NCBI GenBank assembly: GCA_022562795.1
Contig: JADFOP010000001.1
Location: 62,001 to 126,000, forward strand
From: Nitrospinota bacterium
Lineage (GTDB): Bacteria; JADFOP01
Reading direction: 5' to 3'
Length of the DNA: 64,000 nucleotides
Shown here one piece after another: positions 1 to 64,000 of the stretch. Numbering within the stretch: the first letter of the stretch is position 1; the number at the start of each line of letters is the position of its first letter. The notes under the pieces are model-generated. The model did no database searches and was not told where the DNA came from. It worked only from the letters and a program-made list of their open reading frames with translations. Made by a program: the position numbers and the translations under genes.

Positions 1-2
1 GG

Positions 3-8
3 TATAAT
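3..8 (+). promoter_or_regulatory. Possible -10 box at window edge
   Basis: A perfect TATAAT lies about 66 bases before the methyltransferase start at 74. The matching -35 element would be outside the window, so this rests on one hexamer only. Confidence 0.35.
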
Positions 9-73
9 ACTCTCATTCTCATCAGCCGCTCTAACTGTCAGGTCTTCCCAGGCATGTGTCGCGGGGACCAACG

Positions 74-631
74 ATGGCCTCTATTTTGGGTTCAGTGCTT
101 TTCTATCTTATTGTTACCGTGGCTCTGCTGATCATGATCCTGTACGTCCTCCCCGTGGCAGGCGCCTTCTTCTTCACCGGCGGGAGCACCTTCGTTCCTA
201 CAAGCAAGCAAAAGATTGAGAAGGTCCTGGACCTTGTTCCCATGGCCCCAGGGGCGTTGGTGATTGATTTGGGATGTGGCGACGGGCGATTTCTCTTGGC
301 AGCCGAGCGGCGCTACGATGTGGAGGCCGTAGGGTATGATATTAATTTGACGGCCTACCTCCTCGCCCGGCTGAACATCCTGTTGCATCGAGCTCGGGCG
401 CGTGTTTACCTCAAGAACTTTCGAAAAGTAGACCTGGGCCAGGCTGATTACATCTTCTGCTACCTCTTTCCCGACGTGCTTCCAGCCCTGAAGCGTAAAT
501 TTGACGCAGAGCTGAAGGCCGGTTGTGTGGTGGTCTCTTGTGACTACCTAATTGAGGAATGGAGGGAGCCGGAGGTCGTCTCCTACCCGGTGAATAACAA
601 AGAGGAAAAGATATACATCTATCGCGTTTGA
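74..631 (+). CDS. Membrane-anchored class I SAM-dependent methyltransferase
   Basis: The 185-residue protein opens with a hydrophobic segment (about residues 3-34) that should anchor it in the inner membrane. A Rossmann methyltransferase core follows: motif I is VIDLGCGDGRF at about 63-73, and the GYDI acidic end of strand 2 lies near 87-90. The layout of one N-terminal membrane helix followed by a short methyltransferase resembles the FAM173-type lysine methyltransferases, but the substrate cannot be read from sequence. I chose ATG 74 over the in-frame GTG at 56 because a GGGGACC stretch precedes it. The gene stands alone, and a TATAAT at 3-8 may be its -10 box. Confidence 0.75.
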   Translation: MASILGSVLFYLIVTVALLIMILYVLPVAGAFFFTGGSTFVPTSKQKIEKVLDLVPMAPGALVIDLGCGDGRFLLAAERRYDVEAVGYDINLTAYLLARLNILLHRARARVYLKNFRKVDLGQADYIFCYLFPDVLPALKRKFDAELKAGCVVVSCDYLIEEWREPEVVSYPVNNKEEKIYIYRV

Positions 632-909
632 GAGTCCGAGCTGGAGTTGGCGAGGGTGGAATTGGGAGGCTCACGGACCTCAAGAAGCTTGTTAGGAGGG
701 CCGTAACTCATTGGTCCAGGTGGTGGGAAACCCTTCCGAGTTTCCCCTCATGCCAACGCCTCCATGCGTAATTCGTCGTATTCGTCCAGTAATAAAATAG
801 TAATCTGGGTGGTCGGAGGCAGCCCCAAAGCGCCGGATACTTTATAATCCATTGAATATCTTAACGTTAGAAAGAGTACGAAACATAAAACAACTTTTTA
901 TAATTTCCC

Positions 910-939
910 TTGACACAATCCTGAAACCGGTGGTATTAT
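910..939 (+). promoter_or_regulatory. Sigma-70-type promoter for the OFA transporter
   Basis: TTGACA at 910-915 and TATTAT at 934-939 are separated by 18 bp. Transcription would start near 946, about 310 bases before the start codon, leaving a long untranslated leader. Confidence 0.6.
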
Positions 940-1020
940 TGGAGCCCTAAGCATCCGATGCATAATCTATCCAAACTTGTGTGCCAAGTCTACGGCTAGC
1001 ACCTTTAGAATGGGGTTTTT

Positions 1021-1110
1021 AGCTACACCAATATAGGGGGGGGTGATAAATAGTTTGTATTGGAGGAAGCCCCCCACAGCCTATTGTGAGGTTTGGTGGG
1101 CTTCGTAGCT
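1021..1110 (+). promoter_or_regulatory. Candidate structured 5' leader element
   Basis: Two nested helices can be drawn. AGCTAC (1021-1026) pairs with GTAGCT (1105-1110), closing a domain that contains GAAGCCC (1066-1072) paired with GGGCTTC (1098-1104). An inner CACA/TGTG pairing lies between the two arms of the second helix. The two helices abut directly at 1104/1105. There is no terminal T-run, so it is not a simple terminator. It could be a riboswitch-like or protein-bound leader; no known class was recognised. Confidence 0.35.
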
Positions 1111-1139
1111 CATAAGGGATACTCGAGTTGAAAGGGGGT

Positions 1140-1163
1140 GAAGAAGCAACAGAAGAAGCAACA
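1140..1163 (+). repeat. 12-bp tandem direct repeat, two copies
   Basis: GAAGAAGCAACA occurs twice head to tail with no mismatch, in the purine-rich leader between the foldable element and the transporter gene. Confidence 0.85.
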
Positions 1164-1254
1164 AAGGAGAGAATAGTAGTTCAGAAGTGCTTTTTATGTA
1201 GTAGATGAAGTATTCCATGCACTCCACGAAAGAAGTTCTAGAAGGAGCGTCATA

Positions 1255-2511
1255 ATGAATCGTTGGATGATCATGTTTACCGGAACTGCGATTAATATCA
1301 TGCTGGGAGTACTTTACTCCTGGAGCATTTTCGTGGTTCCACTTTCCAAGAAGTTTGGATGGACGCGGGCCCAGCTGAGCTGGCCGTTCACCATGTCAAT
1401 CTTCACCTTCGCTCTAGTGATGGTGGCGGCCGGGAAGTGGCAGGATAAAGTCGGACCCCGGATCGTCTGCGTGACGGGCGGTATCATCATGGGGATCGGC
1501 TTCATCCTGACGAGCTTCGTCACGTCGTTTCCCGCCCTCGTGGTGACCTTCGGGGTCATCGGCGGGGCCGGGGTGGCCTGTAGCTACGTGACGCCCGTGG
1601 TTACATCCATGAAATGGTTCCCAGACAAGAAGGGGTTGGCCGCCGGCATCACAGTCTTTGGATTCGGATTCGGCGCCTTCGTCTTCACGCCAATCGCGGT
1701 GGTCCTCATCAAGAATGTGGGCATCATGAACTCCTTCTTGTACCTGGGCTTCATCTGGATAATCGGCGTCGGCGGTTTGGGCATGCTCCTGCGAGTCCCT
1801 CCCCCGGGCTATAAGCCTGAGGGCTGGGATCCTCCGGCCCCGGCGGTCGGAGTCACGGACGCGGTTGCGGTGGACTGGGAGACTAGGGATATGATTAAGA
1901 CCCCGACCTTCTGGTTGCTGTGGCTTGCCTTCCTCGGCAACGCCAGCGTGGGCATCATGGTGATTTCGATGATCGCGCCCTACGCCAAGACGTTGGGAAT
2001 CAGCGCGGAGACGGCGGCCTTCTTCATCGGCTACCTCTCCATCACCAACGGCTTCGGACGCATCATCGCCGGGTGGCTCTCCGACGCCATCGGGCGGACC
2101 AGGGCCATGGTGCTCATCTTCTCCATCACGACGGTGAACGTATTCCTGCTGCCGATTATGGCGAAGACAGCCGCCGGATATGCAGTCGGCCTGATGATCT
2201 GCGGCGCTTCCTACGGGGCGAACTTCGCCCTCTTCCCCGCGGCCACGGGGGCGTTCTTTGGCTCGAAGAACCTCGGGGGTAACTACGCCGCCGTCTTCAC
2301 CGCATGGGGTGTCGGAGGCGTCATTGGACCGCAGTCCAAGGCCGCGATGTTGCGGAAGTACTCCGCCGGCCTCTCAGGCGAGGAGCTTGTGAGCGCGAGG
2401 CTCCAGGCTTACAAGATTGCCTTCTACATTGGGACGGCCATGGGAATTCTGGCCGTGGTCACGGCGGTCCTCTGCAAGCCTCCAGGGGCGCCACCGGAGC
2501 CGGCTAAGTAA
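1255..2511 (+). CDS. OFA-family MFS transporter (oxalate/formate antiporter family)
   Basis: This 418-residue, twelve-helix major facilitator is an inner-membrane carrier of small organic anions. Family signs are the loop 2-3 motif DKVGPR (64-69), WFPDKKGLAAGI (121-132), the PPPGY..EGW linker (182-191), and the second-half signature GRIIAGWLSDAIGR (268-281). R269 sits where OxlT has its substrate-binding arginine. The helix-11 region reads FTAWG where, as I recall, OxlT carries its essential lysine, so oxalate should not be assumed; other monocarboxylates are possible. GAAGGAG at 1241-1247 supports the start. The gene is monocistronic, with a 310-base leader and a strong terminator at 2549. 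Confidence 0.88.
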   Translation: MNRWMIMFTGTAINIMLGVLYSWSIFVVPLSKKFGWTRAQLSWPFTMSIFTFALVMVAAGKWQDKVGPRIVCVTGGIIMGIGFILTSFVTSFPALVVTFGVIGGAGVACSYVTPVVTSMKWFPDKKGLAAGITVFGFGFGAFVFTPIAVVLIKNVGIMNSFLYLGFIWIIGVGGLGMLLRVPPPGYKPEGWDPPAPAVGVTDAVAVDWETRDMIKTPTFWLLWLAFLGNASVGIMVISMIAPYAKTLGISAETAAFFIGYLSITNGFGRIIAGWLSDAIGRTRAMVLIFSITTVNVFLLPIMAKTAAGYAVGLMICGASYGANFALFPAATGAFFGSKNLGGNYAAVFTAWGVGGVIGPQSKAAMLRKYSAGLSGEELVSARLQAYKIAFYIGTAMGILAVVTAVLCKPPGAPPEPAK

Positions 2512-2548
2512 GCCAGACGCCACAACGGTGGTTTGTTCAGCAGTACCA

Positions 2549-2587
2549 CGAGGAGGGGTTTCCGGTGGGGACCCCTCCTCGTCTTTT
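2549..2587 (+). terminator. Intrinsic terminator after the OFA transporter
   Basis: CGAGGAGGGGT (2549-2559) pairs perfectly with ACCCCTCCTCG (2571-2581), followed by TCTTTT. It isolates the transporter from the next cassette. Confidence 0.92.
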
Positions 2588-2644
2588 ATGTGACGTGTCC
2601 GCGGGTTTATTCGGAATAACTACAAGCCCTGCAATGTTTTTCAG

Positions 2645-2673
2645 TTGAAGCTCTCGCCGTGACTTTGTATATT
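2645..2673 (+). promoter_or_regulatory. Promoter of the ubiquitin-like cassette
   Basis: TTGAAG (2645-2650) and TATATT (2668-2673) are separated by exactly 17 bp. The -10 box ends 33 bases before the first start codon of the four-gene cassette. Confidence 0.55.
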
Positions 2674-2706
2674 GGTAGATACCTTTAACCTTAGGGCGCG
2701 GGACGA

Positions 2707-3846
2707 ATGAAGTCTTCCAGCCCACTTCTTAAGCGAGGTGAGCGCCATCCCCCACCGGAGGTGGCGGATGTGATGGGAGAATACGCCGACGCCCTCGGAA
2801 TGGAGGCCGGCTTCGACGATCCACCGAAGGGGTGGCGCATCTCCCCGCGCGACGGCCGCCTCTGGTGTCTCAACGATGCGGCTCCAATCCCTCCCACCAT
2901 CTTTGGCCGCCTACCCGTTTTGCCTCGCGTGCAGCGGGGCGTTATTTTCGGCCATTCTTTGGCCAAGGACGCCTGCACCGCCATTGGCGAGACCCGCCGC
3001 CCAGGCAGGGGGATGCTCATCCGGGATGACGACCGCCTGGCGGTGGCCGAAGTTAAGCGGACGGCCTGTTACCTCTCCTTCGATCTGCTCTCGTGGCCTG
3101 GCCCCATAGCAGCCATCGTGTTACGCAAGGTGCTCGACGCCGCATTGGCCGCCTGCGGAGATAAGCTTGTGGCCAGCAGTCCCCTATCGACCGATGCCCG
3201 GCAGCTAGCGATTAAGGAGCTTGCCCATCGAACCATGTCGGCCGACGCCGACTGGGCCCGACTGCAGGAGAGGGAGGCCCGTCAAGCCCTCATGGAGGCC
3301 GGCACAAACCACGCTTCCAGCCGCCGTATCCATCTAGAGGAAGAGATCTCCTCTCTGGAAGACAACCTGGCCGAGTTCTCCCGACGCATCACGGTTGACA
3401 GCCGCCGTCTGTTCAAGTACCAGCGGGAGTTGGTGTCCCTCGAAGGCGAAGAGGGGGGCGATCCGGTTGATTTCGCCGAAGAATACGACCGGATTCGGGC
3501 CCATCCCCTCGTCGAGGAGCTTACAGCCCAAGACGACCGGCTCACGGTCACCACCCTTCCCCTGACCGCAACATTTGAGGACGAGCTCATCAACCTCGGA
3601 CGGTTTGAAATCAAAATGCACCTCAACGGAGACCTCAGGATCACCAACCTCACACGGCGGATGTGGACCTACGATCACCCTCACATTCGCGAAGGGGTCC
3701 CGTGCCTCGGGAACATCCAGGAGGGTGTGGCGAAGCTCATCGGCACCTATCAGCTTGCCGTCGTAATTCAGGTTCTCATCGACTTTCTACAGCTCGTCAA
3801 CCCCAAGGAGTGGATCGTCTCTGCCCAGTACTGGCGGGATCCCTAA
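2707..3846 (+). CDS. E2 (UBC)-like conjugating protein with long N-terminal and coiled-coil region
   Basis: This is the first gene of the ubiquitin-like cassette, 379 residues. The C-terminal 100 residues look like an E2 fold: beta-meander strands (about 278-320), then HPHI (324-327) in place of the E2 HPN motif. Six residues after the HPH comes a cysteine in GVPCLGN (C333), at the position of the E2 catalytic cysteine. A helix VLIDFLQ (355-361) and NPKEW (365-369) follow, echoing the E2 tail 'LL..PNP'. Residues 185-250 are charged and predicted coiled coil. Residues 1-180 contain scattered cysteines (54, 90, 121, 150) and match no family I recognise. The E2 assignment is inferred from motif order and gene context. 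JAB starts 14 bases downstream. Confidence 0.72.
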   Translation: MKSSSPLLKRGERHPPPEVADVMGEYADALGMEAGFDDPPKGWRISPRDGRLWCLNDAAPIPPTIFGRLPVLPRVQRGVIFGHSLAKDACTAIGETRRPGRGMLIRDDDRLAVAEVKRTACYLSFDLLSWPGPIAAIVLRKVLDAALAACGDKLVASSPLSTDARQLAIKELAHRTMSADADWARLQEREARQALMEAGTNHASSRRIHLEEEISSLEDNLAEFSRRITVDSRRLFKYQRELVSLEGEEGGDPVDFAEEYDRIRAHPLVEELTAQDDRLTVTTLPLTATFEDELINLGRFEIKMHLNGDLRITNLTRRMWTYDHPHIREGVPCLGNIQEGVAKLIGTYQLAVVIQVLIDFLQLVNPKEWIVSAQYWRDP

Positions 3847-3860
3847 GGGGGGCCTCTCAC

Positions 3861-4520
3861 ATGATTGAGCGTGTTCGCGTAAGCCCCGATGCCTGGAGCC
3901 GGATGCGGCTCTACGTCGAGTGCTGTGACACCGAAATTGGGGGCCTTGGGCTTGGGACCTTGGAAGGTTCAATATTCCACCTCGAAGAGGTGGTCCTCAT
4001 CGAGCAGGATGTCACGGAAATGGATACCCTCCTTTCGCCCGACGGGCTTGCCCGCTTCCTCCACGAGCTCGTGGAGGGAGGCGGGAGCCCGGCTCGGGTC
4101 AAAGTCTGGTGGCACAGCCACGTCAACCACGCGCTTAAGTGGAGCAGGCAGGACGAGGAGACCATCCGCCAGCTCAATCACGACTATCTACTCTCCCTGA
4201 TAGGCAATAAGAGCGGCCAATGGCTATGCCGACTCGACCTCGTCGGGCCTCCAGCCCGAACCGTCGAGCCGGTGCCTCTGGGGCCGACCGAGGTGGCCGG
4301 AGCGGTCGATCCGGCCTTGCGGGCCTCCATCGAGCGGGAGGTCGCCGAAAAAGTAAAGTCGTGGGAGCTAGTGCGCATTCCGGGTCAGGGAGGGTTTTTT
4401 TTCGGCACCGAGATCGTGACGAGCGACTATTCCTACGCCCTTGAAAGCTACGGCTCCTTTCTTCTTCCGTGGGAGGGAAGCCACGGCGACCCCGCCTCCG
4501 GGCCCGAAACGGAGGAATAG
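3861..4520 (+). CDS. JAMM/MPN (JAB) metalloprotease, putative deconjugase
   Basis: The 219-residue protein carries the complete zinc JAMM motif: E25 in the strand TEIGGLGLG, then H85-S-H87, seven residues, S95, and D98 (HxHx7SxxD). Enzymes of this family hydrolyse isopeptide or peptide bonds after the Gly-Gly of ubiquitin-like proteins. The partner Ubl here already ends in Gly-Gly, so I infer deconjugation rather than maturation. The start at 3861 follows AAGGGGGG. Open frame continues upstream but would overlap the E2-like gene, so I rejected it. The E1-like gene begins 9 bases after the stop. The C-terminal third, including FFFGTEIV, has no recognised domain. Confidence 0.88.
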   Translation: MIERVRVSPDAWSRMRLYVECCDTEIGGLGLGTLEGSIFHLEEVVLIEQDVTEMDTLLSPDGLARFLHELVEGGGSPARVKVWWHSHVNHALKWSRQDEETIRQLNHDYLLSLIGNKSGQWLCRLDLVGPPARTVEPVPLGPTEVAGAVDPALRASIEREVAEKVKSWELVRIPGQGGFFFGTEIVTSDYSYALESYGSFLLPWEGSHGDPASGPETEE

Positions 4521-4529
4521 GCGGCGGCA

Positions 4530-5177
4530 ATGGATTACTTCCGGCAGATGGACCTCGTTGATCAGGAGGCCCTCGACATCCCGATGGTGGTTATCGGGTG
4601 CGGGGGGATTGGATCGCTGACCACGCTTGCGCTCGCCAAGATGGGCTGTCACAATCTGACGGTCTACGACGACGACATCATTGAGCCTCACAACCTCCCA
4701 AACCAGGTCTACCGGATGGAGGACACGGGGAAGAAGAAGGTGGATGCCATCGGAGACATCCTGCACTCGTACACCGGAGCACGGATAACCGTCCGGCCCG
4801 AGCGAATAGCCGGCCAAAAGCTTCGGGGCGTCGTCATAAGTGGTGTGGACACCATGGCCGACCGGGTCCGGATCTGGCTCGATTCGGTCAAGTTAAATCC
4901 GGCCGTGCCCCTTTACATCGACGCCCGGATGGGGGGCGAGGTGACCCGGATATATTCCGTTCGCCCCGTCGACCCGTTCCATATCCAGTCGTACGAGGCG
5001 ACGCTCTACAGCGACACCGAGGCCGATCCGCTGACCTGCACCGGACGGACAATTATCTACAACACCTTCGCGATTGCTGGTATCATAACCAGCCAGGTGA
5101 AGAAATTTCTCATGGGGGAGCCGTATCACCGGGAGATTCTCTTTGATCTCCACACTTTGACGCTCAACCACAATTGA
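4530..5177 (+). CDS. ThiF/E1-like ubiquitin-activating enzyme
   Basis: This 215-residue minimal E1 should adenylate the C-terminal glycine of the cassette's Ubl. The nucleotide loop is GCGGIG (23-28), the acidic ribose contacts are in YDDD (46-49), and EPHNLPNQ (52-59) matches the E.HNLNRQ motif. K70 and D107 (SGVD) occupy the conserved lysine and magnesium-binding aspartate positions. C170 in DPLTCTG aligns with the crossover-loop thiol cysteine of MoeB and E1 enzymes, so a thioester intermediate is feasible. The CxxC zinc clamps of MoeB/ThiF are absent. Nothing in the neighbourhood suggests thiamin or molybdopterin synthesis. Confidence 0.87.
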   Translation: MDYFRQMDLVDQEALDIPMVVIGCGGIGSLTTLALAKMGCHNLTVYDDDIIEPHNLPNQVYRMEDTGKKKVDAIGDILHSYTGARITVRPERIAGQKLRGVVISGVDTMADRVRIWLDSVKLNPAVPLYIDARMGGEVTRIYSVRPVDPFHIQSYEATLYSDTEADPLTCTGRTIIYNTFAIAGIITSQVKKFLMGEPYHREILFDLHTLTLNHN

Positions 5178-5205
5178 CCCACCACCAGCAGAAAGGGGGT
5201 TCCTT

Positions 5206-5436
5206 ATGAAGCGGTTGACTGTCGACGAGACTAACATCGAGGTTCGGATGGTCTCGATGGGCCGGGGCGTCCAGAAGTTCGTCCGGGAGAAGGGTATCAA
5301 CGTTGGTGATTTCCTCGACCAGATGGGTGTCGACCAAACCATGGACTTCCGTGTCAACGGCGCCCTGTCGGAACGGTCCCGGCCGCTGGAGCACGGCGAC
5401 CAGGTGCTCATCGTCCCGAAAATCAAGGGCGGTTGA
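5206..5436 (+). CDS. Ubiquitin-like beta-grasp protein ending in Gly-Gly
   Basis: The 76-residue protein (ubiquitin is also 76) has the length and features of the ThiS/MoaD/ubiquitin-like beta-grasp fold. These include a helix-forming segment VGDFLDQMG, FRVNG, the LEHGDQVLIVP strand, and a naked C-terminus IKGG immediately before the stop. The exposed diglycine needs no processing before adenylation by the E1 encoded just upstream. The ribosome-binding site AAAGGGGG is strong, suggesting this small substrate protein is made in excess. With only the E1 and JAB it could be a sulfur carrier; the E2-like neighbour favours protein conjugation. Confidence 0.85.
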   Translation: MKRLTVDETNIEVRMVSMGRGVQKFVREKGINVGDFLDQMGVDQTMDFRVNGALSERSRPLEHGDQVLIVPKIKGG

Positions 5437-5463
5437 TTAACTTCCAGCCCACACACCCATCAG

Positions 5464-5506
5464 CAGAGGCGGTCTGAACGAGAAGGTTGGGCCGCCTCTG
5501 TCCTTC
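5464..5506 (+). terminator. Possible terminator of the ubiquitin-like cassette
   Basis: CAGAGGCGG (5464-5472) pairs perfectly with CCGCCTCTG (5492-5500) across a 19-base loop. The tail TCCTTC is only weakly T-rich. It sits between the Ubl gene and the converging YjbQ gene. Confidence 0.5.
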
Positions 5507-5537
5507 GTCGGATTTGGTTGGAGACCTTGCGGCTCCG

Positions 5538-5951
5538 TCAACCCCCAAGCACCTTGATCACGACCCGCTTGCGTCGCCGTCCGTCGAATTCGGCGTAGTA
5601 GACCTGCTGCCACGGGCCCAGGTCGAGGTGGCCGTCGGTCACAGGTACCAGGACTTGATGATGGACCAGGATGCTCTTTAGGTGCGCGTCGCCGTTGTCT
5701 TCACCGGTTCGGTGGTGGGCGTAGTCCCGGCCGAAAGGGGCGAGTGACTCGAGCATTTCATCGAGGTCTTGGATGAAGCCGGACTCGGCATCGTTCACGT
5801 AGACGGCCGCAGTAATGTGCATTGCGCTCACAAACACGAGCCCCTCCTGGATGCCACTCGCGGCCACAGCAGCCTCGACCTGATCGGTTATATTTACGTA
5901 ATCCCGCCTTTTGTCGATCTCAAACCAGAGATATTCCGTATGGGCGCGCAT
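5538..5951 (-). CDS. YjbQ / UPF0047 family protein
   Basis: The 137-residue protein shows the UPF0047 signatures: [10 protein letters not shown] with the conserved histidine, [32 protein letters not shown], and EFDGRRRKR near the end. Members of this family show weak thiamin-phosphate synthase activity in vitro, and their main role is unsettled. I chose ATG 5951 because GGAGG lies five bases before it; an in-frame GTG at 5963 is the alternative. It converges on the ubiquitin-like cassette, so any functional link is unproven. Confidence 0.88.
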
Positions 5952-6039
5952 AGCTCCCTCCACGCAGGTTTCCCGTCATGGATTGAAGGGTTACGACGGG
6001 GGGGTAAGACCGCCTGGGCCGCAGGCGGCCTCGGACCCG

Positions 6040-6249
6040 TCACTCGTTCAAACCTAACTTCTGGTCGCTTTTGGTAATGTATCCCTCTGGGGAGGTGAAT
6101 CCGTCGCAGGTCTTCAGACTGGTGGGCGAGAGGATCCGTTCCAAAGCCGTTCCATCGCATGAGGGGCAATGGGCCTCGTCGCTTGGGCGGAGGAAAAGCT
6201 TCTCGAACTGGATTTCACACCCGAGACACTGGTACTCATAGATGGGCAT
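6040..6249 (-). CDS. FmdB-type zinc-ribbon protein
   Basis: This 69-residue protein starts with the family hallmark MPIYEYQCLGCEIQFE and has a second knuckle CPSCDG, giving a CxxC...CxxC zinc ribbon. FmdB-like proteins are proposed regulators or small metal-binding factors; the function is generally unknown. GGGGAG precedes the start. It lies 36 bases after the FG-GAP lipoprotein gene and may share its transcript. Confidence 0.9.
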   Translation of the reverse strand: MPIYEYQCLGCEIQFEKLFLRPSDEAHCPSCDGTALERILSPTSLKTCDGFTSPEGYITKSDQKLGLNE

Positions 6250-6285
6250 GGTCTGGTCTCCCCGGGGTGTCGCAGACTCCCCGTG

Positions 6286-8016
6286 CTACTGGCTATATAT
6301 TACGTAGGCCCTGCCTGAAATCTTCCTGGTCAGAAGACTCGGAGCTCGGGGGGCTCCGATCAGGAGGTCGCCTTTCCCGTCGCCATTGATGTCGGCCACC
6401 CCAACGGCGGCGCCCGTTCGGTATCCGCTTCTGTGGCCGTAGAGGACGAAGTCCGTGTGGCGGGCGAGGCCAAAGGTGCCGGCGAGGCCCTTTGAGCCGT
6501 AGAACCCATAGACGCGACCGACCTGTTCGGTCGCCGTGACCTGAGCTGCCCCGAAGGGCGCACCGACGAGAACGTCATCGATGCCGTCGCCATTGATGTC
6601 CCCAGCGGCCACGGCGAATCCTGCATCTTCGCCGACCCCTATAAAATTGGTATCGCCGGAAAAATCCTCATCGTACTGGTTGCCGTAGAGGGTTATGTGC
6701 GCCTGGCTCAGCAGGTCAATGACGGCCGGGGCGCTCTTGCCGCCGAATACTACGTAGACCTCGCCCTCAGCCCCTCCGTCGGCGCCTTTGTTAAAGGCTG
6801 CTTGTCCGAGTTGATCGGACTCACTTCGGCCCAATACGTCTTTGAGGTCTTCTCGCCGTATGACGTTTAGGTGGCGGGCCGTAGGGGCGCCTAGAATCAC
6901 ATCGTCGATGCCGTCTCCGTTTATATCTCCCATGGCTACGCTGTAGCCTACGCCGTCATCCCGCTCGGAGCCTAAGAATCGGACGTTGGCGTCGCTTTTC
7001 AGGTCAATATCCCGAGGCATTTGAACTTGACCGTAGAGGAGATAAGCCGTACCGGCCTCTTTGCGGGGATACCCGTCCACCTCGGGGGTAGACATCGGGG
7101 CGCCGATAAGGAGGTCCGCGTGCCCGTCGCCGTTGAAGTCGCCCGTCGCCAACGCGGTGCCTGCTCGCTCGCCGGCATCGACGCCGAAGATAATCGAGTC
7201 GGCGGATTCTTTGAGGTCGATTCGGGCCGGAAAGTTCTTTTGTCCGTTGACGATGTAAATGGCTCCCGCCTGTCTGCGGCTCCATTCCGGGCCAAAGGAG
7301 CTGATGGGCACACCGATAATTAGCTCATCCAGCCCATCGCCGGTGAGGTCCCCCATCGCCAGGGAGGCTCCCGCAAATTCGAGGGTGTCAGCGCCCGAGA
7401 TGATGAAGTCGGCATCCCTCCCGATGTCCAGGTGGCCGACGAGCTTATTGCCGCCCAAAAATACATAGACCAGCCCTTCTTTATTTTTCCGGAACTTGAC
7501 AAACCCATCGGCGTATGGAGCGCCAATGGCCAGATCATCCAATCCGTCGCCGTTGAGGTCCCCCATCGCCAAGGAATAGCCTCCACCCTGGCCTCTGCCG
7601 GTGATGATGAGGTCCGCCTGCGTCGCCAGGTCGCGCCTTCGCATAACGGCTTTGCTGCCGTAAATTACGTACACCCCGCCGGTGCCTTTGGCCACACCAG
7701 TATAGGCCGATGAATAAGACGCCCCGAGCGCGATGTCGGCCAACCCATCCCCGTTAAGGTCTCCTGAGACGATGCTCCGGGGGAAGATGCCGCCCAGGTA
7801 GTCGATCTGTTTATCGTCGAGCCCAAGCAGGGCATAGCCTCGGTTGACGGTGCCTAAATCTATGGCCCGCTCTTGGGCCATGCGCGTACGACGGCTGTCC
7901 GGGGGCACTGGCTTCGGGTCCGGGATGGCCACTCTCGCAAGGTTCCGGCATGCGCCCACGGCGAATATAAGAAGTCCAATCGCCACAATCGTTCTTGTAC
8001 GAAATACAGGTCTCAT
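6286..8016 (-). CDS. FG-GAP repeat lipoprotein, predicted seven-bladed beta-propeller
   Basis: The 576-residue protein has a basic N-terminus, a hydrophobic stretch, and the lipobox VGAC at about residues 20-23, so it should be a lipid-anchored envelope protein. Seven integrin-alpha-type FG-GAP repeats follow, each with a calcium-binding D-x-N/T-GDG loop and an (I/L)G(A/V)P end. Examples are DLNGDGLADIALGA, DLNGDGLDDLAIGAP, DFNGDGHADLLIGAP and, last, DINGDGKGDLLIGAP. Seven copies fit one closed propeller. Binding partner is unknown; adhesion or sugar binding is usual for the fold. GAGGAGCGGAG before ATG 8016 supports the start. Confidence 0.88.
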   Translation of the reverse strand: MRPVFRTRTIVAIGLLIFAVGACRNLARVAIPDPKPVPPDSRRTRMAQERAIDLGTVNRGYALLGLDDKQIDYLGGIFPRSIVSGDLNGDGLADIALGASYSSAYTGVAKGTGGVYVIYGSKAVMRRRDLATQADLIITGRGQGGGYSLAMGDLNGDGLDDLAIGAPYADGFVKFRKNKEGLVYVFLGGNKLVGHLDIGRDADFIISGADTLEFAGASLAMGDLTGDGLDELIIGVPISSFGPEWSRRQAGAIYIVNGQKNFPARIDLKESADSIIFGVDAGERAGTALATGDFNGDGHADLLIGAPMSTPEVDGYPRKEAGTAYLLYGQVQMPRDIDLKSDANVRFLGSERDDGVGYSVAMGDINGDGIDDVILGAPTARHLNVIRREDLKDVLGRSESDQLGQAAFNKGADGGAEGEVYVVFGGKSAPAVIDLLSQAHITLYGNQYDEDFSGDTNFIGVGEDAGFAVAAGDINGDGIDDVLVGAPFGAAQVTATEQVGRVYGFYGSKGLAGTFGLARHTDFVLYGHRSGYRTGAAVGVADINGDGKGDLLIGAPRAPSLLTRKISGRAYVIYSQ

Positions 8017-8216
8017 CTCCGCTCCTCGTCCTTAAGCTCCAAGAGGCCTCGCCGTAAAGAAAGGCCCCGGGGCCCAAGAAGTAAGGACAACATTCCTTAG
8101 GGCTTCAGTATCCCAATGCCTATAAATCCTTATGGCACTTGATGATAATCCTGTCGGGGAGCGGTGTCAACGGATTTCTCACCCCTCTCAGGCGCATTTC
8201 TCTTATTCTTCCTGTA

Positions 8217-8225
8217 TGATATACA
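8217..8225 (+). promoter_or_regulatory. Possible extended -10 promoter for dGTPase
   Basis: TG-A-TATACA forms an extended -10 about 42 bases before the dgt start. No good -35 element is visible at the right spacing. Confidence 0.3.
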
Positions 8226-8267
8226 CGATAAACGATCAATTTTTTCCCAGCCAGAGGGCCCCGAGCC

Positions 8268-9530
8268 GTGTTAAACCGCGAGGAATATGAACGGCTAGAA
8301 GCCGACCGACTGGCGCCCTATGCGATGAAAAGCGCCGCCTCCCGGGGGCGCCGCTATGAAGAAGCGGAGCACCCCGTGCGCAGCGTCTACCAGCGCGACC
8401 GGGATCGAATCATACATAGCGCGGCCTTCCGCCGCCTGGAGTACAAGACCCAGGTTTTCGTCAACCACGAGGGTGATTACTACCGGACCCGTCTTACCCA
8501 CACCCTGGAGGTCGCCCAAATCACCCGCACCATAGCCCGCATCTTGAGGCTCAACGAAGACCTGGCCGAGACAATCGCCATCGCTCACGACCTCGGCCAC
8601 ACCCCCTTCGGGCACTCGGGCGAGGTGGTCATGAACGAGCTCATGGCCGACCACGGCGGGTTCGAGCACAACCGCCAAAGCCTGCGCGTCATCGAGGAAT
8701 TGGAGACGCGATACCCTGACTTTCCGGGGCTCAACCTAACCTACGAGGTCCGAGAGGGTATCGCTAAGCACAGCTCTGAGTACGACGACAGCCAGCCTGG
8801 AGGATACGACCCCGACTGCCTCGCTACGCTGGAGGCGCGGATCGTCGACCTGGCCGATGAGATAGCCTACAACAACCACGACATCGACGACGGGCTGACT
8901 TCACGTATGCTTGAGCCGGAGCCGCTCGAGGCCGTCACCCTCTGGAGGGAGCATTTCGCGCGCATCCGCCAGCGTTACCCTGGACATCCGTTCGGCCTCT
9001 GGAAGCACCAGACGGTCCGCCATATCATTAACGAGCAGGTGACCGACCTGGTAGAGACCCTTCACCAGCGCCTGGCCGACGAACAGATCGGCTCCGTGGA
9101 GCAGGCCCGCGACCCCCGCCATGCCGACCTCGTCTCCTTCAGCCCGGAGATGTCCAAGAAGAACCGAGAGCTGAAGGACTTCCTCATGGCCCATCTCTAC
9201 CAGCACTCCCGGGTGATCCGGATGGAGGCCAAGGCCCGAAGAATTCTCACCGACCTCTTTACCGCATACACCGAAAACCCCCGCCAATTGCCTCCCCCGT
9301 CCTACGCCGTCATTGAAGATGCCTGGGAAGAAAACCAGCGTGTGTCGGCCGAGCACGCCGCCCAAGGCCTTACCGGAGAGGTTCTCGCAAGGGCGTTACA
9401 AGCCGTCCAGACTTACTGGGCTAACGAGGGAAGAATAAAGCGGGCCATCTGCGACTACATCGCCGGCATGACGGACCGCTTCGCCTTGGACGAGCACAAA
9501 AAGCTCTTCGACCCTCACGAGCGGGTTTAA
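8268..9530 (+). CDS. dgt: Deoxyguanosinetriphosphate triphosphohydrolase-like protein (HD domain)
   Basis: This 420-residue HD-superfamily enzyme should hydrolyse dNTPs to the nucleoside and triphosphate. The N-terminal region DRDRIIHSAAFRRLEYKTQVF is typical of the dGTPase group. The metal ligands are H78 (RLTHTLEVAQ), H107-D108 and H111 (AHDLGHTPFGH), plus the downstream aspartate in LADEIAYNNHDIDD. Length and motif order match the type 2 subfamily found outside enterobacteria. The start is GTG 8268. It lies alone on the plus strand between minus-strand genes. Some relatives act against phage by depleting dNTPs, but housekeeping is equally likely here. Confidence 0.92.
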   Translation: MLNREEYERLEADRLAPYAMKSAASRGRRYEEAEHPVRSVYQRDRDRIIHSAAFRRLEYKTQVFVNHEGDYYRTRLTHTLEVAQITRTIARILRLNEDLAETIAIAHDLGHTPFGHSGEVVMNELMADHGGFEHNRQSLRVIEELETRYPDFPGLNLTYEVREGIAKHSSEYDDSQPGGYDPDCLATLEARIVDLADEIAYNNHDIDDGLTSRMLEPEPLEAVTLWREHFARIRQRYPGHPFGLWKHQTVRHIINEQVTDLVETLHQRLADEQIGSVEQARDPRHADLVSFSPEMSKKNRELKDFLMAHLYQHSRVIRMEAKARRILTDLFTAYTENPRQLPPPSYAVIEDAWEENQRVSAEHAAQGLTGEVLARALQAVQTYWANEGRIKRAICDYIAGMTDRFALDEHKKLFDPHERV

Positions 9531-9535
9531 GCCTC

Positions 9536-9994
9536 TTAGGGCTCCAGGGCCGTCTCGTCCTGCCCCGACCGTCGTTTGCGGAACGCCAGCCAGTCGCCGT
9601 CATCCACCTCCTGGCCCTCTCGCAAAGACTCCTCCCGCAGGGCAGGGCCTACGATGTAACACCACGCCTCTTTCGACGCTCCCCCTTCCGGCTCCACCTG
9701 CTTGGCGACCCGGATAAACAGGCTGGATTCCTCATCGTCCGGTTGATAGCCTTCAATCCGGTCGCACACGTCCAGGACCTTCTCCATAGGCTCGTTGAAT
9801 CGCAAGAGTTCCCCTTGGACCCAGCCCTCCTCGGTCTCCATTAAGGCCGGGTATCCTTACGGGAGATGGAAGAGGCGGCCGCGGGTTCTGGCGGCCTCCC
9901 TGCCGGCTACCATTTGGGCAATCAAACGAAAGCGCTCCTGTCCAGGAAGGAGGGTTCCGTAGACGAAGATTTCTTTCGGCCCTTGGCCCGTCAC
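9536..9994 (-). pseudogene. Gamma-glutamylcyclotransferase-like (AIG2/BtrG) gene interrupted by an in-frame TAA
   Basis: One continuous frame encodes IFVYGTLLPGQERF...GRLFHLP, then a TAA stop (9857-9859), then GYPALMETEEGWVQGEL...WCYIVGP in the same phase. Together these make a normal-length (about 150-residue) GGCT-like fold protein with the YGTL substrate loop at the start. The family consensus has an aromatic residue where the stop falls (LPxGYPAL), so a single TAC/TAT-to-TAA change explains it. The GTG start (9994) overlaps the LarA stop as GTGA, pointing to translational coupling. An assembly error or true decay are both possible. Restarting at ATG 9841 would give only the C-terminal 101 residues. 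Confidence 0.8.
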
Positions 9995-11247
9995 GACTCG
10001 CCTCGGGGTGTCTCGACTATCTGCAGTGCAGAGGCGGCGAAGATGGCCACCCGGGCCGAGGCAGGATGGCGCTCTTCCAGAAAGGACCGGCACGCCGGCC
10101 AGTCGGCGAACAGGGCCGTGGATGGAGGAAAGATGAGGTTCAGCTCCCGCCTGGTGATGGTTGGGCAGACGACCGCGACGGCCCGTCCCTCGAAGAGACG
10201 GGCAAATCCCGCCCGTTCCGCCAGCGGAAGGTAGAGCGGCCCGCCGGGGCCGAGCAGCCCGTGGGTCCCAAACCCCTCGCTAGCCGCCGTCAGGACGACG
10301 ACCGTGCCGCCTGGCGCCACAAGGGGCTTGTCTCGGTCTGCCCAGACGTTGAAGGCGTTCGCCACCTGTAGGAACTCGGTGTCTTTGGGATATGCGTTCA
10401 AGCAAGCGATATCGACGGGGCCGGGTGGCGCCGGGACGGTGAATAACCTCCTAGCCTCGGCGCAGGCTGCCCGGTGTGATTCCACGAGGTGGCCGGCGAC
10501 AACGGCGGCCACAACTCCTACTGCGGGGCAGACTACGTTGATGCTGAAGTCCACGCCCACCCTGGCCGCCGCCTCCTCCACATCCGCCCGCAGGACGTTA
10601 CCCTCAATCTGTCCCACCGGGCCGGCCGCCTCTTTAACGGCCGGTCCGTGATTGCACTCCAAGGCTTCGAGGCTGCCCAGGCCCGGCAGCACGATTTTCG
10701 CCCCCCCGCCGAATCCGGCCGTCGGGTGGGGCAAGACCGCTCCCAGGGTTATCTTAAGGCCCGCCTCTGCAAACCACCGGTTGATCGTGATGGGTGTTCC
10801 GCGCCTGGTGGCGCCGTATTCCACAAGGCCGTCGTAGGGGGAGTGGTTGAAGACGGCCACCCTGCCCACCACCTCGGGCCCCAGTTTTTTCAGCAGATCG
10901 CTTCGCTGGAGGGAACGGTGAGCCCCGGTGGCGACCACCACCGCGATGTCCTCGGGGCTGAAGCCCGCCTCCTCGACGGTATCCAGAACCCAGGGTAGAA
11001 AGCGACCCGCCGGCGTCGGCCTGGTTAGATCGTCCACGGCCACCGCTACGCCGGACTGAGTCCTGGCGGCGAGCTCCGCAAGGGTCGGGGAGCCCACGGG
11101 GCTCTCAAGAGCTTTACGGATCTCCTCGGCGCCGAGGTCCGGGCCCGCCGAGAAGGGCGGGACGAAAAGCTCGAAGCGGTCAGGAAATGAAAGGCGGCGG
11201 GGTTTGGTCTCATACCACGCGCCCCAGGGAATTTCGATTGTGCCCAC
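9991..11247 (-). CDS. LarA-family nickel-pincer racemase/epimerase
   Basis: The 418-residue protein matches the lactate racemase family, which uses a covalently bound nickel-pincer nucleotide to interconvert 2-hydroxyacid stereoisomers. It shows DDLTRPTP (72-79), TGAHR with H110, NHSP (134-137), H174 in LPHPTAGF, and GFGGGAK whose K184 corresponds to the lysine that binds the cofactor in LarA. Cofactor makers LarB, LarC and LarE are not in the window. Family members act on various hydroxyacids, so lactate is not assured. The start is GTG 11247 with AGGAG seven bases upstream. It follows the exonuclease gene by 40 bases. Confidence 0.87.
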   Translation of the reverse strand: MGTIEIPWGAWYETKPRRLSFPDRFELFVPPFSAGPDLGAEEIRKALESPVGSPTLAELAARTQSGVAVAVDDLTRPTPAGRFLPWVLDTVEEAGFSPEDIAVVVATGAHRSLQRSDLLKKLGPEVVGRVAVFNHSPYDGLVEYGATRRGTPITINRWFAEAGLKITLGAVLPHPTAGFGGGAKIVLPGLGSLEALECNHGPAVKEAAGPVGQIEGNVLRADVEEAAARVGVDFSINVVCPAVGVVAAVVAGHLVESHRAACAEARRLFTVPAPPGPVDIACLNAYPKDTEFLQVANAFNVWADRDKPLVAPGGTVVVLTAASEGFGTHGLLGPGGPLYLPLAERAGFARLFEGRAVAVVCPTITRRELNLIFPPSTALFADWPACRSFLEERHPASARVAIFAASALQIVETPRGES

Positions 11248-11287
11248 GAGGAGGCTCCTAGGGTTGGAGAGGGAGGGCCTGGCCGCT

Positions 11288-11749
11288 TCAGTCGAAGAGG
11301 CGGGCCCTCAGCAAGGCAAGATTTTCTACGTCCTCGCGGTTGTACTGCAGGAGCATCGCCAGTGCCTCTTCCTCGCCCCTCTCCATGTAGGCAGCCCACA
11401 GGCGCATGGCGTCCAGTCCGTTGAGGTCGGGAAGGGAGCGGCGAATCCCGAGCTTGCGTTCCACCGCTTTGAGGCCTCCGTATAGGTCACGACGCCAGCA
11501 TTCGTACATGAGGTCGCGGCACGGCACCAGTCGCCGCAGATTGAGCCCAAGGCGTCGATGAATGAAGGGCAGGTCGAAACGGTGGCCATTGTAGGTGTAG
11601 AGAGCCTGGGCGCCTGAGAGCGACTCCAGCAGCTCCGCGGGATTTATGGCAGGGTTTACCCATTGGGCCAGACCGCCGGACGGCCGTAACAGGCCGATGA
11701 CTGTTATCACCCCCTCGTAGGAGGTCTCAATGTCCAGGTAGGCTGGCAT
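11288..11749 (-). CDS. Ribonuclease H-like (DEDD) 3'-5' exonuclease domain protein
   Basis: The 153-residue protein is a minimal RNase-H-like exonuclease of the YprB/RNase_H_2 type. The catalytic acids are D6 and E8 (AYLDIET), D59 in TYNGHRFDLPF, the aspartate in CRDLMYE, and the last aspartate in YNREDVENL, the Exo III segment. It should degrade nucleic acid from the 3' end. There is no fused helicase or zinc finger. The start lies four bases after the stop of the unknown gene upstream, so the two are probably cotranscribed. Confidence 0.85.
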   Translation of the reverse strand: MPAYLDIETSYEGVITVIGLLRPSGGLAQWVNPAINPAELLESLSGAQALYTYNGHRFDLPFIHRRLGLNLRRLVPCRDLMYECWRRDLYGGLKAVERKLGIRRSLPDLNGLDAMRLWAAYMERGEEEALAMLLQYNREDVENLALLRARLFD

Positions 11750-11753
11750 GGGC

Positions 11754-12356
11754 CTACTTTTTCTTTTTCGGCTTCTTCGGCGGTTCTATTTGACGAACTT
11801 GTTCGTTGGCCTCGATGAGCCGCTCCATGGTTTCATGAGAAGCGGCTCTTAAACCGTCGCGGATGGCCAAAAGCACCAGACGGCCAGCCACCGTCTGCAC
11901 CCCAGGGATATTAGGCAACGATGAGAGCTCATTCTCGTCCATGGCAGCTGATTGCTCGACAATGGCCTTCGTCTCGTAGAGTTCGGAGTCCTCGTAGCGA
12001 TACTTGAGCTTAACGTAGTCGCGCTCCTTCACCTCATCGTCGCCCACCTCACGAACGATGTTTTCCTTGTCGATGGCGAACGGCTTCTTCCCCCGCCGCC
12101 CCATGAGCTTTTTGACTTCCTTGAAGTAAGCGTCGAGCGTCATCGCACCCGACAGCTCATCTTGAGGAATCTTGGAGCTAATCTCGAATTCGATCTCGCC
12201 TTGCCCGACACTGGGAGGACCGATTTCGTACGTTATGCCCTTGTAGTTGAAACGGTCGCCCTTTTTAACTTGAAACTTGCTTCGAAACGTAGCGATCGTC
12301 TCGTTGACCCCCATCAGGGCGTACTCTTTAAAGACCTGGTCTCGTAGCGTTGCCAT
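11754..12356 (-). CDS. Protein of unknown function with lysine-rich tail
   Basis: I do not recognise this 200-residue protein. It has no signal peptide, membrane segment or cysteines. Near the N-terminus FQVKKGDRFNYKGITYEI looks like a small beta-barrel-like segment. The middle (about 70-130) is charged, and a helical part leads to the basic tail PPKKPKKKK, which could bind nucleic acid. ATG 12356 is preferred over GTG 12362 because AAAGGG sits five bases before it. It is the first gene of a unit with the DEDD exonuclease and LarA and has a good promoter. A nucleic-acid role next to the exonuclease is only a guess. Confidence 0.65.
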   Translation of the reverse strand: MATLRDQVFKEYALMGVNETIATFRSKFQVKKGDRFNYKGITYEIGPPSVGQGEIEFEISSKIPQDELSGAMTLDAYFKEVKKLMGRRGKKPFAIDKENIVREVGDDEVKERDYVKLKYRYEDSELYETKAIVEQSAAMDENELSSLPNIPGVQTVAGRLVLLAIRDGLRAASHETMERLIEANEQVRQIEPPKKPKKKK

Positions 12357-12435
12357 CGTCACCCTTTCTTGTGAGAAGGTGGTTCGTCCACCGGGAGAGA
12401 GATGTCAGTGTGTTGGGGTTCCATAAGGCGCTAAA

Positions 12436-12464
12436 ATTGTATAGAAGGAGGTCGGTGATGTCAA
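12436..12464 (-). promoter_or_regulatory. Promoter of the unknown/exonuclease/LarA unit
   Basis: Reading the minus strand, TTGACA (12464-12459) and TACAAT (12441-12436) are separated by 17 bp, about 80 bases before the start at 12356. Confidence 0.65.
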
Positions 12465-12707
12465 ACTACCCGGCAGGGCAGGGCTAAATGACTACGAGCG
12501 CTTTTCACGCCGAACAGGCGAAGCCCGCCTCCTCCGCTTCGCTGCTCCAATAGCCCCACTCGTCAGGCCCGAAGGCTTTCAACCATGTTTATATAGTCAG
12601 GCTTATCTTTGCCTCCCAGGTGGATATTTCCATCCCCTGTCCCCCGGTACACAATGCTCTCAGAGACTCAAGAATGTGACGATTTAAAAACAAATATTCA
12701 AAAAGGG

Positions 12708-12736
12708 TTGACTTTACCCCTGAAATCATGTAAGAT
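12708..12736 (+). promoter_or_regulatory. Promoter of the XRE-cupin regulator
   Basis: TTGACT (12708-12713) and TAAGAT (12731-12736) are separated by 17 bp, about 160 bases before the start codon. Confidence 0.6.
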
Positions 12737-12898
12737 AGGGTTATATTGAGGTTAAGAAAATGTAAACACGGACAGACGACGGGGGTCGGGCAGTTGAGGG
12801 AACTATGGAAGCCCTATCCTCGTCAAAGGGTGCGTAATCTGCCAGCAAAGGCGTAATTTGTTATAACCTCGCGGACATCGAATAGGGAGTGACGATCT

Positions 12899-13483
12899 AT
12901 GACTCGGTCTGTGAAAGAAGAGATTCTGGCTCTTAATATCGGCTCAAAAATTAAACACCTGCGGAAGGACCGGCAGTTCACGCTACAAGACCTCTCGGGT
13001 AAGACGGGGTTGTCCAAACCGCTGCTTTCCCAAGTAGAGAATAGCCTGGTCATTCCTCCATTGCCTACCCTTCTTAAGATTTCCACCGCTCTCAGGGTTC
13101 CGATGACGCACTTCATCAAAGATGATGAAGAGAGGATTATTGTGACCCGTGGTAACGATGTGAACTCGGCCCCCAAGCGGCTCGTCGAGGGGCGCGACCC
13201 CACCAACTGCATCTACTCAAGCCTGGTCAAAGGCAAGGCAAACAAAAAGATGGAGCCGCTATATGTGGAATTTTCTCAAGTGGCTAAAGCTAAAGTGGCC
13301 CCCCTTTCCCACCACGGGGACGAGTTCGTCCATGTGCTTGAAGGCAAGCTCGAAGTGACCTACGAGGGCGAGGTGGTGGTGCTGGACGCAGGCGACAGTC
13401 TCTACCTGGACGCGCGCATTCCGCACTCCTACCGGTCTTTGACCAAGAAGCGGACCCGGGCCATAATGGTCGTTACCGAATAA
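12899..13483 (+). CDS. XRE-type HTH regulator with C-terminal cupin
   Basis: This 194-residue transcription factor has an N-terminal lambda-repressor-like helix-turn-helix (about 14-70; TLQDLSGKTGLSKPLLSQVEN contains the recognition helix). The C-terminal cupin barrel (about 115-190) has HHGDEFVHVLEGKLEV and the second box DAGDSLYLDARIPHSYR. Such XRE-cupin proteins sense small metabolites through the barrel and regulate adjacent catabolic or redox genes. The long divergent region and own promoter suggest it may control itself and perhaps the exonuclease/LarA unit. The ligand is unknown. Confidence 0.88.
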   Translation: MTRSVKEEILALNIGSKIKHLRKDRQFTLQDLSGKTGLSKPLLSQVENSLVIPPLPTLLKISTALRVPMTHFIKDDEERIIVTRGNDVNSAPKRLVEGRDPTNCIYSSLVKGKANKKMEPLYVEFSQVAKAKVAPLSHHGDEFVHVLEGKLEVTYEGEVVVLDAGDSLYLDARIPHSYRSLTKKRTRAIMVVTE

Positions 13484-13555
13484 CCACGGCGCTCTGGGGT
13501 TGCCTCATGGGGGGCGGAAGGGATCCCGCCTAACTCCAATTTTCGAGCAAGTAAG

Positions 13556-13624
13556 CACATTTTCCGCGATTTTCCATCGGTGGGCCATCAATCGCATTTT
13601 CCGCGATTTTCCGCGATTTTCCGA
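13556..13624. repeat. Cluster of ATTTTCCGCG direct repeats
   Basis: The 10-bp unit ATTTTCCGCG (or its ATTTTCC core) occurs in a tight run at about 13596-13623, with a further copy at 13559-13568 followed by another ATTTTCC, separated by a unique spacer. The units stand in the gap between the XRE-cupin gene and the 3' end of the M20 peptidase gene. No inverted ends or transposase are seen. It could be a degraded mobile element end or an iteron-like array. Confidence 0.65.
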
Positions 13625-13656
13625 ATAACTGATTTCCTTTTACGCCGATCGGCGCG

Positions 13657-14826
13657 CTAGGGCAGCGTCGGGTCGGCGAGAAGGCGGGCCAGGGTCGCCG
13701 CCAGCAGGGCCGAACGCTCGGCGAGCGAGGCAACCCCGCAGTACTCATCGGGCGTGTGATCTTTCCCGCCCATCGGGCCGAGGCCGTCGAGCACCGCTAA
13801 TCCCAGCTCGGCGAGATTGTTGGCGTCCGAGACGCCCCAGCGGTGCTCTGCCCCGACAGGTCGCCCCAGGGCCCGGCCCGCTTTCTGGACGACATCGAGC
13901 AGACGCTCGGTCGGCGGACCGGCAGACTCCCAGGCGGGTCGGCCTCCTGTGGCGCGCAGGGTCGAGCGACACCCCTCGACGTGGGGGAGCGCCACAAGGG
14001 CCTCTATCTCGGACCGGAGAGCGGCGCCGTCCTCTTCGTCCAAGTATCGAACGTCGACCCAGGCCTCGGCCAGGGCGGCCAGCGTGTTTGCGCCGATGCC
14101 GCCTTTGAGTAGGCCGACGTTCACCGAGCGGCCTCGGTCGAGTTCGGTCAGTGCTTCCAGGGCGACGATCTGGTTGGCCAGCTCGCCGATGGCGTTGGCC
14201 CGAAAGGGGTCGCGGGAGCCGGCGTGTCGGGCACGGCCCTCCACCTGAAGGTGAAGGGTGAACTGGCCTCGCCGGGCGGCGACCACCTCGCCTCCTTTCC
14301 CGCCACACTCCAGGACAAGCGCACAGCGGGCCTGACGGCCGAGGGCGTCCCGAAGGGGCCCCGAGTCGGGCGAGCCGACCTCCTCATCGCTGTTGAGGAA
14401 AACGACGACGGCGCCGTCTGCCCAGGATGCCGTCGCCTCCAAGGCCCGTAAAGCCGTGACCATGCAGGCAAGCCCGCCTTTCATGTCGACGACGCCTTGT
14501 CCCAGACACCGGTCGCCCTCAATCCGGAAAGGGGGCATATTCTCCTGCTGCGGGTAGACCGTATCGGTGTGGCCGACGAGCAGGACCGCGGGGACCCCTT
14601 CGGGCCCCCTCCGGGCGACCAGGTTATCGCCGAAGCCCTCCCGCCCGTGGCGCTCCACGACGAAGCCTACGGCCTCGAGCTCGCCAGACATGAGTGTAGC
14701 GACCTCGTCGACCCCCGCCTTGTTGGAGGTTCCGCTCTGGATGTTGACCAGACGCTCGAGCAGGGCAAGGGTCTCCCCTGCCTGGTCTAGGCTGAAGGCT
14801 TCGATCTGACGGTCTAGAGCCGTCAT
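13657..14826 (-). CDS. M20-family metallopeptidase (carboxypeptidase G2/ArgE/DapE type)
   Basis: The 389-residue enzyme shows the two-zinc M20 centre: H86 and D88 in GHTDTVY, bridging D114 in GVVDMKGG, catalytic E148 and ligand E149 in NSDEEVG, and the last histidine in GGKDHTPDEY near residue 364. An internal dimerisation domain (about 185-295) holds the EGRARHAG histidine. The sequence is closest to glutamate carboxypeptidase/CPG2-like members, so it likely removes a terminal amino acid or acyl group. Its start overlaps the stop of the OB-HD gene as ATGA, showing coupling. Confidence 0.88.
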   Translation of the reverse strand: MTALDRQIEAFSLDQAGETLALLERLVNIQSGTSNKAGVDEVATLMSGELEAVGFVVERHGREGFGDNLVARRGPEGVPAVLLVGHTDTVYPQQENMPPFRIEGDRCLGQGVVDMKGGLACMVTALRALEATASWADGAVVVFLNSDEEVGSPDSGPLRDALGRQARCALVLECGGKGGEVVAARRGQFTLHLQVEGRARHAGSRDPFRANAIGELANQIVALEALTELDRGRSVNVGLLKGGIGANTLAALAEAWVDVRYLDEEDGAALRSEIEALVALPHVEGCRSTLRATGGRPAWESAGPPTERLLDVVQKAGRALGRPVGAEHRWGVSDANNLAELGLAVLDGLGPMGGKDHTPDEYCGVASLAERSALLAATLARLLADPTLP

Positions 14827-15764
14827 CGCTTGTAGAGCCGGCGGCCGAGAAGGGTGTGCCAGGAGGTGAAAGGCCCCTCGGTGGTGTCCTCCGCGAGGTG
14901 GCGCTGCATGATGTTTAGCTTGGCATCGAGGTTGTCGACGAAATGGAGAACGAGCGCCTCGAGCGTCATAGGGACTTTCGGGGCGCCGAACTCCGGCTCG
15001 CCCTGGTGGCTGACGATGAGGTGCTCCAGCTTCAGGAGCAGCTCCTCTGGAAAGCCGTCGATCGTCCGGGCGACATCGCGGACCATGTCGCGGCCGAGCA
15101 GGATGTGGCCGATGAGGTGCCCCGCCTCGGTGTAGCTGAAGGTCGGTAGGATGGTCAGCTCCTTAAGCTTCCCGATGTCGTGGCAGACGGCCCCCGCCAC
15201 AAGTAGGCCGCTGTCGAGGCCGGGGTATTTACCGGCGAAGTAGAGGCAGCTCTTGACGACCGAGAGGGTGTGCTCGAGAAAACCACCCAGGACGGAGTGG
15301 TGAATCTTCATCGCCCCGGGGAAGGTCTTAATAGCCTCTCCGTGCTCCTCGCACAGACGCTCAAGCAGGGTGCGGAGCTCTGGGTGGTCCACCTCGGCAA
15401 TGTGGTCCAAGAGCTCGCGCCACATCGCCTCCACGTCGTGCTCCGTCTCGGGAAAAAACCGGGACGGCTCCAGGCCTTCGGCCTGATCGCGCTCCTCGAT
15501 GGGGCGGAGCCTATGGATGGTGAGCTGGAGCTCCTCGTTGTAGGTGCCCACCATCCCCTCGACCTTGATGATCTCCCCCGCCGAAAAGGCTCCTTTAAAA
15601 GCCTCCACCTCGTCCCAACAGACGGCGTTGAGCATGCCGGTTCGGTCCTGGAGGACCAGGCTGAGGAACTCCTCCCCCGATTTCTTGAGCCGGACCTGTT
15701 TGTCTCGGACGAGGAAAAATTCGACGACCTTTTGGCCGTCAGCCAAATCCGCAATCCACGGCAT
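14823..15764 (-). CDS. YhaM-like OB-fold plus HD-domain 3'-5' exoribonuclease
   Basis: The 313-residue protein has an N-terminal OB fold (about 8-90), with VEFFLVRDKQVRLKKSG and VEGMVGTYNEELQLTI typical of nucleic-acid binding. A C-terminal HD phosphohydrolase domain follows, with H165 in GGFLEHTLSVV, H195-D196 in AVCHDIGKLKEL, and H216/H220. This architecture defines the YhaM/CBF1 exoribonuclease family in Firmicutes and relatives. GGAGGGG before ATG 15764 supports the start. It is followed by the M20 gene with a four-base overlap. Confidence 0.86.
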   Translation of the reverse strand: MPWIADLADGQKVVEFFLVRDKQVRLKKSGEEFLSLVLQDRTGMLNAVCWDEVEAFKGAFSAGEIIKVEGMVGTYNEELQLTIHRLRPIEERDQAEGLEPSRFFPETEHDVEAMWRELLDHIAEVDHPELRTLLERLCEEHGEAIKTFPGAMKIHHSVLGGFLEHTLSVVKSCLYFAGKYPGLDSGLLVAGAVCHDIGKLKELTILPTFSYTEAGHLIGHILLGRDMVRDVARTIDGFPEELLLKLEHLIVSHQGEPEFGAPKVPMTLEALVLHFVDNLDAKLNIMQRHLAEDTTEGPFTSWHTLLGRRLYKR

Positions 15765-15868
15765 GTGACCCCTCCTTGTGAACCTTGAACGGTTTCACAA
15801 CCCCTGGTTTCATAGGAGCTCGTCGGTCTCCGGCGAGGTCGGCCATCGAGCCCATCCCTTACGGGAGC

Positions 15869-16282
15869 CTAGCGGATAAAGAAGGTGCCCGAGGATTCAG
15901 CCACCACCGTCCCGTCATCCAGCCGGGCGGTGGCCTCGGCCGTGGCGAATCGGCCGCCAAATCGCTCAACGATCCGAGCTTCGATGTGGAGAGGCTTTCC
16001 CGTGGGGCACGGCTGCTTGAATCGCACCTCCATCCTAACGGTGTAGGCGGTCTCGCCTCGCTGGTAAAAACAGTTCGCCATGAGGTCATCGAGGATGGCC
16101 CCGATTAGGCCGCCGTGGGTGATGCCGTCATAGCCTTGGTGGTAGGGTTGGGGAGTAAAAGTGGAGCGGATGACATCGCCATCCACCGTTAGGGGGATGC
16201 GCAGGCCATCGGAATTATCGGGGCCGCAGACCCAGCAGCGGGCGGCTTCATGCTGGTCGCGATTGGGAGGCCGTCCGGTCAT
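15869..16282 (-). CDS. PaaI-type hotdog thioesterase
   Basis: The 137-residue protein is a single hotdog domain. It has the N-terminal CWVCGPDNSDGLRI region frequent in this subgroup, the catalytic-loop signature GYDGITHGGLIGAILDD, and VRMEVRFKQPCPTGKPL. It should hydrolyse acyl-CoA thioesters; the acyl group is unknown. I chose ATG 16282, which has GGAGG five bases upstream, over ATG 16294. It lies downstream of rplQ on the same strand. Confidence 0.87.
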   Translation of the reverse strand: MTGRPPNRDQHEAARCWVCGPDNSDGLRIPLTVDGDVIRSTFTPQPYHQGYDGITHGGLIGAILDDLMANCFYQRGETAYTVRMEVRFKQPCPTGKPLHIEARIVERFGGRFATAEATARLDDGTVVAESSGTFFIR

Positions 16283-16377
16283 GGGACCCTCCATCTCAGT
16301 TGGAGGCTTAACTTCCCAGGCCGCCGGTGTTATACGATTAAGGCGTCCTCTTAGCCCGCCGCTCGGGGTTCGCCGGC

Positions 16378-16830
16378 TCAGGCGCCCCCGGCCTCTTTCT
16401 TCCTCGTAAGTCCCGCCAGACGCTTCTTGACCTTCTCGCCGGTGCCGCCCTTCTCGGCCCCTCGGGGCAAGACAGGCGTGTCGACGAGCTCGATGACAGC
16501 CATCTCGGCGTTATCGCCCCGTCGAGGGCCTATTCGGACGATCCTTGTGTACCCACCGGGGCGGGTGGCGTAGCGCTCCGCGAGGGGACCAAAGAGGTTT
16601 GCCATGGCTGCCTTGGTTTTGACTACCCGGAGGGCCTGGCGCCGGGCATGGAGCGTGCCCCGCTTTCCGAGGGTGATGAGGCGCTCGGCAACGGGCCGGA
16701 GTTCTTTAGCCTTTGCGGTGGTCGTCTGAATCCTTTCGCGGGCGAGGAGCTCCGTTGCGAGGTTGCGCATGAGGGCCTTACGGTGGGCGCTCGTTCGGTT
16801 GAGCCTGCGACCGGCTTTGAGGTGTCGCAT
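16378..16830 (-). CDS. rplQ: 50S ribosomal protein L17
   Basis: [20 protein letters not shown] at the N-terminus and [16 protein letters not shown] are diagnostic of L17, which sits near the peptide exit tunnel. At 150 residues it is longer than the short (about 127-residue) forms, with a Lys/Gly/Glu-rich tail of about 25 residues. It follows rpoA by 10 bases and is the last gene of the alpha operon and of the whole ribosomal block. Confidence 0.97.
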
Positions 16831-16840
16831 GAGAGGGGTC

Positions 16841-17866
16841 TCACTCCTCTTCAGTCAACGGGGCCAGTGGCGCCAGCTCATCTGCTTCGAGGTCGACATC
16901 CAGGTCCTCCAGTTTCATACTGAGAGAGAGCCCCATGTCGGTCAGAATATCCTTAATTTCGTTGAGGGATTTGCGCCCGAAGTTGCGGGTCTTGAGCATC
17001 TCGGAGTCGGTCTTTTGGACGAGCTCGGCGATGGTTCTGATATCAGCGTTCTTCAGACAGTTGTACGACCGGACCGAGAGTTCCAACTCCTCAACACTCT
17101 TGCGTAGATTGGTCAGCAAGCGATGGCGCTCTTCGTCGATCGGGGTGGCCACCTCCTCGGGCCCTTCGTCGAAGTTGATGAAAATCTGAAAGTGGTCCTT
17201 GAGAATCTTCGCCGCCTGGGCGATGGCGTCCTCAGGCGTAATCGAGCCGTCAGTCTTCACATCCATGATGAGCTTGTCGTAGTCCGTGTCGTATCCCACC
17301 CGGGTCTTTTCCACGGTGAAGTTGACCTTGAGGACGGGAGAGAAGATGGCATCAATGGGGATGAGCATCGGGTCGCCGTTCTCTTCGACGTTGCGATCAG
17401 CAGGCACGTAGCCACGCCCGATTTTGACCGTCATCTCGATGTTGAGACGACCCTCCTTGTTGAGGGTGGCGATATGGAGGTCGGGATTGAGAATATCCAC
17501 GTGGCCCCCGGTATCTATATCCTTGGCCGTCACCTCGCCCTCACCCTTGGCATCGATAACTATAGTATGCGGTTCATCGCCGTGGAGCCTGACCTTCAGG
17601 CTCTTGAGGTTGAGGATGAGGTCGGTCGTGTCCTCCAAGACCCCTGGAATGGTGGAGAACTCGTGGTAGACCCCATCGATCTTCACCGCTGTGACCGCAG
17701 CGCCCTGTATGGAAGAAAGGAGCGCGCGGCGCAAAGAGTTTCCGATAGTGGTCCCGAAGCCCCGCTCGAAGGGCTCTGCCACGAACTGTCCACTCGTCGG
17801 AGTTAGGGTCGCCCGGTCGCTCTCTAACCTTTTGGGCCGATGGAAGCCTTTCCAGAAATTTTTCAT
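16841..17866 (-). CDS. rpoA: RNA polymerase alpha subunit
   Basis: At 341 residues this is a full-length alpha subunit. The N-terminal dimerisation domain includes [33 protein letters not shown], and a linker near 235-255 leads to the C-terminal DNA/activator-binding domain with [24 protein letters not shown] and [17 protein letters not shown]-like helices. A short acidic tail follows ([16 protein letters not shown]). It sits between rpsD and rplQ as in most bacteria. Confidence 0.98.
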
Positions 17867-17927
17867 GGGCTAGCGCCTCCCGTTGGTCGGTCGGAGCCGA
17901 GCGAGCAGCGGCTCCAGGGCCGACTTC

Positions 17928-18554
17928 CTACTTAGAATAAAGCTCGATGATGAGCTGCTCCTGGATATCTTGGTCAATGTCTTCGCGTGCGGGCAGGCTT
18001 AAGACCACCCCGCGTGCCTGCTCCCGGTCGATCTCAAGCCACGCCGGCACCCCCCTGGCATCGACCCGTTCCAAGGCGGTAAGGAAGGCCTCGAGCCGCC
18101 GGCTCTTCTCCTTGACGGCCACCTTGTCGCCCTTGTCGACAATATATGAAGGGATGTTAACCCTGCGGCCGTTGACCAGAAGGTGGTTGTGGCGCACGAG
18201 TTGCCGGGCCTGCTTGCGCGAGTGAGCGAGGCCCAGGCGATATACGACGTTATCGAGCCGCCGTTCAAGGAGGCGCAGCAGGTTCTCGCCGGTGATCCCC
18301 TTTTGGCGGGCAGCTTGATGGTAGTAGTTGCGGAACTGTTTTTCCAGAAGGCCGTATAGGCGCTTGACCTTCTGCTTCTCCCGAAGCCTGAGTCCGTATT
18401 CCGACTGTTTCCGTTGACGCTGGCCGTGCTGGCCCGGCCCATAGCTGCGTCGCTCGAACGCACACTTGTCCGACAAACAGCGCTCCCCTTTGAGGAAGAG
18501 CTTCATTCCCTCCCGCCTGCACAACTTGCAGACACTGTCGATGTAGCGCGCCAC
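17928..18554 (-). CDS. rpsD: 30S ribosomal protein S4
   Basis: The 208-residue protein has an N-terminal zinc-knuckle version of S4 ([15 protein letters not shown]...[11 protein letters not shown] gives C-x2-C...C-x5-C spacing). The S4 RNA-binding domain follows ([34 protein letters not shown]). S4 nucleates 30S assembly and in many bacteria represses its own operon. It stands between rpsK and rpoA. Confidence 0.98.
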
Positions 18555-18578
18555 ATTCCCTCCGTTTTGTGAGGCCTT

Positions 18579-18974
18579 CTAGACCCGGCGTCGCTTTGGT
18601 GGTCGGCAGCCGTTGTGGGGAATGGGGGTGACGTCCTTTATGAACTCCACCTCCAAGCCCTGGGCCTGGAGACTTCGAATAGCGGCCTCCCGACCGGAGC
18701 CGGGTCCTTTGACGAAGACCTGAATTTTCTTCATCCCTTGGTCTTTGGCCTTCTTGGCGGCAGCTTCGCCGGCCATCTGGGCGGCGAAGGGGGTGGATTT
18801 CCTCGAGCCCTTGAAACCCTGAGTCCCGGCCGAGGCCCAAGCCACCACATTTCCACTCGGGTCGGTGATAGTAACGATGGTGTTGTTGAAGGTGGATCTG
18901 ATGTGTGCGACGCCTTCGTAGATAATCTTCTTCTCGCGACGCTTGCGTCCACCTTTACGTTTTGGACTCGCCAT
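18579..18974 (-). CDS. rpsK: 30S ribosomal protein S11
   Basis: 131 residues with [33 protein letters not shown] and the C-terminal [16 protein letters not shown], all diagnostic of S11, a platform protein near the mRNA exit site. It lies between rpsM and rpsD. Confidence 0.98.
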
Positions 18975-18988
18975 AGCTCAGCTCACTT

Positions 18989-19360
18989 TCACTTTTTCCG
19001 CTTCGCCCCAACGGTCCGTCGGGGACCCTTGCACGTTCGGGCGTTGGTGGAGGTCCGCTGCCCCCGAACGGGGAGGCCGCGTCGGTGGCGCAGCCCTCGG
19101 TAAGAGCCGATGTCCATGAGGCGCTTGATATTCATGGAGACCTCACGCCTGAGGTCGCCCTCGACGTGATGCTGCGCAGCAATGATGTCCCGCAACTTGG
19201 TGACTTCCTCGTCGGTGAGATCCTTCGCCCGGGTGTCTGGGTTGACCTCAGCTTGAGCGATAATCTTATTGCTTACCGTGCGCCCGATGCCGTAGATGTA
19301 GGTGAGCGCAATCTCTATACGCTTGTTGCTCGGGACGTCGACTCCTGCAATTCGTGCCAA
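18989..19360 (-). CDS. rpsM: 30S ribosomal protein S13
   Basis: The 123-residue protein begins [20 protein letters not shown] and ends with the basic tail [23 protein letters not shown] that contacts the P-site tRNA. Standard length and position, 24 bases after rpmJ. Confidence 0.98.
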
Positions 19361-19384
19361 GGCGACACCTCCCCCCTTAGGCCT

Positions 19385-19498
19385 TTAGCCTTGCCTCTGC
19401 TTATGTCTCGGATTCGGGCAATCGATCCGCACGACTTTCCCCCGCCGAATGACCTTGCACTGGCGACAAATGGGCTTAACTGATGCCTTTACCTTCAC
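19385..19498 (-). CDS. rpmJ: 50S ribosomal protein L36
   Basis: This 37-residue gene starts with GTG 19498 and ends at TAA 19385. The protein begins [15 protein letters not shown] and ends [11 protein letters not shown], retaining the CxxC...C-x4-H zinc ligands of the C+ form of L36. It lies in its usual place between infA and rpsM. Confidence 0.96.
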
Positions 19499-19530
19499 CG
19501 CGTCTCACCTTCGAAGCTCGGGGCCTCTAC

Positions 19531-19752
19531 CTACTTATACCGATATGTGATACGGCCCCGGGTTAGGTCATAGGGCGAAAGCTCCACCTTGACCCGGTCG
19601 CCGGGCAGGATGCGTATATAATGCATCCGCATCTTTCCAGAGATATGGGCCAGCACACGATGGCCGTTGTCGAGCTCAACCCGAAACATGGCGTTCGGCA
19701 GCGGTTCGATGACCGTTGCCTCAGCCTCGATGGCCTTCTCTTTCTGGCTCAT
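19531..19752 (-). CDS. infA: Translation initiation factor IF-1
   Basis: The 73-residue OB-fold protein starts at ATG 19752 ([16 protein letters not shown]) and contains [25 protein letters not shown] and the end [11 protein letters not shown], diagnostic of IF-1, which blocks the A site during initiation. Open frame continues 39 codons upstream into map, but that part is unrelated. It is nine bases from map. Confidence 0.97.
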
Positions 19753-19760
19753 AGCAGTCT

Positions 19761-20525
19761 TTATCCCCCCCCGTCCATCTGGGTGAGAATTTCCGTACCG
19801 TTGTTCGTAATGGCGACGGTGTGCTCGAAGTGGGCAGATAGGCTCCGGTCCGCCGTCACCACTGTCCACTTGTCGTCCAGCGTGCGAACGTCGTGCGTCC
19901 CGGCGTTGACCATCGGCTCGATAGCCAAGACCATGCCCGGCCGCAACGTGGGCCCTTGGCCCGGAGGGCCGAAGTTCGGCACCTGGGGGGCCTCGTGGAG
20001 GTGGGCCCCGATCCCATGGCCCACAAACGCCCGGACGACGAAGTAGCCCGCTCCTTCTGCGTGTTGCTGGATGGCGTGGGAGATGTCGCCCAAATGGGCT
20101 CCCTCCTTAGCCTGAGCTATCCCATTGTATAGGCTCTCGCGGGCTATGCGCAACAGACGTTGTGCCTCGTCGCTCACCTCTCCCACCGGCACGGTTAGGG
20201 CCCCATCCCCGTAGTAGCCGTCCTTCAAGACACCAAAGTCGAGGCTGACGATGTCGCCTTCCTCAAGGCGTCGGGATGACGATGGGATGCCGTGGACGAC
20301 CTCTTCGTTGATCGAGACGCAGACGCTGGCCGGAAACCCTCGGTATCCCTTAAAAGCCGCCACTGCCCCGTGCTTTGTAACACAGGACTCGGCCAGCCGA
20401 TCGAGCTCGATGGTTGTCCTGCCGGGCTGTATAGCCTCGGAGAGTCGCTGAAGGGTCTCGGCCACCAAGCGAGAGCTTGCCCGGATCTTCTCGATCTCGG
20501 CCTTAGACTTATATACGATATTCAT
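19761..20525 (-). CDS. map: Methionine aminopeptidase, type I
   Basis: The 254-residue enzyme removes N-terminal formyl-free methionine. The five metal ligands are readable: D in [14 protein letters not shown] (two aspartates), H in [13 protein letters not shown] in LAIEPMV, and E in [14 protein letters not shown]. The catalytic-site histidine lies in [23 protein letters not shown]. Its ATG overlaps the adk stop (TAATG), so translation is coupled to adk. Confidence 0.97.
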
Positions 20526-21181
20526 TAACGTCCTTCCACGACTCCGAGGATTGAATAAAAAATTTCCTCGATATCGCCTGTGCCGGCGATGTTTCTCAGC
20601 AAACCCCGCTTTTCGTAATAGGCAATAAGAGGGGCCGTCTGCTCCCTGTAGACCTTCAGTCGCGTTCTGACGGTCTCTTCCTGGTCGTCCTTGCGCTGGA
20701 TAATCTCACCACCGCATTTATCGCACACCCCTTGGACGTTCGGGGGGCTGAAGGTCACGTGGTAGGGCTCCTGGCAATCCTTACAGGTCCTTCTCCCGGC
20801 GAGGCGGCGAATGAGCTCGTCGTCGCCCACCTCAATATTCACGACATGGTCGATCGCGCTTCCCAGCTGCTCCAAGGTCTCGGCGAGGGCGTTGGCCTGG
20901 ACCTCTGTGCGCGGAAAGCCGTCTAGGATGTAGCCCGCCTGACTATCGGGCTGCTGGAGCCGCTCTTCGATAATGCCGATGACGACCTGGTTGGGAACGA
21001 GGTCACCTCGCTCCATGTAGCCCTGAGCCTCCTTGCCTAATGGCGTGACATCCTTGACTGCCTGCCGGAGGATATCCCCGGTGGAAATTTGTGGGATGCT
21101 GCACTTATCCGCCACCAGCTTGGCCTGGGTGCCTTTGCCCGCGCCTGGCGGGCCCAAAAAAATCAGGTTCATGTGCTCCAC
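20525..21181 (-). CDS. adk: Adenylate kinase with zinc-binding lid
   Basis: The 218-residue enzyme interconverts ATP, AMP and ADP. The P-loop is GPPGAGKGTQ, and the NMP-binding helix contains STGDILR. The long lid carries four cysteines (CKDC ... CDKCGG), so it belongs to the zinc-stabilised form. The GTG at 21181 has AGGGA six bases upstream; ATG 21172 (MNLIFLGPP) is the usual family start and remains possible. It follows secY by 16 bases. Confidence 0.97.
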   Translation of the reverse strand: MEHMNLIFLGPPGAGKGTQAKLVADKCSIPQISTGDILRQAVKDVTPLGKEAQGYMERGDLVPNQVVIGIIEERLQQPDSQAGYILDGFPRTEVQANALAETLEQLGSAIDHVVNIEVGDDELIRRLAGRRTCKDCQEPYHVTFSPPNVQGVCDKCGGEIIQRKDDQEETVRTRLKVYREQTAPLIAYYEKRGLLRNIAGTGDIEEIFYSILGVVEGR

Positions 21182-21197
21182 GTCGCTTCCCTGCGCC

Positions 21198-22502
21198 TCA
21201 TCGTCGACCCTTCATGCGCCCTTTGCGCATTAGCCCCTCGTAGTGCCGCATTACGAGGTGGGACTCTATCTGCGCCATCGTGTCCATCGCTACCCCGACA
21301 ACGATGAGCAGCCCCGTCCCTCCGAAGAAAAACGGGACGTTCATGTAGGCCCGCAGGTAGTCTGGCAGCAGAACGATGGCCGTTAAATAAATGGCGCCGA
21401 CGAAGGTCAGGCGGGTTAGTAGCCGGTCGATGTGCTCGGCGGTGCGCCTCCCTGGTCGGATGCCGGGCACGAACCCTCCGTACTTCTTAAAGTTATCAGC
21501 CACCTCGACGGGGTTGAAGATAATTGCCGTGTAAAAGTAACAGAAAAAGAAGATTAGACCCGCCGTCAAGAGTGTGTATGACAGGGTGGCGGGGGTCAGG
21601 AATCCAGAGATCGACTGGAGCCACTCCGAGTTGGAGAACTGGAGGATGGAGGCCGGGAAGAGCAGGACGCTCGAGGCGAAAATTGGCGGGATGACGCCGG
21701 AGGTGTTGACTTTCAGGGGCAGGTGGGTCGAGGTCCCGCCGTACATTCGGCGGCCCACCACGCGCTTGGCATACTGGATGGGGACACGCCTCTGGCCCGA
21801 CTCGAAAAACACGATGATCGCAACGACCGCAAGCATTATAGCCACGAGCGCCACGATGAGCATGGGCGATAGGATGCCCTCGGAGGCGAGTGTGGCCGTG
21901 GTGCCTATGGCTGAGGGCATTTGAGCCACGATGCCGGCAAAGATGATGAGGCTGATGCCGTTTCCGATCCCGCGCTCGGTAATCTGCTCGCCGAGCCACA
22001 TGATGAATGCCGTGCCCGCCGTTAGAGTGGTCATGGTCATCAGACGGAATCCCCAGCCGGGATTGGGAACCACGGAGGTCCCGCCCACGGAGAACTGCTC
22101 AAGCCCGACGGAGATTCCTAAGCTCTGGACTAAGGCTAGCAGGACTGTTCCGTACCGGGTGTATTGGGTGATCTTTTTTCGGCCGGCATCGCCCTCTTTC
22201 TTGAGCTGCTCCAGATGCGGGATCACGACCGTAAGCAGCTCTAGAATAATGGAGGCGCTGATGTACGGCATGATCCCCAGGGCGAAGACGCTGAAGCGGC
22301 TTAGCGCGCCGCCGGTAAACATGTCAAAGAACGCGAGGATGTTGGCCTGCTGCTGTTCGAAGAAGGAGGCCAGTAGAGACCCGTCGACCCCGGGAGTGGG
22401 CACATGCGTTCCGATCCGAAAGACGGTTAGCAGTGCGAAGGTGAAGAGCAACCGGTTCCTCAGCTCCGGAATCTTGAAGATGTTTTGAAAGCTCTCGCGC
22501 AC
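21198..22502 (-). CDS. secY: Protein translocase subunit SecY
   Basis: The 434-residue, ten-helix channel protein forms the SecYEG pore in the inner membrane. Family signs are RIGTHVPTPGVDG in the first periplasmic loop, GIMPYISASIILELL, GERGIGNG-like ITERGIGNGISLIIFAGI, the loop YAKRVVGRRMYGG..THLPLKVN that binds SecA or the ribosome, and the C-terminal cytosolic GLMRKGRMKGRR. It lies between rplO and adk, the usual spc-operon place. Confidence 0.98.
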   Translation of the reverse strand: MRESFQNIFKIPELRNRLLFTFALLTVFRIGTHVPTPGVDGSLLASFFEQQQANILAFFDMFTGGALSRFSVFALGIMPYISASIILELLTVVIPHLEQLKKEGDAGRKKITQYTRYGTVLLALVQSLGISVGLEQFSVGGTSVVPNPGWGFRLMTMTTLTAGTAFIMWLGEQITERGIGNGISLIIFAGIVAQMPSAIGTTATLASEGILSPMLIVALVAIMLAVVAIIVFFESGQRRVPIQYAKRVVGRRMYGGTSTHLPLKVNTSGVIPPIFASSVLLFPASILQFSNSEWLQSISGFLTPATLSYTLLTAGLIFFFCYFYTAIIFNPVEVADNFKKYGGFVPGIRPGRRTAEHIDRLLTRLTFVGAIYLTAIVLLPDYLRAYMNVPFFFGGTGLLIVVGVAMDTMAQIESHLVMRHYEGLMRKGRMKGRR

Positions 22503-22503
22503 G

Positions 22504-22944
22504 TTACAGCCTTACCACATCGCCGCCAGCGGCGGTGATCTTCTCCGCTGCGGTCTTGGTAAACTTATGGGCATGGACGGTCAGCCGCTTTGAGAGCGCT
22601 CCGTCGCCCAGAATCTTCACCCCGTCCCGAAGCTTCCTAATGAGTCGCTCCTCCACGAGACGCTCGGGGGTGACCTCTTCGCCGTCGTTGAAGCGGTTGA
22701 GAGCCTCCAGGTGCACGAGTGAATACCGCTTCTTGAAGATATTGGTGAAGCCCCTCTTGGGCACCCGTCGCTGGAGGGGCATCTGGCCGCCCTCGAACCA
22801 GGGCGGGATGCTGGCGCCGCTGCGGGACTTTTGGCCTTTAGTGCCGCGCCCGCAGGTTTTGCCCTTGCCGCTGCCCGGCCCCCGGCCGACCCTCATCGGG
22901 GAGCGCTTCGCGCCAGGAGGGGGCTTCAGACGACCCAGCATCAC
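22504..22944 (-). CDS. rplO: 50S ribosomal protein L15
   Basis: 146 residues with the glycine-rich N-terminal tail [25 protein letters not shown], followed by [20 protein letters not shown], both typical of L15. It starts within the last codon of rpmD (four-base overlap) and ends one base before secY. Confidence 0.98.
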
Positions 22945-23147
22945 TCCATCACCTCGACGTCAACCATGTGAATGACCTTGTTTACCATGCCACGAATCTC
23001 ACGAGTATCGCCCCGAATGACGGTTTGGTGGAGCTTCTTCAACCCAAGGCCCCGGAGCACCTTCTCTTGCTTCTCCGGCCGCCCGATGGGGCTTCGCCGC
23101 AATGTAATTTTGAGCCGTCCCAAAGCCACAGCCCTCGATTGCCTCAC
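22941..23147 (-). CDS. rpmD: 50S ribosomal protein L30
   Basis: 68 residues with [33 protein letters not shown], the typical L30 core, and [12 protein letters not shown] at the end. It is tightly packed between rpsE and rplO. Confidence 0.96.
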
Positions 23148-23148
23148 G

Positions 23149-23658
23149 CTACGAGCGTAGCCGCTCGATGGGTATGCCCCGTTCGGCGGCGACGGTCTCA
23201 GCGTTTCGCATCGACTGCAGACCCTGCATGGTCGCCTTGACCATGTTGTTGGGATTGTTGGAACCCAAGCTCTTGGTCAAGATATCCCGGACCCCCAGAC
23301 AGTCGAGAACCGCCCGCACGGGACCGCCCGCGATGACCCCCGTACCCTTGGAGGCTGGCTTCAGCAGAACCTGGCCTGCCGAGAACCTACCTATCACGGC
23401 GTGGGGGATGGTCCCGCCTACCAGCGGAATCTCCACAATAGACCTCTTGGCCTTCTCAATCCCCTTCCGGATGGCTTCTGGCACTTCATTGGCCTTGCCC
23501 ATGGCCACGCCCACCCGGCCTGCCTGGTCGCCAACAGCCACGAGGGCGGTGAAGCGAAAGCGTCTGCCACCCTTGACGACCTTGGCCACCCGATTGATGT
23601 AGATTATCTTATCGATCAGCTCTGCGTGTTCGGCCTCGGACTTACGGTTGCGCGCCAT
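23149..23658 (-). CDS. rpsE: 30S ribosomal protein S5
   Basis: The 169-residue protein starts at ATG 23658 with GGAGG six bases upstream. Signatures are [43 protein letters not shown] and the C-terminal [18 protein letters not shown]5 helps mRNA unwinding and decoding fidelity. Open frame upstream of 23658 overlaps rplR and was rejected. Confidence 0.98.
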
Positions 23659-23669
23659 AACCACCCTCC

Positions 23670-24044
23670 CTAGAAGGTGAGGCCCTTCTCGCGGGCCGCA
23701 TCGGCTAATGCCTTGACCCTGCCATGGTATAGAAAACCGTTGCGGTCGAAAACGACGGTCGTGATTCCCTGGGCGGCGGCCTTCTCCGCGATTATGCGCC
23801 CGACGGTCTTGGCTGCAGCAACGTTTCCGCCCCAAGTCTGCTCAGCCCGGAAGGCCTCTTCCCTGGAGGAGGCCGCAGCGAGGGTCCTGCCGGCGTTGTC
23901 GTCGATGAGCTGAGCGTAAATGTTCTTTGCGCTACGAAATACGGTCAGCCGTGGGCGTTCCGAAGTGCCGCGCACCTTCTTGCCGACCCTTTTGGCGCGG
24001 GCGAGTCTGGCCTCGCGTTTGGCTTTCGCACGATCATACGCCAC
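23670..24044 (-). CDS. rplR: 50S ribosomal protein L18
   Basis: 124 residues with [26 protein letters not shown] and [18 protein letters not shown]...[24 protein letters not shown], diagnostic of the 5S rRNA-binding protein L18. It lies between rplF and rpsE. Confidence 0.98.
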
Positions 24045-24062
24045 GGCGTCTACCTCATCTCC

Positions 24063-24599
24063 CTAGACGGCGGTCTTGCCCACCTTCCGCCGGAGGATCT
24101 CGCCCACGTACCGGATCCCCTTGCCCTTGTATGGTTCCGGCTTCCGGAAGGCCCGAATCTCCGCCGCCACCTGACCCACCATTTGCTTGTCGATGCCCCG
24201 GACGATAATGATATCACGCCCCGAGAGCTCAAACTCGATGGTATCTGGGGCCTCATAAACAATCGGATGGGAATAGCCCAGATGCAGGGTAAGGGTCGTC
24301 TCCTCGAGCATCGCCCGGTAGCCCATGCCATGAATCTCAAGCCGCTTCTCAAAGCCCTTCGTCACGCCTTCGACCATGTTCGCCACCAGGCTGCGGGTCA
24401 GGCCGTGGAGGGCTCGGTGGGTCCGCTCGTCGGAGGGCCGCTCGACCCTAAGGACACTGTCATCGCGGGCAATACGAATATCGCGGTGAATGGCTTGGTT
24501 GAGAGTGCCCTTGGGACCTTTCACGGTGACGCTCCCAGGCTCAAGGGAAACCTCTACCCCTTCGGGAATCTCGATGGGCCGCAATCCTACGCGGGACAT
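24063..24599 (-). CDS. rplF: 50S ribosomal protein L6
   Basis: 178 residues with the duplicated L6 fold. The start is [20 protein letters not shown], and the C-terminal signature is [15 protein letters not shown] with basic residues after it. L6 supports the GTPase-associated centre. Standard position after rpsH. Confidence 0.98.
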
Positions 24600-24614
24600 T
24601 CCGGGCTCCTTCCC

Positions 24615-25019
24615 TTACCAGATCTCGCACATCACCTCGCCACCGATCCGCTGGCGGCGACACTCGCGGTCGGCCATGAGGCCGCGGGAGGTGGTGAGGA
24701 TAGCAGTTCCCAAGCCGTTTAGGACCCGGGGTACCTCATCGGCCTTGACGTATCTGCGCCTGCCGGGTTTGCTGATGCGCTTGATGCCGCGGATGACGTT
24801 TTGCCCCCCACCCTCGTCGATGTACTTGAACTCTATGTGCAACATATCGTGCTTGTCCCCCTGGATGGCCTTGAAATCCTTGATGTAGCCCTCATCCTTT
24901 AGAATTTCGGCGACGCGCATCTTGAGCTTACTCTTAGGGATGGCCACATAGGTGTGCTTGGCCATAATGGCGTTTCGGATTCGAGTGAGCATATCCGCAA
25001 TGGGGTCGGTCATAACCAT
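24615..25019 (-). CDS. rpsH: 30S ribosomal protein S8
   Basis: 134 residues starting [17 protein letters not shown] and ending [33 protein letters not shown], the S8 16S-rRNA binding surface. In enterobacteria S8 represses its operon; no clear target was sought beyond the gene. It follows the zinc-form S14. Confidence 0.98.
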
Positions 25020-25049
25020 TCGCCGGCAGTCCTCTCTAGATAAGTCGCC

Positions 25050-25235
25050 TTACCAGCTCGCCTTGATCACGCCAGGGATCTCGCCCCGAAGGGCCCTCAT
25101 TCGAAAGCATATGCGACACATCTGGAATTTCCTAAGAAAAGCCCTCGCCCTCCCGCACAGGGGACATCGGTTGTAGCGGCGGACCTTGAACTTGGGTTCC
25201 CGCCTGGCCTTGGCAATTAGCGATTTCTTTGCCAC
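25050..25235 (-). CDS. rpsN: 30S ribosomal protein S14, zinc-binding type Z
   Basis: The 61-residue protein has [22 protein letters not shown], two CxxC pairs that hold zinc, which marks the short type Z S14. GTG 25235 gives the canonical length and has AGGAG six bases upstream; ATG 25238 is one codon earlier. No zinc-free paralogue is seen in the window. Confidence 0.96.
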
Positions 25236-25255
25236 CATTTTCTCCTGCGGAGAGC

Positions 25256-25795
25256 TCAGGTGCGGAACGGCATCCCCATGAGTGCCAGCAGGGCCTCGCC
25301 CTCCTCGTCGGTTTCCGCAGTGGTCACGATTGTGATGCCCAGCCCGTGAAACTGGGCAATTTTGTCGTACTCGATCTCGGGGAAGATAATCTGCTCCTTG
25401 ATTCCCAGGCAGTAATTACCCCGGCCATCGAACCCGCGGGTGTTGACGCCTCGGAAGTCCCGCACACGGGGGAGGGAGGCGTTGATCAGTCGGTCCAAAA
25501 ACTCATACATCCGCACCTGCCGGAGGGTCACTTTACACCCTATAGGCATCCCCGTACGGAGTTTGAAATTGGCGATGGACTTCTTGGCCCGGGTGAGGAC
25601 TGGTTGCTGACCGGTGATGGCCGCCAGCTCCTCCACGACGGTATCGAGGAGCTTGACATCTTGGATGGCCTCGCCCACTCCCACATTGACAACGACCTTG
25701 TCCACTTTCGGCACTTGCATGAGATTTCGGTACCCGAACCGACGAACAAGTTCGGGGACGACCTCATTTTGATAGCGCTCTTTAAGTCGGGCCAT
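25256..25795 (-). CDS. rplE: 50S ribosomal protein L5
   Basis: 179 residues starting [24 protein letters not shown], with [33 protein letters not shown] and the C-terminal [16 protein letters not shown]5 contacts 5S rRNA and the P-site tRNA. An upstream extension in frame overlaps rplX and was rejected. Confidence 0.98.
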
Positions 25796-25808
25796 TGCTG
25801 CCGATCCC

Positions 25809-26126
25809 CTATTCAAGTGCCTCGCCGCATCGGGCGCACGCACGTACTCGCCTACCCCCCTCGAGGGTCTTGGTTTTCATACGCACGGGTCGGTCGCAGC
25901 TGGAACAGATCACCCCTACGTTAGAGCTATTGATGGTCCCCTCTATTTCCAGAATACCCCCTTGCTGGGAGTGCTGGCCGGGCTTCGTGTGGCGCTTGAC
26001 CATCATGAGTTTCTCGACCATAACCCGGTTCTTGCCCTTCACAAGCCTTAGCACCTTGCCGCGCTTGCCTTTCTCTTTGCCCGTCAGAACCTCAACGAGG
26101 TCGTCCTTCTTAACCATCCACGCCAT
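25809..26126 (-). CDS. rplX: 50S ribosomal protein L24
   Basis: 105 residues with the KOW segment [24 protein letters not shown] and a C-terminal ribbon [11 protein letters not shown]...VRACARCGE. The two CxxC pairs suggest a zinc-binding form. L24 starts 50S assembly. It lies between rplN and rplE. Confidence 0.97.
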
Positions 26127-26127
26127 C

Positions 26128-26496
26128 TCATAGCACCTCTGGGGCCAGAGAGATTATCTTCATGAACTTTTTGGCTCGCAGCTCTCTAGCTATGGGGCCA
26201 AATATGCGGGTGCCTAGGGGCTCGCCAACATCATTGATAAGCACGGCGGCATTGTCATCGAACCTGATGTACGAGCCGTCGGGCCGGCCCACCTCCTTGG
26301 CGGTCCTCACGATCACTGCCCTTTTCACCTCTCCCTTGGAGACGGCGCTATTTGGTACGGCTTCCTTCACGGTCACTACGATGACGTCACCCACCCGCGC
26401 ATACCGCTTCCGGGTGCCTCCAAGAACTCGAATGCACAAGGCTCGTCTGGCCCCGGAGTTGTCCGCAATGTCTACAACCGACTCTTGCTGAATCAC
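26128..26496 (-). CDS. rplN: 50S ribosomal protein L14
   Basis: 122 residues with [27 protein letters not shown] at the start and [13 protein letters not shown] near the end, diagnostic of L14, which forms the inter-subunit bridge with 16S helix 14. Standard length. Confidence 0.98.
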
Positions 26497-26508
26497 AGAT
26501 CCAGCTCC

Positions 26509-26811
26509 TCATTCAACGGTATCCTCTTCGGGGGGTGCTTCAGCGACGGGGGCAGTCTCTCTCTTACCTAGAATTTCCACAACCCTCCAGCGCTTTCGCT
26601 TCGATAGCGGCCGCGTCTCCTGGATGCGCACACGGTCGCCCGGACGACAGGAATTGACCTCATCGTGGGCCAGGTACTTCTTGGAGCGCCGGATCACCCT
26701 CTCATAGACGGGATGGCGGAACCTCCGCTCCACGGAAACTACGACCGTTTTGTCCATCTGGTCGCTTACAACCCGACCGATCAGTCTTTTGCGTTTTGGC
26801 TGCAAGGTCAT
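26509..26811 (-). CDS. rpsQ: 30S ribosomal protein S17 with acidic tail
   Basis: The protein begins [25 protein letters not shown] and keeps the S17 signature [18 protein letters not shown]. About 14 residues beyond the usual end form an acidic tail ([12 protein letters not shown]). ATG 26811 avoids overlap with rpmC; an in-frame GTG at 26838 would add nine residues. The tail joins a pattern of acidic extensions in this gene block. Confidence 0.95.
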
Positions 26812-26815
26812 GTCC

Positions 26816-27016
26816 TTATTGCCCGTCCGCAAGCTCACGCTCGCGGAGGAGCGTCTGGATCCGGGCGATGGTGCGGCGAGCCCCCTTCGCCAGCATTTTA
26901 TTCTCCAGCTGACCAGTCACCATCTGTAGCCGTAGGTTGAAAACCTCTTCCTCCAGTTCGCGAAGGTTGGTCTTCAGCTCCTCGTCTGTCCGCTCTCGAA
27001 GCTCCGAAGCTTTCAT
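26816..27016 (-). CDS. rpmC: 50S ribosomal protein L29
   Basis: 66 residues with [31 protein letters not shown] and [15 protein letters not shown], two antiparallel helices typical of L29 near the tunnel exit. It follows rplP by 13 bases. Confidence 0.98.
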
Positions 27017-27029
27017 ACGAACTTCCGCT

Positions 27030-27437
27030 CTAACGTAAAGTGACGAACTGCGTCTTGACCGGCAACTTGTGGCCCGCCAGACGCATGGCCTCTCTGGCTA
27101 CCGGCTCAGGAACCCCCTCCATCTCGTAGAGGATCCGGCCCGGCTTTACCACTGCGACCCACGTCTCCGGTGAGCCCTTGCCTTTACCCATACGGGTCTC
27201 GGCGGGCTTCTTGGTGACGGGCTTATCAGGGAAAATCCGCAGCCAGATTTTCCCGCCCCTCTTTACGTGGCGCGTCATCGCCACTCGAGCCGCCTCAATC
27301 TGACGGTTGGTCACCCAACCAGGGCTCACAGCCTTCATGCCATACGAGCCGAAGTTCAGTTCCGTTCCGCCCTTTGCCCGGCCCCTGAGGCGACCCTTTT
27401 GGCGTTTGCGGTACTTAACCTTCCTTGGGCTCAGCAC
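27030..27437 (-). CDS. rplP: 50S ribosomal protein L16
   Basis: 135 residues starting [19 protein letters not shown], with [35 protein letters not shown] and [25 protein letters not shown]16 shapes the A-site tRNA binding region of the 50S subunit. Confidence 0.98.
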
Positions 27438-27449
27438 GGCGCTCGCTCC

Positions 27450-28100
27450 TTACTCCACTCGCTGCGATGACTTGAGCGGAAGTGCTTCTCCCTTAAATAT
27501 CCAGACCTTTACGCCGATTGCCCCATATAAGGTCTTGGCCTCGGCGAACCCGTAGTCGATGTCGGCCCCGAGAGTGTGCAGAGGGACACGGCCCTCCCGG
27601 TACCACTCGCGCCTGGCCATTTCAGTGCCGCCGAGCCGCCCTGCGCAGGCGATGCGAATGCCCTTCGCCCCAAGGCGCATTGCCTGGGTCACGGCCCGCT
27701 TCATCGCCCGGCGGAAGGCCACCCGCCGCACCAGCTGCATTGCGACATTCTCCGCCACAAGCTGAGCATCGACCTCAGCTTTCCGAATCTCCTGAATGTT
27801 AATGGTTATCTGGCTATCGGTCAGCTTCGCAATGTCCTTCTTAAGCCGATCAACCTCGGCGCCCCTCTTGCCAATAATGATCCCCGGCCGAGCCGTGTAG
27901 ATGTTGACTCGGATCTTGTCGCTCGTCCTCTCAATTTCTACGCGGGAGATCCCCCCGTGGGAGAGCTCCTCCTTAATGAAATTCCTTATTTTGATGTCCT
28001 CGTGGAGGAGCTCAGCGTAGTTCTTCTTGGCGAACCAGTTGGACGACCACGTCTTCGTAATCCCCAACCGAAACCCGATGGGATGAACCTTTTGACCCAC
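27450..28100 (-). CDS. rpsC: 30S ribosomal protein S3
   Basis: 216 residues starting [14 protein letters not shown], with the KH-domain loop [18 protein letters not shown] and the C-terminal [32 protein letters not shown]3 lines the mRNA entry channel. Standard length and place after rplV. Confidence 0.98.
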
Positions 28101-28112
28101 GTTCGCCTCCTC

Positions 28113-28451
28113 TTACTCCTCAGGGCGGAGCACCACCGTGATGTGGGAGGTTCGTTTGCGGATACGGGTTGTCCGGCCGCGTGCCCGAGGGCGCCAGCGC
28201 TTCGCGATCGGCCCCCCGTTGACGAAGGCCTCTGTAATCCGCAGGTTGTCCACATCCACGTCGTCGTCGCGATGCCGGGCATTGGCCACCGCGCTCTTGA
28301 TGAGCTTCTCCAGAAACCGGGCCGGCTTCTTGGGTGCGTGGCCCAGAATGATCAATGCCTCGTTTACGGTCTTGCCCCGAATCAGGTCGATGACCTGACG
28401 GGTCTTTTGCGGTGAGGACCGTACGTAATTGAGCGAAGCCTTTGCTTCCAT
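28113..28451 (-). CDS. rplV: 50S ribosomal protein L22
   Basis: 112 residues with YVRSSPQKTRQVIDLIRGKTVNEAL, KLIKSAVANARH, and the extended hairpin RARGRTTRIRKRTSHI that lines the nascent-chain tunnel. Standard form. Confidence 0.98.
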   Translation of the reverse strand: MEAKASLNYVRSSPQKTRQVIDLIRGKTVNEALIILGHAPKKPARFLEKLIKSAVANARHRDDDVDVDNLRITEAFVNGGPIAKRWRPRARGRTTRIRKRTSHITVVLRPEE

Positions 28452-28466
28452 AGATTATCCCAGCCG

Positions 28467-28751
28467 CTACTTGAGCGATACGGTCCGCCTGGTATGGCCG
28501 GAGTGGCCGCGAAAGGTGCGGGTTGGGCTGAATTCGCCCAGTTTGTGCCCCACCATGTTCTCCGTCACGTAGACCGGTATGAATTTATTGCCGTTATGGA
28601 CGGCGATCGTGTGGCCGACAAAGTCCGGCACTATGGTACTCCGACGCGACCAGGTTCTAATGATTTTTTTCTCCCCCGTAGCGTTCATACGCTGGAGGCG
28701 CTTCAGAAGGCGCTCATCGACGAAGGGCCCTTTTTTAACGGATCGAGGCAT
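28467..28751 (-). CDS. rpsS: 30S ribosomal protein S19
   Basis: 94 residues with [41 protein letters not shown] and [14 protein letters not shown], diagnostic of S19 in the 30S head. Confidence 0.98.
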
Positions 28752-28765
28752 TACACACCGCTCCT

Positions 28766-29593
28766 CTATCTGGCCCGGCGGCGTCGGATGATGTACCGAT
28801 CACTGGGCTTCTGACGCCTGGTCTTGTAGCCCTTGGTAGGCTTGCCCCACGGTGTGGAGGGGTGACGTCCGCCGGAACTCTTGCCCTCGCCTCCGCCGTG
28901 GGGGTGGTCCACAGGGTTCATGGCCACGCCTCGCACACGAGGGCGCCGGCCCAACCATCGTGATCGGCCGGCTTTTCCAAGGGAAATGTTCTCGTGATCG
29001 GGGTTCCCCACTTGGCCGACAGTCGCCCTGCAGTCTAGGTGGATCATCCGGACCTCACCGGAGCTTAGCCTAAGCTGGGCGTAGTTCCCCTCTTTGGCCA
29101 TGAGCTGAGCGCCCGTGCCGGCACCCCGTATGAGCTGGCCGCCTCGGCCTTTGGTCAACTCGACGTTGTGCACGATGGTCCCCAAGGGGATGAAGCGCAG
29201 CGGCATAGCATTGCCCGGCTTGATGTCGGCCGACGGCCCGCTGAGCACCTCGTCGCCCACTTTTAGGTTCAACGGGGCGATGATGTAGCGCTTCTCCCCG
29301 TCTGCGTAATGAAGCAGGGCGATTCGGGCAGACCGGTTGGGGTCGTATTCCAACGCGGCTACCCGCGCGGGCACATCCGTCTTGTCCCGCTTGAAGTCGA
29401 TCATCCGGTACACGCGCTTGTGCCCGCCACCGCGGTGGCGGGACGTAATGCGTCCAGCGTTGTTGCGCCCGCCCCGCTTGCGCAACCCCTTGGTGAGGCG
29501 TTTTTCCGGCTTTTTCCGAGTTAGGTCATCCGTCGTCAGGACCGACATAAATCGCCGGCCGGGGCTCGTTGGCTTGAAATGCTTAATCCCCAT
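28766..29593 (-). CDS. rplB: 50S ribosomal protein L2
   Basis: 275 residues with [23 protein letters not shown], the peptidyl-transferase-proximal [18 protein letters not shown] loop with its conserved histidine, and the basic C-terminus. L2 is needed for subunit joining. Confidence 0.98.
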
Positions 29594-29602
29594 GCTTCAC
29601 CC

Positions 29603-29893
29603 CTAGACGCCTTCGAAGAACTCAATCTTATCGCCGGATTTCAGGCTCACCACCGCCTTTTTCCAATCGGGCCGCTTGCCCACCTTCATCCTCATCCGTC
29701 GTTTTTTGCCCTGCATGTTGCTCGTGTGAACATCGAGCACCGTGACGTTGAAGATATTCTGCACGGCCTCTTTAATCTGCCGCTTGGTCGCCCCCGGTGC
29801 AACTTTGAAGGCCACCTTGTTGAGGGTCTCCTTCTGGTTGGTCGTCTTCTCCGTCAAAATCGGGTTGCGAATGATGCGGTATAGCTTATCCAA
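29603..29893 (-). CDS. rplW: 50S ribosomal protein L23
   Basis: 96 residues with IIRNPILTEKTT, NKVAFKVAPGATKRQIKEAVQNIFNV and KRRMRMKVGKRPDWKKAVVSL. L23 docks trigger factor and SRP at the tunnel exit. It overlaps the end of rplD by eight bases. Confidence 0.98.
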   Translation of the reverse strand: MDKLYRIIRNPILTEKTTNQKETLNKVAFKVAPGATKRQIKEAVQNIFNVTVLDVHTSNMQGKKRRMRMKVGKRPDWKKAVVSLKSGDKIEFFEGV

Positions 29894-30515
29894 GGCTTAA
29901 GCGCTCCTCAACCCTGGCCACGGCGTCCTCGCCCACAAGCAGGAGCCGCTCGTGCCTCAAGATGTCGTAGACATTCAGTCCCTCCACCCGCACGGCCGAG
30001 ACATTTGGAAGGTTGCGGGCCGAGCGCTCTAAAATGAGGTTTGCCTCGGCCAGGACCACCAAAACGGACCCCTCGATGCCCAGTTTCTCAAGGACAGCGG
30101 CAAAGGCTTTCGTCTTAGGCTCCTCCATCTCGATGGCATCAACCACGACAATAGCGCCCTCGCTGAGGCGGAGGCTCAGGGCTCCGCGCAGGGCCGCCCG
30201 GCGAACCTTCTTTGGCACGCGCTGGCTGAACGAACGGGGTTTGGGTGGAAAGATGACCCCACCGCCCCGCCAGAGGGGCGTTCGACGGGTTCCCACCCTG
30301 GCCCGGCCTAAGCCTTTCTGACGCCAAGGCTTAGCCGAGGTGCCTGAAACCTCGCCACGGCTCTTCGCCGATGCGGTCCCCCGGCGACGGGCGGCCAGCT
30401 GAGCCACGACGACCTCGTGGAGAAGATGCTCCTTGACGGGAGCTCCAAAAACCTCCTCCATTACGGCTCGGCGCCCCACCACCTCGTTGTCCACGTTTCT
30501 AAGCTCCAACTCCAC
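29886..30515 (-). CDS. rplD: 50S ribosomal protein L4
   Basis: 209 residues with the tunnel loop RRGTASAKSRGEVSGTSAKPWRQKGLGRARVGTRRTPLWRGGGVIFPPKPRS (shown by its key blocks SGTSAKPWRQKG and GRARVG). L4 is a known repressor of S10-type operons in some bacteria, but no leader structure was identified here. It sits between rplC and rplW. Confidence 0.98.
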   Translation of the reverse strand: MELELRNVDNEVVGRRAVMEEVFGAPVKEHLLHEVVVAQLAARRRGTASAKSRGEVSGTSAKPWRQKGLGRARVGTRRTPLWRGGGVIFPPKPRSFSQRVPKKVRRAALRGALSLRLSEGAIVVVDAIEMEEPKTKAFAAVLEKLGIEGSVLVVLAEANLILERSARNLPNVSAVRVEGLNVYDILRHERLLLVGEDAVARVEERLSLG

Positions 30516-30538
30516 AGTGAACCCCTTGTCCCAGCCTC

Positions 30539-31387
30539 TTAAACTTTGGCCTTGGCCCGCCGGGTCGCCTTGAGGCTCTTGCGGACCATAACGTAACCAC
30601 CATTGGGACCGGGCACGGCCCCACGGACCATCAGTAGGTTTTTCTCCGGGACGACCCGCACCACCTTAAGATTCTGGACAGTCACGCGGGAGTTGCCCAT
30701 CTGGCCCGGCATCTTAGTGCCTTTGAAGACCCGCGATGGATCGGAAGCCGCACCGATTGAGCCTCCGTGGCGAAAGTGCTCATGGGTCCCGTGGGTGGCC
30801 TTTGCCCCTTTGAATCCGTGCCGTTTCATCACCCCGGAGAAGCCTTTACCCTTGGAAATACCGATGACATCAACCAGTTCGTCAGCATCAAAAGCCTCAC
30901 AGGTTACGATGCCACCCGGGGCGGCATCCGGCAGAGGCTCCTCCAGACGTATCTCGCGAAGCAGGCGGGTGGGCTCGACGCCGTGAGCGGTGAAGTGGCC
31001 CTTTCTGGGCATGGAAACCAGCTTTGGTCGAACGTCCCCAAAGCCCAACTGGAGGGCGTCGTAGCCGTCCCGCTCGCGGGTCTTTACCTGGACCACCACG
31101 CAAGGGCCGGCCTCAATAATGGTCACCGGCAACCGGTTGCCGTCGGCGGAAAAAATCTGGGTCATCCCCACCTTCCTGCCCAGAATTCCCGGGGCGGCCA
31201 CGAAAGCATCCTCCGGCTCAGCGGGGGGCGGCTCGTCTTCGGGGACTTCCACCTCCTCTTCGGCATCGGCCTTCACTTCGGTTTCAGCTTCGGCATCGGC
31301 CTTCACTTCGGTTTCAGCTTCGGCATCGGCCTTCGCCTCGGTTTCAGCTTCGGCCTCGGGGGCCTCTTGACCCTTCTCTTCGCTCAC
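30539..31387 (-). CDS. rplC: 50S ribosomal protein L3 with repetitive acidic N-terminal extension
   Basis: Residues 67-282 are ordinary L3 (PGILGRKVGMTQIF near the start, GTHEHFRHGGSIGAASDPSRVFKG with the conserved core loop, MPGQMGN). Residues 1-66 are an extra acidic stretch holding three copies of AEAETEVKAD-type decapeptides, encoded by 30-bp DNA repeats. GTG 31387 has AAGGA eight bases upstream and lies 11 bases from rpsJ. A second possible start, GTG 31201, has GGAGG eight bases upstream and would give a normal-length 220-residue L3. The tight spacing to rpsJ and the codon-multiple repeat favour translation of the extension, but both starts may be used. Confidence 0.93.
   Translation of the reverse strand: MSEEKGQEAPEAEAETEAKADAEAETEVKADAEAETEVKADAEEEVEVPEDEPPPAEPEDAFVAAPGILGRKVGMTQIFSADGNRLPVTIIEAGPCVVVQVKTRERDGYDALQLGFGDVRPKLVSMPRKGHFTAHGVEPTRLLREIRLEEPLPDAAPGGIVTCEAFDADELVDVIGISKGKGFSGVMKRHGFKGAKATHGTHEHFRHGGSIGAASDPSRVFKGTKMPGQMGNSRVTVQNLKVVRVVPEKNLLMVRGAVPGPNGGYVMVRKSLKATRRAKAKV
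31261..31350 (-). repeat. Three tandem 30-bp repeats in the 5' end of rplC
   Basis: Units at 31261-31290 and 31291-31320 are identical; the unit at 31321-31350 differs at two positions. Each encodes one acidic decapeptide of the L3 extension. Confidence 0.95.
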
Positions 31388-31398
31388 AGCCTTTTTCC

Positions 31399-31704
31399 TT
31401 ATAGCCGAATCTCGATATCGACTCCTGCGGATAGGTCGAGCTGCATCAGGGCGTCAATCGTTTGGGGTGTGGGGTTGAGGATGTCGAGCATCCGCTTGTA
31501 GGTCCGCACCTCGAACTGCTCACGGCTCTTCTTGTCCACGTGGGGTGAGCGCAGCACGGTAAATCGGTTCTTCACCGTGGGCAACGGGATTGGCCCTACG
31601 ACTTTCGCCCCGGTCCGCTTAGCCGTATCAACTATCTCCCCCACAGACTGATCCAGAACCCGGTGGTCGTAGGCCTTCAGCCGTATGCGGATTTTCTGGT
31701 TCAC
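31399..31704 (-). CDS. rpsJ: 30S ribosomal protein S10
   Basis: 101 residues with [38 protein letters not shown] and [19 protein letters not shown], diagnostic of S10 (NusE), which also joins transcription antitermination complexes with NusB. It follows the first tuf copy by 33 bases. Confidence 0.98.
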
Positions 31705-31737
31705 GACTTTTCGTCCTCCCTCCCCCGTCCCGGTTTT

Positions 31738-32931
31738 TTACTCTAGGATTTTGGATATGACGCCGGCGCCGACGGTCCGGCCGCCCTCTCGGATGGCGAA
31801 CCTCAGGCCCTCCTCCATGGCGATGGGCGTTATCAGCTCACCCACCACAGAGACGTTGTCGCCCGGCATCACCATCTCGACACCCTCGGGCAACTTAACA
31901 ATGCCCGTTACGTCGGTCGTTCGAAAGTAAAACTGCGGGCGGTACCCGCTGAAGAAAGGCGTGTGACGCCCCCCCTCCTCCTTCGTCAAGACGTAGATCT
32001 CGCCGGAGAAATGCGTGTGGGGTTTGATCGAGCCGGGAGCGCTCACGACCTGGCCGCGCTCCACATCCTCGCGCTTAAGCCCGCGCAGCAATACACCGAT
32101 GTTGTCTCCCGCCTCGCCGCGGTCGAGAAGCTTGCGGAACATCTCGACACCCGTGGCCACGGTCTTGACCGTCTCTTTGAGACCAACGATCTCCACCTCA
32201 TCGCCGACGGTCACCACGCCGCGGTCCACACGACCCGTCGCAACCGTCCCGCGCCCGGAGATAGAGAAGACATCCTCGACGGGCATCAAAAACGGCTTGT
32301 CCACGTCCCGCTCCGGAACGGGAATGTAGGTGTCGATCGCATCGAGCAGCTCAAAGATGCTCGCACAGTCCGGGTCCTCCGGGTCTCCGCTCTCAAGAGC
32401 CTTCAGCGCGCTGCCCGGGATCACCGGTATATCGTCGCCAGGAAAATCATACTGGCTCAACAGCTCGCGGATCTCGAGCTCCACCAACTCCACCAACTCC
32501 GGGTCGTCAACCTGGTCGACCTTGTTCAGGTAGACCACCAACGACGGCACCCCAACCTGGCGGGCCAAAAGAATGTGCTCGCGTGTCTGAGGCATCGGCC
32601 CGTCAGAGGCGCTCACCACGACGACCGCACCATCCATCTGAGCCGCCCCCGTAATCATGTTCTTTACGTAGTCGGCGTGACCAGGACAATCCACATGGGC
32701 GTAGTGGCGAGTCTCGGTCTCATACTCCACGTGGGCCGTCGCAATCGTGATGCCACGCTCGCGCTCCTCGGGAGCCTTATCAATCTCGTCGAACGAAACG
32801 TAGGAGGCCAGACCCTTCTTCTCAAGCAACAGCGTAATGGCCGCCGTCAACGTCGTCTTGCCGTGGTCGACGTGCCCAATGGTCCCCACGTTCACGTGGG
32901 GCTTCGTCCTTACAAACTTCTCCTTCGCCAT
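31738..32931 (-). CDS. tuf: Elongation factor Tu, copy 1 (str/S10 side)
   Basis: The 397-residue GTPase delivers aminoacyl-tRNA to the ribosome. Motifs are GHVDHGKTT (19-27), RGITI switch I, DCPGHADY (81-88), NKVD (136-139) and GSALKALE (173-180). It is nearly identical to the copy at 48115-49308. I count five differences: P172 here versus K172 there, T201/S, an I/V in the SGE(I/V)YVL strand, V/E in NVSV(V/E)GEL, and S393/A. P172 is the less usual residue before GSALKAL. The gene follows fusA as in the classical str operon. Confidence 0.98.
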
Positions 32932-33005
32932 TCGACGACCTCCTCAGCGACGACCGCTAACGTGTTCTGAGCGTGGGGCCCTTCCCCCCCAGAAAACACG
33001 GACTA

Positions 33006-35096
33006 TCACGCAACTGTCCTCTTTGTATCTAACCCGACCAACTCGGAAATGGGATCGGGGACTTCATCGTATAAAGCAAACTGCATGGTGTGAGTCGCCC
33101 TGCCTTGGGAGGCTGAGCGCAACACCGTGGCGTAGCCAAACATCTCCGCCAGGGGGACCTTGGCCTTCACAACCTTGGCACCCGCCCTACTGTCCGTGCC
33201 CGTAATCTTGCCACGGCGGGCGCTGAGATCTCCCAGGACTTCGCCCAAGAATTCCTCGGGGACAACGACCTCCACGTCCATGATGGGCTCGAGAAGGATG
33301 GCGCCAGCCCGGTTAGCACCATCCTTAAACGCCGCAGAGGCGGCGATCTTGAAGGCCAGCTCTGAGGAATCCACCTCGTGGTAGGAACCGTCAACCACGC
33401 GGACCAGTACGTCGGTTACTGGGAAACCTGCGATCACACCGGACTCCGTGGCTTCCTTGATACCCGTCTTGACGGCACGGACATATTCCCGCGGGATAGC
33501 TCCACCTACCGTGGCGTCTTCGAAAATGAATCCCTCGCCCCGGCCTAGCGGCTCCAGCTCGATTAGTACGTGACCGTATTGGCCCCGCCCTCCTGTCTGA
33601 CGGACGTATCGGCCCTCGCCACGGGCCGCTTTTGAGATGGTCTCACGATATGCGACCTGGGGCCGAGATACACTGGCCGAGACGTTGAATTCGCGCAGCA
33701 GCCGTTCCACGAGAATTTCCAGGTGGAGTTCTCCCATACCCGCTATAATGACCTGGTTAGTTTCGTCATCGACCCGCGAGATGAAGGTTGGGTCCTCTCT
33801 GGTCAGCTTGGCGAGACTCGAAGCGAGCCGGTCGTGGTCCGCCTTGGTCTTAGGCTCTATGGCGAGCTGCACTACAGGCTCGGGGAAATCCATAGCCTCT
33901 AGTGCGATAGGGTGTTTCTTCTCACAGAGGGTCTCGCCCGTGGTGGTGTTCTTGAGCCCAATGGCCGCAGCTATATCCCCTGCACGCACCACCTCAATTT
34001 CCTCTCTCCGGTTTGCGTGCATCCGCAACAGCCTTCCGACGCGCTCACTCCGAGCCCGGGTTGGGTTGTAGACGCTCTGGCCGACACCCAGCTCGCCCGA
34101 ATAGACCCGTATGAAAGAAAGCTGACCCACGTAGGGGTCGGTCATGATTTTGAATACAAGACCGCTGAAGGGGGCATCGTCCTCAGCCGAGCGGCTTTCC
34201 TCTGCACCCGTCTCTGGATTGATGCCTTGGACGGGGGGCACATCAAGGGGTGAGGGGAGGTAGCGCACCACGGCATCCAAGAGCGGCTGGATACCCTTGT
34301 TTTTGAAGGCTGCTCCGCAAATAACCGGATGGGTTTTAAGCTCCAGGGTGGCTTGGCGCACAGCCGCCTCAATGGCTTCCGCCCCTAGAGTCCCGGTTTC
34401 AAGGTACTGTTCCATGAGCGTTTCGTCGAGGTCGGCCACCTGCTCCACAAGCCGCTCGCGCCACGCTTCGGCCTCGGCGATGGCTTCCTTCGGGATCGGC
34501 TCGGTGTGAAAGGTCGCCCCGAGGGTCTCGTCGTCCCAGAGCAATGCTTCCATGCGGACTAAATCAATGATGCCCTGGAAGCTCTCCTCGCTGCCGAGGG
34601 GCAGCTGCAAGAGAACCGGGTTTGCGTCGAGGCGATCACGCATCTGCTCAATGCACCTGAAGAGATCGGCCCCCACTCGGTCTAGCTTGTTGACGAAGGT
34701 GATGAGCGGCACGTGGTACTTGGTCGCCTGGCGCCAAACCGTCTCGCTTTGGGGCTCCACCCCGCCGACGGCGCAGAAGATGCCAATCGCCCCATCGAGG
34801 ATGCGGAGGCTGCGCTCTACCTCTGCTGTGAAGTCTACGTGGCCAGGGGTGTCAATGATGTTGATCTGGTGGTCCCGCCAGAAACAGGTGGTGGCGGCAG
34901 CGGCAATGGTGATACCACGCTCCTGCTCTTGCTCCATCCAATCCATGACGGTTGAGCCGTCGTGGACCTCGCCCATTTTGTGGGACACACCGGTATAGTA
35001 AAGGATTCGCTCAGACGTGGTGGTTTTCCCAGCGTCGATATGGGCGATAATCCCGATATTGCGCGTTCGTCCCAATGGGTATTGCCGTGGTGCCAT
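33006..35096 (-). CDS. fusA: Elongation factor G
   Basis: The 696-residue translocase has G1 AHIDAGKTT, switch [12 protein letters not shown]3 DTPGHVDF, G4 NKLDRVGAD, and the domain IV loop of translocation ([15 protein letters not shown]...). The length and domain order fit canonical EF-G1. It lies between rpsG and tuf, so it is the housekeeping copy. Confidence 0.98.
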
Positions 35097-35129
35097 TTTT
35101 CGTCACGCTTCCTTAGGCGTTGGCGCATC

Positions 35130-35600
35130 TCACCAGCGGTAATGGGCAAAGGCCTTGTTGGCCTCGGCCATTTTGTGGGTATCCTCGCGCTTCTTCCAAC
35201 TCAAGCCTGTCCGATTGGAGGCGTCGAGGAGCTCGGCCGCCAATCGGTCCTGCATAGTTCTCTCGCCGCGTTCACGGGCGTGCAGAATTATCCACCGGAT
35301 CGCGAGGGTCATTCGGCGCGAAGGCCGCACCTCCACCGGTATTTGGTAAGTGGAGCCTCCCACCCGTCGGCTCTTGACCTCTAGGGAGGGCTTGATGTTT
35401 TCTACCGCCCGCTTGAAGACGGGCAACGGGTCTTCGCCCGTGCGGCCCCGGATAAGTTCAAACGAGCCGTAAAGGATCCGCTCGGCGAGGCTCTTTTTAC
35501 CCTTCCGCATAAGGCTGTTGATGAACTCCGTCACAAGGGTGTCACGGTAGATAGGATCGGGCAAAACGGGCCGTTTTGGCACCCCGCGTCGACGCGGCAT
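35130..35600 (-). CDS. rpsG: 30S ribosomal protein S7
   Basis: 156 residues starting [18 protein letters not shown], with [17 protein letters not shown] and the ending [12 protein letters not shown]7 organises the 30S head and mRNA exit. It lies 35 bases after rpsL. Confidence 0.98.
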
Positions 35601-35635
35601 AACTTACGCTCCACAGCCACCTTGGGAATGGCGGC

Positions 35636-36010
35636 TTAATTTTTCGGTTTCTTCGTCCCGTATTTGGACCGCCCCTGGCGGCGCCCCTCTACACCCATCG
35701 TGTCGAGCGAGCCGCGGATGACGTGATATCGCACCCCCGGCAAATCCTTCACACGACCGCCCCGTATAAGGACAATGGCGTGCTCTTGTAGGTTGTGTCC
35801 CACCCCAGGGATGTAGGTGGTTACCTCCATCCCGTTGGTCAACCTCACACGAGCAACCTTGCGAAGAGCGGAATTGGGCTTCTTGGGGGTCGAGGTGTAG
35901 ACACGGGTACAGACGGCCCGCCGTTGCGGGCACCGCTGCAACGCAGGAGTGTTTGTCTTGCGGCGGGCTTTACGCCGACCTTTACGGACCAACTGGCTTA
36001 TAGTTGGCAT
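35636..36010 (-). CDS. rpsL: 30S ribosomal protein S12
   Basis: 124 residues with [12 protein letters not shown], the decoding-loop [15 protein letters not shown], and [33 protein letters not shown]. The lysine and proline positions linked to streptomycin sensitivity look wild type. It is the first gene after the promoter at 36109-36137. Confidence 0.98.
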
Positions 36011-36108
36011 ACAATCCTCACCGTCCCCAAGTAGAACTAAAGCCTTTAATTTAAAGCCTCAATTGGACGCCGACGGAATTCAGCCCGAAGACGAGTCAAA
36101 ACTTTCCA

Positions 36109-36137
36109 AATCTATCAACCGGTTGCGAGCGTGTCAA
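36109..36137 (-). promoter_or_regulatory. Promoter of the str operon
   Basis: On the minus strand TTGACA (36137-36132) and TAGATT (36114-36109) are separated by 17 bp, in the 146-base gap between rpoC and rpsL. It allows rpsL-rpsG-fusA-tuf and downstream genes to be transcribed apart from rpoBC. Confidence 0.7.
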
Positions 36138-36156
36138 GCCCTTTTTCCCACAATGA

Positions 36157-40317
<4,161 letters not shown>

Positions 40318-40379
40318 GGTGCTTCCTCCTTTGGCCTGATTTAAGGAAGACTGGTCTTGCCCTCCTTATATGGAAGGCG

Positions 40380-43300
40380 TTACGGGGACCCATCTCCAGA
40401 GGCCCCGTCTCCATCGTCTGGGGGGCTCCCTATAACTATAAGCTCTACATCGAGAGCAAGGCTCTGGAGCTCCTTAACGAGGACGTTGAATGACTCCGGC
40501 AAGCTGGCTTCCAGCGAACATTCACCTTTTACGATGGACTCATACATTCGGGTTCGACCGACAACGTCGTCGGACTTCACCGTAATCATTTCCTGGAGAG
40601 TCTTGGCCGCCCCGTACGCCTCGAGGGCCCAAACCTCCATCTCCCCCAACCTCTGGCCGCCGAACTGCGCTTTGCCGCCCAGGGGTTGCTGGGTCACAAG
40701 GGAGTACGGCCCCGTGGAGCGGGCATGAATCTTGTCGTCCACTAAGTGGTGGAGCTTCATCATGTAGATGTAGCCCACGACGACCTGTTGGTCGAAAGCA
40801 TCTCCGGTGCGCCCGTCGTAGAGCACCGTTCGACCGCTTTCGGGAAGTTCAGCCTTGTTCAGCAACTCCCGGATGTCAGCCTCTCTCGACCCATCGAAGA
40901 CGGGGGTTGCGAAATGGAGCCCCAGCGAGCGGGCCGCCCAGCCTAGGTGGGTTTCAAGAATCTGGCCCACGTTCATCCGAGAGGGCACCCCTAGAGGGTT
41001 TAAGAGTATCTCAATCGGTGTGCCGTCAGGGAGGTAAGGCATGTCCTCATCGGGAACGATGTAGCTTATCACGCCTTTGTTGCCGTGTCGGCCAGCCACT
41101 TTGTCGCCAACCGAGAGCTTGCGCTTCATCGCCACATAGACCTTGATGAGCTTGATTACCCCAGGAGGCAATTCGTCGCCCCGCTGTAGCTTCACAATTT
41201 TTTCGTTCATCATCGTCTCTAGCAGGTGGACCTGATCCCTGGGACCCTCAATGATCTCGGCAATCTGCTCGTTGATGGCCTCGTCCTTCATTGGAGGGTG
41301 GTCGAGAAGCCATTCGGTGTCCATGGCCTCAAGCATCTCCTCGGTAATCTTTGAGTTCTTGGAAACGATGGTTTCACCCGTGGTCGGATGGAGCACCTTC
41401 ACCTCAGCCTTGCGGCCGACCAGCACCTCCCCGATACGCTTATCCCGCTCTTCATTGACGATGCGAATCTCGTCGGAGAAGTCCTTCCGAACCTTGGCGA
41501 TCTCCTCTTCTTCTATGAATGTGGTTCTGGGATCCTTCTCAACGCCCTTGCGGCTGAAGACCCTGACGTCGACGACGAACCCCTCCACCCCAGGTGGAAC
41601 GGTGAGGGAAGAGTCTCGGACATCACCGGCCTTTTCTCCGAAGATGGCTTTCAGCAATTTCTCCTCGGGCGAAAGCATGGTCTCGCCCTTGGGAGTAACC
41701 TTGCCCACGAGAACGTCGCCCGCCCGCACATGTGCACCGATCCGTATGATGCCGCTTTCATCGAGATTCAGGAGCATCTCTTCGCTGACGTTAGGAATGT
41801 CTCGGGTAATCTCCTCCTTGCCCTGCTTTGTATCCCGAGCCTCGACATCAAACTCCTCGATGTGGATCGAGGTGAAGAGGTCCTCTCGGACGAGCCTCTC
41901 GGAGACGACGATGGCATCCTCGAAGTTGTACCCAGCCCAAGGCATGAAGGCCACCAAGATGTTACGGCCCAGGGCTAGCTCGCCGTGGTCGGTGGCAGAT
42001 CCGTCGGCCAGCACGTCGCCGCGAGCTACCCTCTTGCCCTCCGCCACCACGGGCTTCTGGTTAACGCACGTGTTCTGATTCGATCGTTGGAACTTGGTCA
42101 GGTTGTAGATGTCCACCCGGGGGTCTGTTCCATCACTGGCCTTCTCATCAACCCGGACGACGACGCGGGTGGCGTCAACGCTGAGAACCCTCCCTGGATT
42201 TCGAGCCAGTACCAGTGCGCCGGAGTCCCTGGCGGCAATGAACTCCATGCCAGTGCCCACCAAGGGCGCCTCGGTCTTGAGCAGAGGCACGGCTTGGCGC
42301 TGCATGTTGCTTCCCATAAGGGCACGGTTGGCGTCGTCGTTTTCCAGGAAGGGGATCAGGCTTGCTGCGACGCTCACGAGTTGCATCGGTGAAACGTCCA
42401 TGAATTTGACCTGTTCGCGCGGCACAAAGACGAAATCCCCGCTTCGGCGGGCGCTTACCAAGTCGCGCTTGAAGCGGCCTCGCTCGTCGATCTCGGCGTT
42501 CGCCTGAGCGATTACGTGGTCACCCTCTTCTAAAGCTGTTAGGAAGGCCACCTCGTTAGTGACCCGGCCCCCCTCGACACGGCGGTAGGGCGACTCGATA
42601 AACCCGAACTCATTGACTCGAGCGTAGGTCGAGAGGCTGGCGATGAGACCGATGTTCGGCCCCTCGGGGGTCTCGATGGGGCAGATCCGCCCGTAGTGGG
42701 TCGGGTGGACGTCGCGCACCTCGAAACCGGCCCGCTCCCGTGTAAGCCCGCCTGGGCCAAGAGCGCTTAGGCGACGCTTGTGGGTAATTTCGCTCAACGG
42801 GTTGGTTTGGTCCATAAACTGAGAGAGTTGGCTGGAGCCAAAGAACTCCTTAATTGCCGCCGTTACGGGCTTGGAGTTGATGAGGTCGTGTGGCATGGTG
42901 GCCTCGAGGTCCTGGATGCTCATCCGCTCTCGAATAGCCCGCTCCATGCGGACAAGGCCTATACGGAACTGGTTCTCGATGAGCTCGCCCACCGACCGGA
43001 CACGCCGGTTTCCGAGGTGGTCGATGTCATCAATCTCGCCCTGGCCCATTCGCAGGCCTAGGAGGTAGCGAATCGTCTCAACTACATCCTCACGACGCAG
43101 CTGCCGCTCCTCCAGGGGGAAATCTAGCCCCAGCTTCGAGTTGAGCTTCAAGCGCCCAATCTTCGAGAGGTCATACCGCTTGGGGTTCATAAAGAGGTTG
43201 TCGAAGAGGTTCTTTGCTGTATCACGCGTGGGAGGGTCACCCGGCCGGAGGCGCTTGTAGATTTCTAACAAAGCCTCCTCCTGGGTGGAGGTCTTATCAG

Positions 43301-44474
43301 TCGCCAGGGAGTCGCGCAAAGAGCGGTCATCCCGCTCAGGGTGGATGTGGAGGATGGAAAAGGCGCGAATTTTCCGATCCCGGACGACCTCGAGAGTCTC
43401 GCCAGTTACCTCTGTGTTGACCTCCAAGAAAATCTCCCCCGTCTCTTCATCGATGACGTCACGAGCGATCGTTTGGCCAATTAGCACTTCTTCGTGAAGG
43501 GGGATATCCCTTGTGCGGGCGGCCCTAAGCTTCTTTAGAGCTACACGGGTTATACGGCGGCCTGCCTTAACAATGACCTCACCATCTTTATCAACTATAT
43601 CCTGCCCAGCTTTTACACCTACGAGAAGGTCGCTGACCTTGATGGTGAACTCATCTTTTATCGATTTGTAAGTAATCTCATCAAATTCATAGAATATCTC
43701 CATGAGCTCATCGGTGGAGTAGCCCATGGCTCGAAGCAGAGTCGTGGCCGGGAGTTTCCTGCGCCGATCGATGCGGACGTAAATATGGTTCTTGGCATCC
43801 AGCTCAAAGTCTAGCCAACTGCCACGGTACGGAATGACCCGGGCCGAGTACACTACTTTGCCGGTGGTGGTACTCTTGCCTTTGTCGTGGGCGAAGAAGA
43901 CCCCCGGCGACCGGTGCATTTGGCTTACGATTACCCGCTCAGTCCCGTTGATGATGAACGTCCCGTTCTCGGTTATAATGGGGATTTCGCCAAGGTAGAC
44001 TTTTTGCTCTTTCACGTCCCGAAGACGCAGCTCACCCGTATCCTCTTCCTTCTCGTAGACCACGAGACGCACCATAATCTTCATCGGGTCGCCGTAGGTC
44101 ATCCCTCGCTGGCGGCATTCGTCCACCTCATATTTCGGCTTATAAATGAGAGGTTTACCGCACACCTCACACTTCATACGCGGCCCGCCTAGGCCCTTGT
44201 ACTCTCCGCATTCGCATTCCCACAAGCCGATTTCGTAGCCCACATACTCCAGGAAGGCGGTCTCGTTGAAATCGCTAATGGGAAAGACGCTCCGGAAGAC
44301 CTCATCCAGCCCCCCCAGGGTTCTTTCGCCTTGGGCCCTGTCGTGTTGGAGGAACCGTTGATAGGAGCGCTGCTGGATTTCGATAAGGTTGGGGACGTCG
44401 ATTATGGTTGGGATGCGGGCGAAGTTATGCCTCTTGCGCAATCCCGTGTGATGGGTCCTCGTCTTTGTTGCCAT
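40380..44474 (-). CDS. rpoB: RNA polymerase beta subunit
   Basis: 1364 residues, the normal size for a Gram-negative beta subunit. The rifampicin-pocket region [34 protein letters not shown] has wild-type residues. Other anchors are RHGNKGVIS, the C-terminal [24 protein letters not shown] clamp segment, and MTVKSDDV. An acidic, glycine-rich end ([14 protein letters not shown]) closes the protein. Transcribed after rplL. Confidence 0.98.
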
Positions 44475-44534
44475 GCACCCTCACCTCAATCTAACAAAAT
44501 ATAAATGTCGTAAAAGATGGAATGCAGAGAGACG

Positions 44535-44918
44535 TCATTTAATCTCTGCACCCGCTCCGGCCTCTTCGAGCTTGGCCTTCACCTGTTCGGCTTCTTCCAT
44601 AGAAATCTTTTCCTTTACTGGTTTGGGCGCCTCATCAACCAACGCCTTCGCCTCCTTCAAGGAGAGGTTCGTCAGGGCTCGAACTTCTTTGATGACCGCA
44701 ATTTTCTTGTCTCCTATCGAAGTTAAGACAACGTTGAACTCCGTCTGCTCGACCTCCTCTTCGACGGTGACACCCGCCGGGGCTCCTGCCACGGCCGCGA
44801 CAGGCGCGGCTGCCGTTACCCCCCACTTGTCTTGGAGCTCCTGGACAAAATCGTTCATCTCCAGGATGCTCATTTTCTCAAGGAATTCGATAACACCATC
44901 TTTTGTGATTTGGGCCAT
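44535..44918 (-). CDS. rplL: 50S ribosomal protein L7/L12
   Basis: 127 residues: an N-terminal dimerisation part (FLEKMSILEMNDFVQELQDKWGV), an Ala/Pro-rich hinge, and the factor-binding C-terminal domain EFNVVLTSIGDKKIAVIKEVR...LKEAKALVDEAPKPVKE. It recruits translation factors to the stalk. Standard order rplJ-rplL. Confidence 0.98.
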   Translation of the reverse strand: MAQITKDGVIEFLEKMSILEMNDFVQELQDKWGVTAAAPVAAVAGAPAGVTVEEEVEQTEFNVVLTSIGDKKIAVIKEVRALTNLSLKEAKALVDEAPKPVKEKISMEEAEQVKAKLEEAGAGAEIK

Positions 44919-44981
44919 TTTTGCCTCCTGACGCCCCCAATGGGCATTGCCTTCCCTCTTGCGAAGGCCAAAGACTTACAA

Positions 44982-45497
44982 TTATTCCGCCTGCTCGGCG
45001 TATGCACTTAGTGTGTCCAGGAAACTTCGTTCCACACCCTGGAGGACCCCAAGAAACTGGACCCCGCCCCCCTGGAGAACGCTCAAGAGTTGAGCCTGGA
45101 TAGCCTCAAGGGGAGGCAGCTCAGCCAGGCGTCGGACCGACTCCACATCCAAGGGCCTCCCCTCCAGCAGCCCTCCTTTGATTTCAATTGTCTTTCGCTC
45201 TTTGGCGTATGCCGTAAGGATCTTGGCTGGGGCCACTAAGTTATCGTAGGATAGGGCCACCGACGTTGGCCCTTCAAACAAGTCGGTTGCTTCCGCCAGG
45301 GGAGTATCGACCGCGGCCCGCCGAGCCAGTCTGTTCTTGATTACCCGAAACTCCACCTGCTCGGCCCTCAGCCGGTTGCGGAGTTCGTTCATCTGTGCAA
45401 CGGAGGAGCCTCGGAAATCCACGAATACGGCGGCCTTGGCCCGGTCGAATTTCTCTCTGAGCTCCTCGACGGCTTCTATTTTCGCCGGATCAACCAC
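44982..45497 (-). CDS. rplJ: 50S ribosomal protein L10
   Basis: 171 residues with VDFRGSSVAQMNELRNRLRAEQVEFRVIKNRLA and the C-terminal helix FLGVLQGVERSFLDTLSAYAEQ that binds L7/L12 dimers. L10 often represses rplJL translation; the 44-base gap upstream is too short for the classical leader. Confidence 0.97.
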   Translation of the reverse strand: MVDPAKIEAVEELREKFDRAKAAVFVDFRGSSVAQMNELRNRLRAEQVEFRVIKNRLARRAAVDTPLAEATDLFEGPTSVALSYDNLVAPAKILTAYAKERKTIEIKGGLLEGRPLDVESVRRLAELPPLEAIQAQLLSVLQGGGVQFLGVLQGVERSFLDTLSAYAEQAE

Positions 45498-45541
45498 GGT
45501 CTTGCTCCAATCGGAGGGCGGCTTACGTTCTCCGGATCCAC

Positions 45542-46249
45542 CTAGGCCTGAAAGAGATTCATCACCGCGACGGGATCGAGCCGAAGGCCCGGCCCCATAG
45601 TCGATGAAACGTAAATGCTCCTAAAGTATACACCCTTGGCCGAGGCTGGCTTGAGCCTTAGGAGTGTTTCAAATACAGCCTTGGCATTCTCCAGCAGCGT
45701 CTCTACATCGAAGGAGCGCCGCCCGATAGTTACGTGGACGATGCCCACTTTATCGACGCGGAACTCCACCTTTCCGGCCTTGAGCTCCTTGACGGCCCGG
45801 CCCACATCGAAGGTAACAGAGCCTGCCTTGGGGTTGGGCATCAAGCCCCTGGGACCGAGAATCTTTCCGAGCCGGCCCACCTGACTCATCAGATCCGGGG
45901 TCGCCACCGCCCGATCAAACTCCAGCCATCCGTCTTGGATCTTCTTTATATATTCCTCGGAGCCGACGTAGTCTGCTCCCGCCTCTTCGGCCTCTTTCAT
46001 TTTTTCACCTTGTGCGAATGCAAGTACCGTGACGTTCTTTCCCACGCCGCCAGGCAACGCAACACTACCGCGAACCATCTGGTCGGCGTGGCGAGGATTG
46101 ACGCCGAGGCGAACAGCCAGGTCTACAGACTCATCGAACTTGGCGTAGCCCAAATCTTTGACGAGGATAAGAGCCTCCTCGAGCTCGTAACGGCGGTCTC
46201 TTTCTACCTCCGCGAGAGCCGCCTGCATGTGTTTACCTCGTCGAGCCAC
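45542..46249 (-). CDS. rplA: 50S ribosomal protein L1
   Basis: 235 residues with [39 protein letters not shown] and the C-terminal [18 protein letters not shown]1 forms the mobile stalk at the E site and represses the L11 operon in enterobacteria. It follows rplK by 12 bases. Confidence 0.98.
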
Positions 46250-46261
46250 GGTTACTCTACC

Positions 46262-46687
46262 TCAGTCGGTAACATCGATACCGATGCTCCTGGCCGTGCC
46301 AGCGATAATACGTTTGGCGGCTTCTATATCGGTTGTGTTGAGGTCCTGCTCCTTCATTCGGGCAATATTCTCCACCTGAGACCAAGAGACCGTTCCCACC
46401 TTCTCCCGCTTGGGATCCTCCGAGCCCTTGGCGATCCCTGCCGCCTGCTTGAGCAACACGCTGGCCGGAGGGCTTTTAAGGATAAAGGTGAAGGACTGGT
46501 CGGTGTAGATGGTGACAACGACGGGGATGATGAGGCCCTCGCGATCCTGGGTCTGGGAATTGAAGGCCGTGCAGAACTCCATGATGTTCACCCCATGTTG
46601 GCCCAATGCAGGCCCCACGGGCGGCGACGGGTTTGCCTGGCCCGCCGGAACCTGAAGTTTCACCAGAGCTTTGACTTTTCGTGCCAC
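46262..46687 (-). CDS. rplK: 50S ribosomal protein L11
   Basis: 141 residues with the proline-rich [45 protein letters not shown] and the end [13 protein letters not shown]11 supports the GTPase-associated centre and RelA activation. Lies 15 bases after nusG. Confidence 0.98.
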
Positions 46688-46702
46688 CGTACGCTCCTCG
46701 CC

Positions 46703-47557
46703 TCAGACCTTCTCCACCTGGAGGAACTCCATCTCGACCGGTGTGGCCCTCCCAAAGATGGTCACCATGACCCGTAGCTTGGCTCGAACGTCGTCCACCT
46801 CCTCGATCATCCCCGTAAAGTTGGTAAATGGCCCATCTACTATACGGACGTTCTCTCCTCGCTCGAACAACACCTTGAGCTTAGGTTTTTCGGCCTCGCC
46901 CCGCATCTGCTCGACGATGAACCTGATCTCATCGGTGGCCAGCGGCGTGGGATTCCGCCCTCCTCCAAGAATGCCGGTTACCTTGGGGGTGTTTTTTATT
47001 AGGTACCAGGTGTCGTCGGATAGCTCCATTTCCACCAAGACATAGCCGGGGAAGAACTTCCGGTCGCTAATACGCTTCTTGCCTCCCTTCATCTCCACAA
47101 CCGGCTCTGAAGGCACTATAATTTGAGGAATCCATTCTCTCAGGCCAAGGGCGTTGATCCGCTCTTCCATGCTCGCTTTGACCTTGGCCTCGTAGCCAGA
47201 GTAGGTATGAACAACATACCAGTCTTTGCCTGGGCCCGATGAGAGTACGGGTCCGCCGAGGGTGACCTCCGCTTCTTCCAAAGCTTCCTCTTGGTCCTCC
47301 TCCACCGGGGCTTCTACCGCTTCTTCCAAAGCTTCCTCTTGGTCCATCTCAGCCGAGACTTCTAGCGCCTCTTCCACGGCTTCCTCTTGGTCCTCCTCAA
47401 CCTGAGCTACTACGGCAACCTCCTCGAGGTGGGAGTCTTCAGGAGCAAGCTCGTGAGGCGTGTCGGAGGCGACCTCCTCCGCCCAATCCTTGGAGTCGTC
47501 TTCCGCCTCGCCCTCTCGGTCGGCCTCGTCCGTCAAGCTGATCTCTTTCTCACTCAC
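46703..47557 (-). CDS. nusG: Transcription factor NusG with acidic repetitive N-terminal extension
   Basis: Residues 110-284 are normal NusG: the NGN domain begins KDWYVVHTYSGYEAKVK, continues FPGYVLVEMELSDDTWYLIKNTPKVTGILGG, and the KOW domain contains GPFTNFTGMIEEVD. NusG couples RNA polymerase to Rho and the ribosome. Residues 1-109 are an extra, strongly acidic part with three 16-residue repeats (EEDQEEALEEA type, about 54-101). The GTG start 47557 overlaps the secE stop as GTGA, supporting the long form. No GTG, ATG or TTG lies near the NGN border; the nearest internal Met is residue 71. Confidence 0.95.
   Translation of the reverse strand: MSEKEISLTDEADREGEAEDDSKDWAEEVASDTPHELAPEDSHLEEVAVVAQVEEDQEEAVEEALEVSAEMDQEEALEEAVEAPVEEDQEEALEEAEVTLGGPVLSSGPGKDWYVVHTYSGYEAKVKASMEERINALGLREWIPQIIVPSEPVVEMKGGKKRISDRKFFPGYVLVEMELSDDTWYLIKNTPKVTGILGGGRNPTPLATDEIRFIVEQMRGEAEKPKLKVLFERGENVRIVDGPFTNFTGMIEEVDDVRAKLRVMVTIFGRATPVEMEFLQVEKV
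47271..47414 (-). repeat. Three tandem 48-bp repeats in the 5' part of nusG
   Basis: Repeat units begin at 47271, 47319 and 47367. They share the block GCTTCTTCC(A/C)..GCTTCCTCTTGGTC and encode 16-residue acidic units. Confidence 0.88.
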
Positions 47558-47748
47558 CGTAGAACATTTCCTATAATCCGTTGAAGACCCGCATCAACCA
47601 CACCTAGGAAGATCGCCACGAGAATAACAGTTAGGATCACCAAGGCGGTATGGGCGATGGTCTCTTTCCGGGTTGGCCATGTAACCTTCTTGACCTCTAC
47701 AAGTACCTCGTTGAGAAACTGGCGAGCGCGCCTCACCCACTCGTTCAT
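47554..47748 (-). CDS. secE: Preprotein translocase subunit SecE
   Basis: The 64-residue protein is the short single-helix SecE. An amphipathic part WVRRARQFLNEVLVEVKKVTWPTRKET carries the conserved KKVTWPTRKE, followed by one membrane helix (about 32-52). It clamps SecY in the inner membrane. It lies between tRNA-Trp and nusG. Confidence 0.97.
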   Translation of the reverse strand: MNEWVRRARQFLNEVLVEVKKVTWPTRKETIAHTALVILTVILVAIFLGVVDAGLQRIIGNVLR

Positions 47749-47798
47749 GGCTCAATTCACCGCCTCCCTGCGGCTGATAGCGGGCGGCTCAAAGGAAG

Positions 47799-47874
47799 TG
47801 GCAGGCCAGGAGGGATTCGAACCCCCAACCCCCGGATTTGGAGTCCGGTGCTCTACCGTTCGAGCTACTGGCCT
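47799..47874 (-). tRNA. tRNA-Trp (CCA anticodon)
   Basis: 76 bases with encoded CCA. The acceptor pairs AGGCCAG/CTGGCCT, the anticodon stem CCGGA/TCCGG encloses loop CTCCAAA (anticodon CCA), and the T arm has GGTTCGAATCC. Its place between rpmG and secE is common in bacteria. Confidence 0.97.
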
Positions 47875-47945
47875 CCTCTCAAGGCGAATGCGCTACGGAG
47901 ATACAGAGCGGGGCGGTCCGCCCGCCCGTTGCCTGCCCGGCAGCA

Positions 47946-48095
47946 TCACTTAATCTCTCGGTGAATGACGTGCTGACGACACCACCGACAATATTTCTTA
48001 AACTCCAGACGATCAGGCGTACTTTGTTTGTTCTTCGTCGTTGAATAGTTTCTCTGCTTGCACTCGGTGCACGCCAACGTAATAATCTCTCGCAT
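47946..48095 (-). CDS. rpmG: 50S ribosomal protein L33
   Basis: This 49-residue gene encodes [22 protein letters not shown] and ends [17 protein letters not shown]. The two CxxC pairs mark the zinc-binding (C+) form of L33. It lies 19 bases after the second tuf copy, in the typical tuf-rpmG-tRNA-Trp-secE order. Confidence 0.96.
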
Positions 48096-48114
48096 AGCCG
48101 CCCGCCCCGGTTTT

Positions 48115-49308
48115 TTACTCTAGGATTTTGGCTATGACGCCGGCGCCGACGGTCCGGCCGCCCTCTCGGATGGCGAACCTCAGGCCCTCTTCCATGGCGA
48201 TGGGCGTTATCAGCTCGCCCTCCACAGAGACGTTGTCGCCCGGCATCACCATCTCAACACCCTCTGGCAACTTAACGATACCCGTTACGTCGGTCGTTCG
48301 AAAATAGAACTGCGGGCGATACCCGCTGAAGAAAGGCGTGTGACGCCCCCCCTCCTCCTTCGTCAAGACGTAGACCTCGCCGGAGAAATGCGTGTGGGGC
48401 TTGATCGAGCCGGGAGCGCTCACGACCTGGCCGCGCTCCACATCCTCGCGCTTAAGCCCGCGCAGCAATACACCGATGTTGTCTCCGGCCTCGCCGCGGT
48501 CGAGAAGCTTGCGGAACATCTCGACACCCGTGGCCACAGTCTTGACCGTCTCTTTGAGACCCACGATCTCCACCTCATCGCCGACGGTCACCACGCCACG
48601 GTCCACACGACCCGTCGCAACCGTCCCGCGACCAGAGATAGAGAAGACATCCTCGACGGGCATCAAAAACGGCTTGTCCACGTCCCGCTCCGGCACGGGA
48701 ATGTAGCTGTCGATCGCATCGAGCAGCTCAAAGATGCTCGCACAGTCCGGGTCCTCCGGATCTCCGCTCTCAAGAGCCTTCAGCGCGCTGCCCTTGATCA
48801 CCGGTATATCGTCGCCAGGAAAATCATACTGGCTCAACAGCTCGCGGATCTCGAGCTCCACCAACTCCACCAACTCCGGGTCGTCAACCTGGTCGACCTT
48901 GTTCAGGTAGACCACCAACGACGGCACCCCAACCTGGCGGGCCAAAAGAATGTGCTCGCGTGTCTGAGGCATCGGCCCGTCAGAGGCGCTCACCACGACG
49001 ACCGCACCATCCATCTGAGCCGCCCCCGTAATCATGTTCTTTACGTAGTCGGCGTGACCAGGACAATCCACATGGGCGTAGTGGCGAGTCTCGGTCTCAT
49101 ACTCCACGTGGGCCGTCGCAATCGTGATGCCACGCTCGCGCTCCTCGGGGGCCTTATCAATCTCGTCGAACGAAACGTAGGAGGCCAGACCCTTCTTCTC
49201 AAGCAACAGCGTAATGGCCGCCGTCAACGTCGTCTTGCCGTGGTCGACGTGCCCAATGGTCCCCACGTTCACGTGGGGCTTCGTCCTTACAAACTTCTCC
49301 TTCGCCAT
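48115..49308 (-). CDS. tuf: Elongation factor Tu, copy 2 (tRNA-linked)
   Basis: 397 residues, five substitutions from the copy at 31738-32931, with all GTPase motifs intact. It carries the usual K172 before GSALKAL. DNA identity with the other copy extends past both ends of the gene: 17 bases upstream through the GAGGAGG ribosome-binding site and about a dozen bases past the stop. This indicates gene conversion. It lies after four tRNA genes, as tufB does in enterobacteria. Confidence 0.98.
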
Positions 49309-49452
49309 ACGACGACCTCCTCAGCGTAATATCGTTACAAACGCAACAAATGGCCCGACGGGGCTCACGGCCAATGACAACCTCAGTCTTGCCCTTTCCT
49401 CCTCCCCACCAGGACGATACAGGAGCCTATGCCAGATGAGGGTCTACAAACC

Positions 49453-49527
49453 TGGAGCCCATGACCGGGATTGAACCGGTGGCCTCTTCCTTACCAAGGA
49501 AGCGCTCTACCACTGAGCTACATGGGC
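49453..49527 (-). tRNA. tRNA-Thr (GGT anticodon)
   Basis: 75 bases with encoded CCA. The acceptor GCCCATG/CATGGGC and anticodon stem CTTCC/GGAAG enclose TTGGTAA (anticodon GGT). Equivalent to thrT before tufB. Confidence 0.97.
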
Positions 49528-49590
49528 GCGGAAATGTACATGACTTGATGGCCCCGAGATGAAATGAGTCCGCCTCTGCCAGGAAGGGAA

Positions 49591-49665
49591 TGGAGCGGGA
49601 AACGGGATTCGAACCCGCGACCCTCAGCTTGGAAGGCTGATGCTCTCCCCCTGAGCTATTCCCGC
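49591..49665 (-). tRNA. tRNA-Gly (TCC anticodon)
   Basis: 75 bases with encoded CCA. The acceptor is GCGGGAA/TTCCCGC, and the anticodon loop CTTCCAA holds TCC between TCAGC and GCTGA. Equivalent to glyT. Confidence 0.97.
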
Positions 49666-49711
49666 TCCAACCAAGGACATTCGAGTGTTCAGCCTTACCG
49701 AACTTCAACCC

Positions 49712-49796
<85 letters not shown>

Positions 49797-49840
49797 CCGA
49801 CACCTCTAAGCAGTAATAAACCGCCGGTTCTGCACACACC

Positions 49841-49916
49841 TGGAGCTGGCGAAGGGACTCGAACCCCCGACCTGCTGATTACAAATCAGCTGCTCTACCA
49901 ACTGAGCTACGCCAGC
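49841..49916 (-). tRNA. tRNA-Thr (TGT anticodon)
   Basis: 76 bases with encoded CCA. The acceptor is GCTGGCG/CGCCAGC, and the loop TTTGTAA between GCTGA and TCAGC gives anticodon TGT. It is the first gene of the cluster, equivalent to thrU. Confidence 0.97.
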
Positions 49917-49932
49917 GGCAGAATAATCCATT

Positions 49933-49961
49933 ACCATACACCTCGATAATATAATTGTCAA
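49933..49961 (-). promoter_or_regulatory. Promoter of the tRNA-tuf-secE-nusG block
   Basis: On the minus strand TTGACA (49961-49956) and TATGGT (49938-49933) are separated by 17 bp. The -10 box ends 16 bases before the first tRNA, so the leader would be short. Confidence 0.75.
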
Positions 49962-49970
49962 GGCGATTTT

Positions 49971-50723
49971 TCAACCTTTCTCTCGTCTCTGCCGGCAGAC
50001 CTCATGGCAGACGATAGCCGCCACAGAGGCGACGTTTAGGGCACCTATCGGTCCGGGTAAAGGCACCGATACGGTCTCATCACACGTGGCGGTCACCAGA
50101 GGCCTCATTCCCTTTCCCTCGCTTCCCAGCACGACCACCACCGCCCTCCTCCAATCAAAGGCATCAACGGCTACGGATGCTTCGGGTGCCGTACCGACCA
50201 CCCAGAAGCCTGCTTTTTTCAACTCTTCCAGCGCCCGGACCAGATTGACAACCCTGGCTATGGCGACATGTTCCAAGGCCCCAGCTGCGGCCTTGGCAAC
50301 CGCGGGTGTTAGCCCGACGGCCCGGTCTCGTGGGAGCACGACTCCCCCGACCCCGAACGCGCCGGCCACCCTCAGAACCGCCCCGAGGTTCATCGGGTCG
50401 ACCACGCCATCAAGAGCAATGAGCCAGGCCAGGCCGGTATCTTCGGGGGCCCGCGCCGCTAGCTCGGAAAGATCACTGTAGCGGTATGGAGCCACTACAG
50501 CGACCACCCCCTGGTGGGAGCCAGGGCAAAGGCGGTCGAGGTGGGCGCGGTCAGAATACTCAACCGGTATTCGCCGCCTCTCGGCCCGACGTAAAAGCCC
50601 CCCCAGTCCACGGCGGCCCTTGGCGACCACCAGCTTGAAAACTTCACGGTGGCCGCCGGCGATGGCCTCCTCCACCGGGCGAATGCCGCCCACGACCTCT
50701 GAGGCTACGTCCGCACCTTCCAT
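49971..50723 (-). CDS. rlmB: 23S rRNA 2'-O-methyltransferase, RlmB/TrmH (SPOUT) family
   Basis: 250 residues. An N-terminal L30e-like substrate-binding domain starts GGIRPVEEAIAGG. A SPOUT knot follows with the three motifs DGVVDPMNLGAVLRVAGAFGVGGVVL, VLGSEGKGMRPLV and VPLPGPIGALNVASVAAIV. It should methylate a guanosine ribose in 23S rRNA. The start lies 19 bases inside the end of cysS, showing coupling. Exact target base is not certain. Confidence 0.93.
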   Translation of the reverse strand: MEGADVASEVVGGIRPVEEAIAGGHREVFKLVVAKGRRGLGGLLRRAERRRIPVEYSDRAHLDRLCPGSHQGVVAVVAPYRYSDLSELAARAPEDTGLAWLIALDGVVDPMNLGAVLRVAGAFGVGGVVLPRDRAVGLTPAVAKAAAGALEHVAIARVVNLVRALEELKKAGFWVVGTAPEASVAVDAFDWRRAVVVVLGSEGKGMRPLVTATCDETVSVPLPGPIGALNVASVAAIVCHEVCRQRREKG

Positions 50724-52168
50724 ACCGTAGTCCCATCGGGCCTGTCTTCGAGAATTACTCCGCGTTGGGCGAGGTCGTCTCGGATGCCGTCGGCCCGGGC
50801 CCAGTCTTCGGCCTGCCGGGCGGTGTAGCGTTCGGAAATTCGAGCCTCGATGGCCTCGGCGTCTAGGCCTTCGACGCCAATTCGGAAATAGGCGGAAGGG
50901 GCATCGCCGAGAATGCCCAACACCTCTCCCACGCTCTGGATCTGTGTGAGGAATGTTTCGGCGAGCGCCGCCTTCTCATCCTCATCGGCCGCTGAGTCGA
51001 GGAAGGTGTTCAGGGCACCTGTGGCGCGGAAGAGGTTGGCCAGGGCCAGGGCCGAGTTGAAATCGTCGTCCATTGCATCCCGGAAGGCTGCCTCCATGCC
51101 GGCGACCTCCTCCCATTCCGGGTGCTCATCGGCCGGTCGGGCCTCGGCGCGACGGCCTCCCGCATCCCCATGGGCCGCCAAGAGCTCTTCGCATCGCTCC
51201 CGAGAAGTGTAAAAGTAGTCAAGATTCTTCTTGGCGTCGGAGAGGGCTTGCTCGGTGTAGTCGATGGGGCTTCGGTAGTGGTGGGAGAGCAAGAAGAGCC
51301 AGACCACCTCGGGGTGGTGGGACTTAAGGATGTCCTCAATATTCAGGATATTGCCCAACGATTTGCTCATCTTGGCCTTATCGATGTTGATGAATCCGTT
51401 GTGAATCCAATATCGAACGAAGGGCTTGCCTGTGGCGGCTTCGGACTGGGCAATCTCGTTGTCGTGGTGAGGGAACTGGAGGTCACGACCCCCTCCGTGG
51501 ATGTCGAAGGTCTCGCCCAAGTAGTGGCTGCTCATGACTGAGCACTCGATGTGCCAGCCGGGCCGGCCTTCGCCCCAGGGGCTCGGCCATGAGGGCTCTC
51601 CCGGCTTAGATGCCTTCCAGAGGGCGAAGTCCAGCGGCTCTCTCTTTGCTTGGTGGACCTTCACCCGCGCCCCGGCCACCAACTCCTCTATCCGCTTGCC
51701 GGAGAGCCGTCCGTAATCGGGGAATTTGGCTACGGAGTAAAAGACGTTATCTTCGGCCACGTAAGCGTAACCCCGCTCGATGAGGCGGCCGATCATCTCG
51801 ACCATGCCATCGATGTAATCGCTGGCTTTGGGCTCGGCGTCGGGCCTGAGGAGCCCCAGCCGGTCGAAGTCGCGATGGAAAGCCTCTGTGTATCGGTCGG
51901 CGATGAGGCGGTACGAAACACCTTCTTTCTGCGCCCGCTCGATAATCTTGTCGTCCACGTCGGTAATGTTACGCACATAGGTGACGTCGTAGCCGATGTA
52001 GCGCAGGTACCGGTTAATCATGTCGAAGACGACCAAGGCCCGAGCGTGGCCGATGTGGCAGAGGTCATAGACGGTGACCCCGCAGACATACATCCGGACG
52101 CGCCCAGGCTCCAGGGGCTCGAATAGTTCCTTGCGCCTCTCCAGAGTGTTGTAGATGGCCAAAGCCAT
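50705..52168 (-). CDS. cysS: Cysteinyl-tRNA synthetase
   Basis: The 487-residue class I synthetase has C-G-V-T-V-Y-D with the zinc cysteine near residue 29, HIGHAR as the HIGH motif, further zinc ligands in GWHIECSVMSSHYLG and PHHDNEIAQSEAATG, and AKMSKSLGN as the KMSKS loop. Length is standard. It lies between ispF and rlmB, an order found in several phyla. Confidence 0.97.
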   Translation of the reverse strand: MALAIYNTLERRKELFEPLEPGRVRMYVCGVTVYDLCHIGHARALVVFDMINRYLRYIGYDVTYVRNITDVDDKIIERAQKEGVSYRLIADRYTEAFHRDFDRLGLLRPDAEPKASDYIDGMVEMIGRLIERGYAYVAEDNVFYSVAKFPDYGRLSGKRIEELVAGARVKVHQAKREPLDFALWKASKPGEPSWPSPWGEGRPGWHIECSVMSSHYLGETFDIHGGGRDLQFPHHDNEIAQSEAATGKPFVRYWIHNGFINIDKAKMSKSLGNILNIEDILKSHHPEVVWLFLLSHHYRSPIDYTEQALSDAKKNLDYFYTSRERCEELLAAHGDAGGRRAEARPADEHPEWEEVAGMEAAFRDAMDDDFNSALALANLFRATGALNTFLDSAADEDEKAALAETFLTQIQSVGEVLGILGDAPSAYFRIGVEGLDAEAIEARISERYTARQAEDWARADGIRDDLAQRGVILEDRPDGTTVWKVRT

Positions 52169-52177
52169 GAGGTGGGC

Positions 52178-52693
52178 CTACCTTTTTTTACCGGTTGGTG
52201 AAGATTCCTTGGATGGTACGGCGGCGAGGGTGGCTGCGGCGTAAGCGGCAATTCCTTCGCCGTGGCCCACGAAGCCGAGGCCCTCTGTAGTAGTCGCTTT
52301 GATGTTGACGAGCGTCGGGTCGATGGCCAGGGTTTCGGCGATATTGGTCTCCATTTCGGGGATAAACTCTTTGATCTTGGGTTCTTGGAGCACGATGGTC
52401 GCATCGACGTTCAGGGGGCGGAGGTTCCGGCGTGCCACAATTTCCCTCACCTCTCGAAGCAGCACCAAGCTGCTCACTCCAGAATAGGATGGGTCGTTGT
52501 CAGGGAAGTGCCGGCCGATGTCTCCCGCGCCGCAAGCACCCAGCAGGGCATCGCAAATGGCGTGGACGACAACATCGGCGTCTGAATGCCCCTCAAGACC
52601 GAGGTCCGAGGAGATGGCGACTCCCCCCAAGACCAAGGGGCGGCCCCGTGCTAACCGGTGGACGTCGTAGCCCATCCCTACCCGTACGCTCAT
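52178..52693 (-). CDS. ispF: 2-C-methyl-D-erythritol 2,4-cyclodiphosphate synthase
   Basis: 171 residues. The zinc site is GYDVHRL (D, H) with the third histidine in EGHSDADVVVHAICDALLGACGAGDIGRHFPD. It cyclises CDP-ME 2-phosphate in the non-mevalonate isoprenoid pathway. The C-terminus runs about 12 residues beyond the usual end, with a basic tail. It lies directly after ispD. Confidence 0.97.
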   Translation of the reverse strand: MSVRVGMGYDVHRLARGRPLVLGGVAISSDLGLEGHSDADVVVHAICDALLGACGAGDIGRHFPDNDPSYSGVSSLVLLREVREIVARRNLRPLNVDATIVLQEPKIKEFIPEMETNIAETLAIDPTLVNIKATTTEGLGFVGHGEGIAAYAAATLAAVPSKESSPTGKKR

Positions 52694-52695
52694 AC

Positions 52696-53418
52696 TCAGG
52701 CGCCCTCCGCTGAGGTCTCTGAGGCTGACTCCGAGCGCTCCAGGGACTTCAATATTTCCTCGGCGAGAGACCAGTCTTCCACTGTGGTCACCTTGAGATT
52801 GAACTCAGCCCCAGCCACCACCCGCACCGGAAGCCCAAGCCGCTCGACGAGCGTCGAGTCGTCGGTGGCGACAACGCCGTCGCTCCGCGCGCGCCCGATG
52901 GCCTCGACCAGCACTTCACGCCGGAAGGCCTGGGGGGTCTGGAGCCGAAAGAGCCCGTCTCGGGAAATCGTTTCCACGACAGCTCCATCAGCCACCCGCT
53001 TTACGGTGTCGGCTACAGGGATGGCCGCTGCCGCCGCTCCCACGGACCGGGCGGCCTCTACCACGGCGGCCACCATCGCTTGCGTCACGAACGGGCGCAC
53101 ACCGTCGTGGACGACAACAAGCTCGGCCTCGGACGGCAGGGACTCAAGCCCCGCTGCCACCGAGTCTTGACGTTCGCCACCTCCTGCCACGATGGCCCCG
53201 ACCTTGGCCAAACCGTAAGGTTCAACGAGCTCGGCCCGTACCTTGGCCACCCAGTCGGCCGGAACGACGACTACCACGGTCTCTAGGAGGGGTGAGGCAG
53301 AAAGCCGCTCGAGGGTGTGGACAAGTAGAGGCCGTCCGCCCAACGGCAGGAACTGCTTGGGCTGAGCCGCCTCCATACGCACCCCCGCCCCGGCGGCGGG
53401 AACAATTGCGGCAATCAT
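52696..53418 (-). CDS. ispD: 2-C-methyl-D-erythritol 4-phosphate cytidylyltransferase
   Basis: 240 residues with the nucleotide-binding AIVPAAGAGVRMEAAQPKQFLPLGGRPLL, VHDGVRPFVT, and LQTPQAFRREVL followed by ATDDSTLVE. It makes CDP-ME from MEP and CTP. With ispF two bases downstream it provides two successive-pathway enzymes of isoprenoid synthesis. Confidence 0.97.
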   Translation of the reverse strand: MIAAIVPAAGAGVRMEAAQPKQFLPLGGRPLLVHTLERLSASPLLETVVVVVPADWVAKVRAELVEPYGLAKVGAIVAGGGERQDSVAAGLESLPSEAELVVVHDGVRPFVTQAMVAAVVEAARSVGAAAAAIPVADTVKRVADGAVVETISRDGLFRLQTPQAFRREVLVEAIGRARSDGVVATDDSTLVERLGLPVRVVAGAEFNLKVTTVEDWSLAEEILKSLERSESASETSAEGA

Positions 53419-53443
53419 GGGTTTGCCCTTGCAAGCAGACGCG

Positions 53444-54454
53444 TTAGACCGCCTCCCGCTCGACCTCCTCCTTAGGACGGGTGAAAATCATTCGGCCAGC
53501 GGTGGTCTGGAGTACGCTGGTGACCAAGACATCGAGGGATTTTCCGATTAAACGGCGAGCGTTGTCGACCACGACCATTGTGCCGTCGTCCAGGTAGGCG
53601 ACCCCCTGGCCGGCCTCCTTGCCTTCCTTGAGGATGTAGACGTTCATCATCTCGCCGGGCAGGACAACGGGCTTGACAGCGTTGGCCAGCTGGTTGATGT
53701 TGAGAACACCAACGCCCTGGAGCTCAGCGACCTTATTGAGGTTAAAATCGTTGGTCAAGACCTTGGCGTCGAGATCCTTGCCCAAGGCCACGAGCTTGGC
53801 ATCCACCTCTTTAATTTTCGGGAAATCTTGGTCGAGGAACTGGATGTCGATCTCCATGTTCTTTTGCATTCGCTGAAGAATGTCCAACCCCCGTCGGCCT
53901 CGGTTGCGCTTCAAGCTATCGGGCGAATCCGCAATCTGCTGGAGCTCTTTCAGGACGAACTGGGGGATGATAAGAGGGCCTTCCAAAAACCCCGCCTCGG
54001 AGATGTCGGCGACCCTCCCGTCGATGATGACACTGGTATCCAGGATTTTCGTGTTCTTGGAACCGGAGTCCTCAACTATTCGGTCAAGGCCGGGAATTTC
54101 AATCTCGCGGCTCTTGATAACCCCCAGCATGAGTCCCAGGTAGCCTCCTATGAAGAAGACCAGGCTACGGACCAGAAACTGGGCCAGAGGGTCTTGGCCG
54201 GGCCAGCTAGAGAAGGCCATAAGCACCAGGCGAGCCGTGATCAACCCAAGGATGAGGCCTACGAACCCCCCGACAAGCCTGCGGGGCTGAACCTGGCTGA
54301 GAGTACGCTCCAGGACGCAAATGAGCAACCCAGCGAAGAAGCCCACACCGATGCCGGTAATGATCCCCTCGTAGCCCAGGTACTGTGTGCCTATGTAGTA
54401 GCCCAGCAACGTTGTGCCCACGACTAGGGAAAACCGTAATCCGTATAGTCCCAT
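53444..54454 (-). CDS. PIN-TRAM domain membrane protein (YacL-like)
   Basis: 336 residues. Three or four N-terminal membrane helices (about 1-125) precede a PIN domain with acidic residues in ILDTSVIIDGRVAD and LTNDFNLNKVAELQGV. A TRAM RNA-binding domain follows, in GEMMNVYILKEGKEAGQGVAYLDDGTMVVVDN. It may act as a membrane-tethered ribonuclease or RNA-binding factor. ATG 54454 is preferred because AAAGGGGG lies upstream; open frame continues 16 codons further. It lies between carD and ispD, a widely kept order. Confidence 0.9.
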   Translation of the reverse strand: MGLYGLRFSLVVGTTLLGYYIGTQYLGYEGIITGIGVGFFAGLLICVLERTLSQVQPRRLVGGFVGLILGLITARLVLMAFSSWPGQDPLAQFLVRSLVFFIGGYLGLMLGVIKSREIEIPGLDRIVEDSGSKNTKILDTSVIIDGRVADISEAGFLEGPLIIPQFVLKELQQIADSPDSLKRNRGRRGLDILQRMQKNMEIDIQFLDQDFPKIKEVDAKLVALGKDLDAKVLTNDFNLNKVAELQGVGVLNINQLANAVKPVVLPGEMMNVYILKEGKEAGQGVAYLDDGTMVVVDNARRLIGKSLDVLVTSVLQTTAGRMIFTRPKEEVEREAV

Positions 54455-54490
54455 GGGTCTATCCCCCTTTGTGGTCGTGGACGGCAAGGT

Positions 54491-54516
54491 TCTCGGAGGC
54501 ATGGCGCCTTCCGAGA
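54491..54516 (-). promoter_or_regulatory. Intercistronic hairpin between carD and the PIN-TRAM gene
   Basis: TCTCGGA and TCCGAGA pair perfectly, extended by GGC/GCC after a one-base bulge. No T-run follows. It could attenuate readthrough from carD or stabilise the upstream mRNA. Confidence 0.45.
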
Positions 54517-54520
54517 CAGC

Positions 54521-55000
54521 TTATTTAGCGACGAGGTTGTCCAGAAGGGTGACGACCGAATCCTTGGATATGCCCCGCACTTGGGAAATCTCTTCGGAGA
54601 TGAGTTCGCGCACGTTATCGAGAACCCGTTTCTCGCCGAAAGAGAGGGTCTTGCGGGTCTTGAGTCTGGTCAGGTCGCGGTAAATCTTTGCGATTTCGAA
54701 GACACAGCCGGTCTTAATTGTCTCCATATATTGCTTGGAGCGCCGGTTCCAAGCCTCGGTGCTCCTCGACTCGCGCTGTTTGAGGACTTCCATCACCTTT
54801 TTAACATCGGCTTCTCGAATGACTTCCCGCAGCCCCACCTTGCGGCTGTTGGCTGTCGGCACCATGATGGTCATACCACGTTCGTACATATGCAAGATAT
54901 AGAATGATTCCTCGGTGCCCGACATTTCACGGTTTTGGATGTCCCCAACGACCCCGACACCATGCGACGGATAGACTACCTTGTCGCCCACTTTAAACAT
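54521..55000 (-). CDS. CarD-family transcriptional regulator
   Basis: 159 residues with the RNA-polymerase-interacting N-terminal domain MFKVGDKVVYPSHGVGVVGDI...YILHMYERGMTIMVPT and a helical C-terminal DNA-binding part (WNRRSKQYMETIKTG). CarD proteins bind the RNA polymerase beta subunit and stabilise open complexes at many promoters. A strong promoter (55031-55059) stands just upstream, and the ispDF-cysS-rlmB run follows. Confidence 0.93.
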   Translation of the reverse strand: MFKVGDKVVYPSHGVGVVGDIQNREMSGTEESFYILHMYERGMTIMVPTANSRKVGLREVIREADVKKVMEVLKQRESRSTEAWNRRSKQYMETIKTGCVFEIAKIYRDLTRLKTRKTLSFGEKRVLDNVRELISEEISQVRGISKDSVVTLLDNLVAK

Positions 55001-55030
55001 TTTTCCACCCTTCCTACCTCAAAATATCTT

Positions 55031-55059
55031 ACTATAGCAGATAACTATATGAATGTCAA
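55031..55059 (-). promoter_or_regulatory. Promoter of the carD operon
   Basis: On the minus strand TTGACA (55059-55054) and TATAGT (55036-55031) are separated by 17 bp, close to consensus, 31 bases before the carD start. Confidence 0.8.
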
Positions 55060-55131
55060 AGATTCTTTCTCTGTAATGTGATATGAGGTGGTCGACCCCT
55101 CAAGAGTTGTCATCATAAAGGGTTTGGCTCT

Positions 55132-56496
55132 TTAGCTTTTATCGAAGAGAACGGCAAAGGCATCTTCTAGTGTGGCCACCTCGACAGCCTTTAGAGCCAG
55201 GCCGGGCTGGTCGGAGCCGGTGCGAGGAGGGATGATAGCCTGCTTAAAGCCGAGGGAGGCGGCCTCTTTACATCGAGCTTCCAGCTGGGGAACCGTCCGC
55301 ACCTCCCCGGTGAGGCCCACCTCGCCTAGGCATACCGCCTCGAAGGGAACGGGGCGGCTGCGGAAGCTAGAAATGATGGCGCACGCAACCCCAAGGTCGC
55401 TTGCCGGCTCCACGATGCGCACTCCGCCAGCCACGTTGAGATAGATGTCTTGGTCGTGCAACGCAAAGCCTGCCCGCTTCTCGAGGATGGCCGCCAGGAG
55501 TGCGAGCCGATTAGGGTCGAGCCCGGTTGCCATCCGCCTTGGGAGGGCCAGGGAGGAGGGACTAACCAGGGCTTGGACCTCCAGTAGGATAGGTCGAGTA
55601 CCCTCCATGGCCACCACCACCACGCTGCCGGGCTGGTCAACTGGGCGCTGGGCGAGAAACGTCGCCGATGGGTTGAGGACCTCGCGGAGACCATCGCCAC
55701 CCATCTCGAAGACCCCGATCTCGTGGGTCGAGCCGAATCGGTTCTTCGCCCCGCGGAGAATCCGGTAAGGGCTCGCCCCTTCGCCTTCGAAGGCCAACAC
55801 CACATCAACCATGTGCTCCAGGACTCGGGGGCCGGCCACGGCGCCGTCCTTGGTCACATGGCCGACGAGGGCCAAAGGCACGCCCAGGCGCTTGGCGGCG
55901 GCGATGAGTTGGGCGGCCACCTCACGGACCTGCCCCACGCTTCCAGGGGCCGAGGTCAGGGTTGAGGTGTAGCAGGTCTGGATGGAGTCTATAACGCAGA
56001 GGGCGGGCCGGGTGGCCTCCAAGTGGCCCAGGATAGCTTCGACGTTGGTCTCAGCCAAAACCAGGAGATCTTTTTCCATAACCCCCAGCCGGCGGGCCCT
56101 TAGGCTAATCTGTCCCGGGCTCTCTTCGCCCGATACATAGAGGACCGGGGCGCCGCCTGCAGCCAGGCGGCCTGCGGCCTGGAGCAGGAGGGTCGATTTT
56201 CCGACCCCCGGGTCGCCCGCCACGAGAACCACTGAGCCGGCCACGAGACCCCCGCCCAGGACGCGGTCGAACTCGCTGATGCCTGTGCGCTGGCGAGGCT
56301 CCTCGCCTGCGGCCACCGAGTCGATTGGCACGGGCGAAGCGGCGGTAAGGCTCAGGCGCGGACGGACGTCTCGGCCTGAGGCTTCCACCTCCTCGGCCAT
56401 GGTGTTCCAGCCGCCGCAATCGGGGCACCGGCCGAGCCACTTGGGCGAGGAGTAGCCGCAGGCTTGACAAACGAACGAGCTTTTTGGTCGCGCCAT
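55132..56496 (-). CDS. radA: DNA repair protein RadA
   Basis: 454 residues. The N-terminal C4 zinc finger is CQACGYSSPKWLGRCPDCGG, the Walker A is GDPGVGKSTLL, the RadA-specific motif is KNRFGSTHEIG, and a C-terminal Lon-protease-like fold follows (YLNVAGGVRIVEPASDLGVA). RadA drives branch migration during recombination. Standard length. Confidence 0.97.
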   Translation of the reverse strand: MARPKSSFVCQACGYSSPKWLGRCPDCGGWNTMAEEVEASGRDVRPRLSLTAASPVPIDSVAAGEEPRQRTGISEFDRVLGGGLVAGSVVLVAGDPGVGKSTLLLQAAGRLAAGGAPVLYVSGEESPGQISLRARRLGVMEKDLLVLAETNVEAILGHLEATRPALCVIDSIQTCYTSTLTSAPGSVGQVREVAAQLIAAAKRLGVPLALVGHVTKDGAVAGPRVLEHMVDVVLAFEGEGASPYRILRGAKNRFGSTHEIGVFEMGGDGLREVLNPSATFLAQRPVDQPGSVVVVAMEGTRPILLEVQALVSPSSLALPRRMATGLDPNRLALLAAILEKRAGFALHDQDIYLNVAGGVRIVEPASDLGVACAIISSFRSRPVPFEAVCLGEVGLTGEVRTVPQLEARCKEAASLGFKQAIIPPRTGSDQPGLALKAVEVATLEDAFAVLFDKS

Positions 56497-56613
56497 AGAT
56501 CAAAAGGTGGCCTGGGCCATCGTAAAGGGGCCTCGGGCATTGGCAGTACGTTGGGTGGCCTTATCTAAGTAGCTGAGGATTATGAGGTTATCCTTCCTAC
56601 ATAATTCGGGAAG

Positions 56614-58047
56614 CTATGGGGTGAGGTTCAAGACCATCAGGCGAATCTCCGTCATTTCCTCAATGGCGTACTTTAGTCCCTCTCGGCCGAAGCCCGACTC
56701 TTTAACACCCCCGTAAGGCATGTGGTCGACTCGGTATGTGGGGACGTCGTTGACTATGATACCCCCAACCTCCAGGGTCTCGTATGCCCGGTGGACCGCC
56801 GTGAGGTCGTTGGTGAAGATGCCCGCCTGAAGCCCGTAGATTGAGTCGTTGACGGCTCCGACGGCCTCCATGAAATCGCTGTAGGGCTCGACGGTTACTA
56901 CTGGCCCGAAGGCCTCGAGGCAGCTCACCCGCATGTCGGGCTTGACACCTTCGAGGACCGTGGGCTCCATCATAGTGCCCTGGCGCTTGCCGCCGGTCAC
57001 GACTGATGCCCCGCCATCGACGGCCTCGTCCACCCACTCCTCGATACGGGCCGCGGCCTGGAGATCGATCAGGGGCCCCACCTCTGTACTTTCTTCCATG
57101 GGGTCGCCGACGACGATTTGGGCAACTTCATTGAGGAAGACGTTCATAAATTCGTCGTAGATGGGCTCGTGGATGAACATGCGCTGGACGGAGATGCAGA
57201 TTTGTCCCCCATAGGCGAAGGAGCCCAGCCGGCAGCGCTTGGCCACGAAGGGGATGTCGATGTCGGAGTGGGCGACGACCCCCGCATTACCGCCCAGCTC
57301 CAGGGTGACCCGCTTCTTAGGCACGAGGCCTTTCAAGTGCCAGCCGACCTCAGGGCTGCCGGTGAACGTAAGCTTCTTGATTCGCTCGTCTTGGAGGATG
57401 CCCTCCGCCACAGGTCCTGAGCAAGGCAGCACGCTGAAAGCCTCCGGCGGCCAGCCCGCCTCGAGGACGATCTCGCCGAGCTTGAGCGAAGAGAGCGGGG
57501 TCTGAGTCGCCGGCTTCATGATCAAGGGGGCGCCCACAGCGATGGCCGGGGCCACCTTGTGGGCCACCAAGTTGAGGGGGAAATTGAAGGGTGATATCCC
57601 CAGCATGGGCCCTACGGGGAAGCGGCGCACCAAGCCGATCCGGTTTTCGTGGCCCTCAACCCAATCGAGGCTCATCAGTTCCCCATCGATGCGCTTGGCC
57701 TCCTCCATAGCGACCCAGAAAGTGTTGGCGGCCCGGCCGACCTCGCCTCTGGCCTGCTTGATGGGTTTACCCGCCTCAAGCGCGATGGTGCGGGAGAGCT
57801 CCTCGTGACGGGCCTTTATCCCCTCGGAGATGGCCTGGAGAATCTCGGCCCGCTTCCAGCTCGGCAGGGCCCGTGTTGCCGGAAAGGCCCGGTGGGCTCG
57901 CTCCACGGCTTCGAGGGCTTCGTCGCCGCCAGGCCGAGAGACGATTCCTATGGTCTCTTGGTTGTACGGGTTTTTAAGCTCGTAGGTCTCACTCGTAGAG
58001 CGCCATTCACCCCCTATGAGGCTTGGATACTCCTTTACCATGGGCAC
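56614..58047 (-). CDS. NAD(P)-dependent aldehyde dehydrogenase
   Basis: 477 residues. Catalytic C284 lies in AYGGQICISVQR, general base E250 in VTLELGG, and oxyanion N154 in SPFNFPLN. The NAD(P)-binding FTGSPEVG is present. The nearest known subgroups are lactaldehyde/glyceraldehyde-3-phosphate (non-phosphorylating) dehydrogenases; the substrate is not fixed by sequence. It stands alone, between radA and a carbonic anhydrase gene on the same strand. Confidence 0.9.
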   Translation of the reverse strand: MPMVKEYPSLIGGEWRSTSETYELKNPYNQETIGIVSRPGGDEALEAVERAHRAFPATRALPSWKRAEILQAISEGIKARHEELSRTIALEAGKPIKQARGEVGRAANTFWVAMEEAKRIDGELMSLDWVEGHENRIGLVRRFPVGPMLGISPFNFPLNLVAHKVAPAIAVGAPLIMKPATQTPLSSLKLGEIVLEAGWPPEAFSVLPCSGPVAEGILQDERIKKLTFTGSPEVGWHLKGLVPKKRVTLELGGNAGVVAHSDIDIPFVAKRCRLGSFAYGGQICISVQRMFIHEPIYDEFMNVFLNEVAQIVVGDPMEESTEVGPLIDLQAAARIEEWVDEAVDGGASVVTGGKRQGTMMEPTVLEGVKPDMRVSCLEAFGPVVTVEPYSDFMEAVGAVNDSIYGLQAGIFTNDLTAVHRAYETLEVGGIIVNDVPTYRVDHMPYGGVKESGFGREGLKYAIEEMTEIRLMVLNLTP

Positions 58048-58216
58048 TCCTCTCCTCGGGCTCCATCTATCGGGCCAAGCCGAAAAGCGAGGGCGATGGC
58101 AAGCCCGGGATAGAATAAAACGGTCTGCTGGGCGATGAGGTCTGATAGCTCTTTGACGGACTCAATTTACATCAGCGGGCAAGAAAAATCCAGGGCCAAA
58201 CGCCCCCCCTTGGGGC

Positions 58217-58840
58217 CTACTCAACCCACTGGAAGCCGAGCTCCGGGTGGTAGGACTTGAGCCGGGAGGTGTTAATATCATAGAGCCAGCCGTGGAGCTC
58301 CACACGTTGGGCTTCGAGCGCCTCGGCCACCACGGGGTAGCTCAGGAGGTGTTCCCGCTGGAGAACGACATTGAGCTCCACCAGCCGGTCCCACCGCTCC
58401 TCGACGGTCGGTAAGCCCCCTTCCTCGTCCAGGCGTCGCCGGGCCTCCTGGGCGAGGCTCACCCACTGGCGCAACTTAGGCTCCGCCTCGAGGGCGTCGG
58501 TCCCCTCCAGAAGCGCCTTGACTCCACCACAGCCGTAGTGGCCCCAGACAATCACGTGCTTAAGGTCCGGCAGGTGGCCCAGCGCGTACTCTATAGCCGC
58601 CCCGGCGCTGGAGTCGGCCGAGCCCATTGGTGGAACGATGTTGGCGACGTTGCGCACCATGAAGATATCTCCCGGCCGGGCGTCTACTATCAGCTCGGGC
58701 ACGACTCGGGAATCAGAGCAAGCCACAACAAGGGCACGGCATGGCTGGTCGGAAGCCTCGGCCAGGCCCCGAAAGAGCGCCTTCTCCCTCTCGAAGTACC
58801 CGGCCATAAATCGCCGGTGACCGCTCAGCATCCGCTCCAT
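58217..58840 (-). CDS. Beta-class carbonic anhydrase
   Basis: The 207-residue enzyme interconverts CO2 and bicarbonate. The zinc ligands are C41 (ACSDSR), H101 and C104 (WGHYGCGG), with the catalytic dyad D43-R45. The MVRNVANIVPP loop and SADSSAGAAIEYAL are also typical. ATG 58840 has AGGAAGG upstream; ATG 58876 would add 12 residues. It is divergent from the transketolase genes. Confidence 0.94.
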   Translation of the reverse strand: MERMLSGHRRFMAGYFEREKALFRGLAEASDQPCRALVVACSDSRVVPELIVDARPGDIFMVRNVANIVPPMGSADSSAGAAIEYALGHLPDLKHVIVWGHYGCGGVKALLEGTDALEAEPKLRQWVSLAQEARRRLDEEGGLPTVEERWDRLVELNVVLQREHLLSYPVVAEALEAQRVELHGWLYDINTSRLKSYHPELGFQWVE

Positions 58841-58946
58841 AATGGGCCTTCCTCTCGTCCAGGGGTCCGCCTCCATACCTCACCCGATAATACTGGACTC
58901 GGCCCGGCCCCATGTCAAGAAGGGCGGTCGGGCCGCACTATAGGGG

Positions 58947-58975
58947 TTGCCTTCTTTCGGAGTGTGACGTATACT
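58947..58975 (+). promoter_or_regulatory. Promoter of the transketolase genes
   Basis: TTGCCT (58947-58952) and TATACT (58970-58975) are separated by 17 bp, about 135 bases before the first transketolase start. Confidence 0.5.
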
Positions 58976-59110
58976 TGCTTACCCAGGGTGAGGATGGAAA
59001 TAAACGGGATAGGATGACGCCCGACGCCACCTTGCCTATTCTGCCTACAGTACGAATCAAATAACCATACCTTTTTTGGACCCTCGTTTGAGCAAAGAGG
59101 ACCCGCCCCC

Positions 59111-59977
59111 ATGACCACTGGCATGTCGCTCGAAGTGCGAATCAAGGAGCTCGAGGCCATAGCCCGCACCTGCCGGGTGGACGTCATCCGGATGGTGGCC
59201 GAGGCCGGAAGCGGCCACCCGGGCGGGTCGCTTTCGGCCATTGACGTTATCGTGGCGCTCTTCTTTCACAAGATGCGCCACGACCCGGCTCGGCCCGACG
59301 ACCCAGGGCGCGACCGGTTCGTCCTCTCAAAGGGCCACGGCGTCTCCGCCCTATACGCCGCACTAGCCCATGCCGGCTACTTCCCCAAGGAGCAGCTCCT
59401 CACCTACCGAAAGCTGGGCTCGCCTCTGCAAGGCCACCCCGACCGGCTCCGATTCTCCCTCATGGAGGGCTCCACGGGGAGCCTGGGCCAGGGCCTCTCC
59501 ATCGCCCAGGGGCTCGCCCTTGCCAGCAAACTCGACGGCGACCGGTTCCAGGTCTACTGCATGATAGGCGACGGCGAGAGCCAGGCCGGCCAGATATGGG
59601 AGGCGGCCTTGAGCGCCCCCAAGTTCGACCTCGACACCCTATGTGTCATATGCGACTACAACAAGGTCCAGCTAGACGGGTCCGTCTGGGAGATAATGGA
59701 CCTCGAGCCGTTGGCAGACAAATGGCGCGCCTTCAACTGGCACGTCATTGAGATCGACGGACACAGCTTCGAGGAGATTATTCCCGCCCTGGACGAAGCC
59801 GAGGCAACCAAGGGACGTCCCACGATGATTATCGCCCACACGGTTAAGGGCAAGGGGGTCTCCTTCATGGAGGGCCTCAGCGCCTGGCACGGAAAGGCCC
59901 CAAACCCCGAGCAGGCCGAGGAGGCGATAGCCGAGCTTTTGGGAGAGGCCGAAGGAGGCCGTCATGACGGAGCGTAA
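59111..59977 (+). CDS. Transketolase, N-terminal subunit
   Basis: 288 residues holding the thiamin-diphosphate domain: SGHPGGSLSAIDVIVALFF, SKGHGVSALYA, GSTGSLGQGLS, and GDGESQAGQIWEAALSA followed by CDYNKVQLDG (the GDG...NN-type cofactor site). The protein ends before the pyrimidine-binding domain, which the next gene supplies. Split transketolases are frequent in bacteria and archaea. The reading frames overlap by 14 bases. Confidence 0.95.
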   Translation: MTTGMSLEVRIKELEAIARTCRVDVIRMVAEAGSGHPGGSLSAIDVIVALFFHKMRHDPARPDDPGRDRFVLSKGHGVSALYAALAHAGYFPKEQLLTYRKLGSPLQGHPDRLRFSLMEGSTGSLGQGLSIAQGLALASKLDGDRFQVYCMIGDGESQAGQIWEAALSAPKFDLDTLCVICDYNKVQLDGSVWEIMDLEPLADKWRAFNWHVIEIDGHSFEEIIPALDEAEATKGRPTMIIAHTVKGKGVSFMEGLSAWHGKAPNPEQAEEAIAELLGEAEGGRHDGA

Positions 59978-60917
59978 CGAGCGGGCCCCCAAGGCCACCC
60001 GCCTCGCGTTCGGCGAAGCCCTTCTCGAGCTAGGCTCCCGGGACCCCGATGTGGTCGTTCTGGACGCCGACCTCTCGGTCTCCACCCAGAGCCACTTCTT
60101 CGCCAAGGCCCACCCGGAGCGGTTCTTCCAGATGGGGATAGCCGAGTGCAACATGATAGGGACGGGGGCAGGAATGGCCCTGGCGGGAAAGAAAACCTTC
60201 ATCTGCACCTTCGCATGTTTTCTCTCAAACCGCTTCGAACAGGTGCGGATGTCCATCGCCTTCACCGGGGCTCCGGTCACGATGGTGGGAACCCACGCGG
60301 GGGTGGCGATCGGCGAGGACGGCTACAGCCAGATGGGGCAGGAGGATATGGCTCACCTTAGAAGCCTGCCCAACGTCGCCATTGTCCAGCCCGTGGACGA
60401 CGTGGAGACCCGCGGGGCGGTCTTTTTCGCTGCAGAGCACGACGGGCCACTCTATCTGCGTCTGACTCGACAGAAGGTCGAGCCGCTGAACCCCGACGAC
60501 TACACGTTCAGCTTCGGCAAGGGTGTTGTTTTGAGGGAGGGTGGCGACGTCACATTGATGGCCTCGGGCGGGGTCGTGGCCAACACTATTCGGGCCGCCG
60601 AGCAGATGGAAGCCGACGGGGTAGCGAGCGCCCGGGTCGTCAACATCCACACAATCAAGCCGCTCGATGAAGAGCTTGTTATGACCTGCGCGGCCGAGAC
60701 GGGCCGCATCGTCACCGTAGAGGACCACTCCTTAACGGGCGGGCTTGGAAGCGCCGTATGTGAAGCCCTGAGCGAAACACCCGGGGTGGTCGTCCACAGG
60801 ATCGGCCTTGAGGACTACGGCCAGAGCGGCGGCGGCGAAGAGCTCTACACCGCTTACGGCCTCTCGGCCGAGTCTATAGCATCGAGGACGCAAGCCTTCC
60901 TAGAGCGCTCCTCCTGA
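59964..60917 (+). CDS. Transketolase, C-terminal subunit
   Basis: 317 residues with the pyrimidine domain (LDADLSVSTQSHFFAKAHPERFFQMGIAECNMIGTGAGMAL carries the conserved glutamate in GIAE) and the C-terminal domain. The segment THAGVAIGEDGYSQMGQEDMAHLRSLPN is typical. It should pair with the upstream subunit to move two-carbon units in the pentose-phosphate pathway. The overlap points to coupled, equimolar synthesis. Confidence 0.95.
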   Translation: MTERNERAPKATRLAFGEALLELGSRDPDVVVLDADLSVSTQSHFFAKAHPERFFQMGIAECNMIGTGAGMALAGKKTFICTFACFLSNRFEQVRMSIAFTGAPVTMVGTHAGVAIGEDGYSQMGQEDMAHLRSLPNVAIVQPVDDVETRGAVFFAAEHDGPLYLRLTRQKVEPLNPDDYTFSFGKGVVLREGGDVTLMASGGVVANTIRAAEQMEADGVASARVVNIHTIKPLDEELVMTCAAETGRIVTVEDHSLTGGLGSAVCEALSETPGVVVHRIGLEDYGQSGGGEELYTAYGLSAESIASRTQAFLERSS

Positions 60918-60929
60918 TTAGCGCTCGTA

Positions 60930-60965
60930 GGGGGTGAAAAAGTAACTTTCCCCCTTCTTTCTTTT
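60930..60965 (+). terminator. Probable terminator after the transketolase genes
   Basis: GGGGG-T-GAAA pairs with TTTC-CCCC (60930-60954) across a short loop, followed by TTCTTTCTTTT. Confidence 0.65.
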
Positions 60966-61059
60966 CCCAAGCTGTGGTATTGTTGGATTATAAACCCTAC
61001 GCAAAGAAGACCGCTGGGAAGAGTGGGGACTTTTTCCCACTTGAAGGAGGAGGTGTCTC

Positions 61060-61425
61060 ATGCGTAACGCCATGTACCTTTACCTGGCTCTATCGTTTGC
61101 GGCCGTCTTCGCCCTGGCCTCAGGGCCCGCGCTTGCCCAGGAGAGCAAAAGCTACGGCGAGAAGGTCCACGACCAGGCGACCCGTGGCGCCGCCAATGTT
61201 GTCACCGGATGGATGGATGCTCCAAAGAAGCTCGTCGAAGAGAGCAAGGACGCCGGGACCAATCCCCTCTGGCCGGTGACGGGGGCTGTAAAAGGAGCGG
61301 CCGCAGCCATCGGGCGGACGGCCATCGGTGGAGCTGAGGTCCTGACCGCCCCGGTCCCTCACAATAAGCAAATACTCAATCCCGAAGTCTTCGATCCAGA
61401 GGACGAAGTCACCAAAGCGAAGTAA
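61060..61425 (+). CDS. Secreted TIGR04073-like (exosortase system-associated) protein
   Basis: 121 residues. A signal peptide (cut after ALA near residue 26) is followed by a mature part with RGAANVVTGWMDAPKKLVEESKDAGTNP, glycine-rich VTGAVKGAAAAIGRT, and a proline-rich TAPVPHN..LNPEVFDPEDE. That order (anchor-like N-terminus, 'NVVTGW..P', 'G..R...G..E..T.P.P', 'P..FDPE') matches the TIGR04073 family known from exosortase-containing genomes. GGAGGAGGTG before ATG 61060 is strong. Role in cell-surface export is unproven. Confidence 0.75.
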   Translation: MRNAMYLYLALSFAAVFALASGPALAQESKSYGEKVHDQATRGAANVVTGWMDAPKKLVEESKDAGTNPLWPVTGAVKGAAAAIGRTAIGGAEVLTAPVPHNKQILNPEVFDPEDEVTKAK

Positions 61426-61461
61426 CCAGAGACTCACCGGCTCGGTAGCGATTAGGCGAAT

Positions 61462-61497
61462 CCCCGGAGGGTAATACTATCCCTCCGGGGTTTTTTT
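61462..61497 (+). terminator. Intrinsic terminator after the TIGR04073-like gene
   Basis: CCCCGGAGGG (61462-61471) pairs perfectly with CCCTCCGGGG (61481-61490), followed by seven T. Confidence 0.95.
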
Positions 61498-61608
61498 GTC
61501 TGTGGATGGGCTCGCGTCTACCTTGATGGTCCCTTGAGGTCATAGGGCGAAGGAAATGAAAACCTTTTTCCATAACCAAGTCTGTCGATCGAGAGATCCA
61601 TCCCCGCG

Positions 61609-61638
61609 TTGCCGTTGCCTGTAAAGCGTGGTAGCATG
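61609..61638 (+). promoter_or_regulatory. Possible promoter of pdxA
   Basis: TTGCCG (61609-61614) and TAGCAT (61633-61638) are separated by 18 bp, 44 bases before the GTG start. The match to consensus is moderate. Confidence 0.35.
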
Positions 61639-61682
61639 GGTAGATAGCCTCCATTTAGACGTTGCCGAAGGAGTCTTTTTCC

Positions 61683-62699
61683 GTGGTCGAAAGCGCCCGG
61701 CCCCTGCTGGCCATCACCATGGGCGATGCTGCGGGCATCGGCCCCGAGATCATCATCAAGGCCCTTACCGAGCGCCGACCGGCCATGGATAGCGTAGGCC
61801 GGGCGGTGGTTGTGGGGGACCCCGGAGCCCTGGTGCGGGCCGCCCACGTCTGCCGCCGGGTGGTCACTATGAGGCCCGTCGAGCCTCCCTTCCCATCCTC
61901 GTCGGGCCCGGAGACCCTTGACATCCACGCCGTAGGGGCCCTTGACCTCTTGGCCATCCCCTTCGGGCAGGTGAGCCCCGAGGCCGGGAAGGCGGCGGTC
62001 GAGTATCTTGAGCGGGCCATTGACTTGGCCAAGGCAGGGGCTGTCGACGGCATCGTCACAGCGCCGATCAGCAAAGAGGCCATCCACCGTGCGGGGGTGG
62101 ACTTTCCCGGCCACACCGAGATTCTCGCCGAGCGGACCGGAACGGAGCTCTTCGGCCTCACCCTTGTCTCCGGCGACCTCACCGTTATCCACCTATCGAC
62201 CCACCTGCCCCTTGCTGAGGCCATCGGGCTCGTCACCAAGGAGCGAGTATACCGCTTCATCGGCCTCGCCCAAGCAACGGGTCGCCAGCTAGGCTACGAG
62301 CGGCCCCGTATTGCCGTTGCGGGCCTCAACCCCCACGCCGGCGAGGGGGGCCTTTTTGGCACGGAAGAGGGGGAGATCATCGCCCCGGCGGTGGCCGAGG
62401 CCCGCGGGATGGGAATTGATGTCGTGGGGCCCATATCGCCCGACGTCGTCTTCCTCCAGGCCCGACGAGGGGTTTACGATATGGTGCTTGCCATGTACCA
62501 CGACCAGGGCCACGTGGCCGTCAAGACTCAGGGTTTTGAGGGGGGTGTCAACATGACGGCGGGCCTGCCGATAGTTCGGACCAGTGTCGACCACGGCACG
62601 GCCTTCGACATAGCCGGGACCGGCCGGGCCGACCCGATGAGCCTCATACAAGCCTTCACCCTGGCGGCCCAAATTTCCCGCCGCAAGTTGTCTGGTTAA
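61683..62699 (+). CDS. pdxA: 4-hydroxythreonine-4-phosphate dehydrogenase
   Basis: 338 residues with LAITMGDAAGIGPEIIIKAL, the metal-site histidines in ISKEAIHRAGVDFPGHTEILAERT and YHDQGHVAVK, and NPHAGEGGLFGTEE. It oxidises 4-phosphohydroxy-threonine in vitamin B6 synthesis. GTG 61683 is preferred because GAAGGAG lies nine bases upstream; a TTG 21 bases earlier would place that site inside the gene. It is convergent with glgC. Confidence 0.95.
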   Translation: MVESARPLLAITMGDAAGIGPEIIIKALTERRPAMDSVGRAVVVGDPGALVRAAHVCRRVVTMRPVEPPFPSSSGPETLDIHAVGALDLLAIPFGQVSPEAGKAAVEYLERAIDLAKAGAVDGIVTAPISKEAIHRAGVDFPGHTEILAERTGTELFGLTLVSGDLTVIHLSTHLPLAEAIGLVTKERVYRFIGLAQATGRQLGYERPRIAVAGLNPHAGEGGLFGTEEGEIIAPAVAEARGMGIDVVGPISPDVVFLQARRGVYDMVLAMYHDQGHVAVKTQGFEGGVNMTAGLPIVRTSVDHGTAFDIAGTGRADPMSLIQAFTLAAQISRRKLSG

Positions 62700-62800
62700 G
62701 CCTGACCGCCTCCCAGAGAATACTACAGCCTCGCTCCTACCTTCATACCCTTTCAGAACGTAGATTGTGATGGGGTAGCGCTGGTTGGGAGCATAGAATA

Positions 62801-64000
62801 CTAGTCGGTTGATTCGGTCAGCGCCTTGGCCCGCTTGCGAATCTCGAGGCCTCGGGCCACGGCGTTCTCGCGCTCGAAGGTCTCCCAGCGGGGGATGACG
62901 GTGATCTGGTGGGCCTCGTCGTAGAAAAAGCGCTCGTCGTCCCAGGTCGGGTCGATACCGACCTTCGTACCCGCCGGCACTTGGACGTTTTTGTCAATGA
63001 TGGCCCGGCGAATCTGGCAGCCTCGGCCGATATCGACGTTATCGAAGATGACGCTCTCCTCGATCGAGGCGTAGCTGTGGACGAAGACGTTGCGGCCGAG
63101 CACGCTCCCGGTGACTCGAGAGCCCGAAAGGATGCAGCCCTCCGAGACGATGGAGTTGACAGCATGGCCGCGGCGACCTTCCTCGTCGAAGACGAACTTG
63201 GCCGGGGGATCGTTGTAGTTGGCCGTCCGAAGCGGCCATTGGCGGTTGTAGAGGTTAAAGACCGGATCAGGGGTGCAGAGGTCCATGTTGGCCTGCCAGT
63301 AGGCGAATATGGTCCCGACGTCACGCCAGTAGCCGACCTCCTCGCCCTTTATCCGTCCAGGCACCTGGTTGGACCGGAAGTCGTATGCGTAAATCGGTCG
63401 CTCGGGGTGTATCTTGGGCAGGATGGTGTTGCCAAAGTCGTGGTCGCTCTCGGGGTCCTCGGCATCAGCAGCTAGCTCATCCAGCAGTGCGCCGGTGTTG
63501 AACAGATAGTTGCCCATGGAGGAGAGAATCATCTCCGGCTGGTTTGGAATGGGGACGGCCTCCTCCGGGGATGGTTTTTCCTGGAAGCCGGTGATTCGCC
63601 AGTCCTCATCCACCTGGATGACTCCGAAGAGCGAGGACTGGTCTCGAGGCACCTGCATGGCCGCCACAGTCGCATCGGCGCCTTTGTCGCGGTGAAACTC
63701 TACCATATGGCGTACGTCAATCCGATAAATGTGGTCGGCGCCGAAGACGGCCACGAACTCGGGCTGGTGGCGTTCGATGAAGACGACGTTTTGCCAGACG
63801 GCGTCGGCCGTTCCCCGGTACCACTCCTCACCTATGCGCATCTGGGCCGGCACGGGGATGATGAAGTGGTCCTCCAGCAGGGTGCCGAACTGCCAGCCGT
63901 CGCGCAGGTGGTTCAGCAGCGACTGGGCCTTGAATTGGGTCAGGACGTAGATGGCGGTGATGTTGGAGTTGACGAAGTTGGACAGGACGAAGTCGATGAT
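62801..64000 (-). CDS. glgC: Glucose-1-phosphate adenylyltransferase (partial, runs off window)
   Basis: The 399 visible residues begin in IIDFVLSNFVNSNI at the window edge and lack the first 30 or so, where the GGxGxRL(Y/F)PLT nucleotide motif lies. Visible signs are QMRIGEEWYRGTADAVWQN, FGADHIYRIDVRHM, QEKP, GYWRDVGTI and C-terminal left-handed beta-helix hexapeptides (about the last 150 residues). It makes ADP-glucose for glycogen synthesis. The residues just inside the edge are in frame with the rest, so the gene is cut by the window, not broken. Confidence 0.96.
   Translation of the reverse strand: MIDFVLSNFVNSNITAIYVLTQFKAQSLLNHLRDGWQFGTLLEDHFIIPVPAQMRIGEEWYRGTADAVWQNVVFIERHQPEFVAVFGADHIYRIDVRHMVEFHRDKGADATVAAMQVPRDQSSLFGVIQVDEDWRITGFQEKPSPEEAVPIPNQPEMILSSMGNYLFNTGALLDELAADAEDPESDHDFGNTILPKIHPERPIYAYDFRSNQVPGRIKGEEVGYWRDVGTIFAYWQANMDLCTPDPVFNLYNRQWPLRTANYNDPPAKFVFDEEGRRGHAVNSIVSEGCILSGSRVTGSVLGRNVFVHSYASIEESVIFDNVDIGRGCQIRRAIIDKNVQVPAGTKVGIDPTWDDERFFYDEAHQITVIPRWETFERENAVARGLEIRKRAKALTESTD

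What the first reader, a model, noticed from the sequence alone, without database searches (positions are those of the whole stretch)
2645..5506. Compact bacterial ubiquitin-like conjugation cassette: E2-like, JAMM, E1, Ubl with terminal Gly-Gly
Four adjacent plus-strand genes encode, in order, a protein whose C-terminus has an HPxx motif followed by a cysteine at E2 spacing, a JAMM protease with complete HxHx7SxxD, a ThiF/E1 with a thiol cysteine, and a 76-residue beta-grasp protein ending IKGG. Gaps are 14, 9 and 28 bases, and the unit has its own promoter. Bacterial Ubl systems of this broad kind are known (Bil/Bub antiviral operons and the plasmid PRTRC cassette), so the principle is not new. 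The gene order, the 379-residue E2-like protein with a long unassigned N-terminal half, and the chromosomal setting may be a distinct subtype.
Basis: partly seen in the sequence, partly recalled or inferred. Interest (0 to 1): 0.9.

Follow-up and report, generated by a model that had tools for sequence, protein, structure and literature searches.

The report
Phage-shared bacterial ubiquitin-like tagging cassette
Four adjacent genes in a marine Nitrospinota bacterium look like a complete, working ubiquitin-style protein-tagging kit (tag, activator, conjugator, tag-remover), and the same kit turns out to be spread over many bacterial phyla and carried by large phages, where we found no report that it had been noticed.

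Summary
Window 2707-5436 (+) encodes E2-like, JAMM, E1 and a 76-residue Ubl ending IKGG, behind a strong terminator and a plausible promoter. The E2 claim passed its own refutation test: AlphaFold2 gives residues 250-379 a UBC fold, and nearly all of the best structural matches are E2 enzymes. Catalytic residues are almost invariant in relatives (E2 Cys 72/73, JAMM HxHx7SxxD 85/85, E1 Cys 99 of 100 where present). All four genes are under purifying selection. Order and flanks are identical in a sister species. Best reading: an active, reversible Ubl-protein conjugation pathway, vertically kept on the chromosome. It is not a Bil, CBASS or PRTRC member by the features tested, and no Pfam E2 family recognises its E2. 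The gene order is not unique to this lineage; most relatives are Ubl-E2-JAMM-E1. The unexpected part: 26 of 32 IMG/VR contigs found by the E1 carry E2-JAMM-E1 together, and six of the contigs examined carry terminase. A cultured Xanthomonas jumbo phage has the E2-E1 pair, and crAss-like phages have JAMM-E1 plus a candidate E2 and Ubl. What is conjugated to what, and why, is unknown; virus-host conflict is my leading guess.

The parts
2548..2582 (+). Strong terminator-like hairpin closing the upstream MFS gene and separating it from the cassette
   Evidence: 16-pair stem followed by CTTTT; folded region -31.4 kcal/mol, z -4.0 against shuffles
2645..2673 (+). Sigma-70-like promoter TTGAAG-17-TATATT upstream of the first gene
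   Evidence: 9/12 consensus match; weak alone (0.7 expected by chance in the region)
2707..3846 (+). E2-like conjugating protein, 379 aa: N-terminal alpha/beta domain (about 10-155), long helix/coiled coil (162-246), C-terminal UBC/E2 domain (about 250-379; HPH 324-326, catalytic C333)
   Evidence: AlphaFold2 model mean pLDDT 86; 250-379 aligned to E2s in nearly all of the top 50 VIA rows; C333 invariant in 30 aligned relatives and 72/73 in the wider set
3454..3843 (+). Coding part of the E2 domain (residues 250-379)
3861..4520 (+). JAMM/MPN+ metallo-isopeptidase, 219 aa, E25...H85-S-H87-x7-S95-x2-D98
   Evidence: Prok-JAB 0.016; catalytic H, H, S, D conserved in 85/85 relatives
4530..5177 (+). 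Minimal E1/ThiF-fold activating enzyme, 215 aa, GxGxxGS nucleotide loop, R5, D49, K70, D107, thioester candidate C170 followed by T
   Evidence: ThiF 5.1e-18; best solved relative is UBA5 1.5e-11; C170 in all covering cellular sequences but one and 32/32 viral
5206..5436 (+). Ubiquitin-like beta-grasp modifier, 76 aa, encoded already mature with C-terminal Gly-Gly
   Evidence: ThiS 2.9e-5, over the gathering cut-off; recurs beside E2/JAMM/E1 in relatives

Best explanation
The cassette is a self-contained, reversible ubiquitin-like protein-conjugation pathway. The E1 (ThiF fold) adenylates the C-terminal Gly76 of the Ubl and takes it up as a thioester on C170 (inferred). The Ubl passes to C333 of the E2 (inferred). 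The E2, guided by its N-terminal domain and coiled coil in place of a separate E3, attaches it to an amino group of target protein(s) (inferred). The JAMM protease removes it again (inferred). In most relatives the Ubl is made with 1-2 extra residues after Gly-Gly, so there the JAMM probably also matures it; here the Ubl is born mature. Shown: gene content and order, conserved catalytic residues, E2 fold (predicted), purifying selection, retention at one locus in two species. Not shown: any reaction, substrate or phenotype. For physiological role I favour a part in virus/mobile-element conflict (about 0.5), since the wider family is repeatedly carried by phages and integrated elements; a housekeeping regulatory role in this particular lineage is the main alternative (about 0.3).
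For: All four roles are present and adjacent. E2 fold: residues 250-379 match UBC enzymes at Z about 7 over 110-115 residues, and E2s fill almost the whole top-50 list. Near-invariance of E2 H-P-H/C, JAMM E/HxH/S/D and E1 C across cellular and viral relatives. Purifying selection against the sister species: dN/dS 0.19 (E2), 0.17 (JAMM), 0.11 (E1), 0.23 (Ubl), like the flanking genes. Same four genes, order and flanks in G001/L057, a Nitrospinae bacterium. The unit is inherited as a block: Ubl-E2-JAMM-E1 on one strand in 45 loci and E2-JAMM-E1-Ubl in 9.
Against: No biochemical test exists. VIA Z stays under 8 and Foldseek gives no PDB match below E 0.001, so the E2 assignment rests on fold list plus motif rather than on a strong score. 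Three Methylomirabilota cassettes (L060, L065, L066) show no JAMM gene between E2 and E1, so reversibility is not universal. The E1 has no separate catalytic-Cys or ubiquitin-fold domain, so a different E1-E2 hand-over must be assumed. The only same-class genome searched (G002) lacks the E2, so the system is dispensable in the wider lineage.
Confidence: 0.82

Rival explanations
1. A sulfur-carrier system: the Ubl is a ThiS/MoaD-type thiocarboxylate donor, the ThiF protein its adenylyltransferase, and the JAMM trims the carrier, as in PDTC/cysteine-synthase operons.
For: Ubl hits ThiS and E1 hits ThiF best in Pfam; JAMM-ThiF-ThiS operons of that kind exist (PMC1779556, rows 4a-4e).
Against: An E2-fold protein with near-invariant Cys sits in the complete copies; no rhodanese, thiazole, Moco or cysteine-synthase gene adjoins. 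The genome has two other, stronger ThiF-family proteins elsewhere.
Confidence: 0.07
2. A Bil-like antiphage system that tags a phage structural protein.
For: Same four activities as BilABCD (PMC11354881); Bil is reported to modify the phage central tail fibre (PMC12948488); relatives lie in mobile-element and phage contexts.
Against: Single 76-aa Ubl and a 215-aa single-domain E1 instead of BilA's two Ubl domains and BilD's two adenylation domains plus Cys domain; only a dGTPase-type protein and a generic methyltransferase near it hit PADLOC, so there is no defence island; core-chromosome position shared by the sister species.
Confidence: 0.3
3. A former phage cassette, domesticated by the Nitrospinota/Methylomirabilota lineage for a cellular regulatory job (for example feeding the Pup-type proteasome present in this genome).
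For: Viral E1s lie among bacterial ones with several independent changes (at least 4 forced by well-supported branches); no recombinase or phage gene seen beside the window copy, syntenic across two species, dN/dS like neighbours; a complete Pup-proteasome operon lies on contig C25.
Against: Direction of transfer is not resolved by the tree; most cassette-bearing lineages were not checked for a proteasome; the Pup pathway does not need an E1/E2 system.
Confidence: 0.3
4. A chromosomal relic of the plasmid PRTRC cassette.
For: PRTRC also has Ubl-E2-JAB-E1 in similar order (one search shows an E2-JAB pair); a short profile match around the E2 active site (hhalign prob 34, E 4e-4).
Against: PRTRC_ThiF score 34 against a cut-off of 145; PRTRC E2 lacks the HPH histidines that are near-invariant here; no PRTRC accessory genes.
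Confidence: 0.03

Closest known systems
BilABCD (Bil) antiphage operons
   Same: Ubl, E2, JAMM, E1 in one operon; JAMM predicted to mature/remove the Ubl
   Different: Bil has a two-domain Ubl and a large two-adenylation-domain E1 with Cys domain (PMC11354881); here a 76-aa Ubl and 215-aa E1, a long N-terminally extended E2 with HPH-x6-C, and a different gene order
PRTRC / Iyer operon type 6d (Prok-E2_D)
   Same: Separate Ubl, JAB, E1 and E2 genes; similar C-[WL]-G residues at the E2 active site; E2-JAMM order
   Different: 6d/PRTRC E2 lacks the classical histidine (PMC1779556) whereas this family has HPH; PRTRC accessory proteins absent; E1 far under the PRTRC_ThiF cut-off
CBASS Cap2/Cap3 and Iyer types 6a-6c
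   Same: E1, E2 and JAB activities
   Different: There E1 and E2 are fused and the operon holds a nucleotidyltransferase or other partner; here all are separate genes with their own Ubl and no nucleotidyltransferase
UFM1 pathway E1 (UBA5)
   Same: Best-scoring solved relative of the E1 family, also a compact E1
   Different: Eukaryotic; similarity covers mainly the nucleotide-binding part (about 75 residues)
Uncharacterised phage ThiF family phrog_15670 (crAss001 gp76, Flavobacterium phage Fpv3)
   Same: Window E1 matches it at 7.8e-24; in those phages a JAMM protein and a candidate E2 lie directly upstream in the same order
   Different: Strongly diverged; E2 resemblance there is motif and position only (hhalign prob 2)

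Membership tests
E1-E2-JAMM-Ubl conjugation systems (broad kind) | E1 with nucleotide loop and thiol Cys | tested here: met
E1-E2-JAMM-Ubl conjugation systems (broad kind) | E2/UBC fold with active-site Cys | tested here: met
   AlphaFold2 plus VIA list dominated by E2s over 250-379; C333 72/73
E1-E2-JAMM-Ubl conjugation systems (broad kind) | JAMM catalytic HxHx7SxxD plus upstream Glu | tested here: met
E1-E2-JAMM-Ubl conjugation systems (broad kind) | Ubl with C-terminal Gly-Gly | tested here: met
   GG within 8 residues of the end in 45 of 65 relatives, others include wrong ORF ends
E1-E2-JAMM-Ubl conjugation systems (broad kind) | Covalent Ubl-protein conjugates formed | not testable with these tools
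   needs bench work
Bil (BilABCD) | Two-domain Ubl and E1 with IAD, AAD and Cys domain | tested here: not met
   Ubl 76 aa, E1 215 aa against the description in PMC11354881
Bil (BilABCD) | Antiphage activity | not testable with these tools
   needs phage challenge
PRTRC / type 6d | PRTRC_ThiF equivalog score | tested here: not met
   34.3 bits, cut-off 144.75
PRTRC / type 6d | E2 of Prok-E2_D type, lacking the classical His | tested here: not met
   no Prok-E2 Pfam hit in any of 30 members; HPH near-invariant
CBASS type II (Cap2/Cap3) | Fused E2-E1 (Cap2) with CD-NTase | tested here: not met
   separate genes; no CD-NTase among the neighbours scanned
ThiS/MoaD sulfur-carrier operons | Cofactor/sulfur genes or rhodanese-fused E1 | tested here: not met
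Bub operons (Corbett laboratory) | Bub-specific Ubl, E1 and protease set | not tested
   papers not held; reference sequences not available; known to me only from memory

The most novel reading that the evidence does not exclude
The window cassette is the chromosomal branch of a largely phage-borne family: large tailed phages encode their own complete ubiquitin-like conjugation pathway (Ubl-E2-JAMM-E1), in strongly diverged form even in cultured crAss-like and Flavobacterium phages, and several bacterial lineages including this Nitrospinota have taken it over or supplied it.
Probability: 0.5. Interest if true: 0.92.

Novelty: new variant of a known kind. Interest (0 to 1): 0.76.

Why it matters
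Bacterial E1/E2/JAMM/Ubl pathways are known mainly as antiphage weapons (Bil, CBASS). A related, separately organised pathway that phages themselves carry, in cultured phages as well as metagenomes, would turn the question round: do phages tag host or virion proteins, or protect their own? It would be directly testable, because crAss001 and Fpv3 propagate on cultured hosts. The Nitrospinota copy also lets one ask what such a pathway does when kept on the core chromosome beside a Pup-proteasome, and its minimal 215-aa E1 with a free-standing E2 is a simple model for how E1-to-E2 transfer works without the eukaryotic accessory domains.

Tried and rejected
First scan of viral contigs with the E2-domain alignment found nothing: the E2 is too diverged for back-translated patterns; the E1 alignment worked. 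tblastn of two E2s in annotated phages found nothing. PDB sequence search with the E2 profile gave mostly coiled-coil matches, a ubiquitin-conjugating enzyme only at E 1. The N-terminal half (10-160) predicted alone had a low-confidence middle and no fold match (best Z 3.8), so its fold is unassigned, not shown to be new. A fifth conserved cassette gene was looked for by clustering neighbours: besides the core genes only antisense ORF artefacts, tyrosine recombinases and lineage-specific genes recurred. Ubl in PhiXhv-15: the next small ORF is not recognisably beta-grasp. Membership in Bil, PRTRC, CBASS and sulfur-carrier operons was considered and set aside (see Membership tests). Literature: no paper found in the held library describes phage-encoded E1/E2/JAMM cassettes, and a jumbo-phage survey by the group that predicted the bacterial systems does not mention them; the Burroughs/Aravind 2009-2012 papers and the Bub papers could not be read, so prior description there is possible.
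Full report
WHAT IS THERE. Pfam recognises the E1 (ThiF, 5.1e-18) and the Ubl (ThiS, 2.9e-5) over their cut-offs, the JAMM weakly (Prok-JAB, 0.016), and the E2 not at all; none of 30 aligned E2 relatives matches a Pfam E2 family either. A strong hairpin terminator (2548-2582) and a 9/12 promoter match (2645-2673) precede the first gene.

GENOME AND NEIGHBOURS. The window is an internal part of the 128-kb contig C1 of a 2.15-Mb, 84-contig genome. The sister genome G001 corresponds to contig JALLOF010000016 (same 42131-bp length) of 'Nitrospinae bacterium AH_259_B05_G02_I21', so the window is from a close relative (same genus by the tool's kinship label). In both, the cassette sits between an MFS transporter and a UPF0047/YjbQ gene. 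The surroundings are core chromosome, judged by eye from translations: ribosomal proteins, RpoB/C, SecY, EF-Tu. PADLOC finds only a dGTPase-type protein and a generic methyltransferase among the 20 neighbours scanned. dN/dS between the two species is 0.11-0.23 for the four genes, like the flanking genes. The single same-class genome searched lacks the E2.

THE E2. AlphaFold2 with 30 relatives gives mean pLDDT 86. Residues 250-379 show helix - beta-sheet - HPH loop - Cys - two helices. In the VIA re-alignment of Foldseek's PDB candidates, this stretch matches ubiquitin E2s (Ubc13, UbcH5, UbcH7, UbcH10) in nearly every one of the 50 rows, at Z 6.8-7.6, mostly 110-115 residues and 3-4 A; the top row is the kinetochore protein Knl1 (an RWD-domain protein, from my own knowledge), Z 7.8. 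Each Z alone is middling, and Foldseek has no PDB hit below E 0.001; the agreement of fold list, motif and conservation is what convinces. The N-terminal domain (helix, strands, helix; then an 85-residue helix) recurs in the closer relatives but matches no known fold with the tools used.

HOW CONSERVED. Across the loci, E2 C333 is C in 49/50 cellular and 23/23 viral sequences; H324 47/50 and 19/23; H326 46/50 and 21/23. JAMM H, H, S, D are invariant in 57 cellular and 28 viral sequences. E1 C170 is C in 67 of the 68 cellular sequences that cover it and in 32/32 viral. Such conservation is expected of enzymes in use, not of relics.

HOW WIDESPREAD. Searching by E1 gave 60 loci in GTDB genomes: Nitrospinota, Methylomirabilota, Chloroflexota, Omnitrophota, Ignavibacteriota, Calditrichota/KSB1, Myxococcota, Actinomycetota (Rubrobacter), several Patescibacteria/CPR lineages and one Aenigmatarchaeota bin; genome searches add a further group (family f137, probably planctomycete - inference) with up to six copies per genome, and the KSB1-like phylum with up to four. 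Gene order: Ubl-E2-JAMM-E1 on one strand in 19 cellular, 16 viral and 10 f137 loci; E2-JAMM-E1-Ubl, as in the window, in 6 cellular and 3 viral loci. So the order is a minority arrangement, not unique. In the first arrangement the Ubl usually ends GG plus 1-2 residues; in the window's it often ends exactly at GG. Several relatives' E2s (KSB1, a deltaproteobacterial bin, viral L120) have a Cys-rich C-terminal tail that might act as a built-in zinc/E3-like module (inference); the window clade and the Myxococcota copy tested lack it.

PHAGES. The same E1 query found 32 IMG/VR contigs; 26 have E2, JAMM and E1 clustered and 21 also the Ubl. Are these viruses? Contigs of L118, L119, L120, L130, L138 and L143 carry large terminases, and those of L118 and L143 major head proteins; for L117 (E1 52% identical to the window's) I found only a helicase, so its viral nature is unproven, and the other contigs were not tested beyond one terminase search. 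Among deposited phages, 79 records have an E1 relative. In Xanthomonas jumbo phage PhiXhv-15 (228.7 kb, isolated on Xanthomonas) the neighbour of the E1 is an 892-aa 'hypothetical' protein whose E2-like segment aligns to this family (hhalign prob 88.8, E 2.5e-6; HPH...CLG) and ends in a Cys-rich tail. In Flavobacterium phage Fpv3 and crAss-like phages (crAss001 gp76-gp78 and others) the E1 (family HMM down to 6e-37) follows a JAMM (2e-8 to 4e-12) and a larger protein with an H-S-H...C.G motif, in the order E2-JAMM-E1. The gene upstream (crAss001 gp79) has a stretch that looks beta-grasp by eye; both this and the E2 label of gp78 are candidates only (Pfam silent; hhalign prob 2). PHROGs lists this E1 family as 'unknown function'.

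TREE. In a 100-row E1 tree the window and L057 sit with Methylomirabilota (84/92, just under the usual mark). Viral rows are interspersed with cellular ones; well-supported branches force at least four changes. The root is arbitrary and several viral branches are long, so the direction of transfer is open. Recombinases beside several KSB1/Myxococcota copies fit mobile elements.

HOW IT WORKS. Commitment: adenylation and thioester on E1 C170, transfer to E2 C333, conjugation to amino groups of unknown substrates, removal by JAMM. All chemistry is inference from established E1/E2/JAMM mechanisms. The E1's best solved relative is UBA5, another compact E1, which supports a small E1 working without a separate Cys domain. 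Role: conflict with or between mobile elements is my leading guess because of the phage and mobile-element distribution; the window copy may be domesticated.

COMPARISON. It works like Bil and the systems predicted by Iyer et al. 2006 (PMC1779556; PMC11354881). By tested features it is not Bil (two-domain Ubl, large E1), not CBASS (fused E1-E2), not PRTRC/6d (score, HPH). I therefore call it a new variant of a known kind. Burroughs/Aravind 2009-2012 and the Bub papers could not be read and might describe part of the family.

Noticed in passing
G000 contig C25:696-7256 (L173): The same genome carries a complete Pup-proteasome operon: proteasomal ATPase, two Pup_ligase-family proteins, a Pup protein ending GGQ, and two proteasome subunits. 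One small bacterium thus appears to hold both a Pup-type and a ubiquitin-type tagging system.
   Followed up: partly
L151:2238-6648 (crAss001 gp79-gp76); L149:1607-5618 (Flavobacterium phage Fpv3): Candidate diverged Ubl-E2-JAMM-E1 run in cultured phages, annotated as hypothetical / metalloprotease / ThiF.
   Followed up: partly
L150:2283-5657 (Xanthomonas phage PhiXhv-15): 892-aa hypothetical protein with an E2-like HPH/C domain and Cys-rich tail next to an E1 in a 229-kb cultured phage; no JAMM or Ubl recognised beside it.
   Followed up: partly
L060, L065, L066 (Methylomirabilota): Cassettes in which E2 runs straight into E1 and no JAMM gene is found between them.
   Followed up: partly
L137:2-5916 (viral contig) and L075:6386-9103 (Uhrbacteria): Several E2-like ORFs in tandem (five and three) followed by JAMM and E1, as if different E2s shared one E1.
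   Followed up: no
L015, L075, L077, L120: A similar AAA ATPase lies near the cassette in four distant hosts (family f137 genome, Uhrbacteria, Aenigmatarchaeota bin, viral contig).
   Followed up: no
L014, L034, L035, L037, L038, L041, L043, L044, L079, L080, L083, L084, L089, L092: Tyrosine-recombinase-like genes within about 10 kb of the cassette in KSB1-like and Myxococcota genomes, suggesting integrated mobile elements.
   Followed up: partly
window 31738-32931 and 48115-49308: Two EF-Tu genes with the same start sequence and length, 16 kb apart in the ribosomal-protein region.
   Followed up: no
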